Assembly (NCBI GenBank): GCA_902566725.1
Contig: CACFJZ010000001.1
Coordinates: forward strand, 1-64,000
DNA: 64,000 bases
Source: an uncultured marine group I thaumarchaeote
Lineage (GTDB): Archaea > Thermoproteota > Nitrososphaeria > Nitrososphaerales > Nitrosopumilaceae
Reading direction: 5' to 3'
Under the pieces are notes generated by a model that saw only the letters and a program-made list of their open reading frames with translations, searched no databases and was not told where the DNA came from. This document shows, piece after piece, positions 1 through 64,000 of this stretch (its first letter is position 1; every line of letters begins with the position of its first letter). The translations under genes were made by a program, and so were the position numbers.

Positions 1-293
1 GAGCTAGTTTTGTAAAAGTAATCAAATCCAATATTAAATGCTGAAAAATCTTCATAATCACGCTTGTTCCAATGGGCAACATATTCCTCAGGAGTTTGAC
101 CTAATTTTTCAGACTGTATTAGAATTGGAGTTCCAAAGTCATCAGATGCACATACATAGTATGCTTCAACCCCATTTTGTTTTAGAAAGCGCGTGGTGAC
201 ATCAGCTGGAAGGTATGTTGATGCAACATGACCAAGATGGATTTCTCCATTAGAGTAAGGCAATGCACTAGTGATTATTGCTTTTTTGTTCAT
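1..293 (-). CDS. metG: Methionyl-tRNA synthetase, N-terminal part (runs off the window edge)
   Basis: Reverse strand reads MNKKAIITSALPYSNGEIHLGHVASTYLPADVTTRFLKQNG...; class I HIGH-type motif (HLGH). Partial, not in the ORF track. Confidence 0.93.
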   Translation of the reverse strand, partial: MNKKAIITSALPYSNGEIHLGHVASTYLPADVTTRFLKQNGVEAYYVCASDDFGTPILIQSEKLGQTPEEYVAHWNKRDYEDFSAFNIGFDYFYKTS

Positions 294-360
294 TTGACAT
301 GTCTGGATTTTTTTAACTATTAAGGTATGGTTTTTAAAGAGATTAAGAAGATTTTATGAC

Positions 361-1599
361 ATGAGCAAGGTGAAGAACCCAAAATTAGCAAAGCAAGGTA
401 AAATTGCATATGAATGGGCACGTACCCACATGGATATTTTAGATAATACATTAAATCGATTAAAAAAATCAAAGCCACTAAAAGGCGTTACAGTAGCATT
501 TTGTCTTCACATAACAAAAGAGACATCAGTCTTAGTTATGGGTGCAAAAGAGCTAGGCGCAAATGTGGCAGTATGTGGTGGAAATCCATTAACTACACAG
601 GATCACATTGCAGCATTTCTTGCAACACAAGGAATTCACATTTATGCATGGAATGGACAAACTAACAAAGAATACGATTGGTGTATAGATCAAGTACTAA
701 GTCACAAACCAAGTTTAATTTGTGATGATGGTGCAGACATGAATGTTAAAGTACATTTTGATAAAAAATTCAAATCTCTAGAAGTCTTAGGTTCAACTGA
801 AGAAACAACAGCAGGAGTTACCAGAGTTAAAGCAATGGAGAAACAAGGAAAACTAAAGTATCCAGTGATAATTGTTAATGACGCAGATACCAAACATATG
901 TTTGACAACAGATATGGTACAGGCCAAAGTACAATTGACGGATATCTTAGAGCAATGGGACTTTTGTTCACATCCAAGAAAATTGTTGTAGTTGGATACG
1001 GATGGGTCGGAAGAGGAGTTGCAGAAAGATCAAGAGGAATGGGTGGAAAAGTAATTGTTACTGAAGTCGACCCAGTAAAGGCATTAGAAGCTCATATGGA
1101 TGGATTTGATGTAATGCCAATGTCACAAGCTGCAAAAATTGGCCAAATATTTATCACAACTACCGGAATGACAAGTGTAATCAGAAAAGAGCATCTTCTA
1201 GCAATGAAAGATGGAGCAGTTGTTGGAAACGTAGGTCATTTTGATGTAGAGATTGATACAAAATTCTTGTTAGAAAAATCAAAATCAGTAAGAGAAGTAA
1301 GACCATCACTTGATGAATGTATTTTGAGAAATGGTAAGAAAATTTATCTAATCGGCAAAGGCAGATTAGCAAATCTTGTTGCTGCAGAAGGCCATCCACC
1401 AGAAGTCATGGCACAATCATTCTCAAATCAGATCTTATCATTATTGTATATTTTGAAGAATCACAAGAAAATGGGCATAAAGACAATGATTGTTCCAAAA
1501 GAGATTGACAGACAAATTGCCGTAGATGCACTAAAAGCAATGAATGTCAAGATTGATACTTTAACAAAAGAACAAAGAAAGTATGCAGAAAGTTGGTAA
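361..1599 (+). CDS. ahcY: Adenosylhomocysteinase (S-adenosyl-L-homocysteine hydrolase)
   Basis: 412 aa; NAD-binding VVVGYGWVGRGVA and SAHH family signatures. Confidence 0.95.
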   Translation: MSKVKNPKLAKQGKIAYEWARTHMDILDNTLNRLKKSKPLKGVTVAFCLHITKETSVLVMGAKELGANVAVCGGNPLTTQDHIAAFLATQGIHIYAWNGQTNKEYDWCIDQVLSHKPSLICDDGADMNVKVHFDKKFKSLEVLGSTEETTAGVTRVKAMEKQGKLKYPVIIVNDADTKHMFDNRYGTGQSTIDGYLRAMGLLFTSKKIVVVGYGWVGRGVAERSRGMGGKVIVTEVDPVKALEAHMDGFDVMPMSQAAKIGQIFITTTGMTSVIRKEHLLAMKDGAVVGNVGHFDVEIDTKFLLEKSKSVREVRPSLDECILRNGKKIYLIGKGRLANLVAAEGHPPEVMAQSFSNQILSLLYILKNHKKMGIKTMIVPKEIDRQIAVDALKAMNVKIDTLTKEQRKYAESW

Positions 1600-1640
1600 T
1601 AAGAATAAGTAAATAAAGAAGATTATTTCAAAAGCAACAG

Positions 1641-1946
1641 ATGACGTGGACAAAGGTTGCTGAAAAAGGCGAAATACAAACTGGAAAGAGTAAAGAGTTT
1701 GATGTAGATGGTAAAAAAATTGCAGTTTTTAATCAAGATGGTTTTCATGCACTAGATGGCATTTGCCAACATCAAGATGGTTCAATTGCACCAGAAGGAA
1801 AACTTGAAGGCGACATAGTAGAATGTCCATTACATTTCTGGCATTATAATATCAAAACTGGAGAATTAATGGATTATCTCAAAGGTGTCAAATTACAAAA
1901 GTATGAAGTCGAAGTTCGAGACGATGGCATCTATATCGATGCATAA
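1641..1946 (+). CDS. Rieske [2Fe-2S] ferredoxin-like protein
   Basis: CQHQDG...CPLHFWHYN Rieske CxH...CxxH motifs. Confidence 0.9.
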   Translation: MTWTKVAEKGEIQTGKSKEFDVDGKKIAVFNQDGFHALDGICQHQDGSIAPEGKLEGDIVECPLHFWHYNIKTGELMDYLKGVKLQKYEVEVRDDGIYIDA

Positions 1947-1985
1947 TCTGATAGACTTTTTATGAGATTATTTTAAAAAGAATTT

Positions 1986-2768
1986 GTGAATCAGGATATT
2001 CTAAAAGAAATCAGCAAACAAGATTACAAAAGCATAGCAGATAGAATTCAAGAAGGATTAGTGCAGAGAATCTCAGATACCAGTTCAAAAGGAGTTATTT
2101 TTGGATTAAGTGGAGGAATAGATTCAGCAGTTATTGCTTATTTGTGTCATAATGCAATAAAAGAAAAGACTCTAGCACTCATAATGCCAGATTCAAAAAT
2201 TTCACCAGAATCTGAAACAAGCGATGCAATAAAGATTGTAGATCAATTAGGATTAGATTACAAATTGTTAGACATTAATTCAATTCATAAAGAATTCAAC
2301 ATGATTTTAGAGCCAAATGATAGAGCGTTAGGAAATTTGCGTGCAAGAATTAGAATGAATATACTATACTACTATGCAAATCTAAAAAATCTAGTTGCTT
2401 TAGGTTCAAGCGATAAAAGTGAATTTAACATAGGTTATTTTACAAAATTCGGAGATGGTGCAGCTGATGCGTTACCAATTGTCTCATTATATAAAACACA
2501 GATTAGAGAATTGGCCCGACATTTAGGAATTAATGAAACAATCATTGCAAAAAAGAGTAGTCCACATTTGTGGCCAAACCATGAAGCAGAGCATGAAATA
2601 GGATTAGAATATGAACAAATTGATGCAATCTTGTACTGCATGTTGGACAAGAATTTGTCACTTGAAGATACAGCAAAACAGACAGATATTGATATTGAAT
2701 CAGTTAAGAAGATCCATCAGATGTACCAAAATAGTGAACATAAACGTGTCAATCCAAAAGCACTGTAA
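1986..2768 (+). CDS. nadE: NH3-dependent NAD+ synthetase
   Basis: SGGIDSAV P-loop pyrophosphatase motif, GSSDKSE, NadE-like length. Confidence 0.93.
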   Translation: MNQDILKEISKQDYKSIADRIQEGLVQRISDTSSKGVIFGLSGGIDSAVIAYLCHNAIKEKTLALIMPDSKISPESETSDAIKIVDQLGLDYKLLDINSIHKEFNMILEPNDRALGNLRARIRMNILYYYANLKNLVALGSSDKSEFNIGYFTKFGDGAADALPIVSLYKTQIRELARHLGINETIIAKKSSPHLWPNHEAEHEIGLEYEQIDAILYCMLDKNLSLEDTAKQTDIDIESVKKIHQMYQNSEHKRVNPKAL

Positions 2769-2824
2769 ATTAGAAATATTTTTACGCAAATAAGATAAAT
2801 GATGCTCCTTTCTGTTATTAACAA

Positions 2825-4219
2825 ATGAAGATTTCAGATACACTAACAAATCAAAAAAAAGAATTAGAATATTCAGACAAAGTTAGAATTTATCTATGTG
2901 GAGTGACAGTTTATGATCAATCCCACATAGGACATGCTAGAACAATAATAGTATTTGATACATTACGGAGATTTTTAGAAGGAAATAATATTCCAGTTGA
3001 ACTTATTCAAAATTTTACAGATGTGGATGACAAAATAATTAATCGTGCAAAAGAGCAAGGAGAATCGGCAAATGGATTATCAAGAAAATATATTCAAACC
3101 TATTTTGAGGATTCAGACAGATTAAACATCAAAAGAGCAACAAATTATCCAAAGGCTACAGAGCACATAGATGATATGATTGATTTGATAAAAAATTTAG
3201 TAAATAATGAAATTGCATACACATCTAAAAATGGAGTTTATTTTCGTGTTTCAAAATTTTCAGATTACGGAAAATTATCAAAAAAGAAAACAGAAGATCT
3301 AGAAAGCGGAGCTAGAATAGAAGTAGATGAGGCAAAAGAGAGTCCTCTTGATTTTGCATTATGGAAGTTTTCAGAAGAACCGCCAAATTGGAACAGTCCA
3401 TGGGGAAAAGGAAGACCAGGATGGCATATAGAATGTTCTGCAATGAGTATCAAGTATCTTGGAAAAAATTTCGAGATACATGGAGGAGGAAGAGATTTAA
3501 TTTTTCCACATCATGAAAATGAGATTGCACAATCAGAGTCTTTTACCTGTGAACAATTTGCAAAAATTTGGATGCATGCAGGCATGATTACAATAAATGG
3601 TGAAAAAATGTCAAAATCAGTCGGAAATATCAAATCAATCAACCATGTACTTGAATCATGGGGACCTAATGTTGCAAGATTGTTTTGCATATCAGGACAT
3701 TATTCAAAACCAATAGACTATACAGAAGATTTGTTAAAAGAAAACTTGATCAAATTACGTCAGATTGAAACCTGCTACTATGAACTAAGATTAGCCGAAG
3801 AACAAGAGCAGTCTGAAGACATTTCATTATTGTTAGTAGAATCAAGAGAGAAATTTGACGCGGCATTGAATGATGATTTCAATACACCTTTGGGACTATC
3901 TGTATTCTTTAACATGATTAAGACGATAAACAGTTTTGCAGCAGATGAAAAGATTACAAAGCAAATGGCAAAACAAGCATTGCCGGTTTTAGAATACATG
4001 TTAGAGGTTTTGGGAATAAAGGTTCAAACCGTATCTGATGAAGAGGTTAAATCCATTTTTGATTTAATCAACAAAAGAGAAACACTAAGAGCTGAAAAAC
4101 AATTTGAAGAAGCAGACAAGATTCGAGACCAAATTGCGGGATTAGGAATATCATTAATTGATCATAAAAATAGAACGTTATGGATGAAAAAAGAGCCAAT
4201 CAAGGCAGAAAATCAATAG
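2825..4219 (+). CDS. cysS: Cysteinyl-tRNA synthetase
   Basis: YLCGVTVYDQSHIGHAR and KMSKS motif; WHIECSAM zinc-binding motif. Confidence 0.96.
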   Translation: MKISDTLTNQKKELEYSDKVRIYLCGVTVYDQSHIGHARTIIVFDTLRRFLEGNNIPVELIQNFTDVDDKIINRAKEQGESANGLSRKYIQTYFEDSDRLNIKRATNYPKATEHIDDMIDLIKNLVNNEIAYTSKNGVYFRVSKFSDYGKLSKKKTEDLESGARIEVDEAKESPLDFALWKFSEEPPNWNSPWGKGRPGWHIECSAMSIKYLGKNFEIHGGGRDLIFPHHENEIAQSESFTCEQFAKIWMHAGMITINGEKMSKSVGNIKSINHVLESWGPNVARLFCISGHYSKPIDYTEDLLKENLIKLRQIETCYYELRLAEEQEQSEDISLLLVESREKFDAALNDDFNTPLGLSVFFNMIKTINSFAADEKITKQMAKQALPVLEYMLEVLGIKVQTVSDEEVKSIFDLINKRETLRAEKQFEEADKIRDQIAGLGISLIDHKNRTLWMKKEPIKAENQ

Positions 4220-4340
4220 CAGATATTTTGTGGATCATATTTAATAATGATTTTGACGTAGTAAAGTTCCATTAGTAAGTAGCCGTTTTTTGGCAAAATT
4301 GAGATGGACCTTTTTTGTTCTCTCTATTTTTACTAGTGGA

Positions 4341-4772
4341 TTATTTTATGATTAAAACTGGAGGTCGTGCTTTGTGTAGAACAAATTGGGAAGTACTTCC
4401 AAAGAATATTTCTTTTGCTGAACTTCGTCCACGAGAGCCTATAACAACCATATCTATTTTATTTCTTGCAGAGTTGGCAAATTTTGTTATTTCATATCCA
4501 GGATTTCCATATCCAATTTTTTCAATAAATTCAACGCCTGCCTTTTCACACTGCTTTTCTGCAATTACCATCATCGATTTAACCTGTTTTTTATGATCTT
4601 TGTTAAAACGACCAGATGTATCAAAATCACCTTTTGGAGCAGCATATACAGAATGTATGCCAATTATTTTGGCATCACATTGTTTTGCAAGATAAATAGC
4701 AGTTGAAAGACCTCTAAAGGAGTTCTTTGAGTTGTCAAGTGGAACCAGTATTTTCTTGATGTTTGTAGCCAT
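4341..4772 (-). CDS. Universal stress protein (UspA family)
   Basis: ILVPLDNSKNS..., VVIGSRGRS motif. Confidence 0.92.
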   Translation of the reverse strand: MATNIKKILVPLDNSKNSFRGLSTAIYLAKQCDAKIIGIHSVYAAPKGDFDTSGRFNKDHKKQVKSMMVIAEKQCEKAGVEFIEKIGYGNPGYEITKFANSARNKIDMVVIGSRGRSSAKEIFFGSTSQFVLHKARPPVLIIK

Positions 4773-4806
4773 AAGATTACGTATTAGTTAGAACATAAAA
4801 AAGAAA

Positions 4807-4906
4807 CGCCGGGAGAGGGATTTGAACCCCCGCGTGCAATGCACAGACGCTATCCAGTATTTTGATTTCGAGGCGTCCGCCTTGGACCAGGCTTGGCTAT
4901 CCCGAC
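4807..4906 (-). tRNA. tRNA-Ser(CGA), with intron
   Basis: Reverse strand GTCGGGATAGCCAAGCCTGGTCCAAGGCGGACGCCTCGAA[ATCAAAATACTGGAT]AGCGTCTGTGCATTGCACGCGGGGGTTCAAATCCCTCTCCCGGCG. Acceptor, D, anticodon (GACGC/GCGTC), long variable and T arms all pair; anticodon CGA; discriminator G. CCA is not encoded. Confidence 0.93.
4852..4866 (-). other. Predicted 15-nt archaeal tRNA intron at position 37/38
   Basis: Removing ATCAAAATACTGGAT restores a 7-nt anticodon loop CUCGAAA between GACGC and GCGTC stems. Exact boundaries inferred. Confidence 0.8.
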
Positions 4907-4977
4907 ATGCAAAGTAAGAATTTCTAGTATAAAATCGAATCAGTAAACAAAAAAACTAGGAATTATTCAATTATAGT

Positions 4978-6000
4978 ATGGGTTTAGATCTAAAACCACT
5001 TCTTGTCAGAGATAAAACACAGCTTGAAGCATTTACAAACAAAGTAGTAGCAATTGATGCATACAATGCAATATACCAATTTTTGGCAATAATTAGAGGT
5101 CCAGAAGGACTTCATCTAACAGATTCGCAAGGAAGAGTCACAAGTCACATTACAGGATTATTGTTTAGAAACATCAATTTCTTAACAATGGGGATTAAAC
5201 CAGTTTACGTATTTGATGGAAAACCACCATCTCTGAAATCTGCAGAAATTGAAAAAAGAAAACAGATTAAAAAAGAAGCAACCGTCAAATATGAAAAAGC
5301 AGTTTCATCAGGAGATATGGAAGAAGCAAGAAAGTACGCACAGCAAACCACATCAATGAGAGATGGAATGGTAGAAGATTCAAAGAAATTACTTGATTTA
5401 TTTGGAATACCTCACATACAAGCACCGTCTGAAGGAGAAGCAACTGCTGCAAGTTTGACAACAACTGGACAAGCATATGCATCAGCAAGTCAGGATTTTG
5501 ATTCAATCTTATTTGGTGCAAAACGACTAGTTAGAAATTTCACAAATAGTGGAAGAAGAAAACTTCCAAATAGAAATTCATACATCGAAGTACTTCCAGA
5601 AATAATTGAATTTCAGAAAAATCTAGACAGTATGGGATTAACAAGAGAAGAGTTAGTAGATACAGGAATTTTAATTGGTACTGATTTTAATCCAGATGGA
5701 TTTGAACGAGTAGGTCCAAAAACAGCAATCAAGATGATTAAGCAGCATAAGAGACTAGAAGATATACCTCAAATTCAAGAACAATTACAAGAGATTCCAT
5801 TTGATCAGATAAGAAAAATTTTCTTGGAGCCCGATGTTGCAAAGGTGGAAAAAATAGAATTTGGAGAAACAGATTACGAAGGAATTGTGAAATATCTTTC
5901 AGAAGAAAGAGATTTTTCAAAAGATAGAGTTGAAACATCACTAAATCGATTAAAGAAGAGTTTGGAGAAGAAAAGCCAGACATTAGATCAGTTCTTTTAA
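4978..6000 (+). CDS. fen: Flap endonuclease FEN-1
   Basis: MGLDLKPL..., VFDGKPP, EAEA-type [11 protein letters not shown]-terminal PCNA-binding PIP box QTLDQFF. Confidence 0.96.
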
Positions 6001-6134
6001 TTAGCAGAATATACCGCACTGAGCAGTTGGTCAGTTTGGAAATATATCGAATACCAAACAATTCCATCTCGTGTTGATGGACTTGCTGAACGGCCAATGT
6101 CTAACTATAAATCAAATAAGGTTTAGAGAAAAAT

Positions 6135-6353
6135 ATGACAGAAAATGAAGATGCGAAACATAATTTACTTCTAAACATCAAACGTCTGGAAGGAATGCTT
6201 GAGAGAATTGATAATTTCTGTCACAATTATGACCAAGAAAAGATGGATGCATCAGTAGCGGTTCTAAAAATTAAAAGTGTAATTGAAAATCTTCGAGAAG
6301 TAATTCCAGAGATGAGTAAAGCAGCAGAATCAATAGATCAGGAAAAAGATTAA
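6135..6353 (+). CDS. Hypothetical small helical protein
   Basis: 72-aa ORF with good coding context; charged helical composition. Confidence 0.65.
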   Translation: MTENEDAKHNLLLNIKRLEGMLERIDNFCHNYDQEKMDASVAVLKIKSVIENLREVIPEMSKAAESIDQEKD

Positions 6354-6377
6354 CTATACAATCTTTTTTGAAAATTC

Positions 6378-6554
6378 ATGAGTTATGAAGAAGACGTTGA
6401 TGTCTATGGAGAATGTAGAAATTTCATCAAATTCTGTAAAGAACAACAGATTCAAGTTACTTCAGAAGCTGTAGCAACAGTATGGGCAGCATTTCAAACT
6501 AATGTTGCATTAGATGAAGAAGAAGATGAAGAAACAACATTAGATGATTATTAG
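6378..6554 (+). CDS. Hypothetical small acidic protein (58 aa; not in ORF track)
   Basis: MSYEEDVDVYGECRNFIKFCKEQQIQVTSEAVATVWAAFQTNVALDEEEDEETTLDDY; ends immediately before the stop of the convergent acyl-CoA synthetase. Confidence 0.6.
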   Translation: MSYEEDVDVYGECRNFIKFCKEQQIQVTSEAVATVWAAFQTNVALDEEEDEETTLDDY

Positions 6555-8474
6555 TTATTGTTGATTTTGTACATTTTTCTGTAATTCATCAAATGCGGAT
6601 TGAATCTCACTTACTGCAGCACCATCTTCAAGAGTACTTACATCGCCAATTTTTTCATTATTTGCAATTGCCTTTAGTAGTCGTCTCATGATTTTTCCAC
6701 TTCTAGTCTTTGGCAGTTTATTTACAATGTAGAATTGATTTGGAGTAGCTATAGGTCCAATTTGGGTTCGAATTGTCTCACGTAGTTCGGTACGAAGTTT
6801 TTCATCAGAAGAGTGTGCACTTTCCTTTAACACAACAAATGCAATTATTGATTCACCTTTAACTTCATCTGGAATTCCACATACTGCAGATTCTGCAACC
6901 TCGTTATGAGATACAATACTACTTTCTAGTTCTGCAGTTCCTATTCTATGACCTGCAACTTTGAGTACATCATCAGAACGCCCAAGAAGCCACAGATAGC
7001 CATCAGAATCTTTGATTGCATAGTCACCAGGATAATAAACCGAATCAAACTTTGACCAGTACACATCTTTGTATTTTTGTTCATCTTTCCATAATCCCAA
7101 GAGCATTCCTGGCCAAGGAGTTTTAATTATTAGAGAACCTTTTGTTTCAGGTTCAACTTCATTTCCAGATTCATCAACAACTTGTATATCCAAACCAGGA
7201 ATTGGAAGAGTAGCAGAGCCAGGTTTTAATGGAATAGTTTCAATTCCAGGTAAAGGACTGATCAACATTCCACCAGTTTCTGTTTGCCACCATGTATCAA
7301 TTATTGGGCATTTCTTTTTTCCAATTACATCAAAATACCATTTCCAAACTTGAGGATTAATTGGTTCACCAACAGTTCCAAGTAAACGTAAGGAAGAAAG
7401 ATCAAATGAATTTGGAACATCATCTCCAAACTTCATTAACATTCGAAGTGCTGTTGGAGTTGTATAGAAAATTGTTATATCATATTTTTGAATAATGTCC
7501 CACATTCTAGAAGAATCAGGATAATCAGGTGCACCTTCATACATTACTTGTGTTGCACCATGTAACAAAGGACCATAAACTACATAGCTGTGACCTGTAA
7601 CCCATCCAATATCTGCAGTACAAAAATACACATCAGAATCTTTGATATCAAAAGCCCACTTGTATGTAGAGTAGAGATGAGTTAGATAGCCACCAATACC
7701 ATGTAAGACCCCTTTAGGTTTTCCAGTTGTGCCAGATGTATACAAAATGTATAATGAATCAGTACTATCTAGAACTTCAGCATTACATACAGGAGAGGCA
7801 GACCCCATTACATCAGACCACAACAGGTCTTTTTCATTCATTTGAATATCCTGACCTGTTCGTTGATAGACAATGACATTTTTTACAAATTGAACTGATG
7901 ATGCCGATTCATCAACGATTTCTTTAAGATTAATGATTTTTCCTTTTCTATATCCACCATCAGATGTAATGATTACTTTAGATTGAGAATCCTCTACCCT
8001 GTCAGAAAGAGAAGTTGCACTAAATCCAGAAAATACAACAGTATGAACAGCACCTATTCGTGCACATGCAAGCATCGAAATTGGAAGTTCAGGAATCATA
8101 GGAAGGTAGATTGTTACTCGATCACCCTTTTTGACACCTAGTGACTTTAGGACATTAGCCAGTTTTTGTACCTGAATAAACATTTCATGGTATGTAATTT
8201 TTCTATCAGTTCCATCCTCACCTTCCCATAAAATTGCAGGTTTTTCAGATTTTGAATTCTGATGTACATCTAGAGCATTGTATGACGCATTAATTTTTCC
8301 GCCAGTAAACCATCTGGCAAAAGGAGGATTCCACTGCAAGGTTTCAGTCCAAGGTTCAAACCAAGACAATGATTTTGCACATTCATTCCAAAATGAAATG
8401 TAGTCTTTTTTGGCAGAGTCTCTTATAGAAGAATCATTATTTCCTAAGCCAATATGAAATTTTTCAGAATTCAA
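6555..8474 (-). CDS. acsA: AMP-forming acetyl-CoA (acyl-CoA) synthetase
   Basis: 639 aa; YTSGTTGKPKGV, PKTRSGKIMRR motifs. Confidence 0.93.
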   Translation of the reverse strand: MNSEKFHIGLGNNDSSIRDSAKKDYISFWNECAKSLSWFEPWTETLQWNPPFARWFTGGKINASYNALDVHQNSKSEKPAILWEGEDGTDRKITYHEMFIQVQKLANVLKSLGVKKGDRVTIYLPMIPELPISMLACARIGAVHTVVFSGFSATSLSDRVEDSQSKVIITSDGGYRKGKIINLKEIVDESASSVQFVKNVIVYQRTGQDIQMNEKDLLWSDVMGSASPVCNAEVLDSTDSLYILYTSGTTGKPKGVLHGIGGYLTHLYSTYKWAFDIKDSDVYFCTADIGWVTGHSYVVYGPLLHGATQVMYEGAPDYPDSSRMWDIIQKYDITIFYTTPTALRMLMKFGDDVPNSFDLSSLRLLGTVGEPINPQVWKWYFDVIGKKKCPIIDTWWQTETGGMLISPLPGIETIPLKPGSATLPIPGLDIQVVDESGNEVEPETKGSLIIKTPWPGMLLGLWKDEQKYKDVYWSKFDSVYYPGDYAIKDSDGYLWLLGRSDDVLKVAGHRIGTAELESSIVSHNEVAESAVCGIPDEVKGESIIAFVVLKESAHSSDEKLRTELRETIRTQIGPIATPNQFYIVNKLPKTRSGKIMRRLLKAIANNEKIGDVSTLEDGAAVSEIQSAFDELQKNVQNQQ

Positions 8475-8517
8475 TAATGAAGGGTGAAAACAAGAATGTT
8501 TTAAGAATTTTGAATAA

Positions 8518-9354
8518 TTATTGAGAATTCATTCTTTTTATCCAGTCAGATTCAGGTTCTGCAGGAGATTCTACTTGTGGAGGAATTGTCATCATCTGTG
8601 TTTCACTTGAAACATCAGTTGTTTGACTTCCAGGAGGTTCTGGTAAACGAGTTTCCGTATCATCAGTTTCAGGAACTTCTGGTAGATAGGTTCCGGGCAT
8701 CACCGAAGATTGTGATACCGGTGGAATCATATCTTCGAGTGAGAGATTTGCAAGTCTGGATTTAACTTTTGCAATCTCATCTTTCTCATGTTTCATATGC
8801 TGAAGCATTTCGTCTGTTTCGCTTTGAACATGATCGAAGGTCTCCTGAGAAATTTCGTTACTTTTGAGTTGAACTTTTGCATCAAACAAAAGTACTTTGA
8901 CAGATTTTTCCTGTTCTTCAATTTCGACGACTCTATTATCTAATTCAGAGTTTATTTCATATTCAGTACGTTGAAGTGTCATTAATTTAGTGTTGTACTT
9001 TTCATGAATTATTTCTGCATCAGCTTTCATGCTGTCGTTGTCAGAGACAATTTCCATCAATGCGTTAAGACGGCGGATTACAAGTTCTTTTTGTTTTAGT
9101 AAACGTTGTGAATCCAATCTCCACTTTGGAATGAAAATTACTACTTCAGCTTGGACTACGAGTTGATCAAAAGCAATTTGTTTTAGGCCTTCAGAGCCGC
9201 AATTAATGCCGACTGTCTGTATAGAACCATCAACATCAGTTGTGGTACCTAAAATTTTGCCCATTGGTGCACCATACATGTCTTTTACAGGTTTACCAAT
9301 AATTTCAACTTCGCAGTTGCTCATGAATGGAAGTTGACAGATCGGTATAACCAA
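8518..9354 (-). CDS. cdvA: CdvA-like cell division protein (PRC-barrel plus coiled coil)
   Basis: N-terminal PRC-barrel (IIGKPVKDMYGAPMGKILG), long coiled coil, Pro-rich tail and short C-terminal peptide DWIKRMNSQ. True start may be the internal Met (MSNCEVEIIG, ~9324). Confidence 0.8.
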   Translation of the reverse strand: MVIPICQLPFMSNCEVEIIGKPVKDMYGAPMGKILGTTTDVDGSIQTVGINCGSEGLKQIAFDQLVVQAEVVIFIPKWRLDSQRLLKQKELVIRRLNALMEIVSDNDSMKADAEIIHEKYNTKLMTLQRTEYEINSELDNRVVEIEEQEKSVKVLLFDAKVQLKSNEISQETFDHVQSETDEMLQHMKHEKDEIAKVKSRLANLSLEDMIPPVSQSSVMPGTYLPEVPETDDTETRLPEPPGSQTTDVSSETQMMTIPPQVESPAEPESDWIKRMNSQ

Positions 9355-9457
9355 CCAAGTGTTAACAAGGTTGACAATTTTGGTACAAAGAAATTAACTA
9401 AATTGAAATTTCACGACTGAGAGTAATTTTATTATTGGATTTTAATCAAAATTAATT

Positions 9458-9769
9458 ATGATTGATAAAGAAGAGTTGGGTCAAGTCCTAAAATTCGTAT
9501 CAGAGTACTGGGAAAAATTGAAAAATGAACCAGAAAATGAGGCACTGAAAATTCTTCCATCAAAATTTTGGATGAAATCACTTGGAGGTCCTGTGGGAAA
9601 TGAAAAAGGAGTCAAAGGAAGATGGGTTACAACTTTGATGTATCTTGAAGATGAAGAGATGGAAAAAGCATTTCGTGAAGTCCTAACAAGATGGCAAGCA
9701 AAGGGACAACAAACTGCAACCGAGCTTCCAACTAAATCACCCGATCTGATTCAAATTGGAAGAAGATAA
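9458..9769 (+). CDS. Conserved hypothetical protein
   Basis: 103-aa ORF, coding-like composition. Confidence 0.6.
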   Translation: MIDKEELGQVLKFVSEYWEKLKNEPENEALKILPSKFWMKSLGGPVGNEKGVKGRWVTTLMYLEDEEMEKAFREVLTRWQAKGQQTATELPTKSPDLIQIGRR

Positions 9770-9799
9770 AGATAAAACCAATTACGAAAAGTAAGATTA

Positions 9800-11410
9800 T
9801 TGTCTGAATTTTCCAAGAATGAAAGAAAAATTTTAGAAAAACATTTTTCAAATTCCGACAAGAACGTCTTTGCAGTGATCACACCACGTCAAGTAGATCG
9901 TGGTGCACTAATGTCACGATATAGTAGAACTGACAAAAGCATGAGGAAGATTTTCTTAGATGAGTTTTTGAAAAATAAAAATCGAGGAGAAGAATTCTAT
10001 GACAGAGTTTTATTGGAATATGGAGATGATTCAGTTGCAGAATTAGGTATTGGACAAATTGCAGTAGAAGGACTATCAAACATTGCAGTAAAAAAAATTG
10101 AAGATAGGAGAATTGGATTTTCATATTTGGAAAAATCATCAAGATATGTGTCATGGGATAAAAAAGTTAAAGGAAAGTACAAGTTTCTTTATGAACCCAC
10201 AATTATGAAAACAAAATTTGCAGACGAGTATGCCGATGCATGTAATTTTGATTTTGACGTGTATTCAAAAAATATAGAACCAATGTTAAAACTAATTCGA
10301 GAAAAAGATTCTATAAACAATTACAAATTCAAAGATAAAGATGGGAAAGAAAAAAAGTTTAATGCAATAAATGATGAATTAGTAATTAAATCTGCGATCA
10401 GAATTTACAATGCTGCAACAAAAGCAAAAGCATTAGATGCACTAAGAAGTTTACTTCCAGCTTCAACATTAACAAATGTAGGAGTAACGGGCAATGGAAG
10501 AGCGTTTGAATATCTTTTATCAATATTATTTGCGTCAAAATTAAAAGAAGAAAATGAATTAGCAAGTGAAATTAAACATGAACTTGATACCACAATCAAG
10601 TCATTTGTCAGAAGAGCTGATGACAAATATGGAAAAGTTTTACAAAAATATCTCAATCTAATAAAAAAATCTGCACAAAATACGACAAAATCTAGTATTT
10701 CAGGCACACCTACAAAGGGAAAAGTTGTCAAATTGGCAGAAAGTGAGAGTGAAGAAAAAGCAATCAACAGTGTTATTTCGGCTATAATTTATGAACAATC
10801 TCAAGGATTATCATTTGATCAAATTTTGAAACAGGTAAAAAAAATGGGTCAAACAAAGAAAAAGAAAATAATAACAGAAATGTCAAATGCAAGAAAAAAT
10901 AGACGTCATAGACCATCACGTGCATTTGAAATGACCGATTATACATTTGATTTAGTCACAAATTTTGGAATGTTTAGAGATTTTCACAGACATAGAGCAT
11001 TAACATTAGAACGCCAATTACTCACTACACTTCATGGATACGATACACCTCAAGAAGTAAAAGAACTTGGAATTCAGAAAGAATTCAAAGAATGTATGAA
11101 TAATACAGATTATGTTTTCAAAAGAATTCAGAAGAATTATCCTGAAGAAGCACAGTATGTTGTAAATTTTGCATACAACTACCCATACATGATGAAGATG
11201 AATTTAAGGGAAGCAACACACATGATTGAATTACGAACTGTGCCCCAAGGGCATCAGGATTATAGAATTGTTGCACAAAAAATGTATAAATCAATTAACA
11301 AGAAACATCCGATACTTAGTAAGATAATGAAATATGTCGATATGAATAAATATGATTTAGAAAGATTTGAATCGGAAAAAAGAACAGAAGCTAAAAGGGC
11401 AAAACAATGA
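9800..11410 (+). CDS. ThyX-like (FAD-dependent thymidylate synthase family) double-domain protein
   Basis: N-half [15 protein letters not shown] and [24 protein letters not shown]-half [12 protein letters not shown] and [15 protein letters not shown] start. Confidence 0.75.
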
Positions 11411-11805
11411 GTGAAAAAATTACAAAATCAGATGAAGAATGGAAAGAAGAACTAAGTTCGGATGAATATGAAGTTTGTAGACAAAAAGGTACAGAGCGTG
11501 CATTTACTGGAATGTATTGGGATTGTAAAGATAAAGGAGTTTACAAATGTAGATGTTGTGGAATAGAATTGTTTTCATCAGAGACAAAATTTGATTCAGG
11601 TACAGGATGGCCAAGTTTTTTCAAACCAGAAGATGATGAACAGATTGAATATATTGAAGATAGAAGTTTTGGAATGGTAAGAGTTGAAGTTAATTGTAAA
11701 AAATGTGGTGCTCATTTAGGACATGTTTTTGATGATGGACCAAATCCAACTAAACTTCGATACTGTATTAACTCACTATCTCTCAAATTAGATAAGTCAG
11801 ATTAA
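11407..11805 (+). CDS. msrB: Peptide methionine-R-sulfoxide reductase
   Basis: [47 protein letters not shown]. Confidence 0.96.
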
Positions 11806-11830
11806 ATAATCCGTCTGATTTTACGAAACT

Positions 11831-12841
11831 ATGCGAATAATACTATGTGGGTTTGGCGTTGTTGCACAAAGCTTCTCAGAGCTTTTGGAATCACGTACTC
11901 ATGATCTTTATTCAAAATTTGGATTAAATCCAAGAATTGTGGGAGTATTTGATAGTAAAGGATGTGCATATAATGAAGCAGGATTAGATTTAAAGAAATT
12001 AAACAAGGTAAAAAAACAAAAAGGTTCAGTTCGAGGATACGATAAATCATTAAAACAAATTCCTGGAAAAGAAATTATCGATAATATTGATGCAGATGTA
12101 TTAATTGAAACAACTGCAAGTAATTATAAAGATGCAGAGCCTGGAATGAGTCACATTATCTCTGCAATGAAAAAAAAGATGCATGTTATTTCAGTTAACA
12201 AGGGACCACTAGCACTTGCATTTCCATCCTTAATGGAATTGGCAAATTATAATCAAGTGATGTTACGATTTAGTGGCACAGTAGGTGGAGGGACTCCAAT
12301 TCTGGATTATGCCAAAAACAGTTTGAGAGGTGAAAGAATATTATCATTTCAAGGAATTCTAAATGGTACAACTAACTACATCTTAACTAACATGGCAGAA
12401 GGCATGTCATTTGATGATGCACTCAAAGATGCTCAATCAAAAGGATATGTTGAAGCTGACGAATCACTTGATCTAGATGGATTAGATGCTGCAGCAAAGC
12501 TTGTCATTTTAGCAAATTGGATTATGGGTATGAAAGTTACAATGCCAGATATAATAAAAAAAGGAATTCGTAAAGTTAATACAAATGACATCAAAAATGC
12601 ACAGAAAAGAGGATGTGCAGTGAAATTGATTGCCTCATGTAATAAAGAATTAACTGTATCACCAGTTGAAATAAAAATTAACGACCCATTATGCGTAAAT
12701 GGAACATTAAATGCAATTTCATTTACATCAGAACATTCAGGAACTCAGACAATCATTGGAAGAGGAGCAGGAGGAATAGAAACCGCCAGTGCAATATTAA
12801 GAGACCTGATAGACATTAGAAAAGAGATTACAAAGGCTTGA
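11831..12841 (+). CDS. hom: Homoserine dehydrogenase
   Basis: NGTTNYILT, SVNKGPLA, EADESLDLDGLDAA motifs. Confidence 0.94.
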   Translation: MRIILCGFGVVAQSFSELLESRTHDLYSKFGLNPRIVGVFDSKGCAYNEAGLDLKKLNKVKKQKGSVRGYDKSLKQIPGKEIIDNIDADVLIETTASNYKDAEPGMSHIISAMKKKMHVISVNKGPLALAFPSLMELANYNQVMLRFSGTVGGGTPILDYAKNSLRGERILSFQGILNGTTNYILTNMAEGMSFDDALKDAQSKGYVEADESLDLDGLDAAAKLVILANWIMGMKVTMPDIIKKGIRKVNTNDIKNAQKRGCAVKLIASCNKELTVSPVEIKINDPLCVNGTLNAISFTSEHSGTQTIIGRGAGGIETASAILRDLIDIRKEITKA

Positions 12842-13308
12842 AAACAAATCTAATTTCAAAAAGTGAAACAACACAATTACTAAAAATTGTGTCTGAAAAA
12901 TGGAAAATTGATGTTCCAAAAATAAAGAATCTCAAAGTGTATGAAATTGATAATGAGACACAATTAATCACAGGCAAAGATATCAAAATTCTAAAAATTA
13001 AAGATGAGTATCTTCCATTTCTTAGCGAGATTTCAACTTTAGAAAAATTTCCATTTGTTCAAGTAGATATGGGCGCTGTCAAATTCATGTGTAAAGGAGC
13101 AAATCTCATGAGACCAGGAATAAAGAAATTTTCTAATTTTTCAAAAGATGATATTGTATGCATTGTTGAAGAGTCACAAAATAAATTTCTGGCTATAGGT
13201 AAATCAGAAGTAGATAGTTCAGAATTAGAGAGTATGGATAAAGGAGAAGTATTGAAAAATTTACACTACATATCAGATAAAGCGTGGGAAATTTCTAAAA
13301 CACTATAA
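12838..13308 (+). CDS. PUA-domain RNA-binding protein
   Basis: VQVDMGAVKFMCKGANLMRPGI PUA motif and KSEVDSSEL...GEVL; overlaps hom by 4 bp. Confidence 0.85.
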   Translation: MKTNLISKSETTQLLKIVSEKWKIDVPKIKNLKVYEIDNETQLITGKDIKILKIKDEYLPFLSEISTLEKFPFVQVDMGAVKFMCKGANLMRPGIKKFSNFSKDDIVCIVEESQNKFLAIGKSEVDSSELESMDKGEVLKNLHYISDKAWEISKTL

Positions 13309-13310
13309 GA

Positions 13311-13904
13311 TTATTTGACATCTTGAGTAAATTCAGTAATTCCATCTTGATTTACAACTAAAACATCAATGCCATCACCGCTGAATGAATCTCTCATTGT
13401 TGCAGAACGTACTGCTTTAACTGCAAGATCAACGGCATCTTTTTCATTCATATTTTCTTTGAATTGAGGGTCTAAAACACCAAGTGCCATTTCAGCTCCA
13501 GTTCCAACTGCAGCATAATCATCAGGCAATACAGAACCAAGTGGGTCTAAAGTATAGATGACAGGTTTGTCAGTTACACCACCAACAATTACTTGTGTTA
13601 GTAATGGGAAATAACGTCTTTCATACATCATGTTTGACATCATTTTTGCAATAGTGTTTGGAGGAATATCTCGTTTTAAATCCATTTTTCTGATTTTTGC
13701 CAAAGCAGAAATTTGTAATGAAAGTAATTGCATGTCAGCTACCAAACCAGCACATGTAGCTCCAACTTTAGGAGTTATAGGAAATGTTTTCTTGGTAGAT
13801 TTACTTACAAGGAAGTTTCCATATGCAATGCGTTTTTCACTGGCAAATACCACACCATTATCAAATGTGATACCTACTGCAGTTGCGCCTGGCATGTAGC
13901 TCAT
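13311..13904 (-). CDS. psmB: Archaeal proteasome beta subunit
   Basis: GATAVGITFDNGVVFASEKR (Thr nucleophile), MMYERRYFPLLTQVIVGG, GTGAEMALGVLD. Confidence 0.95.
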   Translation of the reverse strand: MSYMPGATAVGITFDNGVVFASEKRIAYGNFLVSKSTKKTFPITPKVGATCAGLVADMQLLSLQISALAKIRKMDLKRDIPPNTIAKMMSNMMYERRYFPLLTQVIVGGVTDKPVIYTLDPLGSVLPDDYAAVGTGAEMALGVLDPQFKENMNEKDAVDLAVKAVRSATMRDSFSGDGIDVLVVNQDGITEFTQDVK

Positions 13905-13954
13905 AATAACACTCTGAAAATAGACAATAAAAGGATTAGTAAAAATTTGTGAAT

Positions 13955-13969
13955 ACCCTAAGTTAGGGT
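13955..13969. promoter_or_regulatory. 15-bp palindrome ACCCTAAGTTAGGGT upstream of psmB
   Basis: Perfect 7-1-7 inverted repeat ~50 bp upstream of the psmB start codon. Confidence 0.5.
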
Positions 13970-14058
13970 GGTATCTAAAAAATCGTAGATCGTCAATTGC
14001 CGAGAACGCATCAGCGTGTTACACGCGGTCAACGTTACTGACATTATATTCGATCAGT

Positions 14059-14391
14059 TTAACGACGACGTCGTTTTGGAGCTGCTTTTCGCTTTGCTGC
14101 TTTACGTTTTGGAGCTTTACGTTTTGCTGCTTTACGTTTTGGGGCTGCTTTACGTTTTGCACCACCTTTCTTTGCGGCTTTACGCTTTGGTGCTGCTTTA
14201 CGTTTTGCTGCCTTACGCTTTGGTGCTGCTTTACGTTTTGCACCACCTTTCTTTGCGGCTGCTCTTTTACGTTTGCGTGCTGCTGCAGCTCTTTTCTTTG
14301 TAGCTGCTGCAGCTGCGGCTGCTGCTCTTCTTTTGCGAGTGCGTGCTGCTTTCTTAGCTGCTGCGCTTCTCTTAGCTTTAGACATAGCCAT
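14059..14391 (-). CDS. Lys/Ala/Arg-rich histone H1-like basic protein
   Basis: 110 aa of KRKAAPKRKAAKRKAAPKRK-type repeats; almost no acidic residues. Confidence 0.8.
   Translation of the reverse strand: MAMSKAKRSAAAKKAARTRKRRAAAAAAAATKKRAAAARKRKRAAAKKGGAKRKAAPKRKAAKRKAAPKRKAAKKGGAKRKAAPKRKAAKRKAPKRKAAKRKAAPKRRRR
14144..14260. repeat. 36-bp exact direct repeat inside the basic-protein gene (14144-14179 and 14225-14260)
   Basis: GCTGCTTTACGTTTTGCACCACCTTTCTTTGCGGCT occurs twice with identical sequence. Confidence 0.95.
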
Positions 14392-14425
14392 AACCTTCTG
14401 CCGGATCTTTACAGTGTTATATCAT

Positions 14426-14455
14426 ACAAGTTACTTGTTTTCACACAGGTTGTGT
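14426..14455. promoter_or_regulatory. Two adjacent 13-bp palindromes (5-3-5) upstream of the H1-like gene
   Basis: ACAAG-TTA-CTTGT (14426-14438) and ACACA-GGT-TGTGT (14443-14455), next to a TATA-like sequence TATGATATAAC on the minus strand. Confidence 0.45.
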
Positions 14456-14480
14456 AATTAATTCAAGTAAATTTTTACAA

Positions 14481-15842
14481 TTATGATCGTGAAAAACGTT
14501 CTAGCAGTAAACAAATGTTCTTCGTAGTCTTGTTTAATAGATCGATTTTTGCAAATTCGTTAGGAGAATGCATTCTACAGAAAATGTAAGATGCACCAAC
14601 AGAAATGCAGGGTACAGATAAAATGTTTGTAAACGCATGCATTGGTCCAGTTCCTGCGTTAGAAATGTTCAAAATGTAATCACCAAAAATTTTTTTTGTA
14701 CTTTCACAAACAGTTGAAACAATTTTTTCATCAGGATTAGTTCGTGCAGCAGCTTCTGCATTTAAAACATTGATCGATATATCATCAAACCCATGAATGT
14801 GAAGATGTTTTTTTAATAATTTGATTAATTTTTTTGGATCCATGTTTGGTACTAATCTAAAGTCAATTTTCACTTTTGCAGTTCCAGGAAGAACTGTCTT
14901 TGCACCATCACCAGTATAACCTGACTCAATGCCAGCAATGTTACATGTTACTCCAGATACCAGTGCTTTCTTTGCATCAAGTGCATTTTTGTTTCCAACA
15001 AAACTTTTCACTCCATATTCTTTTTTGAATCCAGCAGCGTCAAATGGTTCTTTTTTGATTAACTTTATGTCATTTTTTGATAATGGTTTGATATCATCAT
15101 ACCACCCTTTTATCAAAATTTTTCCATTTTCGTCACGCATTGTATTTAATGCCTGAACCAATCGCCATGCAGGATTTTTAATTATTACTGCAAAACTAGA
15201 ATGGACATCACGTACAGATTCTTTAACAGTTAATTCTACATACAATAGTCCTTTCATTCCAAGTCCAATGATTGGTCTATTTTTTTGATCAACGTACCCA
15301 AACTCCCAAACTACACCATCACAAGAAAATTTCTTTTTGTATTTTTTTAGATAACCACTAATATTTTCACTTCCATTTTCTTCTTCACCTTCAATTACAA
15401 ATTTCACATTGCATGGAACATCACCTTCAGTTTTCAAGTATGATTCAACAGCTTTGATACGTGTGATGAGCTCACCTTTATCATCAGATGCACCACGACC
15501 AAAAATTTTGTTTCCAATTATTTTTCCACTGAATGGGGGATCATTCCATAATTCAAGAGGTTCAACTGGTTGTACGTCATAGTGATTATAAAATAACAAA
15601 GTAGTATTTGGATTAGTTTTGGATTTGACTTCACCATATACTAGAGGAGCCGCATTTTTACCTAATCGTAAAATTTCAGATTTTATGCCTGATTTTTTTA
15701 AGATTTTTGAAACTAAAATACTACATTCCTCAATTCCTTCATTTTTTGCAGAAATACTGGGTTGGTGAATTAAAGTTTGTAGATCTTTTAAGAGTGAATC
15801 TTTGTTTTTATCAATGAATTTTAGTGTACTAGTAGAGTTCAT
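14481..15842 (-). CDS. M20 family metallopeptidase (ArgE/DapE/CPG2-like)
   Basis: FYNHYDVQP, GRGASDDKGE, EGEEENGS metal-ligand motifs. Confidence 0.93.
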   Translation of the reverse strand: MNSTSTLKFIDKNKDSLLKDLQTLIHQPSISAKNEGIEECSILVSKILKKSGIKSEILRLGKNAAPLVYGEVKSKTNPNTTLLFYNHYDVQPVEPLELWNDPPFSGKIIGNKIFGRGASDDKGELITRIKAVESYLKTEGDVPCNVKFVIEGEEENGSENISGYLKKYKKKFSCDGVVWEFGYVDQKNRPIIGLGMKGLLYVELTVKESVRDVHSSFAVIIKNPAWRLVQALNTMRDENGKILIKGWYDDIKPLSKNDIKLIKKEPFDAAGFKKEYGVKSFVGNKNALDAKKALVSGVTCNIAGIESGYTGDGAKTVLPGTAKVKIDFRLVPNMDPKKLIKLLKKHLHIHGFDDISINVLNAEAAARTNPDEKIVSTVCESTKKIFGDYILNISNAGTGPMHAFTNILSVPCISVGASYIFCRMHSPNEFAKIDLLNKTTKNICLLLERFSRS

Positions 15843-15845
15843 TTT

Positions 15846-16703
15846 TTAGTTATCAAATGAGTTAAGAATGGTAGGTAATTTAGATATTAGATCACTTGCA
15901 AGCATATGATTACCAACTTCTTTTTGAAGTAATTCGCCTGCCATACCATTAACAAATGTTGCAGCGCTTACAGCCTCAATCATATTTTTATTTCTAGATA
16001 AGAATCCTGCAACAAGTCCAGACAGTACATCACCTGTTCCACCTACTGTCATGCAAGGACAGTTTGTGGAATTTGTATATGAGATTTCACCGTTAGTGAT
16101 AATGTCTTCTTGGCCCTTCAGAAGTACAGTAAGTGAATGTTTTTTTGCAAATTTTTCACAAGTGGCAAGTCTTGAAGTTGAATCATTTCCAACAGATTCA
16201 CCAAAGAGTCTCTTGAATTCACCTGAATGAGGAGTGACAACAACATTTTGGCCTTCAATAATTGGAAGAATTTCTTTGACTAGAGAACTTGCATCTAAAG
16301 AAACTCTAACATTTCTATCTAGTAATGATTTTACAAGTAGTTTGATTGCTTCAACATCTTGTATAGCAAGACCCATACCAATTGCAGTAGAATCTATATC
16401 CACAGGAACCTGTCCTAACAATTTGTTAACAGTTCCACGTGTGAGTTTAGAATCAGCCATCGGAATTACTATCAAATCAGGAGAAATCGAGCGTGTCGAA
16501 GATGCATTGATTTTTGGAACACATGTGTAAACTAAATCACTTCCAGAACGTAATGCTGCTAGTGAGGAAAGTACAGGCGCACCATGATAGATGTAACTTC
16601 CTCCAACTATCAGGACTTTTCCATTATCTCCTTTTCTAGAATGAGTTTCACGAGGAGTGAGAAATTTTTCAATTAGTTCTTTTGTTATGGGAGTTACAGT
16701 CAA
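15846..16703 (-). CDS. nnrD: ADP-dependent (S)-NAD(P)H-hydrate dehydratase
   Basis: VTPHSGEFKRL, GGTGDVLSGLVAGF signatures. Confidence 0.92.
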   Translation of the reverse strand: MTVTPITKELIEKFLTPRETHSRKGDNGKVLIVGGSYIYHGAPVLSSLAALRSGSDLVYTCVPKINASSTRSISPDLIVIPMADSKLTRGTVNKLLGQVPVDIDSTAIGMGLAIQDVEAIKLLVKSLLDRNVRVSLDASSLVKEILPIIEGQNVVVTPHSGEFKRLFGESVGNDSTSRLATCEKFAKKHSLTVLLKGQEDIITNGEISYTNSTNCPCMTVGGTGDVLSGLVAGFLSRNKNMIEAVSAATFVNGMAGELLQKEVGNHMLASDLISKLPTILNSFDN

Positions 16704-16708
16704 TTAAT

Positions 16709-17509
16709 TCACTTTTTCTTTGAGCGTTTCTTGTTAAAATACACTTTTCTTGCCATTGCCAGATAGGTTGTATGTCCAATTCCTTGATAAGAATGACGAG
16801 TTTTTCCATCTCTTGCCTCAATTCGACGTAGTAAATGCTCAGTAGATTCAATATCTGTGAATTCATGTTCCACAAATGCAGCAGATAGTTTTTCAAGTTG
16901 GTTCATAGTAGGGCAGATTGCAACAACACTTCCGCTGCTTTTTAGCATTTTTCGAACTTGAGGTAATACTTCCCAGGGATCACCAAGGTCAATTATTGCC
17001 AAATCACATTCATCAACAGGAAGTTTTTTTGATTTTTTTAGATTTTGATTATGCATAGTTACATATTTTGACATACCAGCTTTTTTGATATTTTTTTCAG
17101 CAATTTCCATGAATTTTGGTTCTACATCAAAAGTGTATACATGTCCTCTAGGTTTCACAATACTTGCAAGAAATGTAGTTAACGAGCCACTTCCGGTTCC
17201 AATTTCAACAACTTTGTAACCTGATTGAACACCAGTTCTTGCAGCAATATATCCAAGATCTTTTGGATATACAATTTGGGTACCATGTTGCATTTTCATC
17301 ACATGGTCGTGAATTGTAGGTTTAAGGAGATATACGTACTTGTCTTTGTTAGTAATTAATCTGCTTCCAAACTCTTTTCCAATTGCATCAGCATGTTTTA
17401 TAATTCCAATATGAGAATGGAATTGTTCTTTTTTTGATATTTTTAATAACCATTTTTTTGAATCGTTATAAAAAAATAAGACAAGATCACCAGCCTTTAT
17501 TTTTGCCAT
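16709..17509 (-). CDS. trmI: tRNA (adenine-58-N1)-methyltransferase
   Basis: KVVEIGTGSGSLTTFLA SAM motif; DLAIIDLGDPWEVLP; archaeal TrmI architecture. Confidence 0.92.
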   Translation of the reverse strand: MAKIKAGDLVLFFYNDSKKWLLKISKKEQFHSHIGIIKHADAIGKEFGSRLITNKDKYVYLLKPTIHDHVMKMQHGTQIVYPKDLGYIAARTGVQSGYKVVEIGTGSGSLTTFLASIVKPRGHVYTFDVEPKFMEIAEKNIKKAGMSKYVTMHNQNLKKSKKLPVDECDLAIIDLGDPWEVLPQVRKMLKSSGSVVAICPTMNQLEKLSAAFVEHEFTDIESTEHLLRRIEARDGKTRHSYQGIGHTTYLAMARKVYFNKKRSKKK

Positions 17510-17539
17510 GTTCAGAATCCTAATTTCCTCTGGTTATAA

Positions 17540-18226
17540 TTATTTTCCACGTTGAGCACCCCACATGGCCACATGTAGTCGTGGGGAAAATAGAAAATTA
17601 TTGGCTTTTGCCAATTCAGAAATTGATTTTTCCCGTGCACTAATTTCTTCTTTAGTTGATGCCTGAGTCATCAATTGTACATGATTTTCAGGAATATTAT
17701 ATTTGGTAACAAATTTTTTGATTTCTGGTATATCAGATTCATTTTCTACAACATACTTGAAAAAACAATTTTCTTGATTTGCAAAGAAGTAATAGCACTC
17801 ATCATTCTCGTACAATTCCAAAGGATTTCCAGAGTTTTCGGTTTTTGGAGATACATTCCATTGATCAACAAGATCAGTTAACATTTTGTTTGGTAATATT
17901 GTACAATTAGTTTCAATTTCAACATAAAAATCTGGTTTTAGAAATGAAAGTAGGTCAGCAAGATCATCTTGTTGAAGTAATGGTTCACCGCCAGTTATGA
18001 CTAGATGTTTTATTTCAAGATCCAAAATTCGTTCTTTGATTTCTTCAAGTGTCATTTCTTTTACTTCTTTTGTGTAATCATAATTTTTCCAGTCCCACGT
18101 GTATTTAGTATCGCACCAAGTACATTTCAAATTACATTGAGCAGTTCTTAGAAAAATTGCAGGTTTACCAAAGTTGGGTCCTTCACCTTGAATTGATTTG
18201 AAAATTTCATTTATCTGCATGAACAA
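17540..18226 (-). CDS. queE: 7-carboxy-7-deazaguanine synthase (radical SAM)
   Basis: EIFKSIQGEGPNFGKPAIFLRTAQCNLKCTWCDTKYTWDW (CxxxCxxC). Confidence 0.94.
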   Translation of the reverse strand: MFMQINEIFKSIQGEGPNFGKPAIFLRTAQCNLKCTWCDTKYTWDWKNYDYTKEVKEMTLEEIKERILDLEIKHLVITGGEPLLQQDDLADLLSFLKPDFYVEIETNCTILPNKMLTDLVDQWNVSPKTENSGNPLELYENDECYYFFANQENCFFKYVVENESDIPEIKKFVTKYNIPENHVQLMTQASTKEEISAREKSISELAKANNFLFSPRLHVAMWGAQRGK

Positions 18227-18272
18227 CGATATTTCATATACCTTATATCCTAAACTCTCATTCTAGTCAGTA

Positions 18273-18641
18273 GTGATTAAAGAATTAATCATACGATTTG
18301 ATTATCATAGTGGAAAAACGGTAAAAAGATTGCAAGAGTTAGAATTAGAAAAAAAGACGCTAAAAGATACTGAAAAGATTGACAAACTCAAAGAAGAGAT
18401 AGATCTACTACAACAAGAATATGAATCAAAGTTAAAGCCAATAGTATTAGAAATTGCATTTAATATTGATGCACAGATGAAGAAGATGTCAGATGATGAG
18501 ATTTTTGAAAAGTTTCAAGTTAGAGGTGCAACGCCATCAATGATAGCAGATTGTGTTTACAAGATTTGCCAACAATTAGAGAGACAACCATCACGTAAAT
18601 CAATTTTAGAAATGATGCCTGAGAGATTCAAAGAAGATTAG
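18273..18641 (+). CDS. Hypothetical protein
   Basis: 122-aa ORF, GTG start, coiled-coil-like. Confidence 0.65.
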   Translation: MIKELIIRFDYHSGKTVKRLQELELEKKTLKDTEKIDKLKEEIDLLQQEYESKLKPIVLEIAFNIDAQMKKMSDDEIFEKFQVRGATPSMIADCVYKICQQLERQPSRKSILEMMPERFKED

Positions 18642-18919
18642 ATTTCAGGACTATAACTAACAATTTTTTTCCAGCCTTCAGTGTCAGTACACTGTTCATT
18701 AGTCATTCGGGAAAATAGTAAGTCATTCATTTTTGCAAATTTTTCAGTGTCAAAGTTTGATTCTTCCATGTTTTCAATCATTTGGTTCGCCAAGCTCATA
18801 CATGCTTGTTCATGAAGATTTATCGCATTTGATGGAAAGATAGTATTGGTTACAGCTATTGTAGCAATTATTCCGATTCCTGCAATCAATCCAATTTTTA
18901 CAACTTTGCTTAAATCCAT
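18638..18919 (-). CDS. Hypothetical protein with one N-terminal transmembrane helix
   Basis: VVKIGLIAGIGIIATIAVT hydrophobic segment. Confidence 0.65.
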   Translation of the reverse strand: MDLSKVVKIGLIAGIGIIATIAVTNTIFPSNAINLHEQACMSLANQMIENMEESNFDTEKFAKMNDLLFSRMTNEQCTDTEGWKKIVSYSPEI

Positions 18920-19010
18920 ACAATTTTACATATTATAGATAAAATAAAGAATGCCATTATTCAGGAATAAAAGAGAAAATCATTTTAAGATCTAAGCACT
19001 ATACCTTACG

Positions 19011-19205
19011 ATGAAACTTTTTGCCAAAACTGAAGAAAGCACTACAAAATGTAAGAAATGTGGTTTAGAATTGCATGACGAAGAGAGACTGAGAAGACAT
19101 GAAAAAGTTGCACACGGAAGAAAAATTGATGCCAAATGTAGGAATTGTGGTGCAGGTTTTAGAGACCCAGATGATTTAAGAAAACATAAAAAGAAATGTA
19201 AATGA
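19011..19205 (+). CDS. Small C2H2 zinc-finger protein (two fingers)
   Basis: CKKCGLELHDEERLRRHEKVAH and CRNCGAGFRDPDDLRKHKKKC. Confidence 0.85.
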   Translation: MKLFAKTEESTTKCKKCGLELHDEERLRRHEKVAHGRKIDAKCRNCGAGFRDPDDLRKHKKKCK

Positions 19206-19388
19206 TTACAAGTGAAAATCAAGAGTTTCTTTAGAGTTTTTCTTTAGTGTTACTCGACGACGACGAATTAGAACATAATATTGTATAATTTCATAAATTT
19301 GTTCTTCTGCAGTATTGCTATGCTCATTACTTTCAAGAAGAAAGTCAAGGTAGTCTTTCTCACTTAGACGTATAGTAATTTTTCTCAG
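19206..19388 (-). CDS. Possible small ribbon-helix-helix-like protein with non-canonical start (not in ORF track)
   Basis: Reverse frame LRKITIRLSEKDYLDFLLESNEHSNTAEEQIYEIIQYYVLIRRRRVTLKKNSKETLDFHL*; no ATG/GTG/TTG before the upstream in-frame stop; CTG at 19388 used as nominal start. Confidence 0.35.
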   Translation of the reverse strand: MRKITIRLSEKDYLDFLLESNEHSNTAEEQIYEIIQYYVLIRRRRVTLKKNSKETLDFHL

Positions 19389-19471
19389 AGTTGTATTACA
19401 AAAATGATGAATATTACAGATTCAATATGCAATTCATTAAGTAGTAGTCAATCAGAATTACACGTAAGAAA

Positions 19472-19567
19472 ATGAAAAAATGTGTTATTTGCGGATGTAA
19501 AGACCACAGATTAGTAGGGTGTATCCGTCACAAGGCAAAACAGTGCAGTTGTTATAAACAGGAATAA
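19472..19567 (+). CDS. Cys-rich 31-aa microprotein (not in ORF track)
   Basis: MKKCVICGCKDHRLVGCIRHKAKQCSCYKQE: six Cys and two His in 31 residues. Confidence 0.5.
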   Translation: MKKCVICGCKDHRLVGCIRHKAKQCSCYKQE

Positions 19568-19579
19568 TTATTAAAAAAC

Positions 19580-20395
19580 ATGGGATTATTTGGAAAAAAA
19601 GAAGATCCAGAAGATTTGATGTATCAAGCAATGGCATTTTTAGAAAAAAATCAGCCAAAAGCTGCAGCAACATTATTTAAAAAAGTCACAAAGGTCGAGC
19701 CAGAAAATGTCAATGCATGGTACAATCAAGGATTAGCCCTGAATCAGTTGAAAAAATATGCAGATGCAATAACATGTTTTGACATGATAATACAAAAGAA
19801 TTCAAAAGATGCACCAGCACTAAACAATCGAGGTATTGCAATGGCAGAGCTTGGTGATGCAGAAGGAGCAATGGAATATTATGATAAAGCAATACAAGCA
19901 GATTCTAGTTACGCCCCAGCATATTATAACAAAGGAGTGTTACTCGATAAGAAATTAGAACATGAGAAAGCATTGGAAGTGTTAGATGAGGCAATTAAAA
20001 TTGATCCAAAAAAACCAAACCCGCGATTTTACAAAGGAATAGTACTTGGCAAAACAGGAAAGCATGAATTGGCTTTGAATTGTTTTGAAAATGTTTACAG
20101 AGCAAATCCACAACATCTTGACTCCTTATTTCATAAAGGAATAGAATTGGCAGAATTAGAAAGACATGAGAAAGCAATTGAAGTTTTTGATAAAATCTTA
20201 TCGAAACATCAAGGAAATATCAATGTGGTTTATGCAAAAGCCAGGAGTAAAGCAGCACTAAACGATGTAGAAGAAGCATTTGCTTTACTAAATGTTGCAA
20301 TAAAGAGTTCTAAAACAATCAAGTTATGGGCAAGAAAAGAGAAGGTTTTTGAAAAATTTTATGATGACCCAGAATTTCAGAAGATGGTAAAGTGA
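19580..20395 (+). CDS. TPR-repeat protein
   Basis: Repeated NAWYNQGLALNQLKKYADAITCFD-type TPR units. Confidence 0.92.
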   Translation: MGLFGKKEDPEDLMYQAMAFLEKNQPKAAATLFKKVTKVEPENVNAWYNQGLALNQLKKYADAITCFDMIIQKNSKDAPALNNRGIAMAELGDAEGAMEYYDKAIQADSSYAPAYYNKGVLLDKKLEHEKALEVLDEAIKIDPKKPNPRFYKGIVLGKTGKHELALNCFENVYRANPQHLDSLFHKGIELAELERHEKAIEVFDKILSKHQGNINVVYAKARSKAALNDVEEAFALLNVAIKSSKTIKLWARKEKVFEKFYDDPEFQKMVK

Positions 20396-21100
20396 CTATA
20401 GAATTTTTTTCCTAATTGCATCAATTCGTAATATTTTGATTCTTTTCTTAGGGCCAATTAACCTAGCCTCAAAAATTGGAACATAAATTTCAAGTAGATC
20501 TTTTAGTTCAATCTTTTCTTCAGATGATTTAATGCCTGTTTCAGCAGGTTTTTTTAATTTAGATATTAGTTTAGAAATTACTGCATCAGATGTAATTTCA
20601 GGTCTACGTACAGAGTCTTTATCTTCATTTATTGACTTTTTTGGATGTTTATCTAATAATTTCAAAGTATCATTGTATGACAGAGTCATCTCTTTACCAT
20701 GATGATCAAAGGAAATATCATCAATATTTTCAAGCATTACACGCTCTTGCATCTCAATTTTGACTTTATTTTTGAATGAAGGTTCTAATTTACTAAGGAC
20801 ACCTTTCTTTTTTTTGACAGGGAAAACCTCATCGTTGATTATCACTTCTTGTACGTTTTTGTCAACAGATAGGGTATGGGATGCATCTCGAATGAAATCA
20901 ACGGAATATTTACCAGACAGTAAGAGGATAGCCTCAAAATGTAATGTTAAGGAATGGAGATGAATTTCACTTTTTTTAGGTTTGTGTAATAATGTTTGAA
21001 AGAGTTTCACTTTACGCGATTCAACCATCTCTTCTGCAGCATCATAATCTAGATGAGGTTTAAGCGAAATTACTTTTGTTTTAACATCAATTTTTGCCAT
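20396..21100 (-). CDS. Hypothetical protein
   Basis: 234-aa ORF; no recognised domain. Confidence 0.7.
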   Translation of the reverse strand: MAKIDVKTKVISLKPHLDYDAAEEMVESRKVKLFQTLLHKPKKSEIHLHSLTLHFEAILLLSGKYSVDFIRDASHTLSVDKNVQEVIINDEVFPVKKKKGVLSKLEPSFKNKVKIEMQERVMLENIDDISFDHHGKEMTLSYNDTLKLLDKHPKKSINEDKDSVRRPEITSDAVISKLISKLKKPAETGIKSSEEKIELKDLLEIYVPIFEARLIGPKKRIKILRIDAIRKKIL

Positions 21101-21176
21101 TTCTACATATCATATGTTCAAGTATTTTTAAGTCCTATTAACTAAAAGTCATATACAGCATACAGAGACAAAGATT

Positions 21177-21641
21177 ATGAATAAAGAGAATCTATTCACG
21201 AAAACTGGAATTCCGAGTAAAAAAGCTAAAACAAACTACTTTACAGGGAAAATTGCGGCAAAAGATATTTCAGCAAAAATCAAGCCATCTACAGAAAAAA
21301 TCTATCATGTAACATTCAAAGGTGGAGCAAGAACAAAATTACATTTTCATGATGCAGGTCAGACATTGATAGTAACTAAAGGAAAAGGAAGTTTAGTTAT
21401 GTACAAAAAAATTGGTACAGGAACAAAGACATTCAGAATTAAACAAACGAAGAAAATGAATCTCAATAAAGGAGATTGTGTTCACATTCCTGCAAATAAA
21501 CTACATACTCATGGCTCAATAAATAAAAATGAAGATTTTGCCCATATTGCAATAAACTCATTTCCAAGAAAAAATGCAGAGCCTAAAACAATATGGTTCG
21601 AATCGGATTTTAAATCAAAAGTGACAGAGAAGTTACCATAA
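21177..21641 (+). CDS. Cupin-domain protein
   Basis: TKLHFHDAGQTLIVTKGKGSLV...GDCVHIPANKLHTHG. Confidence 0.88.
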   Translation: MNKENLFTKTGIPSKKAKTNYFTGKIAAKDISAKIKPSTEKIYHVTFKGGARTKLHFHDAGQTLIVTKGKGSLVMYKKIGTGTKTFRIKQTKKMNLNKGDCVHIPANKLHTHGSINKNEDFAHIAINSFPRKNAEPKTIWFESDFKSKVTEKLP

Positions 21642-21642
21642 A

Positions 21643-22002
21643 TTGATTATAAAAAAAATAGAAAATATTGAAGCGTTTGAAGGTAATGAGGGTACAAAAA
21701 TAAAACAGATTATTTCACCCGAAGAAACTAACAATGCAATTCGATATAGTATAGCACACTGCACAATTAGTCCAGGTGAAAGTTCCAAGCCTCACACAAT
21801 GAAGACCAGCGAGATGTATTACATTTTAGAAGGAAGGGGAATTATGCACATAGATTCAGAAGAAAGACAAGTGAATCAAAATGACCTAATTTTTGTTCCA
21901 CCAATGTCAAAACAATTTTTAGAAAATAATGGAAAAGTGGATCTAATCATATTATGTATAGTAGATCCTGCATGGAAACAAGAAGACGAGATACTAGAAT
22001 AG
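21643..22002 (+). CDS. Cupin-domain protein
   Basis: SKPHTMKTSEMYYILEGRGIMHID...NDLIFVPP; TTG start. Confidence 0.88.
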   Translation: MIIKKIENIEAFEGNEGTKIKQIISPEETNNAIRYSIAHCTISPGESSKPHTMKTSEMYYILEGRGIMHIDSEERQVNQNDLIFVPPMSKQFLENNGKVDLIILCIVDPAWKQEDEILE

Positions 22003-22038
22003 GTCATGTTTTTATCATATCGCATCTAAATAGAATCG

Positions 22039-22728
22039 TTGAATTCAAGCCAGGCCTATAAAACATTACAATTACAAACTGATGCAAATTTTGAAGAAGT
22101 GAAATATGCTTATCGAAAATTAGCACTCCAATATCATCCAGACAAGAACAAAAATGAAGAAAGTGAAAAAAGATTCAAAATAATTACAGAAGCATATCAT
22201 TTTTTGAAGAATCAGAATAAACATACAGTACATCAGAAACCTCAAAAAACTCAAGAAAAATCAGATTACACACAAACCAGTAAGAGATTCTACAAAAGGA
22301 CAAAGTGGGGAAAGAACGGAGAAAATGAAACCCCTGAAGCAGACTGGGGAAAATACACAAAAGAATTTGAAGCAAATGAAGAATGGTGGAAAAGATATGA
22401 AAAGGAATTTTGGGAAAAGTATGAAAAAACAGTCAATGAACAAACAACAAAAGAACCACGGGAAGATAGAGGATTTACAAAAAAGCGTAAGGAAATAGAT
22501 TTGGGAGTGAAGGTGGATGAAAGTTTATGCATCGGATGTTGTAGTTGTGAAATGATTGCACCTGAAGTTTTTACAATTAATAAAAATACAAAGTCAAATC
22601 CAAAGTCTCGAGTTTACAATAAAAATGGAGCAAAAAATCAGAAAATAATTAATGCCGCAGAGACATGCCCTACCAAAGCAATAATTGTTGATGATCTAGA
22701 AGAAAATCAGAGAATTTACCCTTACTAA
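22039..22728 (+). CDS. DnaJ domain-ferredoxin fusion protein
   Basis: J-domain HPD (LQYHPDKNKN) at N-terminus; C-terminal ferredoxin Cys motif CIGCCSCEMIAPEVF...CPTKAI. TTG start. Confidence 0.93.
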   Translation: MNSSQAYKTLQLQTDANFEEVKYAYRKLALQYHPDKNKNEESEKRFKIITEAYHFLKNQNKHTVHQKPQKTQEKSDYTQTSKRFYKRTKWGKNGENETPEADWGKYTKEFEANEEWWKRYEKEFWEKYEKTVNEQTTKEPREDRGFTKKRKEIDLGVKVDESLCIGCCSCEMIAPEVFTINKNTKSNPKSRVYNKNGAKNQKIINAAETCPTKAIIVDDLEENQRIYPY

Positions 22729-23144
22729 TTTACCTTCAATTCATTACACATAGAATCGATTTCAGCATCTGTTAATTCAATTTTATCAGTAAACATAGAG
22801 TGAACAGGGCCTGCAGAGTCATTTCCACTACGAGGAATTAAATGAACATGAACATGAGGCACTTCCTGACCACTTTGTTTTCCATTGTGTACAGCAATCA
22901 AAGTGGAACCTTGTAAGGAATCAATCTTTTCAATCATTTTATGAACCGTGGAGAACAGTTTTTGGTTTATTGAAGAAGGCAGATCCTGAATTTTTTCATG
23001 ATGTTCTTTAGGAATAACAAGAGTGTGTCCTTTTGCAACAGGAAATGCATCAAGAAAAGAAATTGTATCGTCATCTTCATACAGAATTTTTGCGGGAATT
23101 TCTTTTGAGATAATTTTACAAAATATACAACTCATGTCATTCAC
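22725..23144 (-). CDS. HIT family hydrolase
   Basis: CIFCKIISKEIPAKILYEDD; HVHVHLIPR histidine triad. Confidence 0.95.
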   Translation of the reverse strand: MNDMSCIFCKIISKEIPAKILYEDDDTISFLDAFPVAKGHTLVIPKEHHEKIQDLPSSINQKLFSTVHKMIEKIDSLQGSTLIAVHNGKQSGQEVPHVHVHLIPRSGNDSAGPVHSMFTDKIELTDAEIDSMCNELKVN

Positions 23145-23421
23145 CAGGATTTACAATTGTTGCCCAAGGTAATCCATGTTCATAACTTATTGTAACTTTA
23201 GTGCCTTCTTTAAGATTACAGTTTTCGATAGTTTTTGGAATTTTATCAGACGTATCAACATAGCAATTTCCATCTGCAGACCTGAAAATTTCAACTTCTT
23301 CAGTCACATCTTCACGAATAAAGTTCCAAAATGGAAAAACAAGGGTAGAAAGAACGATTCCAGCAACTGCAAGTGAACCCAAAAATACTATGGCATATTT
23401 TTGGCCATCAGATAATTCCAA
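23137..23421 (-). CDS. Hypothetical membrane protein
   Basis: N-terminal TM segment AIVFLGSLAVAGIVLSTLVFP. Confidence 0.65.
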   Translation of the reverse strand: MELSDGQKYAIVFLGSLAVAGIVLSTLVFPFWNFIREDVTEEVEIFRSADGNCYVDTSDKIPKTIENCNLKEGTKVTISYEHGLPWATIVNPGE

Positions 23422-23453
23422 TACTTAGAGAGAGAAAGTTTGTATTAATAATT

Positions 23454-23636
23454 TTACCACATGCCGCCTTGTTCAACGCCACCCTTGGTGCTAAATTCTG
23501 GTTTCTTCTCAGGGACATTACCATGTGCTTTTTTCATGTGGCGTTCTAGTCTTTGAGGTTGATGTAATTCTAAACCACATTCTTTGCATTTGGTTTCATT
23601 TTTGTTTTTTTCTTTTTTCTTACCAAATAATCCCAT
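23454..23636 (-). CDS. Small C2H2 zinc-finger protein
   Basis: MGLFGKKKEKNKNETKCKECGLELHQPQRLERHMKKAH. Confidence 0.82.
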   Translation of the reverse strand: MGLFGKKKEKNKNETKCKECGLELHQPQRLERHMKKAHGNVPEKKPEFSTKGGVEQGGMW

Positions 23637-23663
23637 ATGTTTTATTCAAACTAGATTGATATA

Positions 23664-24824
23664 ATGGTTTTTCAAAGATGGTTCGTGGCAGTAAAAAATA
23701 TCACAGTATTAGGATCAGGAGTCATGGGACATGGAATTGCACAAGTCTCAGCCACAGCAGGATATAATGTCGTACTACGGGACATCAAACAAGAGTTTCT
23801 TGACAAGGCAATGGAGAAAATAAAATGGAGTTTAGATAAACTAGTCACAAAAGAAAAGATTTCAAAAGAAGAAGGAGATGCAATTTTTTCAAGAATTACC
23901 CCTATTGTTGATTTGAATGATGCAGTAAAAGATGCAGAATTAGTCATCGAAGTAGTTCCAGAAATAATGGATTTGAAAAAACAGGTCTATGCAGAATTAG
24001 ACAAGGCAGCCAAACCTGATGTAGTCTTTGCATCAAATACCAGCACATTACCAATTACAGAAATTGCAAATACTACATCACGTCCTGACAAATTTATTGG
24101 AATTCATTTTTTCAATCCACCACAACTAATGAAACTTGTAGAGGTTATACCAGGAGAAAAAACATCACAAGAAATTACAGAGATGACTCAAGAATTTGTA
24201 AAATCAGTAAACAAACAGGCAGTGTTATGTAGAAAAGATGTTCCAGGATTTATCATTAATAGATTATTCATTCCAATGGTTCATGAAGCATGTTATTTAC
24301 AAGATAGAACTGGGGCAACATTAGAAGAAATAGATTCTGCAGTGAAATTCAAACTTGGATTTCCAATGGGAATTTTTGAGTTAGCCGATTTTACAGGCAT
24401 GGATGTAATTCACAAGGCAACAGTAGAAATGCATCTACGTGATAAGAAAGTAATCAATCCGCACAGTACTGTTGAAAAAATGTTTGATGAGAAAAAGCTA
24501 GGTCAAAAGTCAGGAGAAGGATATTACAAATATTCAGATGACAAATATGAAAGAGTTGAATTATCTGAGGAATTAGCAGAAAAATGTAATCCTATTCAAC
24601 TTGTTGCAAACATACTGAACAATGCTGCCTGGTTAATTACAAATGGTGCAAGCGATATTGAAGAAATTGAAAAGGCATGTAAGCTTGGATTAGGCCTAAG
24701 AAAACCATTATTTGAAACAGCAAAAGAAATTGGTATTAAAAATATCGTAGATGAGTTAAACAGATTAGCAGAAGAGCATGGCGAATTTTACAAACCAGAC
24801 CCATTGCTAGAATCTATGATTTAA
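23664..24824 (+). CDS. 3-hydroxyacyl-CoA dehydrogenase (3HBDH-type)
   Basis: ITVLGSGVMGHGIAQVSATAGYNVVLRD; SNTSTLPITEIA; HFFNPPQLMKLVEV. Plausibly part of the 3HP/4HB cycle. Confidence 0.93.
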   Translation: MVFQRWFVAVKNITVLGSGVMGHGIAQVSATAGYNVVLRDIKQEFLDKAMEKIKWSLDKLVTKEKISKEEGDAIFSRITPIVDLNDAVKDAELVIEVVPEIMDLKKQVYAELDKAAKPDVVFASNTSTLPITEIANTTSRPDKFIGIHFFNPPQLMKLVEVIPGEKTSQEITEMTQEFVKSVNKQAVLCRKDVPGFIINRLFIPMVHEACYLQDRTGATLEEIDSAVKFKLGFPMGIFELADFTGMDVIHKATVEMHLRDKKVINPHSTVEKMFDEKKLGQKSGEGYYKYSDDKYERVELSEELAEKCNPIQLVANILNNAAWLITNGASDIEEIEKACKLGLGLRKPLFETAKEIGIKNIVDELNRLAEEHGEFYKPDPLLESMI

Positions 24825-25338
24825 TCTGGTCTAGAATATAGTTAACAGCATCTTTTGGAGAATTAAATCCAACAATTTTCACATTTTCACGATGATCTAG
24901 AAATTGATCAGAATATTTTGTTGCCATACCTCCAGAGTTTTTGACAGTAGCGATTGGTTTTTTGTACATGTATGCAGCACAGATTTCAGATAGTGTGCCC
25001 GAGCCACCACCTACTACAACAACACCATCTGCAGACAATGCATTTAGAAAGTCTCTAGATAGTCCCATTCCAGAAGGAATTACTATGTCACAAAATTCAT
25101 TTGCAAGAGAAGAATCATCTTGAGGAATAATTCCAATTGTTAAGCCTCCTGCATCTTTTGCACCATGAGATGCAGCCTTCATGACACCACCTAACCCTCC
25201 AGTAATCAATACTGAATTAGATTGTGCAATTTCTTTTCCTGCATCATATGCGATTTTTTCAAGCTCAGGAGTGCAGCCATTATCATTATTTCCAATTACC
25301 AAGATCTGTCGCATTTTGGCCATGTCAGAAGATCTCAC
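24814..25338 (-). CDS. LOG-family/TIGR00725-type nucleotide-binding protein
   Basis: LITGGLGGVMKAASHGAKDAGG; VVVGGGSGTLSEI (PGGxGTxxE-like). Confidence 0.88.
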   Translation of the reverse strand: MRSSDMAKMRQILVIGNNDNGCTPELEKIAYDAGKEIAQSNSVLITGGLGGVMKAASHGAKDAGGLTIGIIPQDDSSLANEFCDIVIPSGMGLSRDFLNALSADGVVVVGGGSGTLSEICAAYMYKKPIATVKNSGGMATKYSDQFLDHRENVKIVGFNSPKDAVNYILDQIKS

Positions 25339-25387
25339 CTACATAATATAACTGAAAAAACAAAGAAAGGGTTATAAAAAAAGAGGA

Positions 25388-25525
25388 ATGATTCTGATTA
25401 TGGAAAAACGTTCAATGCCAGTATGCTTTACTACAGAGCAATACAAAAAGATCGAAGCAATCGCCAAGAAAAATGGCATGCTAAACTCTAGTCAAGGTTT
25501 AGAGAAATTACTATCAGAACTCTAA
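25388..25525 (+). CDS. Small protein, possible ribbon-helix-helix (45 aa; not in ORF track)
   Basis: MILIMEKRSMPVCFTTEQYKKIEAIAKKNGMLNSSQGLEKLLSEL. Confidence 0.55.
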   Translation: MILIMEKRSMPVCFTTEQYKKIEAIAKKNGMLNSSQGLEKLLSEL

Positions 25526-25574
25526 ATCAAAAAATTCTTTTTCTAATTTTATAATTTAATTAGATCTTTATTTC

Positions 25575-25994
25575 ATGAATATTATGGGATTATTTACCAG
25601 AAAACCTGCAATATGCACAGTTTGTAAAAAAGAAACTAAGCATAAACATAAGGCAAAAAAAGAATGGTATGTAGAATCACCACTTTGTGGTGAATGTTAT
25701 ATGGATAAAATGAAGGAATCATACGATTCAAACATTAAAGCAAAATGTGTAGTATGTGGGGTACAGAAAAAAATTACAGATTTGTGGGAGCCAAGATGGC
25801 AGTGGGACATGAAAGGATTACTCTGTAAGGAATGTTTTGATAACAAAGAAAGTGATTTTAAAACAAAGAAGGAATTTTGTTCAATCTGTAATAAGAAAAT
25901 GGGTTTCATTAGATACAACCCAAAACCAGAATGGAAGGTAAAAGGTCAGTTATGTAGGGAATGTTGGGACGAACAAAAGGCAAAAAATAGTTGA
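25575..25994 (+). CDS. Triple zinc-ribbon-repeat protein
   Basis: Three repeats CxxC...W...LCxEC; start likely internal MGLFTRK (25584). Confidence 0.85.
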   Translation: MNIMGLFTRKPAICTVCKKETKHKHKAKKEWYVESPLCGECYMDKMKESYDSNIKAKCVVCGVQKKITDLWEPRWQWDMKGLLCKECFDNKESDFKTKKEFCSICNKKMGFIRYNPKPEWKVKGQLCRECWDEQKAKNS

Positions 25995-25995
25995 T

Positions 25996-26196
25996 ATGAG
26001 ATTTTTTAAAAAAATACCCTGTGAAAAATGTGATTTAGAGTTTAAGACACAAGAAGAGTTAATGCAACATCTACAGATTACACATTACAAAGATTTACCA
26101 TATGATTGCAAAGAGTGTGGAGAAAATTTTTCAAATATGGAAGATATGAGGACCCATCTACAAAGAAAGCACAGTTACAAAAGAGATAGAGATTAG
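25996..26196 (+). CDS. Small C2H2 zinc-finger protein (two fingers)
   Basis: CEKCDLEFKTQEELMQHLQITH and CKECGENFSNMEDMRTHLQRKH. Confidence 0.88.
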   Translation: MRFFKKIPCEKCDLEFKTQEELMQHLQITHYKDLPYDCKECGENFSNMEDMRTHLQRKHSYKRDRD

Positions 26197-26381
26197 ATTG
26201 CGTTAACGTTTCTTACAAGACCAGGTCTTTTCTTTGTAAAAACTCTAAATCCACAAATACATTTGATTTCAGGGAGTCTTGCTAATTCCTCTAATGGAGT
26301 CTCATGACCACATCGCATACATTTGTAGATAACATCAAATTTTTCTTCAGAAAATGATTCTTCAAAATTCTCTTCAGACAT
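26193..26381 (-). CDS. rpoP: DNA-directed RNA polymerase subunit P (Rpb12-like)
   Basis: YKCMRCGHETPLEELARLPEIKCICGFRVFTKKRPGLVRNV. Confidence 0.88.
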   Translation of the reverse strand: MSEENFEESFSEEKFDVIYKCMRCGHETPLEELARLPEIKCICGFRVFTKKRPGLVRNVNAI

Positions 26382-26417
26382 GTCAGCTAATCACAATCCC
26401 CATAATAAAAGGCTAAG

Positions 26418-26726
26418 TTATTTTAGTGATAACTCAATGTAGACGTCATCAGGGATTTTCAGACGCATTAATTGTCGGATTGCTTTATCATCAGCATTAA
26501 GATCAATGATTCGTCTATGCATTCTCATCTCCCATTTTTCATAAGTTTCAGTGCCATTGCCACATGGAGATTTACGAGTGACAACATTGAGGCGTTTAAC
26601 AGGAAGTGGGGTTGGACCTTTTACTTTAACGCCAGTTTTTTTTCCAATTCCCATAATTTCATCACATACACCACCTAGTTTCAAAAGACTTGTACTAGTT
26701 AGTTTAATGCGAGCGTTTTGAGCCAT
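26418..26726 (-). CDS. rps10: Ribosomal protein S10
   Basis: ARIKLTSTS..., GPTPLPVKRLNVVTRKSPCGNGTETYEKWEMRMHRRIIDL. Confidence 0.97.
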   Translation of the reverse strand: MAQNARIKLTSTSLLKLGGVCDEIMGIGKKTGVKVKGPTPLPVKRLNVVTRKSPCGNGTETYEKWEMRMHRRIIDLNADDKAIRQLMRLKIPDDVYIELSLK

Positions 26727-26737
26727 GATGACTCTCT

Positions 26738-28036
26738 CTAAGGTGTGTGTGCTTCAGTAATTTCTTTTACAACACCGGCTGCAATTGTTGCACCCATATC
26801 TCTAAGTGCAAATCTACCCATCTCAGGGAATTCCTGGAAGGTTTCAATTGGTGTTGGTCTTACTGGTCTAATCTTAACAATAGCAGAATCTCCAACTTTT
26901 AAGAACTTTGGATTTTCTTCATCCATTGCACCAGTTTGTGGGTTAATCTTTGCAACAAATTCAGTAATTGTTGCTGCAACTTGTGCGGTGTGAGCATGCA
27001 TTACAGGAGTATAACCTGGTGCGATTGCTGTTGGGTGATGAATAACGATAATTTGTGCTTTGAATTCTTTTGCAACTGCTGGTGGTGCATCAGGAGTTCC
27101 TAATACATCTCCACGTTTGATGTCTTTCTTTTCAATTCCTCTCAAGTTGAAACCAATGTTATCACCTGCTTCAGCACTTGGAAGTTCGGCATGGTGAGAT
27201 TCAATTGATTTGATTTCACCTTGTGCACCAGAAGGCATTACAACTATTTTTTGACCTGGTTTCATTTCACCAGTCTCAACACGTCCTACTGGGACTGTTC
27301 CTACACCAGTGATTGAGTATACATCTTGAATTGGAAGACGTAGTGGTTTACCGGTTGGTTTTTCAGGAGCAGTAAAGTCATCAAATGCTTCTAAGAGTGT
27401 TTTACCAGTATACCAAGACATATTTTCAGATTTTTTAACTAAGTTGTCACCTTTCCATCCAGATACTGGGATGAATGGTACTTGGTCGACTTTGTAACCA
27501 CAAGATTTTACAAGTCCTTGTCCTTTCTCAACTGCTGTTTTGTAAGCATCTTCTGAGAAGTTACTGTCGTCCATTTTGTTAATTGCTACGATGATTTGAC
27601 CTACACCTAGTGTTTTTAGCAAGAATGCGTGTTCACGTGCTTGTCCACCTGGAGCAATTGCAGTGTCAGTTTCACCTGGTTTTGCAGACAAAACAAGAAC
27701 TGCACAGTCTGCTTCAGAAGCACCTGTAATCATGTTTTTGATGAAGTCTCTGTGTCCAGGAGCATCGATTAATGTATAATTAAATTTTGGAGTTTCGAAT
27801 TTTTGGAAAGCAAGATCAATAGTGATACCTCTTTCTCTCTCATCTTTGATATTATCCATAACCCAAGCGTACTTGAAAGTATCACCCTTTCCAGTTTTCT
27901 CAGATTCAGCGGCATGAGCATCAATTGTTCTTTGATCAACTACACCTAGATCCATCAAAAAGTGACCCATTGTTGTGGACTTACCATTATCAATGTGTCC
28001 TGTGATAATCATGTTCAGGTGTGGTTTGTCTGCCAT
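26738..28036 (-). CDS. tuf: Translation elongation factor 1-alpha
   Basis: GHIDNGKST, DERERGITID, DAPGHRDFIKNMITG, NKMD. Confidence 0.98.
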   Translation of the reverse strand: MADKPHLNMIITGHIDNGKSTTMGHFLMDLGVVDQRTIDAHAAESEKTGKGDTFKYAWVMDNIKDERERGITIDLAFQKFETPKFNYTLIDAPGHRDFIKNMITGASEADCAVLVLSAKPGETDTAIAPGGQAREHAFLLKTLGVGQIIVAINKMDDSNFSEDAYKTAVEKGQGLVKSCGYKVDQVPFIPVSGWKGDNLVKKSENMSWYTGKTLLEAFDDFTAPEKPTGKPLRLPIQDVYSITGVGTVPVGRVETGEMKPGQKIVVMPSGAQGEIKSIESHHAELPSAEAGDNIGFNLRGIEKKDIKRGDVLGTPDAPPAVAKEFKAQIIVIHHPTAIAPGYTPVMHAHTAQVAATITEFVAKINPQTGAMDEENPKFLKVGDSAIVKIRPVRPTPIETFQEFPEMGRFALRDMGATIAAGVVKEITEAHTP

Positions 28037-28173
28037 AGAAAATTCGTATTAAATGGTCTTTATAATCATTTTGATTTTTTCCATTTTTTTGTATCATTTT
28101 TTGAAATTTTTAGATCAAAGAAATTTTGACAATTTAGCATATAGTATAAATCAAAGAAGAAAAAATCGTTAGT

Positions 28174-29310
28174 ATGAAAATCACAGTATCTGTAATCAAA
28201 GCAGATGTTGGAGGTATTGGCGGACATACCAGACCAAGTGACAACTTGATTCAGGCTGTAAGAGATACAGTGAATGCTTCATCAGATTTGCTAATTGATC
28301 ATTACATCGGGTACTGTGGAGATGATGTTCATATTGTAATGAGTCATACTCATGGAGTAGATAATGAAAAAATTCACAAGTTAGCATGGGATGCATTTGA
28401 AGCTGGTACCGCAGTTGCAAAAAAAGAAGGATTGTATGGAGCAGGTCAGGATTTACTAAAAGATTCATTTTCAGGAAATGTTAAAGGAATGGGACCAGGA
28501 GTTGCAGAATTAGAATTTGAAGAAAGACCAAACGAAGCATTCACAGTTTTTGCTGCAGATAAGACAGAGCCAGGATGTTTCAACTATCCAATGTACAGAT
28601 TATTTGTTGATGCACTAAGTAATACAGGATTAATTGTAAACAAATCACTTGCAAAAGGTGTAGACTTTCACATCATGGATGTAGAAGATGCTACAATTGC
28701 AAAATTATCATTGTGGGAAGATAAGCCAGCATTAGAGGCTGCATTGATGTATCCAGGAAGATACGTCATCTCATCAATTACAACAAAAGATGGAGAACCA
28801 ATAATGGATGCATCAACTGATAGATTACATAACATTGCAGGAACATATGTTGGTAAAGATGATCCAGTATGTATTGTAAGAACACAAAAAATGTTCCCAG
28901 CAACAGAAGAAGCAGGAAGTGTATTCAACAATCCACACTATGTAGCAGGAAACACAAGAGGTAGTCACAACATGCCATTAATGCCAGTAAAGTTAAACTC
29001 TGCAGCAACAATCAATTTCTGTATTCCAATTGTAGAGTCATTAGTATTCAGTATGCACGATGGAAAGTTTACAGGACCATTTGATGGATTCTCAACTCCA
29101 GATTGGGATTACATTAGAGAGCAAGCAACTAAGAAAGCAATTGCAATTAGAAGTCAAGGATTCATTCATCCAGCAACATTAGTTCCAGATGAATTAGAAT
29201 ATGCAGAAGGATACAAAGATGTGATGAAAGTACTAAAAGAAAAAATGGTTCCAATGGATTCAAAATCAGACACTAGTGAAAGAAAAGAAAATTACGAAGA
29301 TCCAGACTAA
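28174..29310 (+). CDS. fbp: Fructose-1,6-bisphosphate aldolase/phosphatase (archaeal bifunctional type)
   Basis: MKITVSVIKADVGGIGGHTRPSD... characteristic N-terminus. Confidence 0.95.
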   Translation: MKITVSVIKADVGGIGGHTRPSDNLIQAVRDTVNASSDLLIDHYIGYCGDDVHIVMSHTHGVDNEKIHKLAWDAFEAGTAVAKKEGLYGAGQDLLKDSFSGNVKGMGPGVAELEFEERPNEAFTVFAADKTEPGCFNYPMYRLFVDALSNTGLIVNKSLAKGVDFHIMDVEDATIAKLSLWEDKPALEAALMYPGRYVISSITTKDGEPIMDASTDRLHNIAGTYVGKDDPVCIVRTQKMFPATEEAGSVFNNPHYVAGNTRGSHNMPLMPVKLNSAATINFCIPIVESLVFSMHDGKFTGPFDGFSTPDWDYIREQATKKAIAIRSQGFIHPATLVPDELEYAEGYKDVMKVLKEKMVPMDSKSDTSERKENYEDPD

Positions 29311-29364
29311 AGATCTAAGATATTTTAAGCAAAGATTAAATCAATTGTTATCGTATAGAATGTA

Positions 29365-29793
29365 ATGATTTCAAAGTATGAATTTCAATTCTCATTTTTA
29401 TCTCATAGCGTAGTCAAGGTTGCAATGACTGTTGCAGCAGTATTGACATTTTCGCATATCGTTGTTCAATTATTTGGACAAACAATTCCAGACCTCTTTT
29501 GGCCAGTATTCAAAGACATAGGAGCAGGATTTATCATCGTCACTGCATTTGCATTTGCAGTTGCATGGTTCCTTAAAGCAAGACCACATAATAGACCAAA
29601 GCATTACAGTATAGTTGTATTTGATGTAGATGGAAGAGAAACAACCCTACCTGGACTAAGAACAGATTTTAGAAATCACGATGTTGCATGGAGTTTCATG
29701 AAACAATACAAGGAATCATACCCATTGTACAACTTCGCATTAGTCTCAGATTTGAAAAAAAATCGAAAAAAAGTTATGTTCAGATACATCTAG
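29365..29793 (+). CDS. Hypothetical membrane protein
   Basis: Two predicted TM segments. Confidence 0.65.
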   Translation: MISKYEFQFSFLSHSVVKVAMTVAAVLTFSHIVVQLFGQTIPDLFWPVFKDIGAGFIIVTAFAFAVAWFLKARPHNRPKHYSIVVFDVDGRETTLPGLRTDFRNHDVAWSFMKQYKESYPLYNFALVSDLKKNRKKVMFRYI

Positions 29794-29836
29794 AACAAAG
29801 CATTAATCAAATAAAAGAACTATTTTACAATATTAC

Positions 29837-31594
29837 ATGAAATTTTCAATTATTTCTGATGCATTACAGAAGATGGAGGAAACAAGTAAGCGTTTAGAAC
29901 TTACAGACATTCTTGTGAAACTAATACAAGAAATTCCAGAGGATGTAATTTCTAAAGCAATTTATCTTATTCAAGGAAAATTAAGACCAAATTTTGAAGG
30001 AGTTGAATTAGGAATTGCAGAAAAATTAGTGATGAGAGCAATGTCAAAATCATCAGGAATACCTTTGAAAAATATCGAACAAGATTATAACAAAGGAGGA
30101 GATCTTGGCCAAACAGCAGAGAATATTTTGCAAGAAAAAATTCAAACAACTTTTACATCAGAGACAATAACGTTAGAGAAAGTTTACGAAACATTATTCA
30201 AAATTGCAAAATTAGAAGGAAAAGGCTCACAAGAAATGAAGATGAGATATGTTTCAAGCATGTTAAATGATGCAACTCCACAAGAAGCAAAATTTATTCT
30301 AAAAATTTTGCTAGGCACATTACGTCTAGGAATTGCAGAGAATACAGTAATGGATGCACTTGCAATTGCATTTACAGGAAAAAAAGAAAATAGAGAAGTA
30401 ATTGAAAATGCGTATAATGTTTCAAGTGATTTAGGAAAAGTTGCAGAAGTTCTTTCAGTTGACGGGATAGAACAAATTAAGAAATTTCAAATAAAATTAT
30501 TCAGTCCAATTAGACCAATGTTAGCAGACAGAATTAAAAGTGAAGAAGATACTGTAAAGAAATTTCAAGAAGAGTTTGCTGCAGAGTTCAAACTAGATGG
30601 AGAACGGGCACAGATTCATAAGCAGAAAGATAGAATAATGATTTTTTCAAGAAGTTTAGAAAACATTACATCATATTATCCAGATATTGTTGAGAAAATT
30701 TCAGAGAGAATTGTAGCAGAGAATGTAATTTTGGAAGCAGAAGTAGTTGCAATGAATTCTAATTCAGGTGATTTTTTACCATTTCAGGAATTAATGCATA
30801 GAAGAAGGAAGTATGAAATCGAAGATGCAGTTACAAAATATCCTATCACAGTTAATTTCTTCGACGTACTTTTTTCTGATGAGAAAAATTGCATGGATAT
30901 GAAATATTTAGAAAGACGGAAATTATTAGAGAAAATCATTAAACAAGATAATTTTGCAAGATTAATTCCAATGTCAATAATAGAAAGTGAAGAACAGATT
31001 CTGGAAGTTTTGGAGAATTCAATTAATTCCGGATGTGAGGGGTTGATGTTGAAACATCTTGATTCAACATATAGAGCAGGGATAAGAGGAAGTAATTGGC
31101 TTAAACTAAAGAGAGAATATCAAAATGAGTTAGGAGATAGCTTAGATTTAGTAGTAGTTGGTGCATTTTTTGGAAAAGGAAGACGAACTGGCAAGTATGG
31201 AACACTTTTGCTTGCAACATATAATGACGAAGAAGATACTTTTCCAAGTATTTGTAAAGTGGGCACAGGTTTTACAGATGAGAGTTTGGATCAATTATAC
31301 CAAATTTTATCACCAAAAGTAACACTAAAGAAAAATCCAAGAATTGTAAGTGAAATGGAAGCAGATGTATGGTTTGAACCAGAATTGGTTATAGAAATAG
31401 TTGCATCAGAGATAACTCAAAGTCCAATTCATAAAACAGCATTAGATAAAATCAAAGAGAATGCAGGACTAGCATTGAGATTTCCAAAATTTACAGGAAA
31501 GATTAGAACTGAGAAGAATTCCGAAGATGCATCTACAGATGAAGAAGTGATAGCATTATTCAAAGTCCAAAAAAAGACCTCGAATCAAGACTAG
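29837..31594 (+). CDS. lig: ATP-dependent DNA ligase
   Basis: FKLDGERAQIHK adenylation motif (KxDGxR); GCEGLMLKHLDSTYRAG; WLKLKREY. Confidence 0.97.
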   Translation: MKFSIISDALQKMEETSKRLELTDILVKLIQEIPEDVISKAIYLIQGKLRPNFEGVELGIAEKLVMRAMSKSSGIPLKNIEQDYNKGGDLGQTAENILQEKIQTTFTSETITLEKVYETLFKIAKLEGKGSQEMKMRYVSSMLNDATPQEAKFILKILLGTLRLGIAENTVMDALAIAFTGKKENREVIENAYNVSSDLGKVAEVLSVDGIEQIKKFQIKLFSPIRPMLADRIKSEEDTVKKFQEEFAAEFKLDGERAQIHKQKDRIMIFSRSLENITSYYPDIVEKISERIVAENVILEAEVVAMNSNSGDFLPFQELMHRRRKYEIEDAVTKYPITVNFFDVLFSDEKNCMDMKYLERRKLLEKIIKQDNFARLIPMSIIESEEQILEVLENSINSGCEGLMLKHLDSTYRAGIRGSNWLKLKREYQNELGDSLDLVVVGAFFGKGRRTGKYGTLLLATYNDEEDTFPSICKVGTGFTDESLDQLYQILSPKVTLKKNPRIVSEMEADVWFEPELVIEIVASEITQSPIHKTALDKIKENAGLALRFPKFTGKIRTEKNSEDASTDEEVIALFKVQKKTSNQD

Positions 31595-31651
31595 TTTAAA
31601 TTGAAATTAACCAAGCCTTAATATTCAGTCTGAATAGTAATAAAATTCGTT

Positions 31652-32302
31652 ATGTATAGTGGGGAATTAGAAGTACAAGCAAAGCGAAAAGCAGTTGCGG
31701 TACTACAAGATGAGATTAATAGAATTTTAAACGCAGGAAGAAGCCTTTCCCAATTACCAGAATTAATAGTAAAAAAAGACAAAGTAGGAATCAAGGATGC
31801 AATGGAACAGATCACTTCTTTAGAAGAAGAAGTAGAAAGTTTACGTAGAAAAATTACCAGAGATGTAGCTGACGTAGGAGGTCTTATCCTCAATCGAGAG
31901 AATTTACTAAACACTGCATATACAATGGATGAAATTGCAGGATATATCACAGGAATTGCTTTCAAATTATCAAACATTAAAGCAACTACTCTAAAATCCT
32001 CAAAATTAGATAAGGATCTAACAGAATTAATCGAATTAGTTGTAGATGAGATTTACAAATTAAATGAAATTATCAGAAGTCTAAATTCAGATTCTGCAAA
32101 ATCTATTGAATTAGCACAGGATACTCAAAAATTAGAAAGAGAAATCGATATCAAATATCGAAAGATGGTATTGAAAGCACTTGAGATTTCAACTACAAGT
32201 GAAATGCTATTGATGAAAGATACCATAGAAGGAATTGAAGAGATGGCAGACAAGTGTCAAGAAGTTTCAGATTCATTCATTCTTTTGGCATTGAGTTTAT
32301 AA
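31652..32302 (+). CDS. DUF47/PhoU-like phosphate transport regulator
   Basis: All-helical PhoU-like protein; MEQITSLEEEVESLRRKITRD. Confidence 0.75.
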   Translation: MYSGELEVQAKRKAVAVLQDEINRILNAGRSLSQLPELIVKKDKVGIKDAMEQITSLEEEVESLRRKITRDVADVGGLILNRENLLNTAYTMDEIAGYITGIAFKLSNIKATTLKSSKLDKDLTELIELVVDEIYKLNEIIRSLNSDSAKSIELAQDTQKLEREIDIKYRKMVLKALEISTTSEMLLMKDTIEGIEEMADKCQEVSDSFILLALSL

Positions 32303-32841
32303 TTTTGAAAACAGAATTATTAGAAAATCGTTTGATTGTATGGAATACAGATGATTCTAAAAAATTATTTAGTGAAGGATATTATGGAAAACCAATCGGC
32401 ATTCCAAAACCAAAATTAAATGAAATCAATGTTCCATTAGTATTAGATTTGATTGAAGGGTATTATTTAATGACAAAATCTAAAATTCAGATTTATAAAA
32501 ATAAAAAGAAAGTTACTTTAAAGAAAATGTTTCAGATATGCTTAGAACAGCATCATAATTTTGAAAAAAAATTTCAAGTTTACAAAGATTTTCGGGATAA
32601 AGGATATGTTGTTAATCCAGGAATAAAATTTGGATGTGATTTTGCAGTTTATGAAAAAGGTCCAGGCATTGATCATGCTCCATTTTTAGTACAAGTGTAC
32701 AATAGAAATGAAAACATGACGTCAACAGACATTGTGTTGGCAGGAAGATTGGCTACAAGTGTTAAAAAACAGTTTATTTTAGCTATACCAACTGGAAAAG
32801 AAAAAGTAGAGTATTTGGCGCTTGATTGGTGGAAAGCCTAG
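32254..32841 (+). CDS. endA: tRNA-splicing endonuclease (start likely downstream near 32302-32310)
   Basis: DKGYVVNPGIKFGCDFAVYEKGPGIDHAPFLVQV...RLATSVKKQFILAI; Tyr/His/Lys triad context present. Confidence 0.92.
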   Translation: MSRSFRFIHSFGIEFIILKTELLENRLIVWNTDDSKKLFSEGYYGKPIGIPKPKLNEINVPLVLDLIEGYYLMTKSKIQIYKNKKKVTLKKMFQICLEQHHNFEKKFQVYKDFRDKGYVVNPGIKFGCDFAVYEKGPGIDHAPFLVQVYNRNENMTSTDIVLAGRLATSVKKQFILAIPTGKEKVEYLALDWWKA

Positions 32842-33209
32842 AAAGTTTTGATGTGGCCAGCTATTTTATCAAATATTTCAAATTGTTCTTTTGATACCTT
32901 GAAATCAAAGCTGTTTTTCCATTTACCATAAATTCTGACACCTTTTGTGGTAGGATCAATCGTGATGGTGGCATCGTCAACAGATTGTTGTGCAATGAGT
33001 TCGTTTAATACAGAATCATCATTTAGAGTATCTGCAATTTTGCCTCCTTGCCATTCAACTTTTGTTACTTTTTTTGAACGAAAATGTCCCGAAGTTGTTA
33101 AAACAGTTCTTGCAGTATAATCAATAGGAACGTCAGTTTGTTTTCTTACAATGAAATGAGCCTGATAGCGGTCTTGTGCGCCCCATGGAAGTGGATTTGG
33201 ATCTTGCAT
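32838..33209 (-). CDS. Hypothetical protein
   Basis: 123-aa ORF. Confidence 0.65.
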   Translation of the reverse strand: MQDPNPLPWGAQDRYQAHFIVRKQTDVPIDYTARTVLTTSGHFRSKKVTKVEWQGGKIADTLNDDSVLNELIAQQSVDDATITIDPTTKGVRIYGKWKNSFDFKVSKEQFEIFDKIAGHIKTF

Positions 33210-33211
33210 GA

Positions 33212-33448
33212 TTATCCCTTTTGAATTATCTGTATGACATCAATGTTTGTGCCATTGACATCAAGACAGCCCTTATTTGTAACCATTCGAGTAGTTTGTG
33301 AAAATACTCTACTGTAATAATCATCATGTTCAACATCATCAGTTGCAATTTCTTTAGGAGTAGAATCTATTGCGATCTCTTTTAGCATATCAGAAAATTT
33401 CTCAGGTTCTGATTTTATAACAAATGTTTCGGGTTCTGAGTCATGCAT
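33212..33448 (-). CDS. Hypothetical protein
   Basis: 78-aa ORF immediately upstream of and codirectional with the previous one. Confidence 0.6.
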   Translation of the reverse strand: MHDSEPETFVIKSEPEKFSDMLKEIAIDSTPKEIATDDVEHDDYYSRVFSQTTRMVTNKGCLDVNGTNIDVIQIIQKG

Positions 33449-33535
33449 TAGCTATCTTCAAGACTACCCTCAAATAAACATAATTCTCTAGTGGTAAGCA
33501 ATTAATATTGCAAATCAATCAAAATTTTTGTCAGA

Positions 33536-35284
33536 TTGAAATTTGAAAATAAAGTTGTGCTAATCACAGGAAGTGGAACGGGCATAGGAATGACGGTGGC
33601 CAAGAAATTTGTGGGAGAGGGGGCTAGCGTGATCATTCTAGGAAGACGTAGAGAGCCACTCGAAGATACATCAAAAATGCTTGAAGAAATTATTAACGAA
33701 AAGAAGTCAAATGGATTTGTAAAAATATTCTCAGGAGTAGATGTGAGTGATGAAAATGCCGTTACAGAAATGTTTGAGACGCTAAAAAATGAGGGCGTAA
33801 ACGTTGACGTAGTAGTAAATAATGCAGGAGTTTCAGGTCCTGTCACTTGCTTTTCACATGCACCATTAGACGATTTCAGAAGTACAGTAGACATTCACCT
33901 TACAGGAACATTTTGGACATCAGTTCAAGCACTAAAAGTTATGAAAGAAGGAGCAAAAATAATTACAATATCAACATTCTTTGCAGAAGAAAGACCACTT
34001 GAGCAAAGACCGTATAGATTCAGAGGACCATACACAGCATCACAAGGTGCAAAGAACAGATTAGTTGAAGCAATGTCTTGGGAGCTAACTGAAAAAGGAA
34101 TAGTGTCTATCGGAACAAATCCAGGACCAGTACATTCGGATAGAATTTACAAGACAGTATATCCAAAAGCAGCATCAGAATTCCTAAGAGTTAGTGGTTT
34201 TGAAGATTTAGTACCAGCAGAAGTCGAAGCGGCAAACAAAGAGATTGTAGGATTATTAGGAGAAGATGATGAGACAATTAAAAATGGAATTAAAGCTGCT
34301 GCAGAAAAATTAGGAAAAAAAGAAGAGACATTTACAAATTTGTTAAACAAGGTTCAAAGTATTGCAGAAAAGATTCAAAAGAATACATCAACAATGATTG
34401 CAGATCAACAATTCTTGTCACAAGATCAAGTGGCAACCACAGTGCTAACCCTTGCAGATGATGATCAGGCAAAAATTCTAAATGGAAAAATTATTCCGGG
34501 AGATAGAGTATTTTATCCAGTAAGATCACACATTACATCAATTCCCGAGACTGTAAAACAATTTGATTATTCATCAAAGATTGCCGTTTTAACAATTGAT
34601 GCTACTGACGAAGAAGATGCAAAGAAAGCTGAAGAAATAGCCAACAACGTTCAAGCAAATGGTGGACAAGCAATTTGTTTTATTTCAGACAAATGTTCAA
34701 AAGAAATTCAAGAGTCATTAGGAAATAAATTCCATTCACATGTAATTGACTTTTCAAACAATGAAGAAATTACAAAATGGTTTAACACTGCAAAATCAAA
34801 AGGAGATATCGAGGTGTTTATTCACATTACAGGAAAAGTTCCATCAATTACAAAATTAACAGAATTGTCCAGAAGTGAGTGGGACGAATTAACAAACAAA
34901 TTCATTAACATTCCAGCTACGGTTAGTCAAAACGCAATGGGCGTTTTTGTACCTAACGGTTCAGAAGACCCACGACTTTTCAAGGAGGCTAAAGGACGTA
35001 TTGTTATAATTGGTCCAGACCTACCATATGGAAAAAAGATTGGAGGAAACGAGAGAGCAAAAATTGAGGTTTTCAGAGGCGCATTAAGACCATTTGCAAC
35101 AACAATTAATCAAGAATTAAGTGACGTATTGAAATCAAATGTTAGAGCATTCCTAGTGTTAGCAGGAACCGTTGATGGAAAAGAACCAAACAATGCAAGA
35201 ATTACAGATGCGGTTAACTATTTGATATCTGAAGATTCAAAATCAAGCGCAGAAGTAATTTTCTGTCCAGATGAATCAAGATAA
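33536..35284 (+). CDS. Tandem short-chain dehydrogenase/reductase (Chloroflexus MCR-half-like architecture)
   Basis: VLITGSGTGIGMTVAKKFVGEGASVIILGRR; NNAGVSG; GPVHSDRI; followed by a second degenerate Rossmann-like domain (KIAVLTIDATDEEDAKKAEEIANN...GRIVIIGPDLPYG). TTG start. Confidence 0.82.
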   Translation: MKFENKVVLITGSGTGIGMTVAKKFVGEGASVIILGRRREPLEDTSKMLEEIINEKKSNGFVKIFSGVDVSDENAVTEMFETLKNEGVNVDVVVNNAGVSGPVTCFSHAPLDDFRSTVDIHLTGTFWTSVQALKVMKEGAKIITISTFFAEERPLEQRPYRFRGPYTASQGAKNRLVEAMSWELTEKGIVSIGTNPGPVHSDRIYKTVYPKAASEFLRVSGFEDLVPAEVEAANKEIVGLLGEDDETIKNGIKAAAEKLGKKEETFTNLLNKVQSIAEKIQKNTSTMIADQQFLSQDQVATTVLTLADDDQAKILNGKIIPGDRVFYPVRSHITSIPETVKQFDYSSKIAVLTIDATDEEDAKKAEEIANNVQANGGQAICFISDKCSKEIQESLGNKFHSHVIDFSNNEEITKWFNTAKSKGDIEVFIHITGKVPSITKLTELSRSEWDELTNKFINIPATVSQNAMGVFVPNGSEDPRLFKEAKGRIVIIGPDLPYGKKIGGNERAKIEVFRGALRPFATTINQELSDVLKSNVRAFLVLAGTVDGKEPNNARITDAVNYLISEDSKSSAEVIFCPDESR

Positions 35285-35287
35285 AAG

Positions 35288-35749
35288 ATGGAAAAATTTA
35301 CAACCTTAAAAATTGGAGATTCGTTTGTTTCTACCACAAGTATATCAAAAAAAGAATTAGACGAATATCTTGGTTTTTCCAGGATAAAAAATGCCATGTT
35401 TGAGATAGATTCAGGAAAAGACGATGACAGAGTGATTTCAGGAAGAGCAATAATTTCAAGAATGGAAGGAGAGTTTACAAGATTAAGGCAGATTTATGGA
35501 AATTATATTGTACTTTATGGAATAGATGGAGATTCAGAATGGAAAAATAGACAAACACGCTTTTTGAGACCGCTTTACACTGATCAAGTGATTCGGTTAA
35601 AATTTACAATTTCAGATAAGAGAGACATTGATGACGAATATGGTTTGATTAGTGTCGATTTTGAAGCTACTTTTGAAGATGGAGACTTGGTTCTAACATC
35701 AAAGAAAAATCTCTACAGAATTAAAAAAGAACCCCCATCGAATCGATAA
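35288..35749 (+). CDS. Possible MaoC-like hot-dog fold protein
   Basis: LKIGDSFVSTTSISKKELDEYLGFSR...RFLRPLYTDQVIRLKFTISDKR...VDFEATFEDGDLVLTSKKNLY resembles hot-dog dehydratases without an obvious catalytic D/H pair. Confidence 0.5.
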   Translation: MEKFTTLKIGDSFVSTTSISKKELDEYLGFSRIKNAMFEIDSGKDDDRVISGRAIISRMEGEFTRLRQIYGNYIVLYGIDGDSEWKNRQTRFLRPLYTDQVIRLKFTISDKRDIDDEYGLISVDFEATFEDGDLVLTSKKNLYRIKKEPPSNR

Positions 35750-36479
35750 TTAATTTTACAGCAGCAGCTAAGAGAACAATAGTAACAAGAATCTTTAATT
35801 TTCGTTCTTTGATTTCCAAAGAGAGTCTGGCCCCAAGAATTCCTCCACAAAATGCACCAATTGCTAAGAAAAATGCCTGTAAGTAATCAGGATGACCTAA
35901 TGCAGAGTGAACTAAAAGACCACTTAATGATGCAAACATCAAGATTAACTGTGCAGTAGGCGCAGCTCTTCTCATTGGAATTCCGATTCCAATAACCATC
36001 AAGGGAACAAAGACAATCCCTCCTCCAATTCCAAATAAACTCGAGATGATTCCTGCAAAGAAACTTGCCCCTGCAGAGAAGATCATCATCAACGCGGTTT
36101 TGTTGTAAGGTTTTTCATCTACAGTTCGTTTAAGAAAAATGTATACCGCAGATGCTATCAAAACAAGTGCAAATAAGATTTGAAATGCAGAAGGAGTCAT
36201 AGTATCAGATATGAATGCACCTAAAATTGTACCAGGAATACACATCAATCCAAGTTTTATTCCAATTCCAAATTCAACACGTTTTTGACGTGCATAAGAG
36301 ATAGTTGATGCTACAGAATTACTAAAAGCCGCAAAAAGACTATTACTTGCAGCTAATGCAGGAGGAAACCCAGCAAATGTCATTGCAGGTACTGCAATTA
36401 TTCCACCACCTAATCCTACAATAGAACCCAACACGCCTGCTGCAAATCCAAGTGGTATCAACCATAAATTCTCGTACAT
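35721..36479 (-). CDS. TauE/SafE family sulfite/anion exporter
   Basis: GFAAGVLGSIVGLGGGIIAVPAM and internal repeat GIISSLFGIGGGIVFVPLMV. Confidence 0.92.
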   Translation of the reverse strand: MYENLWLIPLGFAAGVLGSIVGLGGGIIAVPAMTFAGFPPALAASNSLFAAFSNSVASTISYARQKRVEFGIGIKLGLMCIPGTILGAFISDTMTPSAFQILFALVLIASAVYIFLKRTVDEKPYNKTALMMIFSAGASFFAGIISSLFGIGGGIVFVPLMVIGIGIPMRRAAPTAQLILMFASLSGLLVHSALGHPDYLQAFFLAIGAFCGGILGARLSLEIKERKLKILVTIVLLAAAVKLIIDSMGVLF

Positions 36480-36558
36480 TGTAAGTTAGGACAGAAGATC
36501 ATGAGGTATATTAGATTTTAGAAAAAAAATTTAACTGTAATGACAACGTATTGGTACC

Positions 36559-36801
36559 ATGTCTCAAGCATTTGTTTTGATAAACTGTGAATTAGGCTCA
36601 GAAGAGCACATAATTGAAGAGTTAAAGACACTTTCAGATGTAAAAAGTGTGCAAGGAACATTCGGAGCATATGATATCATTGTCGAGATAGCATCAGAAT
36701 CAGTTGAGCAAATTAGAGAGACAATTACCTGGAAAATTCGTAAAATTGAGAAAATCCGTTCTACATTAACACTTACAAAAGTTGAAGGTCAAGGAGAATA
36801 A
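36559..36801 (+). CDS. Stand-alone Lrp/AsnC RAM (ligand-binding) domain protein
   Basis: AFVLINCELGSEEHIIEELKTLSDVKSVQGTFGAYDIIVEI. Confidence 0.92.
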   Translation: MSQAFVLINCELGSEEHIIEELKTLSDVKSVQGTFGAYDIIVEIASESVEQIRETITWKIRKIEKIRSTLTLTKVEGQGE

Positions 36802-36803
36802 TC

Positions 36804-37628
36804 TCATTCAGTAGATATGTAGAACACTACACTAACGTTAGTTGTTATCTCTTCATCACCAGACATTATTGGGGCAGATTTCATAGATGCGTCCATGGCC
36901 ATTCCATCAAATGAAGATCTCATAGGACTATCATAGTAAGGCATTACACTGTCATGGATTATTACAGATTTTACTCCAACAATTTTTTGTTTTAATGGAA
37001 CCAGTGCTTTTTCTGCTTTTTGTGTTGCATCAGTAATTGCATTAGCAATTAGATCATCACTAATTTTTTGAGATTTTTCAGGGGATAATTGAAATGATAT
37101 ATTGTCAACTCGATTTGCACCCGATGATACAGCTGCATCAATAATGTTTCCAGCTGAATCAATCTTTTCAGTTTGAATGGAAAGAATGTTTGATACACGA
37201 TAACCAATTAGAATTTGTTTATCTTTTGAATCTGAAAAATCATATAACGGATAGATTCTAAAATTTGATGTTTGTATATCGTCTTCAGATATTCCAGAAC
37301 TTGTTAATGATGAGATAACAGAATTCAGTGAATTAGAGTTTTTAGATAAAGATTCATTTGCAGTCTTGGCTTCAGACTCAACACCAAGAACAACAATTAG
37401 AGTGTCAGGTTCAGATGATGTAGTTGCACTTCCAGTTACAGAGATAGTTTGTTCAGAAGGATCATATTTTTCCAACCAATGAGTAATCAATTCTTCAGAT
37501 ATTTCATAATCAATTTCTTGAGATTCTACTTGATTTTCAATTTGTGTTAAAGTAACAGCAAAGGCTAAAACAAATACAACACCAACTATTACAGCAATGT
37601 TGATACGAGTATCCATACAAACTGTCAA
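36804..37628 (-). CDS. SIMPL-domain (DUF541) membrane/secreted protein
   Basis: ISVTGSATTSSEPDTLIVVLGVE...; N-terminal TM. Confidence 0.88.
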   Translation of the reverse strand: MTVCMDTRINIAVIVGVVFVLAFAVTLTQIENQVESQEIDYEISEELITHWLEKYDPSEQTISVTGSATTSSEPDTLIVVLGVESEAKTANESLSKNSNSLNSVISSLTSSGISEDDIQTSNFRIYPLYDFSDSKDKQILIGYRVSNILSIQTEKIDSAGNIIDAAVSSGANRVDNISFQLSPEKSQKISDDLIANAITDATQKAEKALVPLKQKIVGVKSVIIHDSVMPYYDSPMRSSFDGMAMDASMKSAPIMSGDEEITTNVSVVFYISTE

Positions 37629-37670
37629 AAGAGATAGTATAAAAATTCACAAGTCAAATAGGGAATAGAG

Positions 37671-38378
37671 ATGAAAGATATACCATTACTTGATCCAGTT
37701 ACCGAGTTAAAGAAATTATTTGATGCAAAAAAATTTGACGCTGCAATTGAATTTTGTCAGAAATTATTAGAAAAAGACCCAAATGACCTAATTGCACTTC
37801 ACAATCTAAGTACCGCATATTATATCGTAGGCGCATATGAAGATTCAATCAAATGTTGTGATAAAGCATTAGAAAAAGACCCAAATGAAGAACATGCTGT
37901 GAAAAATAAAATGCTAGCATTAGAAAAGCTAGAGCTGCATGAGCAAGTTTTAGAATGCTGTGAAATCATATTATTAAAAAATGATAAAGATGTAGATGCA
38001 TTAGTTACAAAAGGAATTGCATTAAACAAGACAGGAAAACATGAGGATGCGTTAACATTATACGATTTAGCATTGGAATTAGACAAAACAAATGTTGATG
38101 CATTAATGAACATGGCAGTAACTTTGAGTTATCTAGGAAGATACCAAGATTCCATCCCATATTATGATACAGTTCAACAGATTATGCCAGATTTTTCCAG
38201 AGCTGCAGTTGAAAAATCAGAAGCATTCAAAGAACTTGGAAGAGATGATGATGCATTCTTGGCAGCACAAGGAGTACGATTACAAGACGCTGAAAAATTA
38301 AAACAAGATGCAAGAGAAAACAAGTATTCAGTTCAACACGCATTTCTTTTGAAGAGATATAATTCTGAGAAAAAATAA
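37671..38378 (+). CDS. TPR-repeat protein
   Basis: Multiple TPR units (ALHNLSTAYYIVGAYEDSIKCCDKALEKDP...). Confidence 0.9.
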   Translation: MKDIPLLDPVTELKKLFDAKKFDAAIEFCQKLLEKDPNDLIALHNLSTAYYIVGAYEDSIKCCDKALEKDPNEEHAVKNKMLALEKLELHEQVLECCEIILLKNDKDVDALVTKGIALNKTGKHEDALTLYDLALELDKTNVDALMNMAVTLSYLGRYQDSIPYYDTVQQIMPDFSRAAVEKSEAFKELGRDDDAFLAAQGVRLQDAEKLKQDARENKYSVQHAFLLKRYNSEKK

Positions 38379-38382
38379 CTAA

Positions 38383-40266
38383 TTACATTTTTTCAGGTGC
38401 ATCAATACCAAGTAAACCTAAAGAAGATTTGAGAGTATTTTGGAATGATACAACTAAGCATAACCTTGCATTCAGTAATTCAGGAGTTTCAGATTTTAGT
38501 ACTTTAACATGTTCATAAAATGAAGAGAAAGTTACTGCCAGATCATAAGAATATTTTGCAATTACTTTGGGTGACAAATTTTTAACTGAATCATTAATTT
38601 GGACATCAAACATTGCAATTTTTTTAACGAGATTTTTTTCATATTCAGAAGATAGTAATTCAAATCCAGAGTCAAAATTTGGTTTGGTTTCTGCTTTTTC
38701 AAGAATTCGTGATGCACGTGCATAAGAATATTGAATATAACTACAAGTGTCACCTTCTAAACGAAGTGAGTTTTTTAGATCAAAAGTAATTATTTTGTCC
38801 AGATCAGGTTTTATCATTTCATAACGAATTGTTCCAACAGCTACAGTTTTAGCAATTTTGTTTAATTCATTTTCAGATAAATCCTCATTACGACTTTTAG
38901 ATTCATCATAAACACGTTTTGTGAGATTTTCAAGTACCGTGTCAGCATTAACATACAAGCCTTTTCGACCGGACATTTGTGCAGATTCTCCTTCAGTAGA
39001 AAGGCCTAATGATGTCACAGTGTCGGAACTAAGTGTAACAGATTCATAGCCAAGATGAGTGTAAGCACCTTCTTCTTTAAATTTAGCCATTAAGCCAGAT
39101 ACGATTTTTTGTAAACGAATTTGCCGATTATCAATAACAGTGATAACTTTGTTTCCAGACAAATGTAGTTTATCATTATGATCAGAAATCTCATCAAGAT
39201 TAGTTTCATAGAGAATTTGAGAATTCTTTTGAGTCGAGTGTATTTTGTAAGAGAATGGATCATCTACCAATCCAAGTTTCCATGCAGCATAAGGAATATC
39301 TTTTGCAATGTAAGTTGCAACCCCATTACTTCGAACCAATATTTTATCATCTTCGCCTTCCGCAGGAATTACCCAACAACCGGCATTATCACCAGATTCT
39401 TCAAATTTTATTTGATTATCAGATTTTAATTTCTCAAAAATTTTTTCCCAAAGTTTTGAATGAATGATTTGAGATTCAAAATTCAGACAGTCATAAAAAA
39501 CCCCTAGATTCCAAACTGTTTTTAATTGCTCATCCAATACTCTTCGAGTAATTGTTTGTGCCATTTTTGATATTTCACTAGAACTATCTTCAATTTGTTT
39601 TAGAATTTCATGTCTTTTTTCTTCTAACTTTTTATCGGTTTCATATTTTTCAGTAGTTTTTACATATACGGTATCACCACAATAATGATCAAATTTTTCA
39701 TTGTTTGGTGGTTCCTGTGAAAAACCTAATTCAGTAAAACCAACAATAATGTCAGCAACTTGCAGACCAGAATCATCTACATAGTTTAGTACATTTACGT
39801 TAAAATTTCCTTTTCGTAATATTCTAGACACAATGTCACCCAAAATCACATTTCGGATATGACCAACATGTAACGCCTTGTTTGGATTTACTGATGTGTG
39901 TTCAACCACAACTTTTTCGTTGTTACCAATATCGAGAGCGCCATAATTTTCTTCAAGTGATGAAGAAATAACAATTTCATTAAATTTTTCATAATCTATA
40001 CTAAAATTGAGATATCCGCTAGGATGAGATTCAACATTTTTTATTTCAGGCAAGTCATCAAAATTATACAAATCAGAAAGTTCACGAGATATGTCTTGAG
40101 GGCTTTTCTTGAGTTGTTTTGAGAGTAGAAATGAGACATTACATGTTATGTCACCAAATCCAGGCTTTGCAGATTCAACTGAGAATGATACAGGCTCTAG
40201 ATCCTGAGAGTCTAAAATTTTATCTGTTTTTTTTCGTATATTTTCTAGTAATTCAAGAAAAACCAT
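38383..40266 (-). CDS. argS: Arginyl-tRNA synthetase
   Basis: VVEHTSVNPNKALHVGHIRNVILGD; MSGRKGLYVN; DALR-type C-terminus. Confidence 0.96.
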   Translation of the reverse strand: MVFLELLENIRKKTDKILDSQDLEPVSFSVESAKPGFGDITCNVSFLLSKQLKKSPQDISRELSDLYNFDDLPEIKNVESHPSGYLNFSIDYEKFNEIVISSSLEENYGALDIGNNEKVVVEHTSVNPNKALHVGHIRNVILGDIVSRILRKGNFNVNVLNYVDDSGLQVADIIVGFTELGFSQEPPNNEKFDHYCGDTVYVKTTEKYETDKKLEEKRHEILKQIEDSSSEISKMAQTITRRVLDEQLKTVWNLGVFYDCLNFESQIIHSKLWEKIFEKLKSDNQIKFEESGDNAGCWVIPAEGEDDKILVRSNGVATYIAKDIPYAAWKLGLVDDPFSYKIHSTQKNSQILYETNLDEISDHNDKLHLSGNKVITVIDNRQIRLQKIVSGLMAKFKEEGAYTHLGYESVTLSSDTVTSLGLSTEGESAQMSGRKGLYVNADTVLENLTKRVYDESKSRNEDLSENELNKIAKTVAVGTIRYEMIKPDLDKIITFDLKNSLRLEGDTCSYIQYSYARASRILEKAETKPNFDSGFELLSSEYEKNLVKKIAMFDVQINDSVKNLSPKVIAKYSYDLAVTFSSFYEHVKVLKSETPELLNARLCLVVSFQNTLKSSLGLLGIDAPEKM

Positions 40267-40270
40267 ACAA

Positions 40271-40981
40271 TTAGAATTCGGATTTAATCATATCTAAGCC
40301 TTCCAATACACCTTCACCCGAATTTTTTGTAGTGACAATCTTAGCTATTTGCTTTAATTCAGGAATGGAGTTATTTACAGCAATGTTGTTTTTAACGGTT
40401 TGAAATAAAGGAACGTCAGTTTCACTGTCACCTAATGCAATAGTATCTTCTACATCAACATTGAGCATTTCAAGTGCCTTCAGCAATCCAGTTCCTTTAT
40501 CAACACCGGCAGTATTGATATGATACGCATATCCACTATCAAAAAGGCCTACATTGAATCCATTTTCATTTAATAATTTTTGAGCATTCTTTATGTCAAA
40601 GGTTCTATCCAAAACAACTTCAGTAAGTCTTGGAAAAACAGGTTTTTCTTTAATTGAAGCATCAACATTTTCTTTTAAAAATGAAAATGCATCTTCACAT
40701 TCTTTTTTGTTTCCAATCATCTTATGAGTCATCACATCACCATGAGTGATACAGCCACCGTTTTCACCAACGCCAAGTAAAGTTAATCCACCAAATATTG
40801 AGAGAAGGTATGCTTCAATTGAAGAACGGCCAGTTACAAAGATTACATGATGTCCATTATTTTTTAAATTTCTTAATTTTTCTAATGCCTGAAGATGAAT
40901 TTTACCAAAACCATTCAATGTGATTGTTCCATCAATATCAACTGCCAGAACTTTTTTCTTCAATGATCTTTCGCTTTTCAT
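40271..40981 (-). CDS. Phosphoglycolate phosphatase-like HAD hydrolase
   Basis: VLAVDIDGTITLNG; GDSETDVPLF. Confidence 0.9.
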   Translation of the reverse strand: MKSERSLKKKVLAVDIDGTITLNGFGKIHLQALEKLRNLKNNGHHVIFVTGRSSIEAYLLSIFGGLTLLGVGENGGCITHGDVMTHKMIGNKKECEDAFSFLKENVDASIKEKPVFPRLTEVVLDRTFDIKNAQKLLNENGFNVGLFDSGYAYHINTAGVDKGTGLLKALEMLNVDVEDTIALGDSETDVPLFQTVKNNIAVNNSIPELKQIAKIVTTKNSGEGVLEGLDMIKSEF

Positions 40982-41036
40982 ACCATTAATGAGTAATGCG
41001 TTAAGAAACCTTTCATAATGGCAAATTTTTTACTAA

Positions 41037-42149
41037 TTGAGTAGAATGGGAATTCCTGAAAAAATCAAAGCTATTCAAGATGAGATACTTAGAACTCAAT
41101 TAAACAAAGCTACTGAACATCATATAGGGTTACTAAAAGCAAAGATTGCAAAATTAAAGAGAGAACAAGAAGCCGACCAAGTTAAAAAAAGTGCCAAAAA
41201 ACAAGACGGATTTGACGTAAAACGGACGGGAGATGCTACAGTAGTTTTTATCGGATTGCCAAGCGTGGGTAAATCTACATTATTGAATAGGTTAACAGGT
41301 TCAAAATCAGCTGTGGGTGCATTTCAATTTACCACACTTACAGTAGTTCCAGGAGTTATGAATTATAGAGGAGCGAGAATTCAAGTTTTAGATTTACCAG
41401 GGATTATCAAAGGTGCATCAACTGGAAAAGGTCTTGGAAAAAGAATTCTTTCAGTTGCAAGAAGTGCAGACATAGTACTATTAGTATTAGATGTTTTTCA
41501 ACCATATCACGAAGATGTTTTAGTAAATGAATTAGGGAATATAGGAATAAGATTGAATCAAACCCCCCCAGATATTGTAATTGAAAAATCAACTACAGGA
41601 GGAATTGCAGTGGCTCAACAAGTGAAATTAAAAAAAATGTCAGAAAAATTATTGAAAGAGATTCTTAATGTGTATGGATATACTAGTGCACGAGTTGTAA
41701 TTAGAGAGGATATAGAAGCAGAACAGCTTGTAGATTTCATAAATGGGAATAAAACATATGCAAAAGGAATCACTATTTTAAATAAAATTGACCTGGTAGA
41801 TGATGCATTTGTAAAGAAAGTTTCAAAAAAATTAAAGACAGATTTTATTCCCACTTCAGCAGATTCAAATAAAAATATCAATGAATTAAAAGAACGAATT
41901 TACAATGAATTAGAATTTATTAGAATTTATCTTAGGCCAAAAGGCGGAGAAACTGATTTTAAAGAACCATTAATCGTTAGAAAAGGCAACACAGTCATGG
42001 ATGTCTGTAACAAACTTCATAGGAATTTGAAAAAGGATTTTAGGTTTGGATTAGTATGGGGAAAGAGTGTAAAATTTGGAGGGCAACGAGTCGGATTAAA
42101 TCATGTTCTGATTGATGAAGATGTTTTAACAATCATTAAACGCAAGTAG
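41037..42149 (+). CDS. DRG-family GTP-binding protein
   Basis: VVFIGLPSVGKSTLLNRLTGSKS; DLPGIIKGA; NKID; TGS domain at C-terminus. Codons start at a TTG. Confidence 0.94.
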   Translation: MSRMGIPEKIKAIQDEILRTQLNKATEHHIGLLKAKIAKLKREQEADQVKKSAKKQDGFDVKRTGDATVVFIGLPSVGKSTLLNRLTGSKSAVGAFQFTTLTVVPGVMNYRGARIQVLDLPGIIKGASTGKGLGKRILSVARSADIVLLVLDVFQPYHEDVLVNELGNIGIRLNQTPPDIVIEKSTTGGIAVAQQVKLKKMSEKLLKEILNVYGYTSARVVIREDIEAEQLVDFINGNKTYAKGITILNKIDLVDDAFVKKVSKKLKTDFIPTSADSNKNINELKERIYNELEFIRIYLRPKGGETDFKEPLIVRKGNTVMDVCNKLHRNLKKDFRFGLVWGKSVKFGGQRVGLNHVLIDEDVLTIIKRK

Positions 42150-42151
42150 AT

Positions 42152-42718
42152 ATGCCCATACCAAGAAAATTTTATGAAAGAGATACAGTAATTGTAGCAA
42201 AAGAATTGATTGGTAAAAAAGTTATTCGAGTAGATAACAAAACCACATTTTCAGGCATAATTACTGAAACAGAAGCATATAGAGCATCAGATGATCCAGC
42301 AAGCCATGCATTTAACAAAATAACAAAAAGAAATCATGGAATGTTTGATGTAGTGGGAAAATCTTATGTGTATTTTACATATGGAATGTACAATTGTCTG
42401 AATGTAGTTGCAAGAAGTAAAAAGTTTGAAGCAGGTGCAGTTTTGATTAGAGGAGTGCATCCAATTGACGGAGTAAAAAAGATGGAAGAAAATAGAAAAA
42501 CAGACAAATTTTCAAATCTTACAAACGGTCCAGGGAAACTTACTCAGGCATTAAACATTACAGTAAAAGACTATGGAATAGATATGACAAAAAAATCAAA
42601 ATTATACATTACGACAGGGATTTCTCCAAGAAAAATAAACTCAAAATCTAGAATAGGTATAACAAAAGCTATTGATAAAAAATGGAATTTTAGTATTAAC
42701 CCAAAAGATTACTTTTGA
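42152..42718 (+). CDS. 3-methyladenine DNA glycosylase (AAG/MPG family)
   Basis: ARELIGK-like AKELIGKKVIR; ITETEAYRASDDPASHAF; YVYFTYGMYNCLNVV; NGPGKLTQAL. Confidence 0.95.
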   Translation: MPIPRKFYERDTVIVAKELIGKKVIRVDNKTTFSGIITETEAYRASDDPASHAFNKITKRNHGMFDVVGKSYVYFTYGMYNCLNVVARSKKFEAGAVLIRGVHPIDGVKKMEENRKTDKFSNLTNGPGKLTQALNITVKDYGIDMTKKSKLYITTGISPRKINSKSRIGITKAIDKKWNFSINPKDYF

Positions 42719-43374
42719 TCTTCATCGTCATCTTCTACGGTCCAAGGTAAAATATTTCCAAGGATGCGATTCCAATCCATTCGCAATAACAACACCACAA
42801 CGCTAGTCATAGCAACTCCAAAAATAACAATTCCAAGAATTATTGGAGTAGGATCTTCCAAATCTTCAGGTTCAGAAACACCAAACATTTCAAAGATAGG
42901 TTCAACTACAGGGCCGCTAAGATAATGAGATAAAATCACAATCACATAACATAATACAATTTTTCCTGTCAAAGTTGCGATAAAGAATCTAAGAGGGTTG
43001 TATTTTGCCAGTCCGAGTGGAACATATACTAAATCATCGGGCATTGGAGTAGCTGCTGCAAAAAATGCTGCACCTGCACCATATTTTTTGACTAATTTTT
43101 GAAAAGGCTTCATTCGTTTTTTTGTTTTTTCAGAAATAATTCTTCTTCCGCCATAACTAATTGCAAAAATGATTTGTTTTGCAACTGTAGACGTGATAGC
43201 AGCAATTAATGCTAAAATGTGAATATTGAATTGATCACCTACAGACATTGTGATTAACAATATGAAAGATGGAATTGGAACAAATGGAATTAATGAGCCA
43301 AAGAAACTAACTAGCGCTAAACCAAGATAACCAACCTCTGAAGAAAAAAATGGAAGAAAATCCCAAATATCCAA
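42709..43374 (-). CDS. VTT/SNARE-associated (DedA-like) membrane protein
   Basis: Multi-TM; FGSLIPFVPIPSFILL; ATPMPDDLVYVPLGLAKYNPLRFF. Confidence 0.75.
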   Translation of the reverse strand: MDIWDFLPFFSSEVGYLGLALVSFFGSLIPFVPIPSFILLITMSVGDQFNIHILALIAAITSTVAKQIIFAISYGGRRIISEKTKKRMKPFQKLVKKYGAGAAFFAAATPMPDDLVYVPLGLAKYNPLRFFIATLTGKIVLCYVIVILSHYLSGPVVEPIFEMFGVSEPEDLEDPTPIILGIVIFGVAMTSVVVLLLRMDWNRILGNILPWTVEDDDEDQK

Positions 43375-43456
43375 TAGATAACGAGATCCTCGACTGTATA
43401 TAAAAAAAGTGAATTTGATTAATCATTAAAATATTCGAAAATGAGGTATTAAGTGA

Positions 43457-43831
43457 ATGACTGAAAATGAAAATTATGAGATTGCAGATTTAATATCAAA
43501 AATTAGTCCATACATAAGATTCATAGGCGTTATTGGAAAAACAGGGGAACTTCTGGCATATTACCGAAGAGAGGATTTAGCACCATTACTTGATCAAAAA
43601 AAGACACAATATCAATTTGCACAAATTGCAATAAAAACAGAACTTGAAGAGCAGTTTGATGATCAATTAGGAGATACAGAATTTGTATGGGAAGAAAGAA
43701 CTAAGGTTCAGACAATTGCATTTACAATCTCTTCAAAACGTATTTGGATTACAATCGATAGAAATGTAATTCGTTCAGAGATGCTCAGAATTATTGATGC
43801 ATGTTTACCAATAGTGAAACGTTATTCATAA
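43457..43831 (+). CDS. Conserved hypothetical protein (DUF6659-like)
   Basis: IRFIGVIGKTGELLAYYRREDLAPLL. Confidence 0.7.
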   Translation: MTENENYEIADLISKISPYIRFIGVIGKTGELLAYYRREDLAPLLDQKKTQYQFAQIAIKTELEEQFDDQLGDTEFVWEERTKVQTIAFTISSKRIWITIDRNVIRSEMLRIIDACLPIVKRYS

Positions 43832-44757
43832 AGCCAACATAAAACATAACCACTTTTTGTCTTTATTTTAGGAGGATCTTTTTTACATTTCTCCATTGCT
43901 TCAGGACATCTATCATAAAACCTACATCCCTCAGATGGATTCACTAAATTTGGAGGAATACCAGGAATGTATTTTGGTTTACTTTCTTTAGATAAAACAG
44001 GAATGGATTCCAATAGTCCTTTTGTGTATGGATGTTTTGGTTCAAGGAAAATGTCTTTAGAGTCACCAAACTCGACCATTCGTCCTCCATACATAATTCC
44101 AATTTTTTCTGCAACCTCAGATAGTACAGCCAAATCATGAGAGATTATCATGAATGAGTGACCGTCTTTTTTCAATTGTTTGAATAAATTAACAATTTGG
44201 GCTTGAATTAAAACATCGAGAGCAGTAGTAGGTTCATCTGCAATTACAAATTTAGGTTTCAAAATTAACGCCATTGCGATTACAACACGTTGTTTCATGC
44301 CTCCGCTCAATTCATGAGGGAATTTTTTTAATACAGATTCGTCAAGGTTTACAGATGCAAGAGAGTCAAGAATTAGTTTCTTAGAATCGCCCTGAAAGTC
44401 ATGTTGTGATAAAACCTCTTCAAATTGATGTTCAATAGAAAATACAGGATCAAGAGAATTCATTGCACCCTGGAAAACCATAGAGATTTCTTTCCATCGA
44501 ATATCATTATCAAAATTAGAATTAGATAAATTAAGCAAGGATTTGCCATCAAATTCAATTTTTCCAGAATAAATTTTTCCATTTGTTATCATTCGTATAA
44601 TTGAAAGACCAAGTGTACTTTTGCCACAAGCACTTTCACCAGCAATGCCAATTGATTCGCCATTTTCAATTGAAAATGATACATCTTCAAGAGCATGTAC
44701 CAATCCTTTTGATGTATTATATCGTGTAGTCAAATTTTCAATGGAGATAAATGCCAT
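43822..44757 (-). CDS. Oligopeptide/dipeptide ABC transporter ATP-binding protein
   Basis: GESACGKSTLG Walker A; LSGGMKQRVVIAMAL; DEPTTALD; C-terminal Cys-rich CRFYDRCPEAMEKC typical of Opp/Dpp ATPases. Confidence 0.94.
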   Translation of the reverse strand: MAFISIENLTTRYNTSKGLVHALEDVSFSIENGESIGIAGESACGKSTLGLSIIRMITNGKIYSGKIEFDGKSLLNLSNSNFDNDIRWKEISMVFQGAMNSLDPVFSIEHQFEEVLSQHDFQGDSKKLILDSLASVNLDESVLKKFPHELSGGMKQRVVIAMALILKPKFVIADEPTTALDVLIQAQIVNLFKQLKKDGHSFMIISHDLAVLSEVAEKIGIMYGGRMVEFGDSKDIFLEPKHPYTKGLLESIPVLSKESKPKYIPGIPPNLVNPSEGCRFYDRCPEAMEKCKKDPPKIKTKSGYVLCWLYE

Positions 44758-44814
44758 ATTGACGGTTAGAAGAGGTTAGATTAAGTTTTTACTTGTGTAT
44801 ATTTTCAACATTAC

Positions 44815-46101
44815 ATGGAGATTTCAAGAACTCATCTTATTGAAGAACTTAATTCATCAATGGAAGGGCAAGATGTTCTTTTTGGCGGATGGGTAGTTGA
44901 TCTGCGAAAACTTGGAAAGATGGCATTTTTGACGGTTAGAGATGTAACAGGAATGTGCCAAGTGATAGTGAAAGGAGATTCAATGAATTTACTTGAAGGA
45001 TTAAACAGACAGAGTGTTGTAAGAATTTCAGGAAAAGTTCAATCAAGTAAAGCTAAAGATTTTGATTTTGAAATATCTGCAACTGAGATTCAAATCCTTG
45101 CAAAAGCAGAATATCCATTACCTATAGATCCGATCGGAAGATTAGAAAGTGATATCGATAACAGATTAAACTCAAGGGCTCTTGATATGAGAAACCAGAA
45201 AACTGCATCAATTTTCAAATTGAGAAGTCAAGTTTTGGCATCAATTAGAGAGACCCTCATCAAAAGAAAATTCATAGAAATCAATACACCAAAAATTATT
45301 GGAAGTGCAAGTGAAGGAGGAGCAGATTTGTTTAGTTTAGATTATTTTGGAAAACAAGGATATCTAGCACAAAGCCCGCAGTTATACAAGGAACAAATGA
45401 CAATAGGTCTAGAAAGAGTGTTTGAAATTTCATCATTTTATAGAGCAGAAAAATCTCATACAGGAAGACATCTCAGTGAATTTACTAGCGTAGACATTGA
45501 AGCTGCAATGATGGATTATACAGATGTAATGGATGTTTTAGAATCAATTGTAGTGGATGTTTTCAAAAATACTGCTGAAAATTCTAAAACAGAACAAAAA
45601 GAAATTGGACATGAAATCAAAGTTCCAAATTCACCATTTGAGAGAGTAACGTACACACAAGCACTTGAAGAGTTAGGAGATATGGATATTAAATTAGAAT
45701 TTGGAGAGGATTTGCAAGATTCACACCTACGTAGTTTAGGAGACAAACATCCAGGGTTCTTCTTTTTAACTGACTGGCCTATGAAATTAAAACCATTTTA
45801 CATCCATGAAAAAGATGATGACCCTACACTTTCACGTTCATTTGATTTACAGTATGGATATTTGGAATTATCTTCCGGAGGAAGAAGATTACATGATCCG
45901 GAACAATTGAGATCTAGATTAAAAGAACAAGATTTGGATCCAACAAGTTTTGAAGAACACTTGAAAACATTCGGATGGGGAATGCCACCACATTCAGGTT
46001 GGGGAATGGGATTAGATAGACTGATGACAGTTTTAATTGGAATTGACAATGTTAGAGAGGTAGTTTTGTATCCAAGAGATCCAGATAGGCTCAAACCATA
46101 A
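44815..46101 (+). CDS. aspS: Aspartyl-tRNA synthetase (archaeal/non-discriminating type)
   Basis: Class II motifs: FYRAEKSHTGRHLSEF, GWGMGLDRLMTVLIG...REVVLYPRD. Confidence 0.95.
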   Translation: MEISRTHLIEELNSSMEGQDVLFGGWVVDLRKLGKMAFLTVRDVTGMCQVIVKGDSMNLLEGLNRQSVVRISGKVQSSKAKDFDFEISATEIQILAKAEYPLPIDPIGRLESDIDNRLNSRALDMRNQKTASIFKLRSQVLASIRETLIKRKFIEINTPKIIGSASEGGADLFSLDYFGKQGYLAQSPQLYKEQMTIGLERVFEISSFYRAEKSHTGRHLSEFTSVDIEAAMMDYTDVMDVLESIVVDVFKNTAENSKTEQKEIGHEIKVPNSPFERVTYTQALEELGDMDIKLEFGEDLQDSHLRSLGDKHPGFFFLTDWPMKLKPFYIHEKDDDPTLSRSFDLQYGYLELSSGGRRLHDPEQLRSRLKEQDLDPTSFEEHLKTFGWGMPPHSGWGMGLDRLMTVLIGIDNVREVVLYPRDPDRLKP

Positions 46102-46167
46102 GATTCATAGAAAAAAATTAGATTAAAAAAACAAACAATAGTGACAGAGTGAGATATTGGATGAAAT

Positions 46168-46302
46168 TTGTTTTCTGAAGATTGGATGACAACTGAAGAA
46201 CGTAGTAGAGCAGCCAAGTTAGGATGGATTGGTCACGATCTAGCTGCACTGAAACGAAGCTATGCATCAGTAAAAGGTTGGGAAACTAGAAGAAGAAACT
46301 AA
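46168..46302 (+). CDS. Small conserved-looking protein (44 aa, TTG start; not in ORF track)
   Basis: MFSEDWMTTEERSRAAKLGWIGHDLAALKRSYASVKGWETRRRN. Confidence 0.5.
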   Translation: MFSEDWMTTEERSRAAKLGWIGHDLAALKRSYASVKGWETRRRN

Positions 46303-46309
46303 TAGAAAG

Positions 46310-47323
46310 TTATAGTCTGTTAGTAATTTCTTTGGTAAATTCCTGCGTGGATTTTTCTCCACCAATATCTTTAGTGGTAATGCCAGATTTGATTAAATCC
46401 AGGACAACATCTTCAAGTTTTTTTCCAGCAGAAATACAATCTGAATCATTATTTTTTGAACCTAACCAATCAAGCATCATTTTTGTAGATAAGATGAATG
46501 AAGATGGATTTGCAATTTGTTTTCCAGCAATATCAAATGCCGCACCATGAACTGGCTCAAACAAGCCAAAATTATCTCCCAAATTGGCTGCAGGTGCCAT
46601 ACCTAATCCACCTACAACTTGTGAGGATTCATCAGATAAAATATCACCAAACAAATTCGTAGTCACAATTACATCAAATTCATGAGGAGAACGAATTAAG
46701 TTCATTGAGCATGCATCGACATACATCTGATCAAATGTGACGTCAGGGTAATCTTTTGAAACATCCTCACATGCACGGGAAAATAGACCGTCAGTCATCT
46801 TCATGACATTGGATTTATGTACACATGTAACACGTTTTTGCTGATTTCTATCCATTGCAGTTTCAAAGGCATATTTTGCAATTCGTTTAGAAGCCTTTTC
46901 ACTAATAATTCTTAATGCCACAGCAGTATCATCAACTTGGAACTCTTGACCAGTGTAAAGATCTTCAGTGTTTTCTCTAACAATTACTAAATCAATATCA
47001 TCTCTTAATGCAGGAGTGTTTGGATACGATTTTGCAGGACGAATGTTTGCATAGAGATCTAATTTTTGTCTTAATGCAACAATAACATCTTTAGCACTTT
47101 CGCCAACAGGAGCTTTCAAACATGCATCAGATGATTTAATTGATTCAAAAACATCATCAGGCAATGCATTGCCTGTTTTTTCAAGTGCGCGGTCACCAGC
47201 TACAAGAGAAGTTACATTAAATTTTACATTTAATTTGTCATGAATTGAATCCAAAATTGTTTTTACAGATTCAGATAATTCAGGACCAATCCCATCACCA
47301 GTAATTAACGAAATATTATACAT
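46310..47323 (-). CDS. leuB: 3-isopropylmalate/isocitrate dehydrogenase family
   Basis: GDGIGPEL; VIVRENTEDLYTG; TTNLFGDILSDESSQVVGGLGMAP. Context with leuA/ilvBN supports LeuB. Confidence 0.9.
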   Translation of the reverse strand: MYNISLITGDGIGPELSESVKTILDSIHDKLNVKFNVTSLVAGDRALEKTGNALPDDVFESIKSSDACLKAPVGESAKDVIVALRQKLDLYANIRPAKSYPNTPALRDDIDLVIVRENTEDLYTGQEFQVDDTAVALRIISEKASKRIAKYAFETAMDRNQQKRVTCVHKSNVMKMTDGLFSRACEDVSKDYPDVTFDQMYVDACSMNLIRSPHEFDVIVTTNLFGDILSDESSQVVGGLGMAPAANLGDNFGLFEPVHGAAFDIAGKQIANPSSFILSTKMMLDWLGSKNNDSDCISAGKKLEDVVLDLIKSGITTKDIGGEKSTQEFTKEITNRL

Positions 47324-47350
47324 ATATGATCACCTAGAATTTTGTAATGA

Positions 47351-48940
47351 TTAAATCTTTTTTTCCTTTAGAAGATTTTTTAACATTATGCGATTAATTC
47401 CGTCAACCATAGCTTGTACACTTGTTGTAACAATATCTTCACCTACAGATTTAGAAGAAATTATGTTACCACGTGCATCTTCAACTTTTACAGTTACTTC
47501 ACATAATGCATTAGCACCACCAGAAATAGAATCTAACTTGTATTCTTTTAGTCTAACTTCATCGGTGATTTGACTGGTAATTTTTTGAATTGCATTTAAT
47601 GCAGCATCCACAGGACCTACACCGTAATCAGTTGCAGAAAATTCTTGGCCATCGACATTTAATTTTACAAATGCATAAGGCATTGTTCCAACACCAGTAG
47701 AAACAGAAAATCCTGCCAACTGAACAATTCGTTTTAATTTATTTTCACCAATTACCTCGTTTGCCATAGATAATAATTCAACTTCAGTTACTTGTTTGCC
47801 TTGATCACCTAATGCTTTGACTTTATCCAAGATTTGTTTTGTTTGTTCATCATTTGGTTCAATGCCATATTCTTTGAGCATTGCATTCATGCCGTGAATT
47901 CCAGCATGTTTTCCCACCTGTAACCAGCGAGTCCTACCTACAATTTCAGGACTAATTGGCTCATATGTTAAAGGATTATTCAATACGCCATGAGTATGGA
48001 TTCCAGATTCATGTCCAAAGGCGTTTTCTCCAACAATTGCTTTGTTTGGTTGTACAGACATTCCTGCTAATTTGGAGATGTATCTTGAAGTTTCATAGAT
48101 TAATTTTGTATTGATATTGGTTTCCCAAGTATTTTCAAATTGTAAACTGTGTAATGCCATAACAAATTCTTCTAAAGATGCGTTTCCTGCACGTTCACCA
48201 ATTCCATTGATAGTTACATGTGCACATGATGCGCCTGCCTGTACACCAGATATTGCATTTGCCACGGCTAATCCAAAATCATTATGACAGTGAACACTAA
48301 TTGGTAACTTTGATACTTCAATCGCATCTTTAGTTATTTCACCAATGTATTGAGGAGTTGAATAGCCAACAGTATCAGGAATATCAATTCTATCAGCACC
48401 AGCGCTAGCAACAGCACCAAAAACTTTTTTCAAAAATTCCCTATCAGTTCTTGTTGCATCTTCTGCAGAAAATTCTACTTGTAACCCACGTGATTTTCCA
48501 TATTCAACGGCTTCAATTGCTTTTTCTAAAGCTTCATCTCGAGACATTTTCAATTTATGTTCAAGGTGAATATCAGAAGTTGCAATGAATGTATGAATAT
48601 AGTTTAATCCACAGTCTACAGCAGCATCAATATCTTTTTTATTAGTTCGTGCTAATCCACATAATTCTGCCTTTAATCCATCACCAACAATTGCTTTTAC
48701 TCCTTCACGTTCTCCTTCAGAAATTACAGGAAATCCGGTTTCAATTGCATCTACACCTAACTCGTCAAGTTTTCTTGCAATGTTTAATTTTTTTTCAGGA
48801 GATAATGAGACTCCAGGAGATTGCTCACCGTCACGTAAAGTTGTATCAAAAATTCTAATGTTCGTGTTCTTCACGCTCCAATGCAGTAATGCCAGTTCGT
48901 GCCATCTCTTTAATTCCAAATTTCTTTGCCAATTCTTCAA
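47351..48940 (-). CDS. leuA: 2-isopropylmalate synthase (true start probably GTG at 48874)
   Basis: IRIFDTTLRDGEQSPGVSL; SVHCHNDFGLAVANA; NGIGERAGNASLEE. Confidence 0.94.
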   Translation of the reverse strand: MKNWQRNLELKRWHELALLHWSVKNTNIRIFDTTLRDGEQSPGVSLSPEKKLNIARKLDELGVDAIETGFPVISEGEREGVKAIVGDGLKAELCGLARTNKKDIDAAVDCGLNYIHTFIATSDIHLEHKLKMSRDEALEKAIEAVEYGKSRGLQVEFSAEDATRTDREFLKKVFGAVASAGADRIDIPDTVGYSTPQYIGEITKDAIEVSKLPISVHCHNDFGLAVANAISGVQAGASCAHVTINGIGERAGNASLEEFVMALHSLQFENTWETNINTKLIYETSRYISKLAGMSVQPNKAIVGENAFGHESGIHTHGVLNNPLTYEPISPEIVGRTRWLQVGKHAGIHGMNAMLKEYGIEPNDEQTKQILDKVKALGDQGKQVTEVELLSMANEVIGENKLKRIVQLAGFSVSTGVGTMPYAFVKLNVDGQEFSATDYGVGPVDAALNAIQKITSQITDEVRLKEYKLDSISGGANALCEVTVKVEDARGNIISSKSVGEDIVTTSVQAMVDGINRIMLKNLLKEKKI

Positions 48941-49346
48941 AGGCAGATATTTGGTGAGGTGTTGCAGTCATTTCAACTATAATGGATTCTTTTTTTGCGT
49001 CATGAGTTTTTGCAGAATATGCACTGGCTAATTTATTAATTTCCATGCTATCTTCTGGTTTACTTACTTTAATCTTAAACATTACCAACTCTCTATATAC
49101 GGAGTTATTCACATCTAACCTACGAACCTCAATTGTGTCAATCATTTTGTCAAGTTGTTTGACGATTTGAGTGATTTGCTTCTCGTCACCTATTGTAGTG
49201 ATTGTCATTCTAGAGTATTTTTTGTCTTCAGTGACACCTACAGAGATACTATCGATGTTAAAGTTACGTGATCTAAAAAGATGTGTAACCTTAAACAAAA
49301 TTCCCGGTTTATTTTCTACTTTAATTGATAATATTGCCCAGACCAT
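48855..49346 (-). CDS. ilvN: Acetolactate synthase small subunit
   Basis: AILSIKVENKPGILFKVTHLFRSRNFNIDSISVG ACT domain. Confidence 0.95.
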   Translation of the reverse strand: MVWAILSIKVENKPGILFKVTHLFRSRNFNIDSISVGVTEDKKYSRMTITTIGDEKQITQIVKQLDKMIDTIEVRRLDVNNSVYRELVMFKIKVSKPEDSMEINKLASAYSAKTHDAKKESIIVEMTATPHQISAFEELAKKFGIKEMARTGITALEREEHEH

Positions 49347-49355
49347 TTTACATCA

Positions 49356-51065
49356 CTATGAAGGTAATATCATATCCTTTAATCCAGTTCCAGGTGCAAC
49401 AAATGGTAAAACATCTTCTTCAGGATCAATTGGGATGTCAATTACAGTTGCGACATCGCTGTTTAATCCATCTTTGATTGCTTTTTCAAGCTCATCCATT
49501 GATTGTGCACGTATTCCTTGTGCGCCGTATGATTCAGCTAATTTAACATAATCAGGACATTTCTTAAGATCAACACCAACCATTCTGCGGTCATAGAAAG
49601 TTCGCTGCCATTGTGCAACCATTCCTAATGAATAATTATTAATCAAGAATACAATTACAGGTAAGTCTTCTAAGACAGCAGTTGCAAGTGAATGTTCAGT
49701 CATGTTAAAGCTACCATCACCTGCAATGTCAACAACAGGTACATCAGGACGTGCAGTTTTTGCACCAATAGCAGCTGGAAATCCCCAACCCATAGTTCCT
49801 AAACCGGTAGAACTAAAGAAAGTTCCAGGATGTATGGCGTCAAAGAATAATGATGCCCACATTTGATGTTGTCCAACTTCAGTTGTAACAATAGATTCCT
49901 TAGGAAGTAATTCTCTTAATTTTCTAAGGATTTTTGCAGCACCCATTTCGCCAGGATGTAATTTTAAATTTTCACGCCAATATTGTTTTGTTTCTTTTAC
50001 ATGTTTTAACCAAGGATTGTCATCTGAAGGTCTAACAGCTTTATCCATCAATAATTTACCAAATATTCTCAATGAGGTACGTACATCACCTACTACGGCA
50101 ACAGAAGTTGTTTGATTCTTACCAATTTCTGCAGGATCAACATCCATATGAATAATCTTCAAGTTCTTTTCAAATTCTTCAAAAGTGCCAACAGAACGGT
50201 CTGAGAATCTTGTTCCAATTGCTAAAACACAATCAGCCTCAGTCATTAATTTATTAGCTTCAGCATGACCATGCATTCCAATTGGACCTAACGATAAAGG
50301 ATGGTCTTCAGGGAATGCACCTTTTCCTTTGAATGTAGTCACAACAGGAATCATTAGTAATTCAGCAATTGATTGTAATTCTGCAAATGCTGATGAAATA
50401 ATTACACCACCGCCTGCAAGAATAATTGGTTTTTGAGCAGATAACAATAATTCTACTGCACGTGCAGTATTTTGCATATCAGGATCAGTCCATGGATGAT
50501 AACCGGGTACTCTAACTTCATCAGGAAATGGAATGTTAGCTTCATTTTGTTGGACATCTTTTGGGATATCTAATAGAACAGGTCCTGGACGTCCAGTTTC
50601 AGCAATGTAAAATCCTTGTTTTACCATAGTTGGAATTTCTTCAGGAGTTCTAGGTTGATATGAATATTTTAAAGCAGGATTTGCCATACCGATAATATCA
50701 CTTTCTTGGAATGCATCTTTTCCAATCATTGCCACAGGTACTTGTCCAGTAACTGCAACCATTGGAGCTGAATCTGCCTGAGCAGTTGCAATTCCAGTTA
50801 AGAGATTTGTTGCACCAGGTCCAGAAGTTGCAAAACATACACCAGGTTTTCTGCTAACTCTACCAAAACCATCTGCCATATGAGCAGCAGATTGTTCATG
50901 TCTTACCAAAATATGACGAATGTTACTTTTTCCCAATTCATCATACATTGGAAGGTTCGCACCTCCCGGTAGACCGAAGACTTCCTTTACTCCTTCTTTT
51001 TCCAATGCTTTCATAAGCGCAGTTGCGCCGATCATAGTTTCATTCATTTTATTATTATCACTCAT
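49356..51065 (-). CDS. ilvB: Acetolactate synthase large subunit
   Basis: GATALMKALEKEGVKEVFGLPGGANLPMYD; GDGSFNMTEHSLATAVLEDLPVIVFLINN ThDP motif. Confidence 0.97.
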   Translation of the reverse strand: MSDNNKMNETMIGATALMKALEKEGVKEVFGLPGGANLPMYDELGKSNIRHILVRHEQSAAHMADGFGRVSRKPGVCFATSGPGATNLLTGIATAQADSAPMVAVTGQVPVAMIGKDAFQESDIIGMANPALKYSYQPRTPEEIPTMVKQGFYIAETGRPGPVLLDIPKDVQQNEANIPFPDEVRVPGYHPWTDPDMQNTARAVELLLSAQKPIILAGGGVIISSAFAELQSIAELLMIPVVTTFKGKGAFPEDHPLSLGPIGMHGHAEANKLMTEADCVLAIGTRFSDRSVGTFEEFEKNLKIIHMDVDPAEIGKNQTTSVAVVGDVRTSLRIFGKLLMDKAVRPSDDNPWLKHVKETKQYWRENLKLHPGEMGAAKILRKLRELLPKESIVTTEVGQHQMWASLFFDAIHPGTFFSSTGLGTMGWGFPAAIGAKTARPDVPVVDIAGDGSFNMTEHSLATAVLEDLPVIVFLINNYSLGMVAQWQRTFYDRRMVGVDLKKCPDYVKLAESYGAQGIRAQSMDELEKAIKDGLNSDVATVIDIPIDPEEDVLPFVAPGTGLKDMILPS

Positions 51066-51089
51066 AATCCTAATTTAATCGTGTAATTG

Positions 51090-51105
51090 GCTGTATGTCT
51101 ACAGC
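51090..51105 (-). promoter_or_regulatory. Small hairpin overlapping leader-peptide stop upstream of ilvB
   Basis: Reverse strand GCTGT-AGACAT-ACAGC: perfect 5-bp stem, 6-nt loop. Confidence 0.55.
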
Positions 51106-51161
51106 AGCAGGTCAACTAGCAAGGTAATACCAAAAGTGCCAATTGTTGCTTGTTGTTGCAT
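51099..51161 (-). CDS. Putative branched-chain-amino-acid leader peptide (20 aa; not in ORF track)
   Basis: ATG CAA CAA CAA GCA ACA ATT GGC ACT TTT GGT ATT ACC TTG CTA GTT GAC CTG CTG CTG TAG = MQQQATIGTFGITLLVDLLL*, 33 nt before ilvB ATG. Confidence 0.45.
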   Translation of the reverse strand: MQQQATIGTFGITLLVDLLL

Positions 51162-51220
51162 AGTAAATTCAAAATTAGGAGATGCACCTATAAACATTCC
51201 TTTTTGAGAAATGGTATAAC

Positions 51221-51625
51221 ATGTCAGAGCAAGAAGAAATTATCAGAATCATTGAGACATTCTTTGAGATTGGGAAATCAAAAAAACTAGAGATTCTAAA
51301 AGACATTCAAGTGAATGATTCATCATTTTCAAGTTTTAGTGATGTTCCACCATATGATCTAAAAGACTATGCAACAACTATAGCATTAGAAGAATTACGA
51401 TTTGTCAGCATATCAGACTATGATTATAAAATAAACAATACCAAAATAAGCATATTTGGAGATACTGCAGTAGTTGCTTTAGAATTAGTTCAAAAAGGAA
51501 TGCTTGTGGATAACAAAGCATTCACAGGAGAACATATTACAATTGGAGGAAGAGCAACCTTTGTCTTAATTAAAAAGCCAACATGGAAAATAGTCCATAT
51601 TCATTTGTCAAAGTTAGATAATTAG
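51221..51625 (+). CDS. SnoaL/NTF2-like domain protein
   Basis: EIIRIIETFFEIGKSKKLEILKDI...GDTAVVALELVQKG...GRATFVLIKKPTWKIVHIHLSKL. Confidence 0.75.
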   Translation: MSEQEEIIRIIETFFEIGKSKKLEILKDIQVNDSSFSSFSDVPPYDLKDYATTIALEELRFVSISDYDYKINNTKISIFGDTAVVALELVQKGMLVDNKAFTGEHITIGGRATFVLIKKPTWKIVHIHLSKLDN

Positions 51626-52578
51626 TTACGTTTTTTTGATTTTTTATTAGAGTTCTTTTTTTGTTTGTTGTTTTGTTTGTTGTTTTGTTTGTTGTTTTGT
51701 TTGTTGTTTTGTTTGTTGTTTTTTGATTTTTGATTTGGTTTACCAGACAATTGTTTGTATAATGCAAATGCTTGATCAGCATTGTTACTTCCATGTACTA
51801 TTGAATGAACTGCTTTAATCATTGCAACAGGGTTTTCAGATTGCCAAATATTACGTCCCATATCTACACCAACTGCACCTGCTTTTAGAGCATCATAAGT
51901 TAGTTTTAGAGCATCTTTTTCAGGGATTTTTTTGCCACCTGCAATTATTATTGGAACAGGACATGAATTTACAACTTTTTCAAAGTTTTCACAATAGTAT
52001 GTTTTAACAATATGTGCGCCTTGTTCAGCAGCTGTCCTACATGCAAGGGAAAGATATCGAGCATCTTTGGTTCCTATTTCTTTTCCTACAGCTGTTACAG
52101 CTAAAACAGGAATTCCATATTCTTCAGCTTCATTAACTAACTTTCCAAGATTTACAATTGTTTGATATTCATATTTTGAGCCAACAAATATTGACATTGC
52201 AACTGCAGAAACATTTAGTCGTAAAGCATCTTTTATGCTGACGGTAATATCCTCTTGAGATAGATCTTCACCAATAATGCTAGTACCTCCAGAAACACGT
52301 AATACGATAGGTACAGGATAATCAGGATTTACAGAAGTTCTTAATGCACCACGAGTAATCATTAATGAATCACAATGCTTTGCCAATGGAGCGATTGTTT
52401 TTTTCAGGTCTTCTAGTTTTTCAGTTGGTCCTAAGAAATAACCATGATCAACTGCAAGCATTAATGCACGATTATCTGCAGGAGTGATTATTCTTGCAAT
52501 TCTATTTTTTAAGCCCCAGTCCATTTTCTTATTTTGTTGAAAAAAAATTGCCTTTCTTAAGCCTTTCTTAGTTCTCAA
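51622..52578 (-). CDS. DhnA/LsrF-type class I aldolase with Asn/Lys/Gln repeat tail
   Basis: LMLAVDHGYFLGPTEKL; VLAVTAVGKE; PVPIIIAGGKK; C-terminal (NNKQ)n tail. Start probably internal Met MDWGLKNRIAR. Confidence 0.85.
   Translation of the reverse strand: MRTKKGLRKAIFFQQNKKMDWGLKNRIARIITPADNRALMLAVDHGYFLGPTEKLEDLKKTIAPLAKHCDSLMITRGALRTSVNPDYPVPIVLRVSGGTSIIGEDLSQEDITVSIKDALRLNVSAVAMSIFVGSKYEYQTIVNLGKLVNEAEEYGIPVLAVTAVGKEIGTKDARYLSLACRTAAEQGAHIVKTYYCENFEKVVNSCPVPIIIAGGKKIPEKDALKLTYDALKAGAVGVDMGRNIWQSENPVAMIKAVHSIVHGSNNADQAFALYKQLSGKPNQKSKNNKQNNKQNNKQNNKQNNKQKKNSNKKSKKRN
51661..51720. repeat. Five perfect tandem copies of a 12-bp unit TTGTTTGTTGTT
   Basis: Read directly from the sequence; in frame within the aldolase C-terminus. 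Confidence 0.98.
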
Positions 52579-53596
52579 TAATTATTTTCATGGCATTATC
52601 GCCAGTTTTTGCATGTTCAAATGCTTTTTGGGATTCCTCTAAGGAATATTTGTGAGTGATGAGAGATTTTACATCAACATTTCCTGACGATATTAATTCA
52701 AGAGCTTCTTTTGTGTCATGATCAGATGCAGCATAAGTTGTGACGATACTAATTTCTTTAGAATAAACAAGACTCATATCAATTTCAGTGGTTGCACCTT
52801 TATTTGGCACACCAAACATTACAACGGTTCCACCTTTTCTTACAAGTTTTAGAGCATCCTGAAATGCATGTAAGCTACTAGTTGCAACTATTGCAACATC
52901 AACACCAATACTTGTTTCATCGTGAATTTTTTCTGCTAATTTAGGATCATCAGAACGAATTGACGTGACATTGAATTTTTTTACAAAATCTAGTCTAAAG
53001 TCATTTAAGTCCATACAGAATATTTTTGAGAAACCAAATGATTTAGCAAGTAAAACATGCATCATGCCAGTTGGACCAACACCCAATATTGCAGCCGTAT
53101 CATTTTTTTGATATTTGAACTTGGACCAAGCACGAACACAGCATGCAAATGGTTCAATTAAAGCAGCTTCTTCATAGGATACATGTTCAGGTAATTTCAA
53201 GACACCGCCATGAATTACATTCCATTCAGGTACAACGTAATTATCAGCAAGACCGCATGGGTTCAAATTTGATTCATAGTATTTTTTACACATAGTTTCA
53301 TTTCCATGACTGCATTCATGACAATCTTTTGAATAACATGCAACATGATGATGAGTAAAAACACGATCTCCTATTTTAAAATCAGAAATATTACTTCCAA
53401 TCTTTATAACTTCACCTGCAGGTTCATGACCTAACCGCATTGATGGTTGACCATATTTTCCAAATACTTTTTCAACATCAGAGCCACAAATTCCACATGA
53501 TTGCATTTTTATCAATAATTCATTAGGTTTTAAATCAGAGATATCAAAATCTTCTATTTCGATTTTTGAGTTACCTTTTACAACAGCTGCTTTCAT
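52568..53596 (-). CDS. Zinc-dependent (MDR) alcohol dehydrogenase, sorbitol/threonine dehydrogenase-like
   Basis: CGICGSDVEKVFG; GHEPAGEV; ILGVGPTGMMHVLLAKSFG. Confidence 0.92.
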   Translation of the reverse strand: MKAAVVKGNSKIEIEDFDISDLKPNELLIKMQSCGICGSDVEKVFGKYGQPSMRLGHEPAGEVIKIGSNISDFKIGDRVFTHHHVACYSKDCHECSHGNETMCKKYYESNLNPCGLADNYVVPEWNVIHGGVLKLPEHVSYEEAALIEPFACCVRAWSKFKYQKNDTAAILGVGPTGMMHVLLAKSFGFSKIFCMDLNDFRLDFVKKFNVTSIRSDDPKLAEKIHDETSIGVDVAIVATSSLHAFQDALKLVRKGGTVVMFGVPNKGATTEIDMSLVYSKEISIVTTYAASDHDTKEALELISSGNVDVKSLITHKYSLEESQKAFEHAKTGDNAMKIIIEN

Positions 53597-53620
53597 GTTA
53601 GATGATAATTTTTTCTATAT

Positions 53621-53968
53621 TTATACACCGAGGATTTTTTTGAGCATTACTCTATAATCAACCTCAGATTTTTCACTTCCTGATGCGGGCAGGGCAAAAA
53701 CTAAAGGTGTAGACTTTTCTGCACGTAATTTTGTTAGTTGATCATTGATTTTTTCAGTTAAATCATCACTTACAAGAACAAGACCAACTTCAGAATCATT
53801 GTATAATTTTTTGATTTCGTCAAAGGCATCTTCGGGGGATTCTACAATTTTACCTTGAACTCCAGCAAGTTGGAAACTAGTAACAAAGACTCGACTTCCA
53901 ACAGTGATTACCTTCATTAAATCGACTCTTAAGACATGCAATTTAACCGTTTCAAAAAATTCAAACAT
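53621..53968 (-). CDS. atpF: A/V-type ATP synthase subunit F (start probably MKVITVGS, ~53917)
   Basis: GSRVFVTSFQLAGVQGKIVESPEDAFDEIKKL...VGLVLVSDDL. Confidence 0.85.
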   Translation of the reverse strand: MFEFFETVKLHVLRVDLMKVITVGSRVFVTSFQLAGVQGKIVESPEDAFDEIKKLYNDSEVGLVLVSDDLTEKINDQLTKLRAEKSTPLVFALPASGSEKSEVDYRVMLKKILGV

Positions 53969-53987
53969 TACTAAATAAAATAATAGT

Positions 53988-54182
53988 ATGGAAGACCCAA
54001 AAGAGATCGACTCAGTCTATTGGGATGAAGAGAGTAAATCATGGAAGACAGAGAAGATCACAGTAGAAGAGTACCATGGATTTACAGAATGCCGATATTG
54101 CCAGAGTCCAATGTCACATAATGTAAAAACAAATGGTGAATTCAAGGTTGTTTATGTTAGATGCAGATGTTCTAGAAGTTAA
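53988..54182 (+). CDS. Small Cys-containing protein (possible zinc ribbon)
   Basis: CRYCQSPMSHNVKTNGEFKVVYVRCRC: CxxC...CxC. Confidence 0.7.
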   Translation: MEDPKEIDSVYWDEESKSWKTEKITVEEYHGFTECRYCQSPMSHNVKTNGEFKVVYVRCRCSRS

Positions 54183-54739
54183 CTACAGTTTCTGATACAG
54201 ATGAATGCAATTTCCTGAGTTCCTTCCATACCATGTCGATTTGGAACTATACCAACTCTATATTGCATTTCTTCATCATATTCAATATCAAACTGAGTTG
54301 TCAATGTAACTGCTTTTTGAGGTTCTAAATCAATCAATGATAATTCACTATCGCCGTATCCAACAAATGTTGGGCTGTAACGTGTGTTTGAATCATCATA
54401 AAGATGAAGTTGACCGCCAGTTAATCTAACAATCTCACTTCCCTTATTTTCAGCAGTTACCTGAATTTGAAAATACGTGTGTTCAGGTTTTTCATTCGAA
54501 GCCTCGATTAGTCCTCTATCAATTTCAGCTTGTTCAGCTATTTTGAATTCTTTAGTTTTTTCAAGATATTCAAAGTTTGCAACATATTGAATGTCAAACA
54601 TGATATCACCAACTTGTATTGGTTCTCCAAAGTTGGATACCTTAACATCAGTTAGAACTTCATCAGAATAGAAAAGAAAAGAGATACCAATTACTGTTAA
54701 TATTGCTCCAATTACAATAACTCCGCCGATTCTAACCAA
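54179..54739 (-). CDS. DUF4352-like secreted/anchored protein
   Basis: N-terminal TM; EHTYFQIQVTAENKGSEIVRLTGGQLHLYDDSNTRYSP. Confidence 0.75.
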   Translation of the reverse strand: MVRIGGVIVIGAILTVIGISFLFYSDEVLTDVKVSNFGEPIQVGDIMFDIQYVANFEYLEKTKEFKIAEQAEIDRGLIEASNEKPEHTYFQIQVTAENKGSEIVRLTGGQLHLYDDSNTRYSPTFVGYGDSELSLIDLEPQKAVTLTTQFDIEYDEEMQYRVGIVPNRHGMEGTQEIAFICIRNCS

Positions 54740-54756
54740 TCTAACTTTTAATCAGT

Positions 54757-55710
54757 TTATTCGACTATAATTGTACCTTCCATCCATGGATGGACCATAC
54801 AGAAGTAAGTGTAAGTTCCTGCATCAGATAATGTTACAGAATAACTTGCATTTGCCATAATTAGACTTGTATCAAATACACCATCAGGGCCATCTGCTGC
54901 AGAACCGCTAGTAGATGTGTGTGGTGCAGTATCAGTGTTCGAGAAGGTTACTGTTCCGCCTGCTGCAATTGTAACTGTAGATGGAGTGTAACATTCAGTA
55001 GCTTCACATCCTGGTGCTCCAGAACCTGCGACTGGTTCAACAGTTGCTTCCATTGGAGCCTTTGCGGCAGCTGCTTCAGCTGCTGCTTTCTCTGCTGCTG
55101 CTTTCTCTGCTGCTGCGTTCTCTGCTGCTGCTTTCTCTGCTGCTGCGGCTTCTGCTGCTTCTGCTGCCATCATTGCTTCATGTTCTTTAGAATCTTCAGA
55201 GTGACCCATAGAGTGTCCTCCAGATTTGTAACCTTCACCGAAAATCATAACTTTTTGAGAGTTTGCCATAAAATCAATTGTTAATCGTTTTCCTACTTGA
55301 GTGAATTCAACTTCTTCACCATCAATTGTTACAAAGTATGCTCCATCTTCAAATGGAGTAACTGCATCATCTGTTACTGTAATTGTTAATTGTCCGTCTA
55401 GTCTAGAGTCCATCATAATTTTTACTGCATTGTGATGTTCATCTTGAGAAATAGAATCAACTATACCACCTCTGATTGTATATTTCAAATTCTCACTTGA
55501 GGAAGTTTGAGGTGCTGCCTGTGGAGCCATGCTAGGTGTTGGTGCAGGTGCTGCTGCAGGAGCTGGTGGTGGAGAATATGTTTGTGCAGGTGCTGCAACA
55601 CTTGGTGCTGTTGGAGCAGTGTCTGCTTGCAAAAGTCCACCCATTAAAGCGATCATTGCTGCAGCAAAAGCGATTGAGAATATTACACCAAATTTGTCTG
55701 CAGATGTCAT
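54757..55710 (-). CDS. Plastocyanin-like blue copper protein with Ala/Glu/Lys stalk
   Basis: C-terminus VTIAAGGTVTFSNTDTAPHTSTSG...GTYTYFCMVHPWMEGTIIVE (type 1 Cu ligands H, C, H, M); N-terminal hydrophobic segment. Confidence 0.93.
   Translation of the reverse strand: MTSADKFGVIFSIAFAAAMIALMGGLLQADTAPTAPSVAAPAQTYSPPPAPAAAPAPTPSMAPQAAPQTSSSENLKYTIRGGIVDSISQDEHHNAVKIMMDSRLDGQLTITVTDDAVTPFEDGAYFVTIDGEEVEFTQVGKRLTIDFMANSQKVMIFGEGYKSGGHSMGHSEDSKEHEAMMAAEAAEAAAAEKAAAENAAAEKAAAEKAAAEAAAAKAPMEATVEPVAGSGAPGCEATECYTPSTVTIAAGGTVTFSNTDTAPHTSTSGSAADGPDGVFDTSLIMANASYSVTLSDAGTYTYFCMVHPWMEGTIIVE
55080..55166. repeat. Degenerate 15-bp tandem repeat encoding EKAAA-type units
   Basis: GCTGCTTTCTCTGCT unit repeated with one GCTGCGTTCTCTGCT variant. 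Confidence 0.85.
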
Positions 55711-55793
55711 GTCTTGTCATTTTTCTAGGTAATTTAAATATCTAATGATCTTGCCTAAACTAGATTTATTTGCGCATGTTTTGAGAATATGAC

Positions 55794-56096
55794 ATGGCAG
55801 AAGTTGATTCAAGTAAGAAAGTCTATCTTTTCCTTCATGGAAGAATGGACTTGCATGAGAAAATGCTGAATTCATTAGAAAGTAATGGATTTCAAAAAGA
55901 CAATGCAATCATGGGCAATCCAAAACAAGCAGGCGAAGTTGGAGACTATATGGTGCAGTTATGGCCACCAGGACCAAACCCTAACCATATCAAAGTTCAA
56001 CAAATTACTGCAGTAGAAGAATGTGAGCCAGAAGGAATGATTGGGGTTTGGAAAGGAGTTTCCAAAGAAGATCTTTTTGAGATTAATCTAGAGTGA
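55794..56096 (+). CDS. Hypothetical protein
   Basis: 100-aa ORF with coding-like composition. Confidence 0.7.
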   Translation: MAEVDSSKKVYLFLHGRMDLHEKMLNSLESNGFQKDNAIMGNPKQAGEVGDYMVQLWPPGPNPNHIKVQQITAVEECEPEGMIGVWKGVSKEDLFEINLE

Positions 56097-56399
56097 TTAT
56101 AAATCACTTACAATTCCAGAAATGAATGATTCGTATTCATCGTCATTGAATTCGATAATTTCAAATTTATTTTCTTTTTTTGCAAGAAATACAGATTCTA
56201 AATGATAGCAAGGAGAATTACTTTTAATCATTCCAAAATAATATCCAGAACATGAACAGAAATTGGATTGTGGATCAATCCAATGTTCTTTCTCTTTTCC
56301 AACGATAGTCCAGATTTCTCTTTGGCTGGGGTTAAAACGATGTAGTTTAACTCTTCTTTCAGTTACAACAGCATTAATCTTTTCTTGTTTAGTAGACAT
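56097..56399 (-). CDS. SWIM zinc-finger domain protein
   Basis: CSCSGYYFGMIKSNSPCYHL (CxCx(n)CxH). Confidence 0.85.
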   Translation of the reverse strand: MSTKQEKINAVVTERRVKLHRFNPSQREIWTIVGKEKEHWIDPQSNFCSCSGYYFGMIKSNSPCYHLESVFLAKKENKFEIIEFNDDEYESFISGIVSDL

Positions 56400-56429
56400 A
56401 AGGAATTAATCTAAGACAAACGTATAATC

Positions 56430-57179
56430 TTGATGGTAAACACAAGAATAATAGATTCAGAACCAGCACTAATACTAGAAAATGATGAAAAAAATTTGGT
56501 AATTTCTGATCTTCATATAGGATTCGAACATAAATTTTCATCAAACAAGATAGCAAATAGTAAGAATTCTTCAGTTAATGATATAATTGACAATGTGAAG
56601 AAAATTATAAAAAAAGAAAATCCAGATACATTGATTTTATTAGGCGATGTTAAGTCAAGCATACAAAATATAACAAAATCAGAATGGAATGATGTTCCAT
56701 ATTTTTTTGAAGAGTTGAATTCATTAGAAATAATATTAGTTCCAGGAAATCATGACGCAAACATTACAAGATTAATTCCTGACAATGTAACACTAATCAG
56801 TTCTAAAGGCATGATTATTGATGATGTTTTGTTAACACATGGACATACAATGCCATCAAAGAATTATTCAAATATAAACAACATCATAATGGGACATATA
56901 CATCCAGTGTATTTTGATGAAAATTCTTTGTTAAATGGAAAAAGAATTTGGATTTCAATTAAAACAGATAAATCAAAAATTTTTCCATCTACAAAAGGAA
57001 AAATCAACATTACAATTATTCCATCTTTCAATCCTTATTTTTATGCCACAGAAAAACGATATTACAAAAAATCAATTTCACCAATAGTTGAGAAAATCAA
57101 AGATTCGGCAATTGCAAAGATTGCAACTTTAGATGGAACCATAATTGGAAATGAGTCAATTATTAATCAGGTTTTGTAG
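56430..57179 (+). CDS. Metallophosphoesterase (archaeal ICC-like)
   Basis: ISDLHIGFEH; LLGDVKS; VPGNHDA; LTHGHT; GHIHPV. Confidence 0.93.
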   Translation: MMVNTRIIDSEPALILENDEKNLVISDLHIGFEHKFSSNKIANSKNSSVNDIIDNVKKIIKKENPDTLILLGDVKSSIQNITKSEWNDVPYFFEELNSLEIILVPGNHDANITRLIPDNVTLISSKGMIIDDVLLTHGHTMPSKNYSNINNIIMGHIHPVYFDENSLLNGKRIWISIKTDKSKIFPSTKGKINITIIPSFNPYFYATEKRYYKKSISPIVEKIKDSAIAKIATLDGTIIGNESIINQVL

Positions 57180-57193
57180 GAGGGTTTGAAAAA

Positions 57194-60100
57194 TTACTCG
57201 ATAGAGTCGTATGGCTCAATAGGATCTTTGGTGGTCTCATTGCTTTGTAGCCATTCCAAGGTCTTTACAAAAGAATCAGCCAATTCAATTGTTGTAAGTA
57301 CCGGAATTCCCAATTCCAAGGATTTTCTTCTAATTTGATATTCATCGTCTAGCATTCCAACGTATTTTTCCAAGGAAAGTGTGCTAGGGATGTTTATGAT
57401 GAAATCAATTTTTTTCTCATATAATAGATCAGAGATATTTGGTTTACGTTCAGGTTCAGATATTTTATGTACAATTTCAATATCACCTACTTTTTCTTCA
57501 AAGAATTCAGCAGTATGTTCTGTGGCCAATAATTTGAATCCTAGTTGCTTAAGTTTTGCAATTGATGGGAGAAGTTTCTCTTTGTTTTCAGTACCTCCAG
57601 CAGTAATCAAAGCAGTTCCTTTTTCAGGTAAATTATAACCAACAGAGGTCAAACCTTTGGATAGTGCATCATAGAAACTATTTCCAAAACAAGCTGCTTC
57701 TCCAGTAGATTGCATTTCTACTCCTAATGCAATATCTGCACCATCTAGTTGCATAAATGAGAATTGAGGAACTTTTATTCCATAATTGTGGATTTTTTGC
57801 CATTTGTTTTCAGGAATTTTAGGTAATGGTTTATCCAGGATTGCTTTAGATGCAAGAGAGATAAGATTTGTCTTCACTAGTTTTGATACAAAGGGCATGG
57901 AACGAGATGCACGAATGTTTAGTTCAATTACATAAACATGGTCATCGTGTATTAAGAATTGAAGATTGAATGGACCTTTAACATTAAATGTTAATGCAAT
58001 TTTTTTGGTGTAATCATTTATAGTTTCAATTATTTTATTACTAAGACGCCAAGGGGGGATACACATCATTGCATCACCAGAATGAACTCCAGCAGAATCA
58101 ATATGTTCCACTATTGCACCAATAATTACTTCTTTGCCATTACTAATTCCGTCAACATCAACTTCAAGTGAGTCTAACATGAATTTTGAAATTACAACAG
58201 GATGATCTGGAGATACATCAGTTGCCTCTTTGACATATGTTTTGAGTTCATCTTGAGACCAAACAACTTTCATTGCAGCACCAGAAAGAACATAGGAAGG
58301 TCTGACAATTACAGGAAAACCAACTTCTTGTGCAAAATTTCTTGCCTCGTTGAGATTTGAAAATGCTTGCCATTTTGGTTGTTTAATGTGAAGTTTATCT
58401 AATTCGGCGCTAAACTTTGAACGGTCTTCTGCACGGTCGACATCAACGGCACTTGTTCCCAGGATATTGATTCCACGTTGTGCAAGACCAGGTGTCAAAT
58501 TATTTGCAGTTTGTCCACCCACACATGTGATTACACCTTTAGGGTTTTCAAAGTCAGCAATGTCCAGTAATCTCTCTTGGGTAAGTTCTTCAAAGTATAG
58601 ACGTGTACAAATATCATAATCAGTAGATACAGTTTCAGGATTACAATTAACAACTGATACATTTTTTTCTCCATTTTCTTGTAGACCCCAAACCATGTTC
58701 ACAGTTCCCCAATCAAATTCAACACTACTTCCAATTCGATATGGGCCTGCACCCACCACAACAATTCCTTTTTCATCAGGGGAGACCTTGATGTCATTTG
58801 TATTTCCCCCATAAGTCAGATAGAGATAGTTTGTTACTGCAGGCCATTCAGCAGCCAAAGTATCAATTTGTTTCACAGCAGGAATGATTCCAAAGTTTTT
58901 ACGAATTTCACGTACTTCATCAGGAGTTTTCTCTTTGACTCGTGCAATCTGGTTATCAGAAAATCCCATCTTTTTTGCATTTCGCAAAACAGATTCATCT
59001 AATTCAGATTCTTTGAGTTTTGATTCAGTGTTTACAATGTTTTGGATTTTTTCAATAAACCAAGGATCAATTGCAGATAGTTCGTATATTCTATTTACAG
59101 ATACCCCCATTTTTAATGCAATTGCAACATTGTATAATATTTGATCATCATGATGTGAGAGTTTGTATTCAATTTCTTCTTCGTTGTAGGTTTTACCATT
59201 TGAACGATTTAAGACAAGACCATCGTTTCCTATGTCAAGCATTCGAATTGCCTTTTGTAAAGATTCTTCAAATGTTCTTCCAACAGCCATGACCTCACCA
59301 ACAGATTTCATTGTTACACCGAGTTTACGATTAACAAGTTCAAATTTTGAGAAATCCCATCGAGGGTGTTTACAAACAACATAATCAAGTGATGGTTCAA
59401 AACATGCAGTTGTACTTTTTGTAATTCGGTTTACAAGTTCAGATAGATTGTATCCTAAACCAATCTTTGCAGACATGTATGCCAGAGGATAACCAGTGGC
59501 TTTACTAGCAAGAGCTGAAGAACGTGAAAGACGAGGATTGATTTCAATTGCAACATATCGATCCGAGTCAGAGTCAAGTGCATATTGTATATTACATTCA
59601 CCTACAATTCCAACATGTTTTGTAGCACGTAGAGCCGCAGTTCGTAGCATATGATATTCATGATTGTTAATTGTCTGGGAAGGAGCAACTACAATATTAT
59701 CACCGGTATGAACCTTCATAGAAAGAACATTTTCCATATTACATACAATTACATTATTTCCATCATAGTCTTGCATTACCTCGTATTCAATTTGCTTCCA
59801 ATGACCAATGTATTCTTCGACCAAGACCTGACCTACAAGACTAGCCTTACAACCACGTTCTACAATCTCATGGAGCTCAATTTCATTATGAGCAATTCCA
59901 CCACCACGCCCACCTAAAGTATACGCTACCCGAATGATTACAGGATATGATAATTCTTCAGCAACTTTTTTTGCATCCTCAAAATTTGTGACAGTTTTAC
60001 TTTTGAGGACAGGTACGTTTGCTTCACGCATAGAATCCTTGAAAAGCTGTCTATCCTCAGTGTTTTTAATTCCATTTACCTGAGTTCCAAGAACCTTAAC

Positions 60101-60436
60101 ATCATATTTTTTGAGAATTCCTGCCTCTTCTAATTTTACACCACAGTTCAATGCAGTTTGTCCACCGTATGCGAGCATTATTCCATCAGGTCTTTCTTTT
60201 TCCACAATGGATTCTACATACTTTGGCGTGACAGGTAAAAGGTAAACCTGGTCTGCAAAACGAGTATCTGTTTGAATTGTTGCAATATTTGGATTGATTA
60301 AAACACTTTTGATTCCATCTTCATGAATTGCCTTCAAACATTGACTTCCAGAATAATCAAATTCTCCAGCTTCACCAATTTTTATTGCACCACTTCCAAG
60401 TACAAGAATTTTCTTCAGTGATTCATTTTTTGGCAT
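57194..60436 (-). CDS. carB: Carbamoyl-phosphate synthase large subunit
   Basis: 1080 aa; duplicated ATP-grasp domains; GSGAIKIGEAGEFDYSGSQCLKAI. Confidence 0.97.
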   Translation of the reverse strand: MPKNESLKKILVLGSGAIKIGEAGEFDYSGSQCLKAIHEDGIKSVLINPNIATIQTDTRFADQVYLLPVTPKYVESIVEKERPDGIMLAYGGQTALNCGVKLEEAGILKKYDVKVLGTQVNGIKNTEDRQLFKDSMREANVPVLKSKTVTNFEDAKKVAEELSYPVIIRVAYTLGGRGGGIAHNEIELHEIVERGCKASLVGQVLVEEYIGHWKQIEYEVMQDYDGNNVIVCNMENVLSMKVHTGDNIVVAPSQTINNHEYHMLRTAALRATKHVGIVGECNIQYALDSDSDRYVAIEINPRLSRSSALASKATGYPLAYMSAKIGLGYNLSELVNRITKSTTACFEPSLDYVVCKHPRWDFSKFELVNRKLGVTMKSVGEVMAVGRTFEESLQKAIRMLDIGNDGLVLNRSNGKTYNEEEIEYKLSHHDDQILYNVAIALKMGVSVNRIYELSAIDPWFIEKIQNIVNTESKLKESELDESVLRNAKKMGFSDNQIARVKEKTPDEVREIRKNFGIIPAVKQIDTLAAEWPAVTNYLYLTYGGNTNDIKVSPDEKGIVVVGAGPYRIGSSVEFDWGTVNMVWGLQENGEKNVSVVNCNPETVSTDYDICTRLYFEELTQERLLDIADFENPKGVITCVGGQTANNLTPGLAQRGINILGTSAVDVDRAEDRSKFSAELDKLHIKQPKWQAFSNLNEARNFAQEVGFPVIVRPSYVLSGAAMKVVWSQDELKTYVKEATDVSPDHPVVISKFMLDSLEVDVDGISNGKEVIIGAIVEHIDSAGVHSGDAMMCIPPWRLSNKIIETINDYTKKIALTFNVKGPFNLQFLIHDDHVYVIELNIRASRSMPFVSKLVKTNLISLASKAILDKPLPKIPENKWQKIHNYGIKVPQFSFMQLDGADIALGVEMQSTGEAACFGNSFYDALSKGLTSVGYNLPEKGTALITAGGTENKEKLLPSIAKLKQLGFKLLATEHTAEFFEEKVGDIEIVHKISEPERKPNISDLLYEKKIDFIINIPSTLSLEKYVGMLDDEYQIRRKSLELGIPVLTTIELADSFVKTLEWLQSNETTKDPIEPYDSIE

Positions 60437-60438
60437 TT

Positions 60439-61503
60439 TTATTTCTCCATTAATTTTTTTAATTCGTTAAAGACATATTTACAATCAAAAGGACCAGGTG
60501 CAGCTTCGGGATGGAATTGTACTGCGATACAGCTTTTGGTTTTATGTTTAATACCTTCAACAGTATCATCATCAGCATTTGCAAACCATAATTTGAAATC
60601 AGATTTTTCTAAAGACTCAGGTTTAATTCCATATCCATGGTTTTGGCTAGTAACAAATACTTGATTGTTTTCTAAATTAACACAAGGTTTGTTTTGACCA
60701 CGATGTCCATATTTTAGTTTGTAAGTTTCAGTATTTCCTGCAATTCCAATGATTTGTGCACCTAGACAAATACCTAGAGTAGGAATATTATTTTCAATGA
60801 GTTTTTTTGCAGTGTCAATTGTATCAGGGCAGTTTTGGGGATCTCCAGGACCGCTACTCAGTACAACACCTTTTGGATTATATGACATTATTTTTTCGTA
60901 AGAAGTATCCCATGGGACAACTATTGCTTTGTAACCCAATTCTCTTACATTTCTAACAATTGCATTTTTTGCACCAGTATCAATGACGACAACGGATTGG
61001 TTTTCAGTGCCAAAGATTTTTTCTTCTTTAGTAGATACAATATCCATGAATTTTTCAGAAGTGTATGTTTTGATATTAGAAAGTTCATTTTGTATTTTTT
61101 CAACGTCAATTTCCTCATCAGAGACTACCAACGCAGCCATCATTACACCACTACTTGTAAGTTTCTTAGTAATTGCTCTAGTATCAATTCCAGATATTCC
61201 TGGAACCTTTTCATTAAACATCCATTCATCTAAAGTCATTTTCAGATTCCAGTGACTTGCAGTTTGAGATAATTCATGAATCACAAGACCTCTAATCTGC
61301 ATCACATCAGATTCAAAGAATTTAGAAATTCCATCCTCATCAACTGCGTCTAAATCAGGAATTCCATAGTTTCCAACTAGAGGGTAAGTTAAGGTGAGGA
61401 TTTGGCCATTGTAAGATGGATCAGTTAAAGCCTCAGTATAGCCTACCATTCCTGTATTGAAGACAATTTCGCCAAATACAGTGGTAGAATAGCCAAATCC
61501 CAT
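60439..61503 (-). CDS. carA: Carbamoyl-phosphate synthase small subunit (conserved N-terminus extends upstream of the listed Met)
   Basis: FGEIVFNTGMVGYTEALTDPSYNGQILTLTYPLVGNYG; GICLGAQ glutaminase nucleophile; AVQFHPEA. Confidence 0.95.
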   Translation of the reverse strand: MGFGYSTTVFGEIVFNTGMVGYTEALTDPSYNGQILTLTYPLVGNYGIPDLDAVDEDGISKFFESDVMQIRGLVIHELSQTASHWNLKMTLDEWMFNEKVPGISGIDTRAITKKLTSSGVMMAALVVSDEEIDVEKIQNELSNIKTYTSEKFMDIVSTKEEKIFGTENQSVVVIDTGAKNAIVRNVRELGYKAIVVPWDTSYEKIMSYNPKGVVLSSGPGDPQNCPDTIDTAKKLIENNIPTLGICLGAQIIGIAGNTETYKLKYGHRGQNKPCVNLENNQVFVTSQNHGYGIKPESLEKSDFKLWFANADDDTVEGIKHKTKSCIAVQFHPEAAPGPFDCKYVFNELKKLMEK

Positions 61504-61626
61504 TCCATCTAAAACAGTACCATCAGAAAGGATCAGCTTCCCAAACTTGTTTGCATGTTTGGATTTCTTTGTAGTTATTGTGACCCTCTACAAGTCTCTT
61601 TGAATCAGGATTTAAAAGCTTCTTTG

Positions 61627-61650
61627 CTGATCGATGTCAAGACCGATCAG
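61627..61650. repeat. 7-bp perfect inverted repeat (CTGATCG...CGATCAG, 10-nt spacer) over the cdvC stop codon
   Basis: Read directly: CTGATCGATGTCAAGACCGATCAG. Confidence 0.8.
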
Positions 61651-62855
61651 AGTGCACCAAATGATTCACTCCATTTATGATATGCACGGATGTTTTCAAT
61701 GGAGACGCTAGGTTTTCTTTTTGATTTAATATCTTTAAAGTCAGCCATTGTTAACTCACGTGGATCTTGTGGAGTTTCACCTTCTACAGGTTCATGATAA
61801 GTGGAGGATTTGAATAATTCATTTACAACTAACAACTGAGCACCCTGACATACATCTTTAATATCACTTGCACTATATCCATCAAATTGTTTTGCAAGAG
61901 TTACAAGATTGAATCTTGAGGATTTCTTTAATGGGCTCGTATATTGTTCGAATAATTTGTTCCGTGCATCTTGATTTGGAAGAGAGACATAGATTCGTTT
62001 TTGAAATCGTCTCAAGAAAGGCTCATCTAAGCTCCATGGTTTGTTAGTTGCCCCAATTACATACATCATGGTTTCTTTGCCTTTCCCATTTACACCATCT
62101 AATTCTGATAAGAATTGATTTTTTGCTCTAATTTCTCCGCCAACTTCACTATTTCTATCTCCAAGTAAAGAATCAACTTCATCAATGAATAAAATGACGG
62201 GTTTTCCTTCACGTTCATTGTACTTTCTTGCCATATTGAATAATTTTGAAACATTTTTTTCTGCTTCACCAAGCCATTTACTCATCATGGATGCGGCATC
62301 GACATTAATGAAATAACCATCTAATTCATTTGCAGTAGCTGCTGCTAGCATAGTTTTTCCGGTTCCAGGAGGACCATAAAGTAACATTCCACGTGGCCAA
62401 CCTAATGGGAATAAATCAGGTCTTTTACTTGGATATACAATAGATTCACGTAAAGCACCTTTTGCATCTTCTAGTCCAACAACTTCAGACCATTTTACAT
62501 CAGGTTTTTCTTTCATTACAAGGTCTTCAAGATCATTATCATCATCTTTGTGTGGTTGTGCTCTTGCAAGTGCCTTTTTTTGCTCCTCAGGAGATGCGTT
62601 TGGGTCAACAACAGGTTCAATATCACCACGAGTTTCACGTAAAGCCTTGATTCGTTCCTGATATTTTTTAAAACTATCCATATAGATTTTGTTTAAACTA
62701 CTTGTAGGATAAAGGCGAATTAATTTCATAAGAGTGTCAGAGGCTTTTTGATAATCCTCAATTGCCATACCGGCAGCACCTTGAGAATCAGCTCTAATAG
62801 CAGATGCTGCATATTTGCTAGCGCTTTTTTCTAATTCTTGTGGAGCCATACTCAT
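61647..62855 (-). CDS. cdvC: CdvC, Vps4-like AAA ATPase with N-terminal MIT domain
   Basis: MIT-like N-terminus (AIEDYQKASDTLMKLIRLYP); LLYGPPGTGKTMLAAATANE; ILFIDEVDSLLGDR. Confidence 0.94.
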   Translation of the reverse strand: MSMAPQELEKSASKYAASAIRADSQGAAGMAIEDYQKASDTLMKLIRLYPTSSLNKIYMDSFKKYQERIKALRETRGDIEPVVDPNASPEEQKKALARAQPHKDDDNDLEDLVMKEKPDVKWSEVVGLEDAKGALRESIVYPSKRPDLFPLGWPRGMLLYGPPGTGKTMLAAATANELDGYFINVDAASMMSKWLGEAEKNVSKLFNMARKYNEREGKPVILFIDEVDSLLGDRNSEVGGEIRAKNQFLSELDGVNGKGKETMMYVIGATNKPWSLDEPFLRRFQKRIYVSLPNQDARNKLFEQYTSPLKKSSRFNLVTLAKQFDGYSASDIKDVCQGAQLLVVNELFKSSTYHEPVEGETPQDPRELTMADFKDIKSKRKPSVSIENIRAYHKWSESFGAL

Positions 62856-63009
62856 ATTATTTCACAGATGAATTCAGTCGTGATTTGACTAGGTATTAGC
62901 GAGAGTAAACTGGTATCGAAATTTTGGTAAAATAAAATCAACTGAAATCAGTCTCGACGCCTGAATAATTCTCAAATAAGACTAAATATCCAAGTTTGAA
63001 TGAAAATTC

Positions 63010-63468
63010 ATGATTGAAGACAGATTAAGAGAATTATCAATCGAACTTCCAACACCGCCTAGTCCAGCTGGTTCATACATTCCAGTTGTGACCACAGGAA
63101 ATCTTGCTTTTGTTTCAGGACAAATTCCTATGAGAGATGGAAAAGTGATTTTTGAAGGAAAGGTTCCAGAACAACAATCATTAGAATCAGCTAGGGATGC
63201 AGCAAAAATTTGCATAATTAATGGACTTGCTCAATTAAAAGCAAATCTAGGTTCATTAGATAAAATTAGAAAATTTGTAAGGATTTCAGGATTTGTGAAT
63301 TCCAGTCCAAGTTTTATAGAACAACCAAAAGTAATCAACGCTGCATCAGATTTGCTAGTCGAAATATTTGGAGATATGGCAAAACATTCTAGAATCGCAG
63401 TCGGGGTTGCAAGCCTTCCATTAAATTCAACAGTAGAAATTGATATGGTCGTAGAATTTTCTACTTAA
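63010..63468 (+). CDS. RidA/YjgF family protein
   Basis: PAGSYIPVVTTGNLAFVSGQIPMRDGKV; VEIDMVVEF. Confidence 0.92.
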   Translation: MIEDRLRELSIELPTPPSPAGSYIPVVTTGNLAFVSGQIPMRDGKVIFEGKVPEQQSLESARDAAKICIINGLAQLKANLGSLDKIRKFVRISGFVNSSPSFIEQPKVINAASDLLVEIFGDMAKHSRIAVGVASLPLNSTVEIDMVVEFST

Positions 63469-64000
63469 TCTCAGAGACAGATTTTTCTAGATCATCAGCT
63501 AATGCTTCATAATCAGAACGTGTTTTACCAAGTTCTTTGAGTTTTTTCTCTTCTACATCTTCCAGATGTTTGTCAACATCTTTTGCAGCATGGTTTAATC
63601 GAGCTTCTGCCATCATGAATAAACGGTTATTTTCTTTCCACAGATGTTCTGTAACATGTTGAACATACACCTCAAGTGAGAGAATTAGATCCTCAGAATC
63701 ATTTGTTTCAAGATATTTTTTTGATGCTTCTTCTATTTTTTCAGCTATTGCTTTAGTACGTTCATGATCTACGAGCATCATTCGAATTGGACCCATATGA
63801 GTAGGCATTCCAGCCTTCTCAAGTGCAGGGAAAAATGCCTCTTCTTCTTTACCATGATGACAAACATCAGTAAAGTTTTGAGTAAAATCAATGGTGGGAA
63901 GAAGTATTTGTTCAGGAATTTGTTTTCCGTCTTTGAGAAGTTTTATTGTAGCATCTAAAGCCTGTAATACTTTTTCAATTAACTTGTGATCTTTTCTTAG
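63461..64000 (-). CDS. Hemerythrin-like (HHE) domain protein, N-terminus beyond window
   Basis: Frame stays open to the window end: LRKDHKLIEKVLQALDATIKLL...DVCHHGKEEEAFFPALEKAGMPTHMGPIRMMLVDHE...; HHE motifs. The ORF track starts at an internal Met (63808). Confidence 0.88.
   Translation of the reverse strand, partial: LRKDHKLIEKVLQALDATIKLLKDGKQIPEQILLPTIDFTQNFTDVCHHGKEEEAFFPALEKAGMPTHMGPIRMMLVDHERTKAIAEKIEEASKKYLETNDSEDLILSLEVYVQHVTEHLWKENNRLFMMAEARLNHAAKDVDKHLEDVEEKKLKELGKTRSDYEALADDLEKSVSEIK

Follow-up and report, generated by a model that had tools for sequence, protein, structure and literature searches.

In Sulfolobales, one enzyme serves both malonyl-CoA and succinyl-CoA reduction; it is of the semialdehyde dehydrogenase type, a family unrelated to the SDRs. 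The bifunctional malonyl-CoA reductases (MCRs) of Chloroflexus and Roseiflexus (8hi4, 8hjw; halves 8hi6, 8aew, 8i6z and 8hi5) are instead SDR proteins of about 1220 residues with four SDR domains and two active sites, each half consisting of a catalytic SDR domain followed by a non-catalytic one. For RfxMCR, the residues named are Thr165, Tyr172, Arg175, Tyr178, Lys182, Ser213 and Arg215 in SDR1 and Ser731, Tyr743, Arg746, Tyr749 and Lys753 in SDR3; a YxxRxxY motif common to both domains binds the malonyl moiety, and mutants of either catalytic triad lost activity (PMC10470521).

Ammonia-oxidizing archaea (AOA), taken as a group, are established users of the 3HP/4HB cycle (PMC8287830, PMC7845616). 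Malonyl-CoA reductase activity was measured in N. maritimus with the gene unidentified (PMC6038301, PMC4510362), and the AOA gene stands without assignment likewise in PMC6964070. The genes for succinyl-CoA reductase (PMC6038301, PMC4510362) and acryloyl-CoA reductase (PMC6038301) are also listed without assignment. In the open literature we found no gene assignment for the AOA malonyl-CoA reductase; one in subscription-only papers is possible.

The tandem SDR gene and its surroundings

The window, i.e., the whole stretch of 64,000 nucleotides analyzed here, stems from a Nitrosopelagicus-like AOA, and its tandem SDR gene is 99% identical to a gene of a Nitrosopelagicus MAG. The gene (33536..35284, forward strand, TTG start, stop included) encodes a candidate malonyl-CoA reductase of 582 residues. 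A previous sequence-only reading had described an SDR of this length with a second, degenerate Rossmann-like domain. We found every motif it quoted (TGSGTGIG at residues 11–18, NNAG at 95–98, ISTFF at 145–149, PYTASQ at 165–170 and NPGPVHSDRI at 195–204), and structure prediction indeed placed a second Rossmann/SDR domain at residues ~346–565.

The first SDR domain, predicted to be the catalytic one, spans 33536..34525 (+; residues 1 to ~330), its border being drawn from the SDR C-terminal segment DRVFYPV, and carries TGSGTGIG, GRR (36–38) and NNAG. It contains the active-site segment (33968..34054, +; residues 145–173), which reads ISTFF...QRPYRFRGPYTASQGAK, and GPVHSDRI (34124..34147, +; residues 197–204). 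Between the active site and the last part of this domain lies a helical insertion (34157..34360, +; ~residues 208–275) whose position seems to resemble that of the MCR alpha10/alpha11 helices or extra domain; it is shorter than the extra domain of MCR-C. The degenerate second domain (34526..35281, +; ~residues 331–582) is presumably non-catalytic and was assigned by its predicted fold. A Pfam search gave no convincing family for this half; adh_short (PF00106) covered residues 6–202 only (1.7e-37). As, in addition, none of the 25 NCBIfam models among the matches listed reached its own cut-off, routine annotation would yield a generic SDR. The frame is nonetheless a real gene, since AOA hold 77 distinct homologs, most with an open frame over the full length.

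Three bases downstream of the SDR stop, a second frame (35288..35749, +; ATG start, 153 aa) encodes the hot-dog protein that had been expected there. It has a MaoC fold, with 4ffu and 1q6w as closest structures. A MaoC-type (R)-hydratase combines the hot-dog fold with a catalytic Asp and His; the 153-aa protein shows the fold, but its alignment contains no invariant His. The suggestion that this gene is the partner of the SDR was not supported. It adjoins the SDR gene only in part of the Nitrosopumilaceae; in Nitrososphaeraceae its copies lie elsewhere or are missing, and it was not found at several Marine Group I loci that keep the SDR (L018–L024, L029). Patchy adjacency and absence from many genomes with a retained SDR rule it out as a general functional partner, and it is probably an incidental, lineage-specific neighbor outside the mechanism. 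The tandem SDR of these loci is itself shorter than that of the window, by ~20 to 50 residues.

Two other neighbors were seen. A TauE-family gene at window positions 35721–36479, convergent with the SDR gene, stays near it in AOA families f1, f2, f3 and f5 and is a more widely conserved neighbor than the hot-dog gene. At 32838–33209, the window encodes a small conserved protein without Pfam or NCBIfam match, which is found near the SDR in many AOA.

Likeness to bacterial malonyl-CoA reductase

In a phmmer search of the PDB, full-length bifunctional MCRs came first (8hi4 at 6e-31, 8hjw at 1.1e-30; next match 2e-19), a lead that arises partly because each full-length MCR offers two matching domains. 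A profile of 32 homologs placed MCR at 7e-46 and the next match at 2.5e-26. By sequence, MCR SDR3 scored slightly higher than SDR1, and for the second domain the profile search returned no significant match to MCR. An AlphaFold structure predicted from 20 aligned homologs showed two Rossmann-like domains at moderate to weak confidence (pLDDT 69, pTM 0.52; below 50 for residues 98–119 and 147–208, active-site region included). With this model, Foldseek placed MCR at every one of ranks 1–22 of the PDB, either whole or as an N- or C-half, with MCR-N 8hi6 first and both domains aligned (E 4e-18 to 8e-15, TM ~0.4). Within the moderate confidence of the model, the protein thus has the architecture of an MCR half, a catalytic SDR plus a non-catalytic SDR. 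It is archaeal and half as long as MCR, and in place of four SDR domains with two active sites it has two domains and one candidate active site. The likeness to one half of Chloroflexus MCR, which the sequence-only reading had drawn from motifs, is hence borne out by sequence and by comparison of the predicted structure with the MCR halves; unrelated SDRs matched less well.

The best non-MCR match, by profile as well as by fold (Foldseek rank 23), was the tandem (3R)-hydroxyacyl-CoA dehydrogenase of yeast peroxisomal MFE-2 (2et6), which likewise has two fused SDR domains at a similar total length. The AOA protein could accordingly belong to some other metabolism, e.g., as an AOA-specific 3-oxoacyl-CoA reductase acting with a hydratase as in MFE-2, and its likeness to MCR would then combine general tandem-SDR likeness with active-site convergence. 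The MaoC-fold gene beside the SDR in Nitrosopumilaceae, a parallel to MFE-2 seen in some AOA, fits this idea, as does an MCR clade that is not robust to masking (see below). We regard it as improbable, given that 2et6 matches more weakly than nearly every MCR structure and that the MaoC-fold protein has no conserved His and is missing from most other AOA. Restriction of the tandem SDR to AOA and invariance of all MCR substrate residues also argue against it.

In a tree of first domains, the AOA proteins grouped with MCR SDR1 and SDR3 (support 99/92) and lay outside the pair formed by these two (98/85), where an undivided relative would be expected. The phylogeny proposed earlier as a check thus favored MCR in the full tree, but the AOA/MCR group dissolved once active-site columns were masked. 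Because of this, because the tree background was small (30 SDRs) and because a single-domain Woeseia SDR scored as well on the MCR profile as the AOA proteins, common descent of the AOA catalytic domain with MCR SDR1/SDR3 is only suggested.

Single-domain SDRs of Zobellella (L118) and Woeseia (L120) carry YPLRTPY and NRSPY, respectively, before a normal Lys; both score near the AOA proteins on the MCR profile and are possible single-domain relatives. A search of 274 genomes from the class to which Zobellella belongs, in which scoring covered the best four candidates of each genome, gave one ordinary single-domain SDR above the threshold. Plasmids gave no match to an MCR SDR3 segment, and IMG/VR contigs yielded distant SDRs only, matching the N-terminal region.

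The active site

By alignment, RfxMCR Thr165, Tyr172, Arg175, Tyr178, Lys182, Ser213 and Arg215 correspond to Thr147, Tyr160, Arg163, Tyr166, Gln170, Ser201 and Arg203. Residue counts along the alignment reproduce the RfxMCR numbering; the gap before YxxRxxY is unequal, so Tyr160 and Arg163 were placed by motif. None of the seven AOA residues varies across 32 diverse AOA sequences, and they stand in a near-unchanging block, QRPYRFRxPYTxxQG(A/S)KNRL ... GPVHSDRIYKTVYP. All MCR residues in contact with malonate semialdehyde (Thr165, Tyr172, Arg175, Tyr178, Ser213, Arg215) therefore have invariant counterparts. The AOA protein shares with MCR the catalytic Thr/Ser, the carboxylate-binding YxxRxxY motif and the GPxxSDRI element, in which Ser201 and Arg203 correspond to the contact Ser and Arg of MCR alpha10. 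Thr147 and GPxxSDRI are closer to SDR1, i.e., MCR-N (Thr165, Ser213, Arg215), than to SDR3 of MCR-C. Only 1 of 31 other SDRs with Tyr-x3-Lys in the loci analyzed combines Tyr at −6 with Arg at −3, which also speaks against an enzyme of unrelated metabolism. The invariant GRR (residues 36–38) suggests NADP(H) as the cofactor.

Among these residues, the AOA protein departs from MCR only at the Lys, with Tyr-x3-Gln-x2-Lys in place of Tyr-x3-Lys. The protein has PF00106, TGxxxGxG and NNAG like a classical SDR, but the catalytic Lys (Lys182 and Lys753 in MCR) is Gln170 in all family members, and a universal Lys173 follows three residues later, at Tyr+7. MCR SDR3 has Lys at Tyr+4 and Gln at +7; in the AOA protein the two are exchanged. 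The Gln had been noticed before, with the comment that catalysis may be altered or lost. It is no private mutation, and its invariance across the family rules out a sequencing error; a decayed gene is ruled out by the extreme conservation of the active site. As Gln170 and Lys173 are both invariant, the site is altered rather than decayed and under strong selection, which retains the first part of the comment and weakens the second.

Tyr-x6-Lys is the spacing of FabI-type enoyl reductases. The invariant Tyr166-x6-Lys173 could thus mark an enoyl-CoA (acryloyl-CoA) reductase, for which a gene is also wanting in AOA (PMC6038301). The chance of this seems very small to us: with TGxGxGIG, the cofactor site has the classical TGxxxGxG motif and not the divergent one of FabI, and no FabI-type structure was among the fold matches listed. 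Invariant Arg163 and Arg203, moreover, suggest a carboxylated substrate, and acryloyl-CoA has no carboxylate.

Distribution

With the specific C-terminal 358 residues as query, the tandem SDR was found in 215 of 300 genomes of the class; these represent 34 of the 69 genera and belong without exception to families f1, f2, f3 and f5. Archaeal AmoA occurred in 201 of the same 300 genomes and, when the tables were compared by hand, in the same 34 genera; among the genomes listed for families f4 and f6–f9 there was neither. Phylum-wide, 39 of 250 genomes matched, all from AOA families, and none outside AOA. Even AOA genomes of 0.8 Mb (g15, 93–95% complete) keep the gene. The tandem SDR is hence present in essentially every AOA and in no other sampled member of the phylum. 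The predicted co-occurrence with archaea that run the 3HP/4HB cycle is exact at genus level, with AmoA as the marker of AOA, and organisms without the cycle did not turn up as carriers. A contig binned as Pelagibacteraceae (L031) codes for the last part of an AOA tandem SDR (70% identity); it is probably a mis-binned archaeal contig.

Candidate genes for malonyl-CoA reduction

PF00171 aldehyde dehydrogenases were absent from G046 (a complete Nitrosopelagicus genome, one contig of 1.23 Mb), G124 and G147, the two of these three besides G046 being of g15; all 14 control genomes and the three remaining AOA genomes examined had them. PF02774, the semialdehyde dehydrogenase family in which we looked for a Sulfolobales-type paralog, had exactly two proteins in each of six genomes checked, and in G046 and G124 these were archaeal Asd and ArgC. 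The AOA protein would thus share with the Sulfolobales enzyme the proposed reaction and cycle step, whereas the AOA genomes sampled carry only two members of the latter's family, typed in two genomes as Asd and ArgC. This leaves few other malonyl-CoA reductase candidates in G046: judging from gene content, neither a Sulfolobales-type paralog nor an aldehyde dehydrogenase would explain the reaction there, unless Asd is bifunctional.

The shortage of rival genes would equally fit a succinyl-CoA reductase, or one enzyme for malonyl-CoA and succinyl-CoA of the kind Sulfolobales possess. Succinyl-CoA reductase, too, is listed without a gene in AOA (PMC6038301, PMC4510362). We give this reading little credence, as the likeness is to MCR, whose carboxylate site is known for a C3 substrate, and nothing favors C4.

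Alternatively, the tandem SDR might act like MCR-N and convert a free semialdehyde, that of malonate or succinate, into the corresponding hydroxy acid, with no CoA thioester involved. Thr147, GPxxSDRI and the first fold match (8hi6) all lie nearer to MCR-N, although SDR3 is slightly ahead of SDR1 by sequence score. For this step, Fe-ADH proteins have to be considered, a family to which we take Nmar_1110 of N. maritimus to belong. G046 has two Fe-ADH matches, one of which is glycerol-1-phosphate dehydrogenase, so that Nitrosopelagicus has a further Fe-ADH at its disposal. Nmar_1110 is already identified as the malonic semialdehyde reductase of N. maritimus (PMC4510362). If the tandem SDR did this work, the thioester step would be left without a gene in a genome lacking aldehyde dehydrogenase. 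We hence consider semialdehyde reduction rather unlikely, one point in its favor being G067 (family f2), which has the SDR and lacks the stronger Fe-ADH match of other AOA. G067 has one weak Fe-ADH match only, of the kind represented in G046 by glycerol-1-phosphate dehydrogenase, and its lineage may be without the usual malonic semialdehyde reductase.

Proposed function

Taken together, we lean, if only just, toward the tandem SDR being a half-size, single-site malonyl-CoA reductase of AOA and a relative of the bacterial bifunctional MCR. Fold likeness, residue conservation, distribution and lack of rival genes are computed results; substrate, cofactor and the roles of Gln170 and Lys173 are what we infer from them. 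NADPH would bind to the first domain, as GRR favors NADP, and Tyr160, Arg163 and Arg203 of the YxxRxxY and SDRI elements would hold the free carboxylate of the substrate. Thr147 and Tyr166 may then polarize the thioester carbonyl, upon which hydride would be delivered and CoA leave. Gln170 and Lys173 might jointly stand in for the usual catalytic Lys, with Lys173, placed one turn later in the helix, holding the nicotinamide ribose.

Against this assignment stand the missing Tyr-x3-Lys, an MCR tree grouping that rests on active-site columns, the weak model, a second domain without significant sequence match to MCR and the proximity of Thr147 and SDRI to MCR-N, which catalyzes semialdehyde reduction. 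Clustering with cycle genes is missing as well: none was recognized in 20 neighborhoods, where most neighbors were clustered rather than individually annotated, which also disposes of an operon with cycle genes there. From the earlier proposal of an SDR and hot-dog pair for the malonyl-CoA and malonate-semialdehyde steps, the main point is strengthened, the SDR being a strong candidate by likeness, residues and AOA distribution, and the pairing is not supported. The wider view is of an AOA malonyl-CoA reductase of the SDR type that is half-size, has a single site with invariant Tyr-x3-Gln-x2-Lys and is related to an undivided ancestor of the two MCR halves; we put it forward tentatively and with more doubt than confidence.

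If this is true, autotrophs would have a third solution for reducing malonyl-CoA, in addition to the bacterial MCR with its four domains and the enzyme of Sulfolobales, and the 3-hydroxypropionate routes of bacteria and thaumarchaea would have an enzyme lineage in common. AOA do much of the dark-ocean primary production via the 3HP/4HB cycle (PMC8287830), and the tandem SDR offers a single, named and conserved candidate for its malonyl-CoA reduction step that can be directly expressed and assayed. Confirmation would complete metabolic models and sets of marker genes at this point, make a compact enzyme with one site available for producing 3-hydroxypropionate and demonstrate that an SDR active site can work without the lysine of Tyr-x3-Lys.
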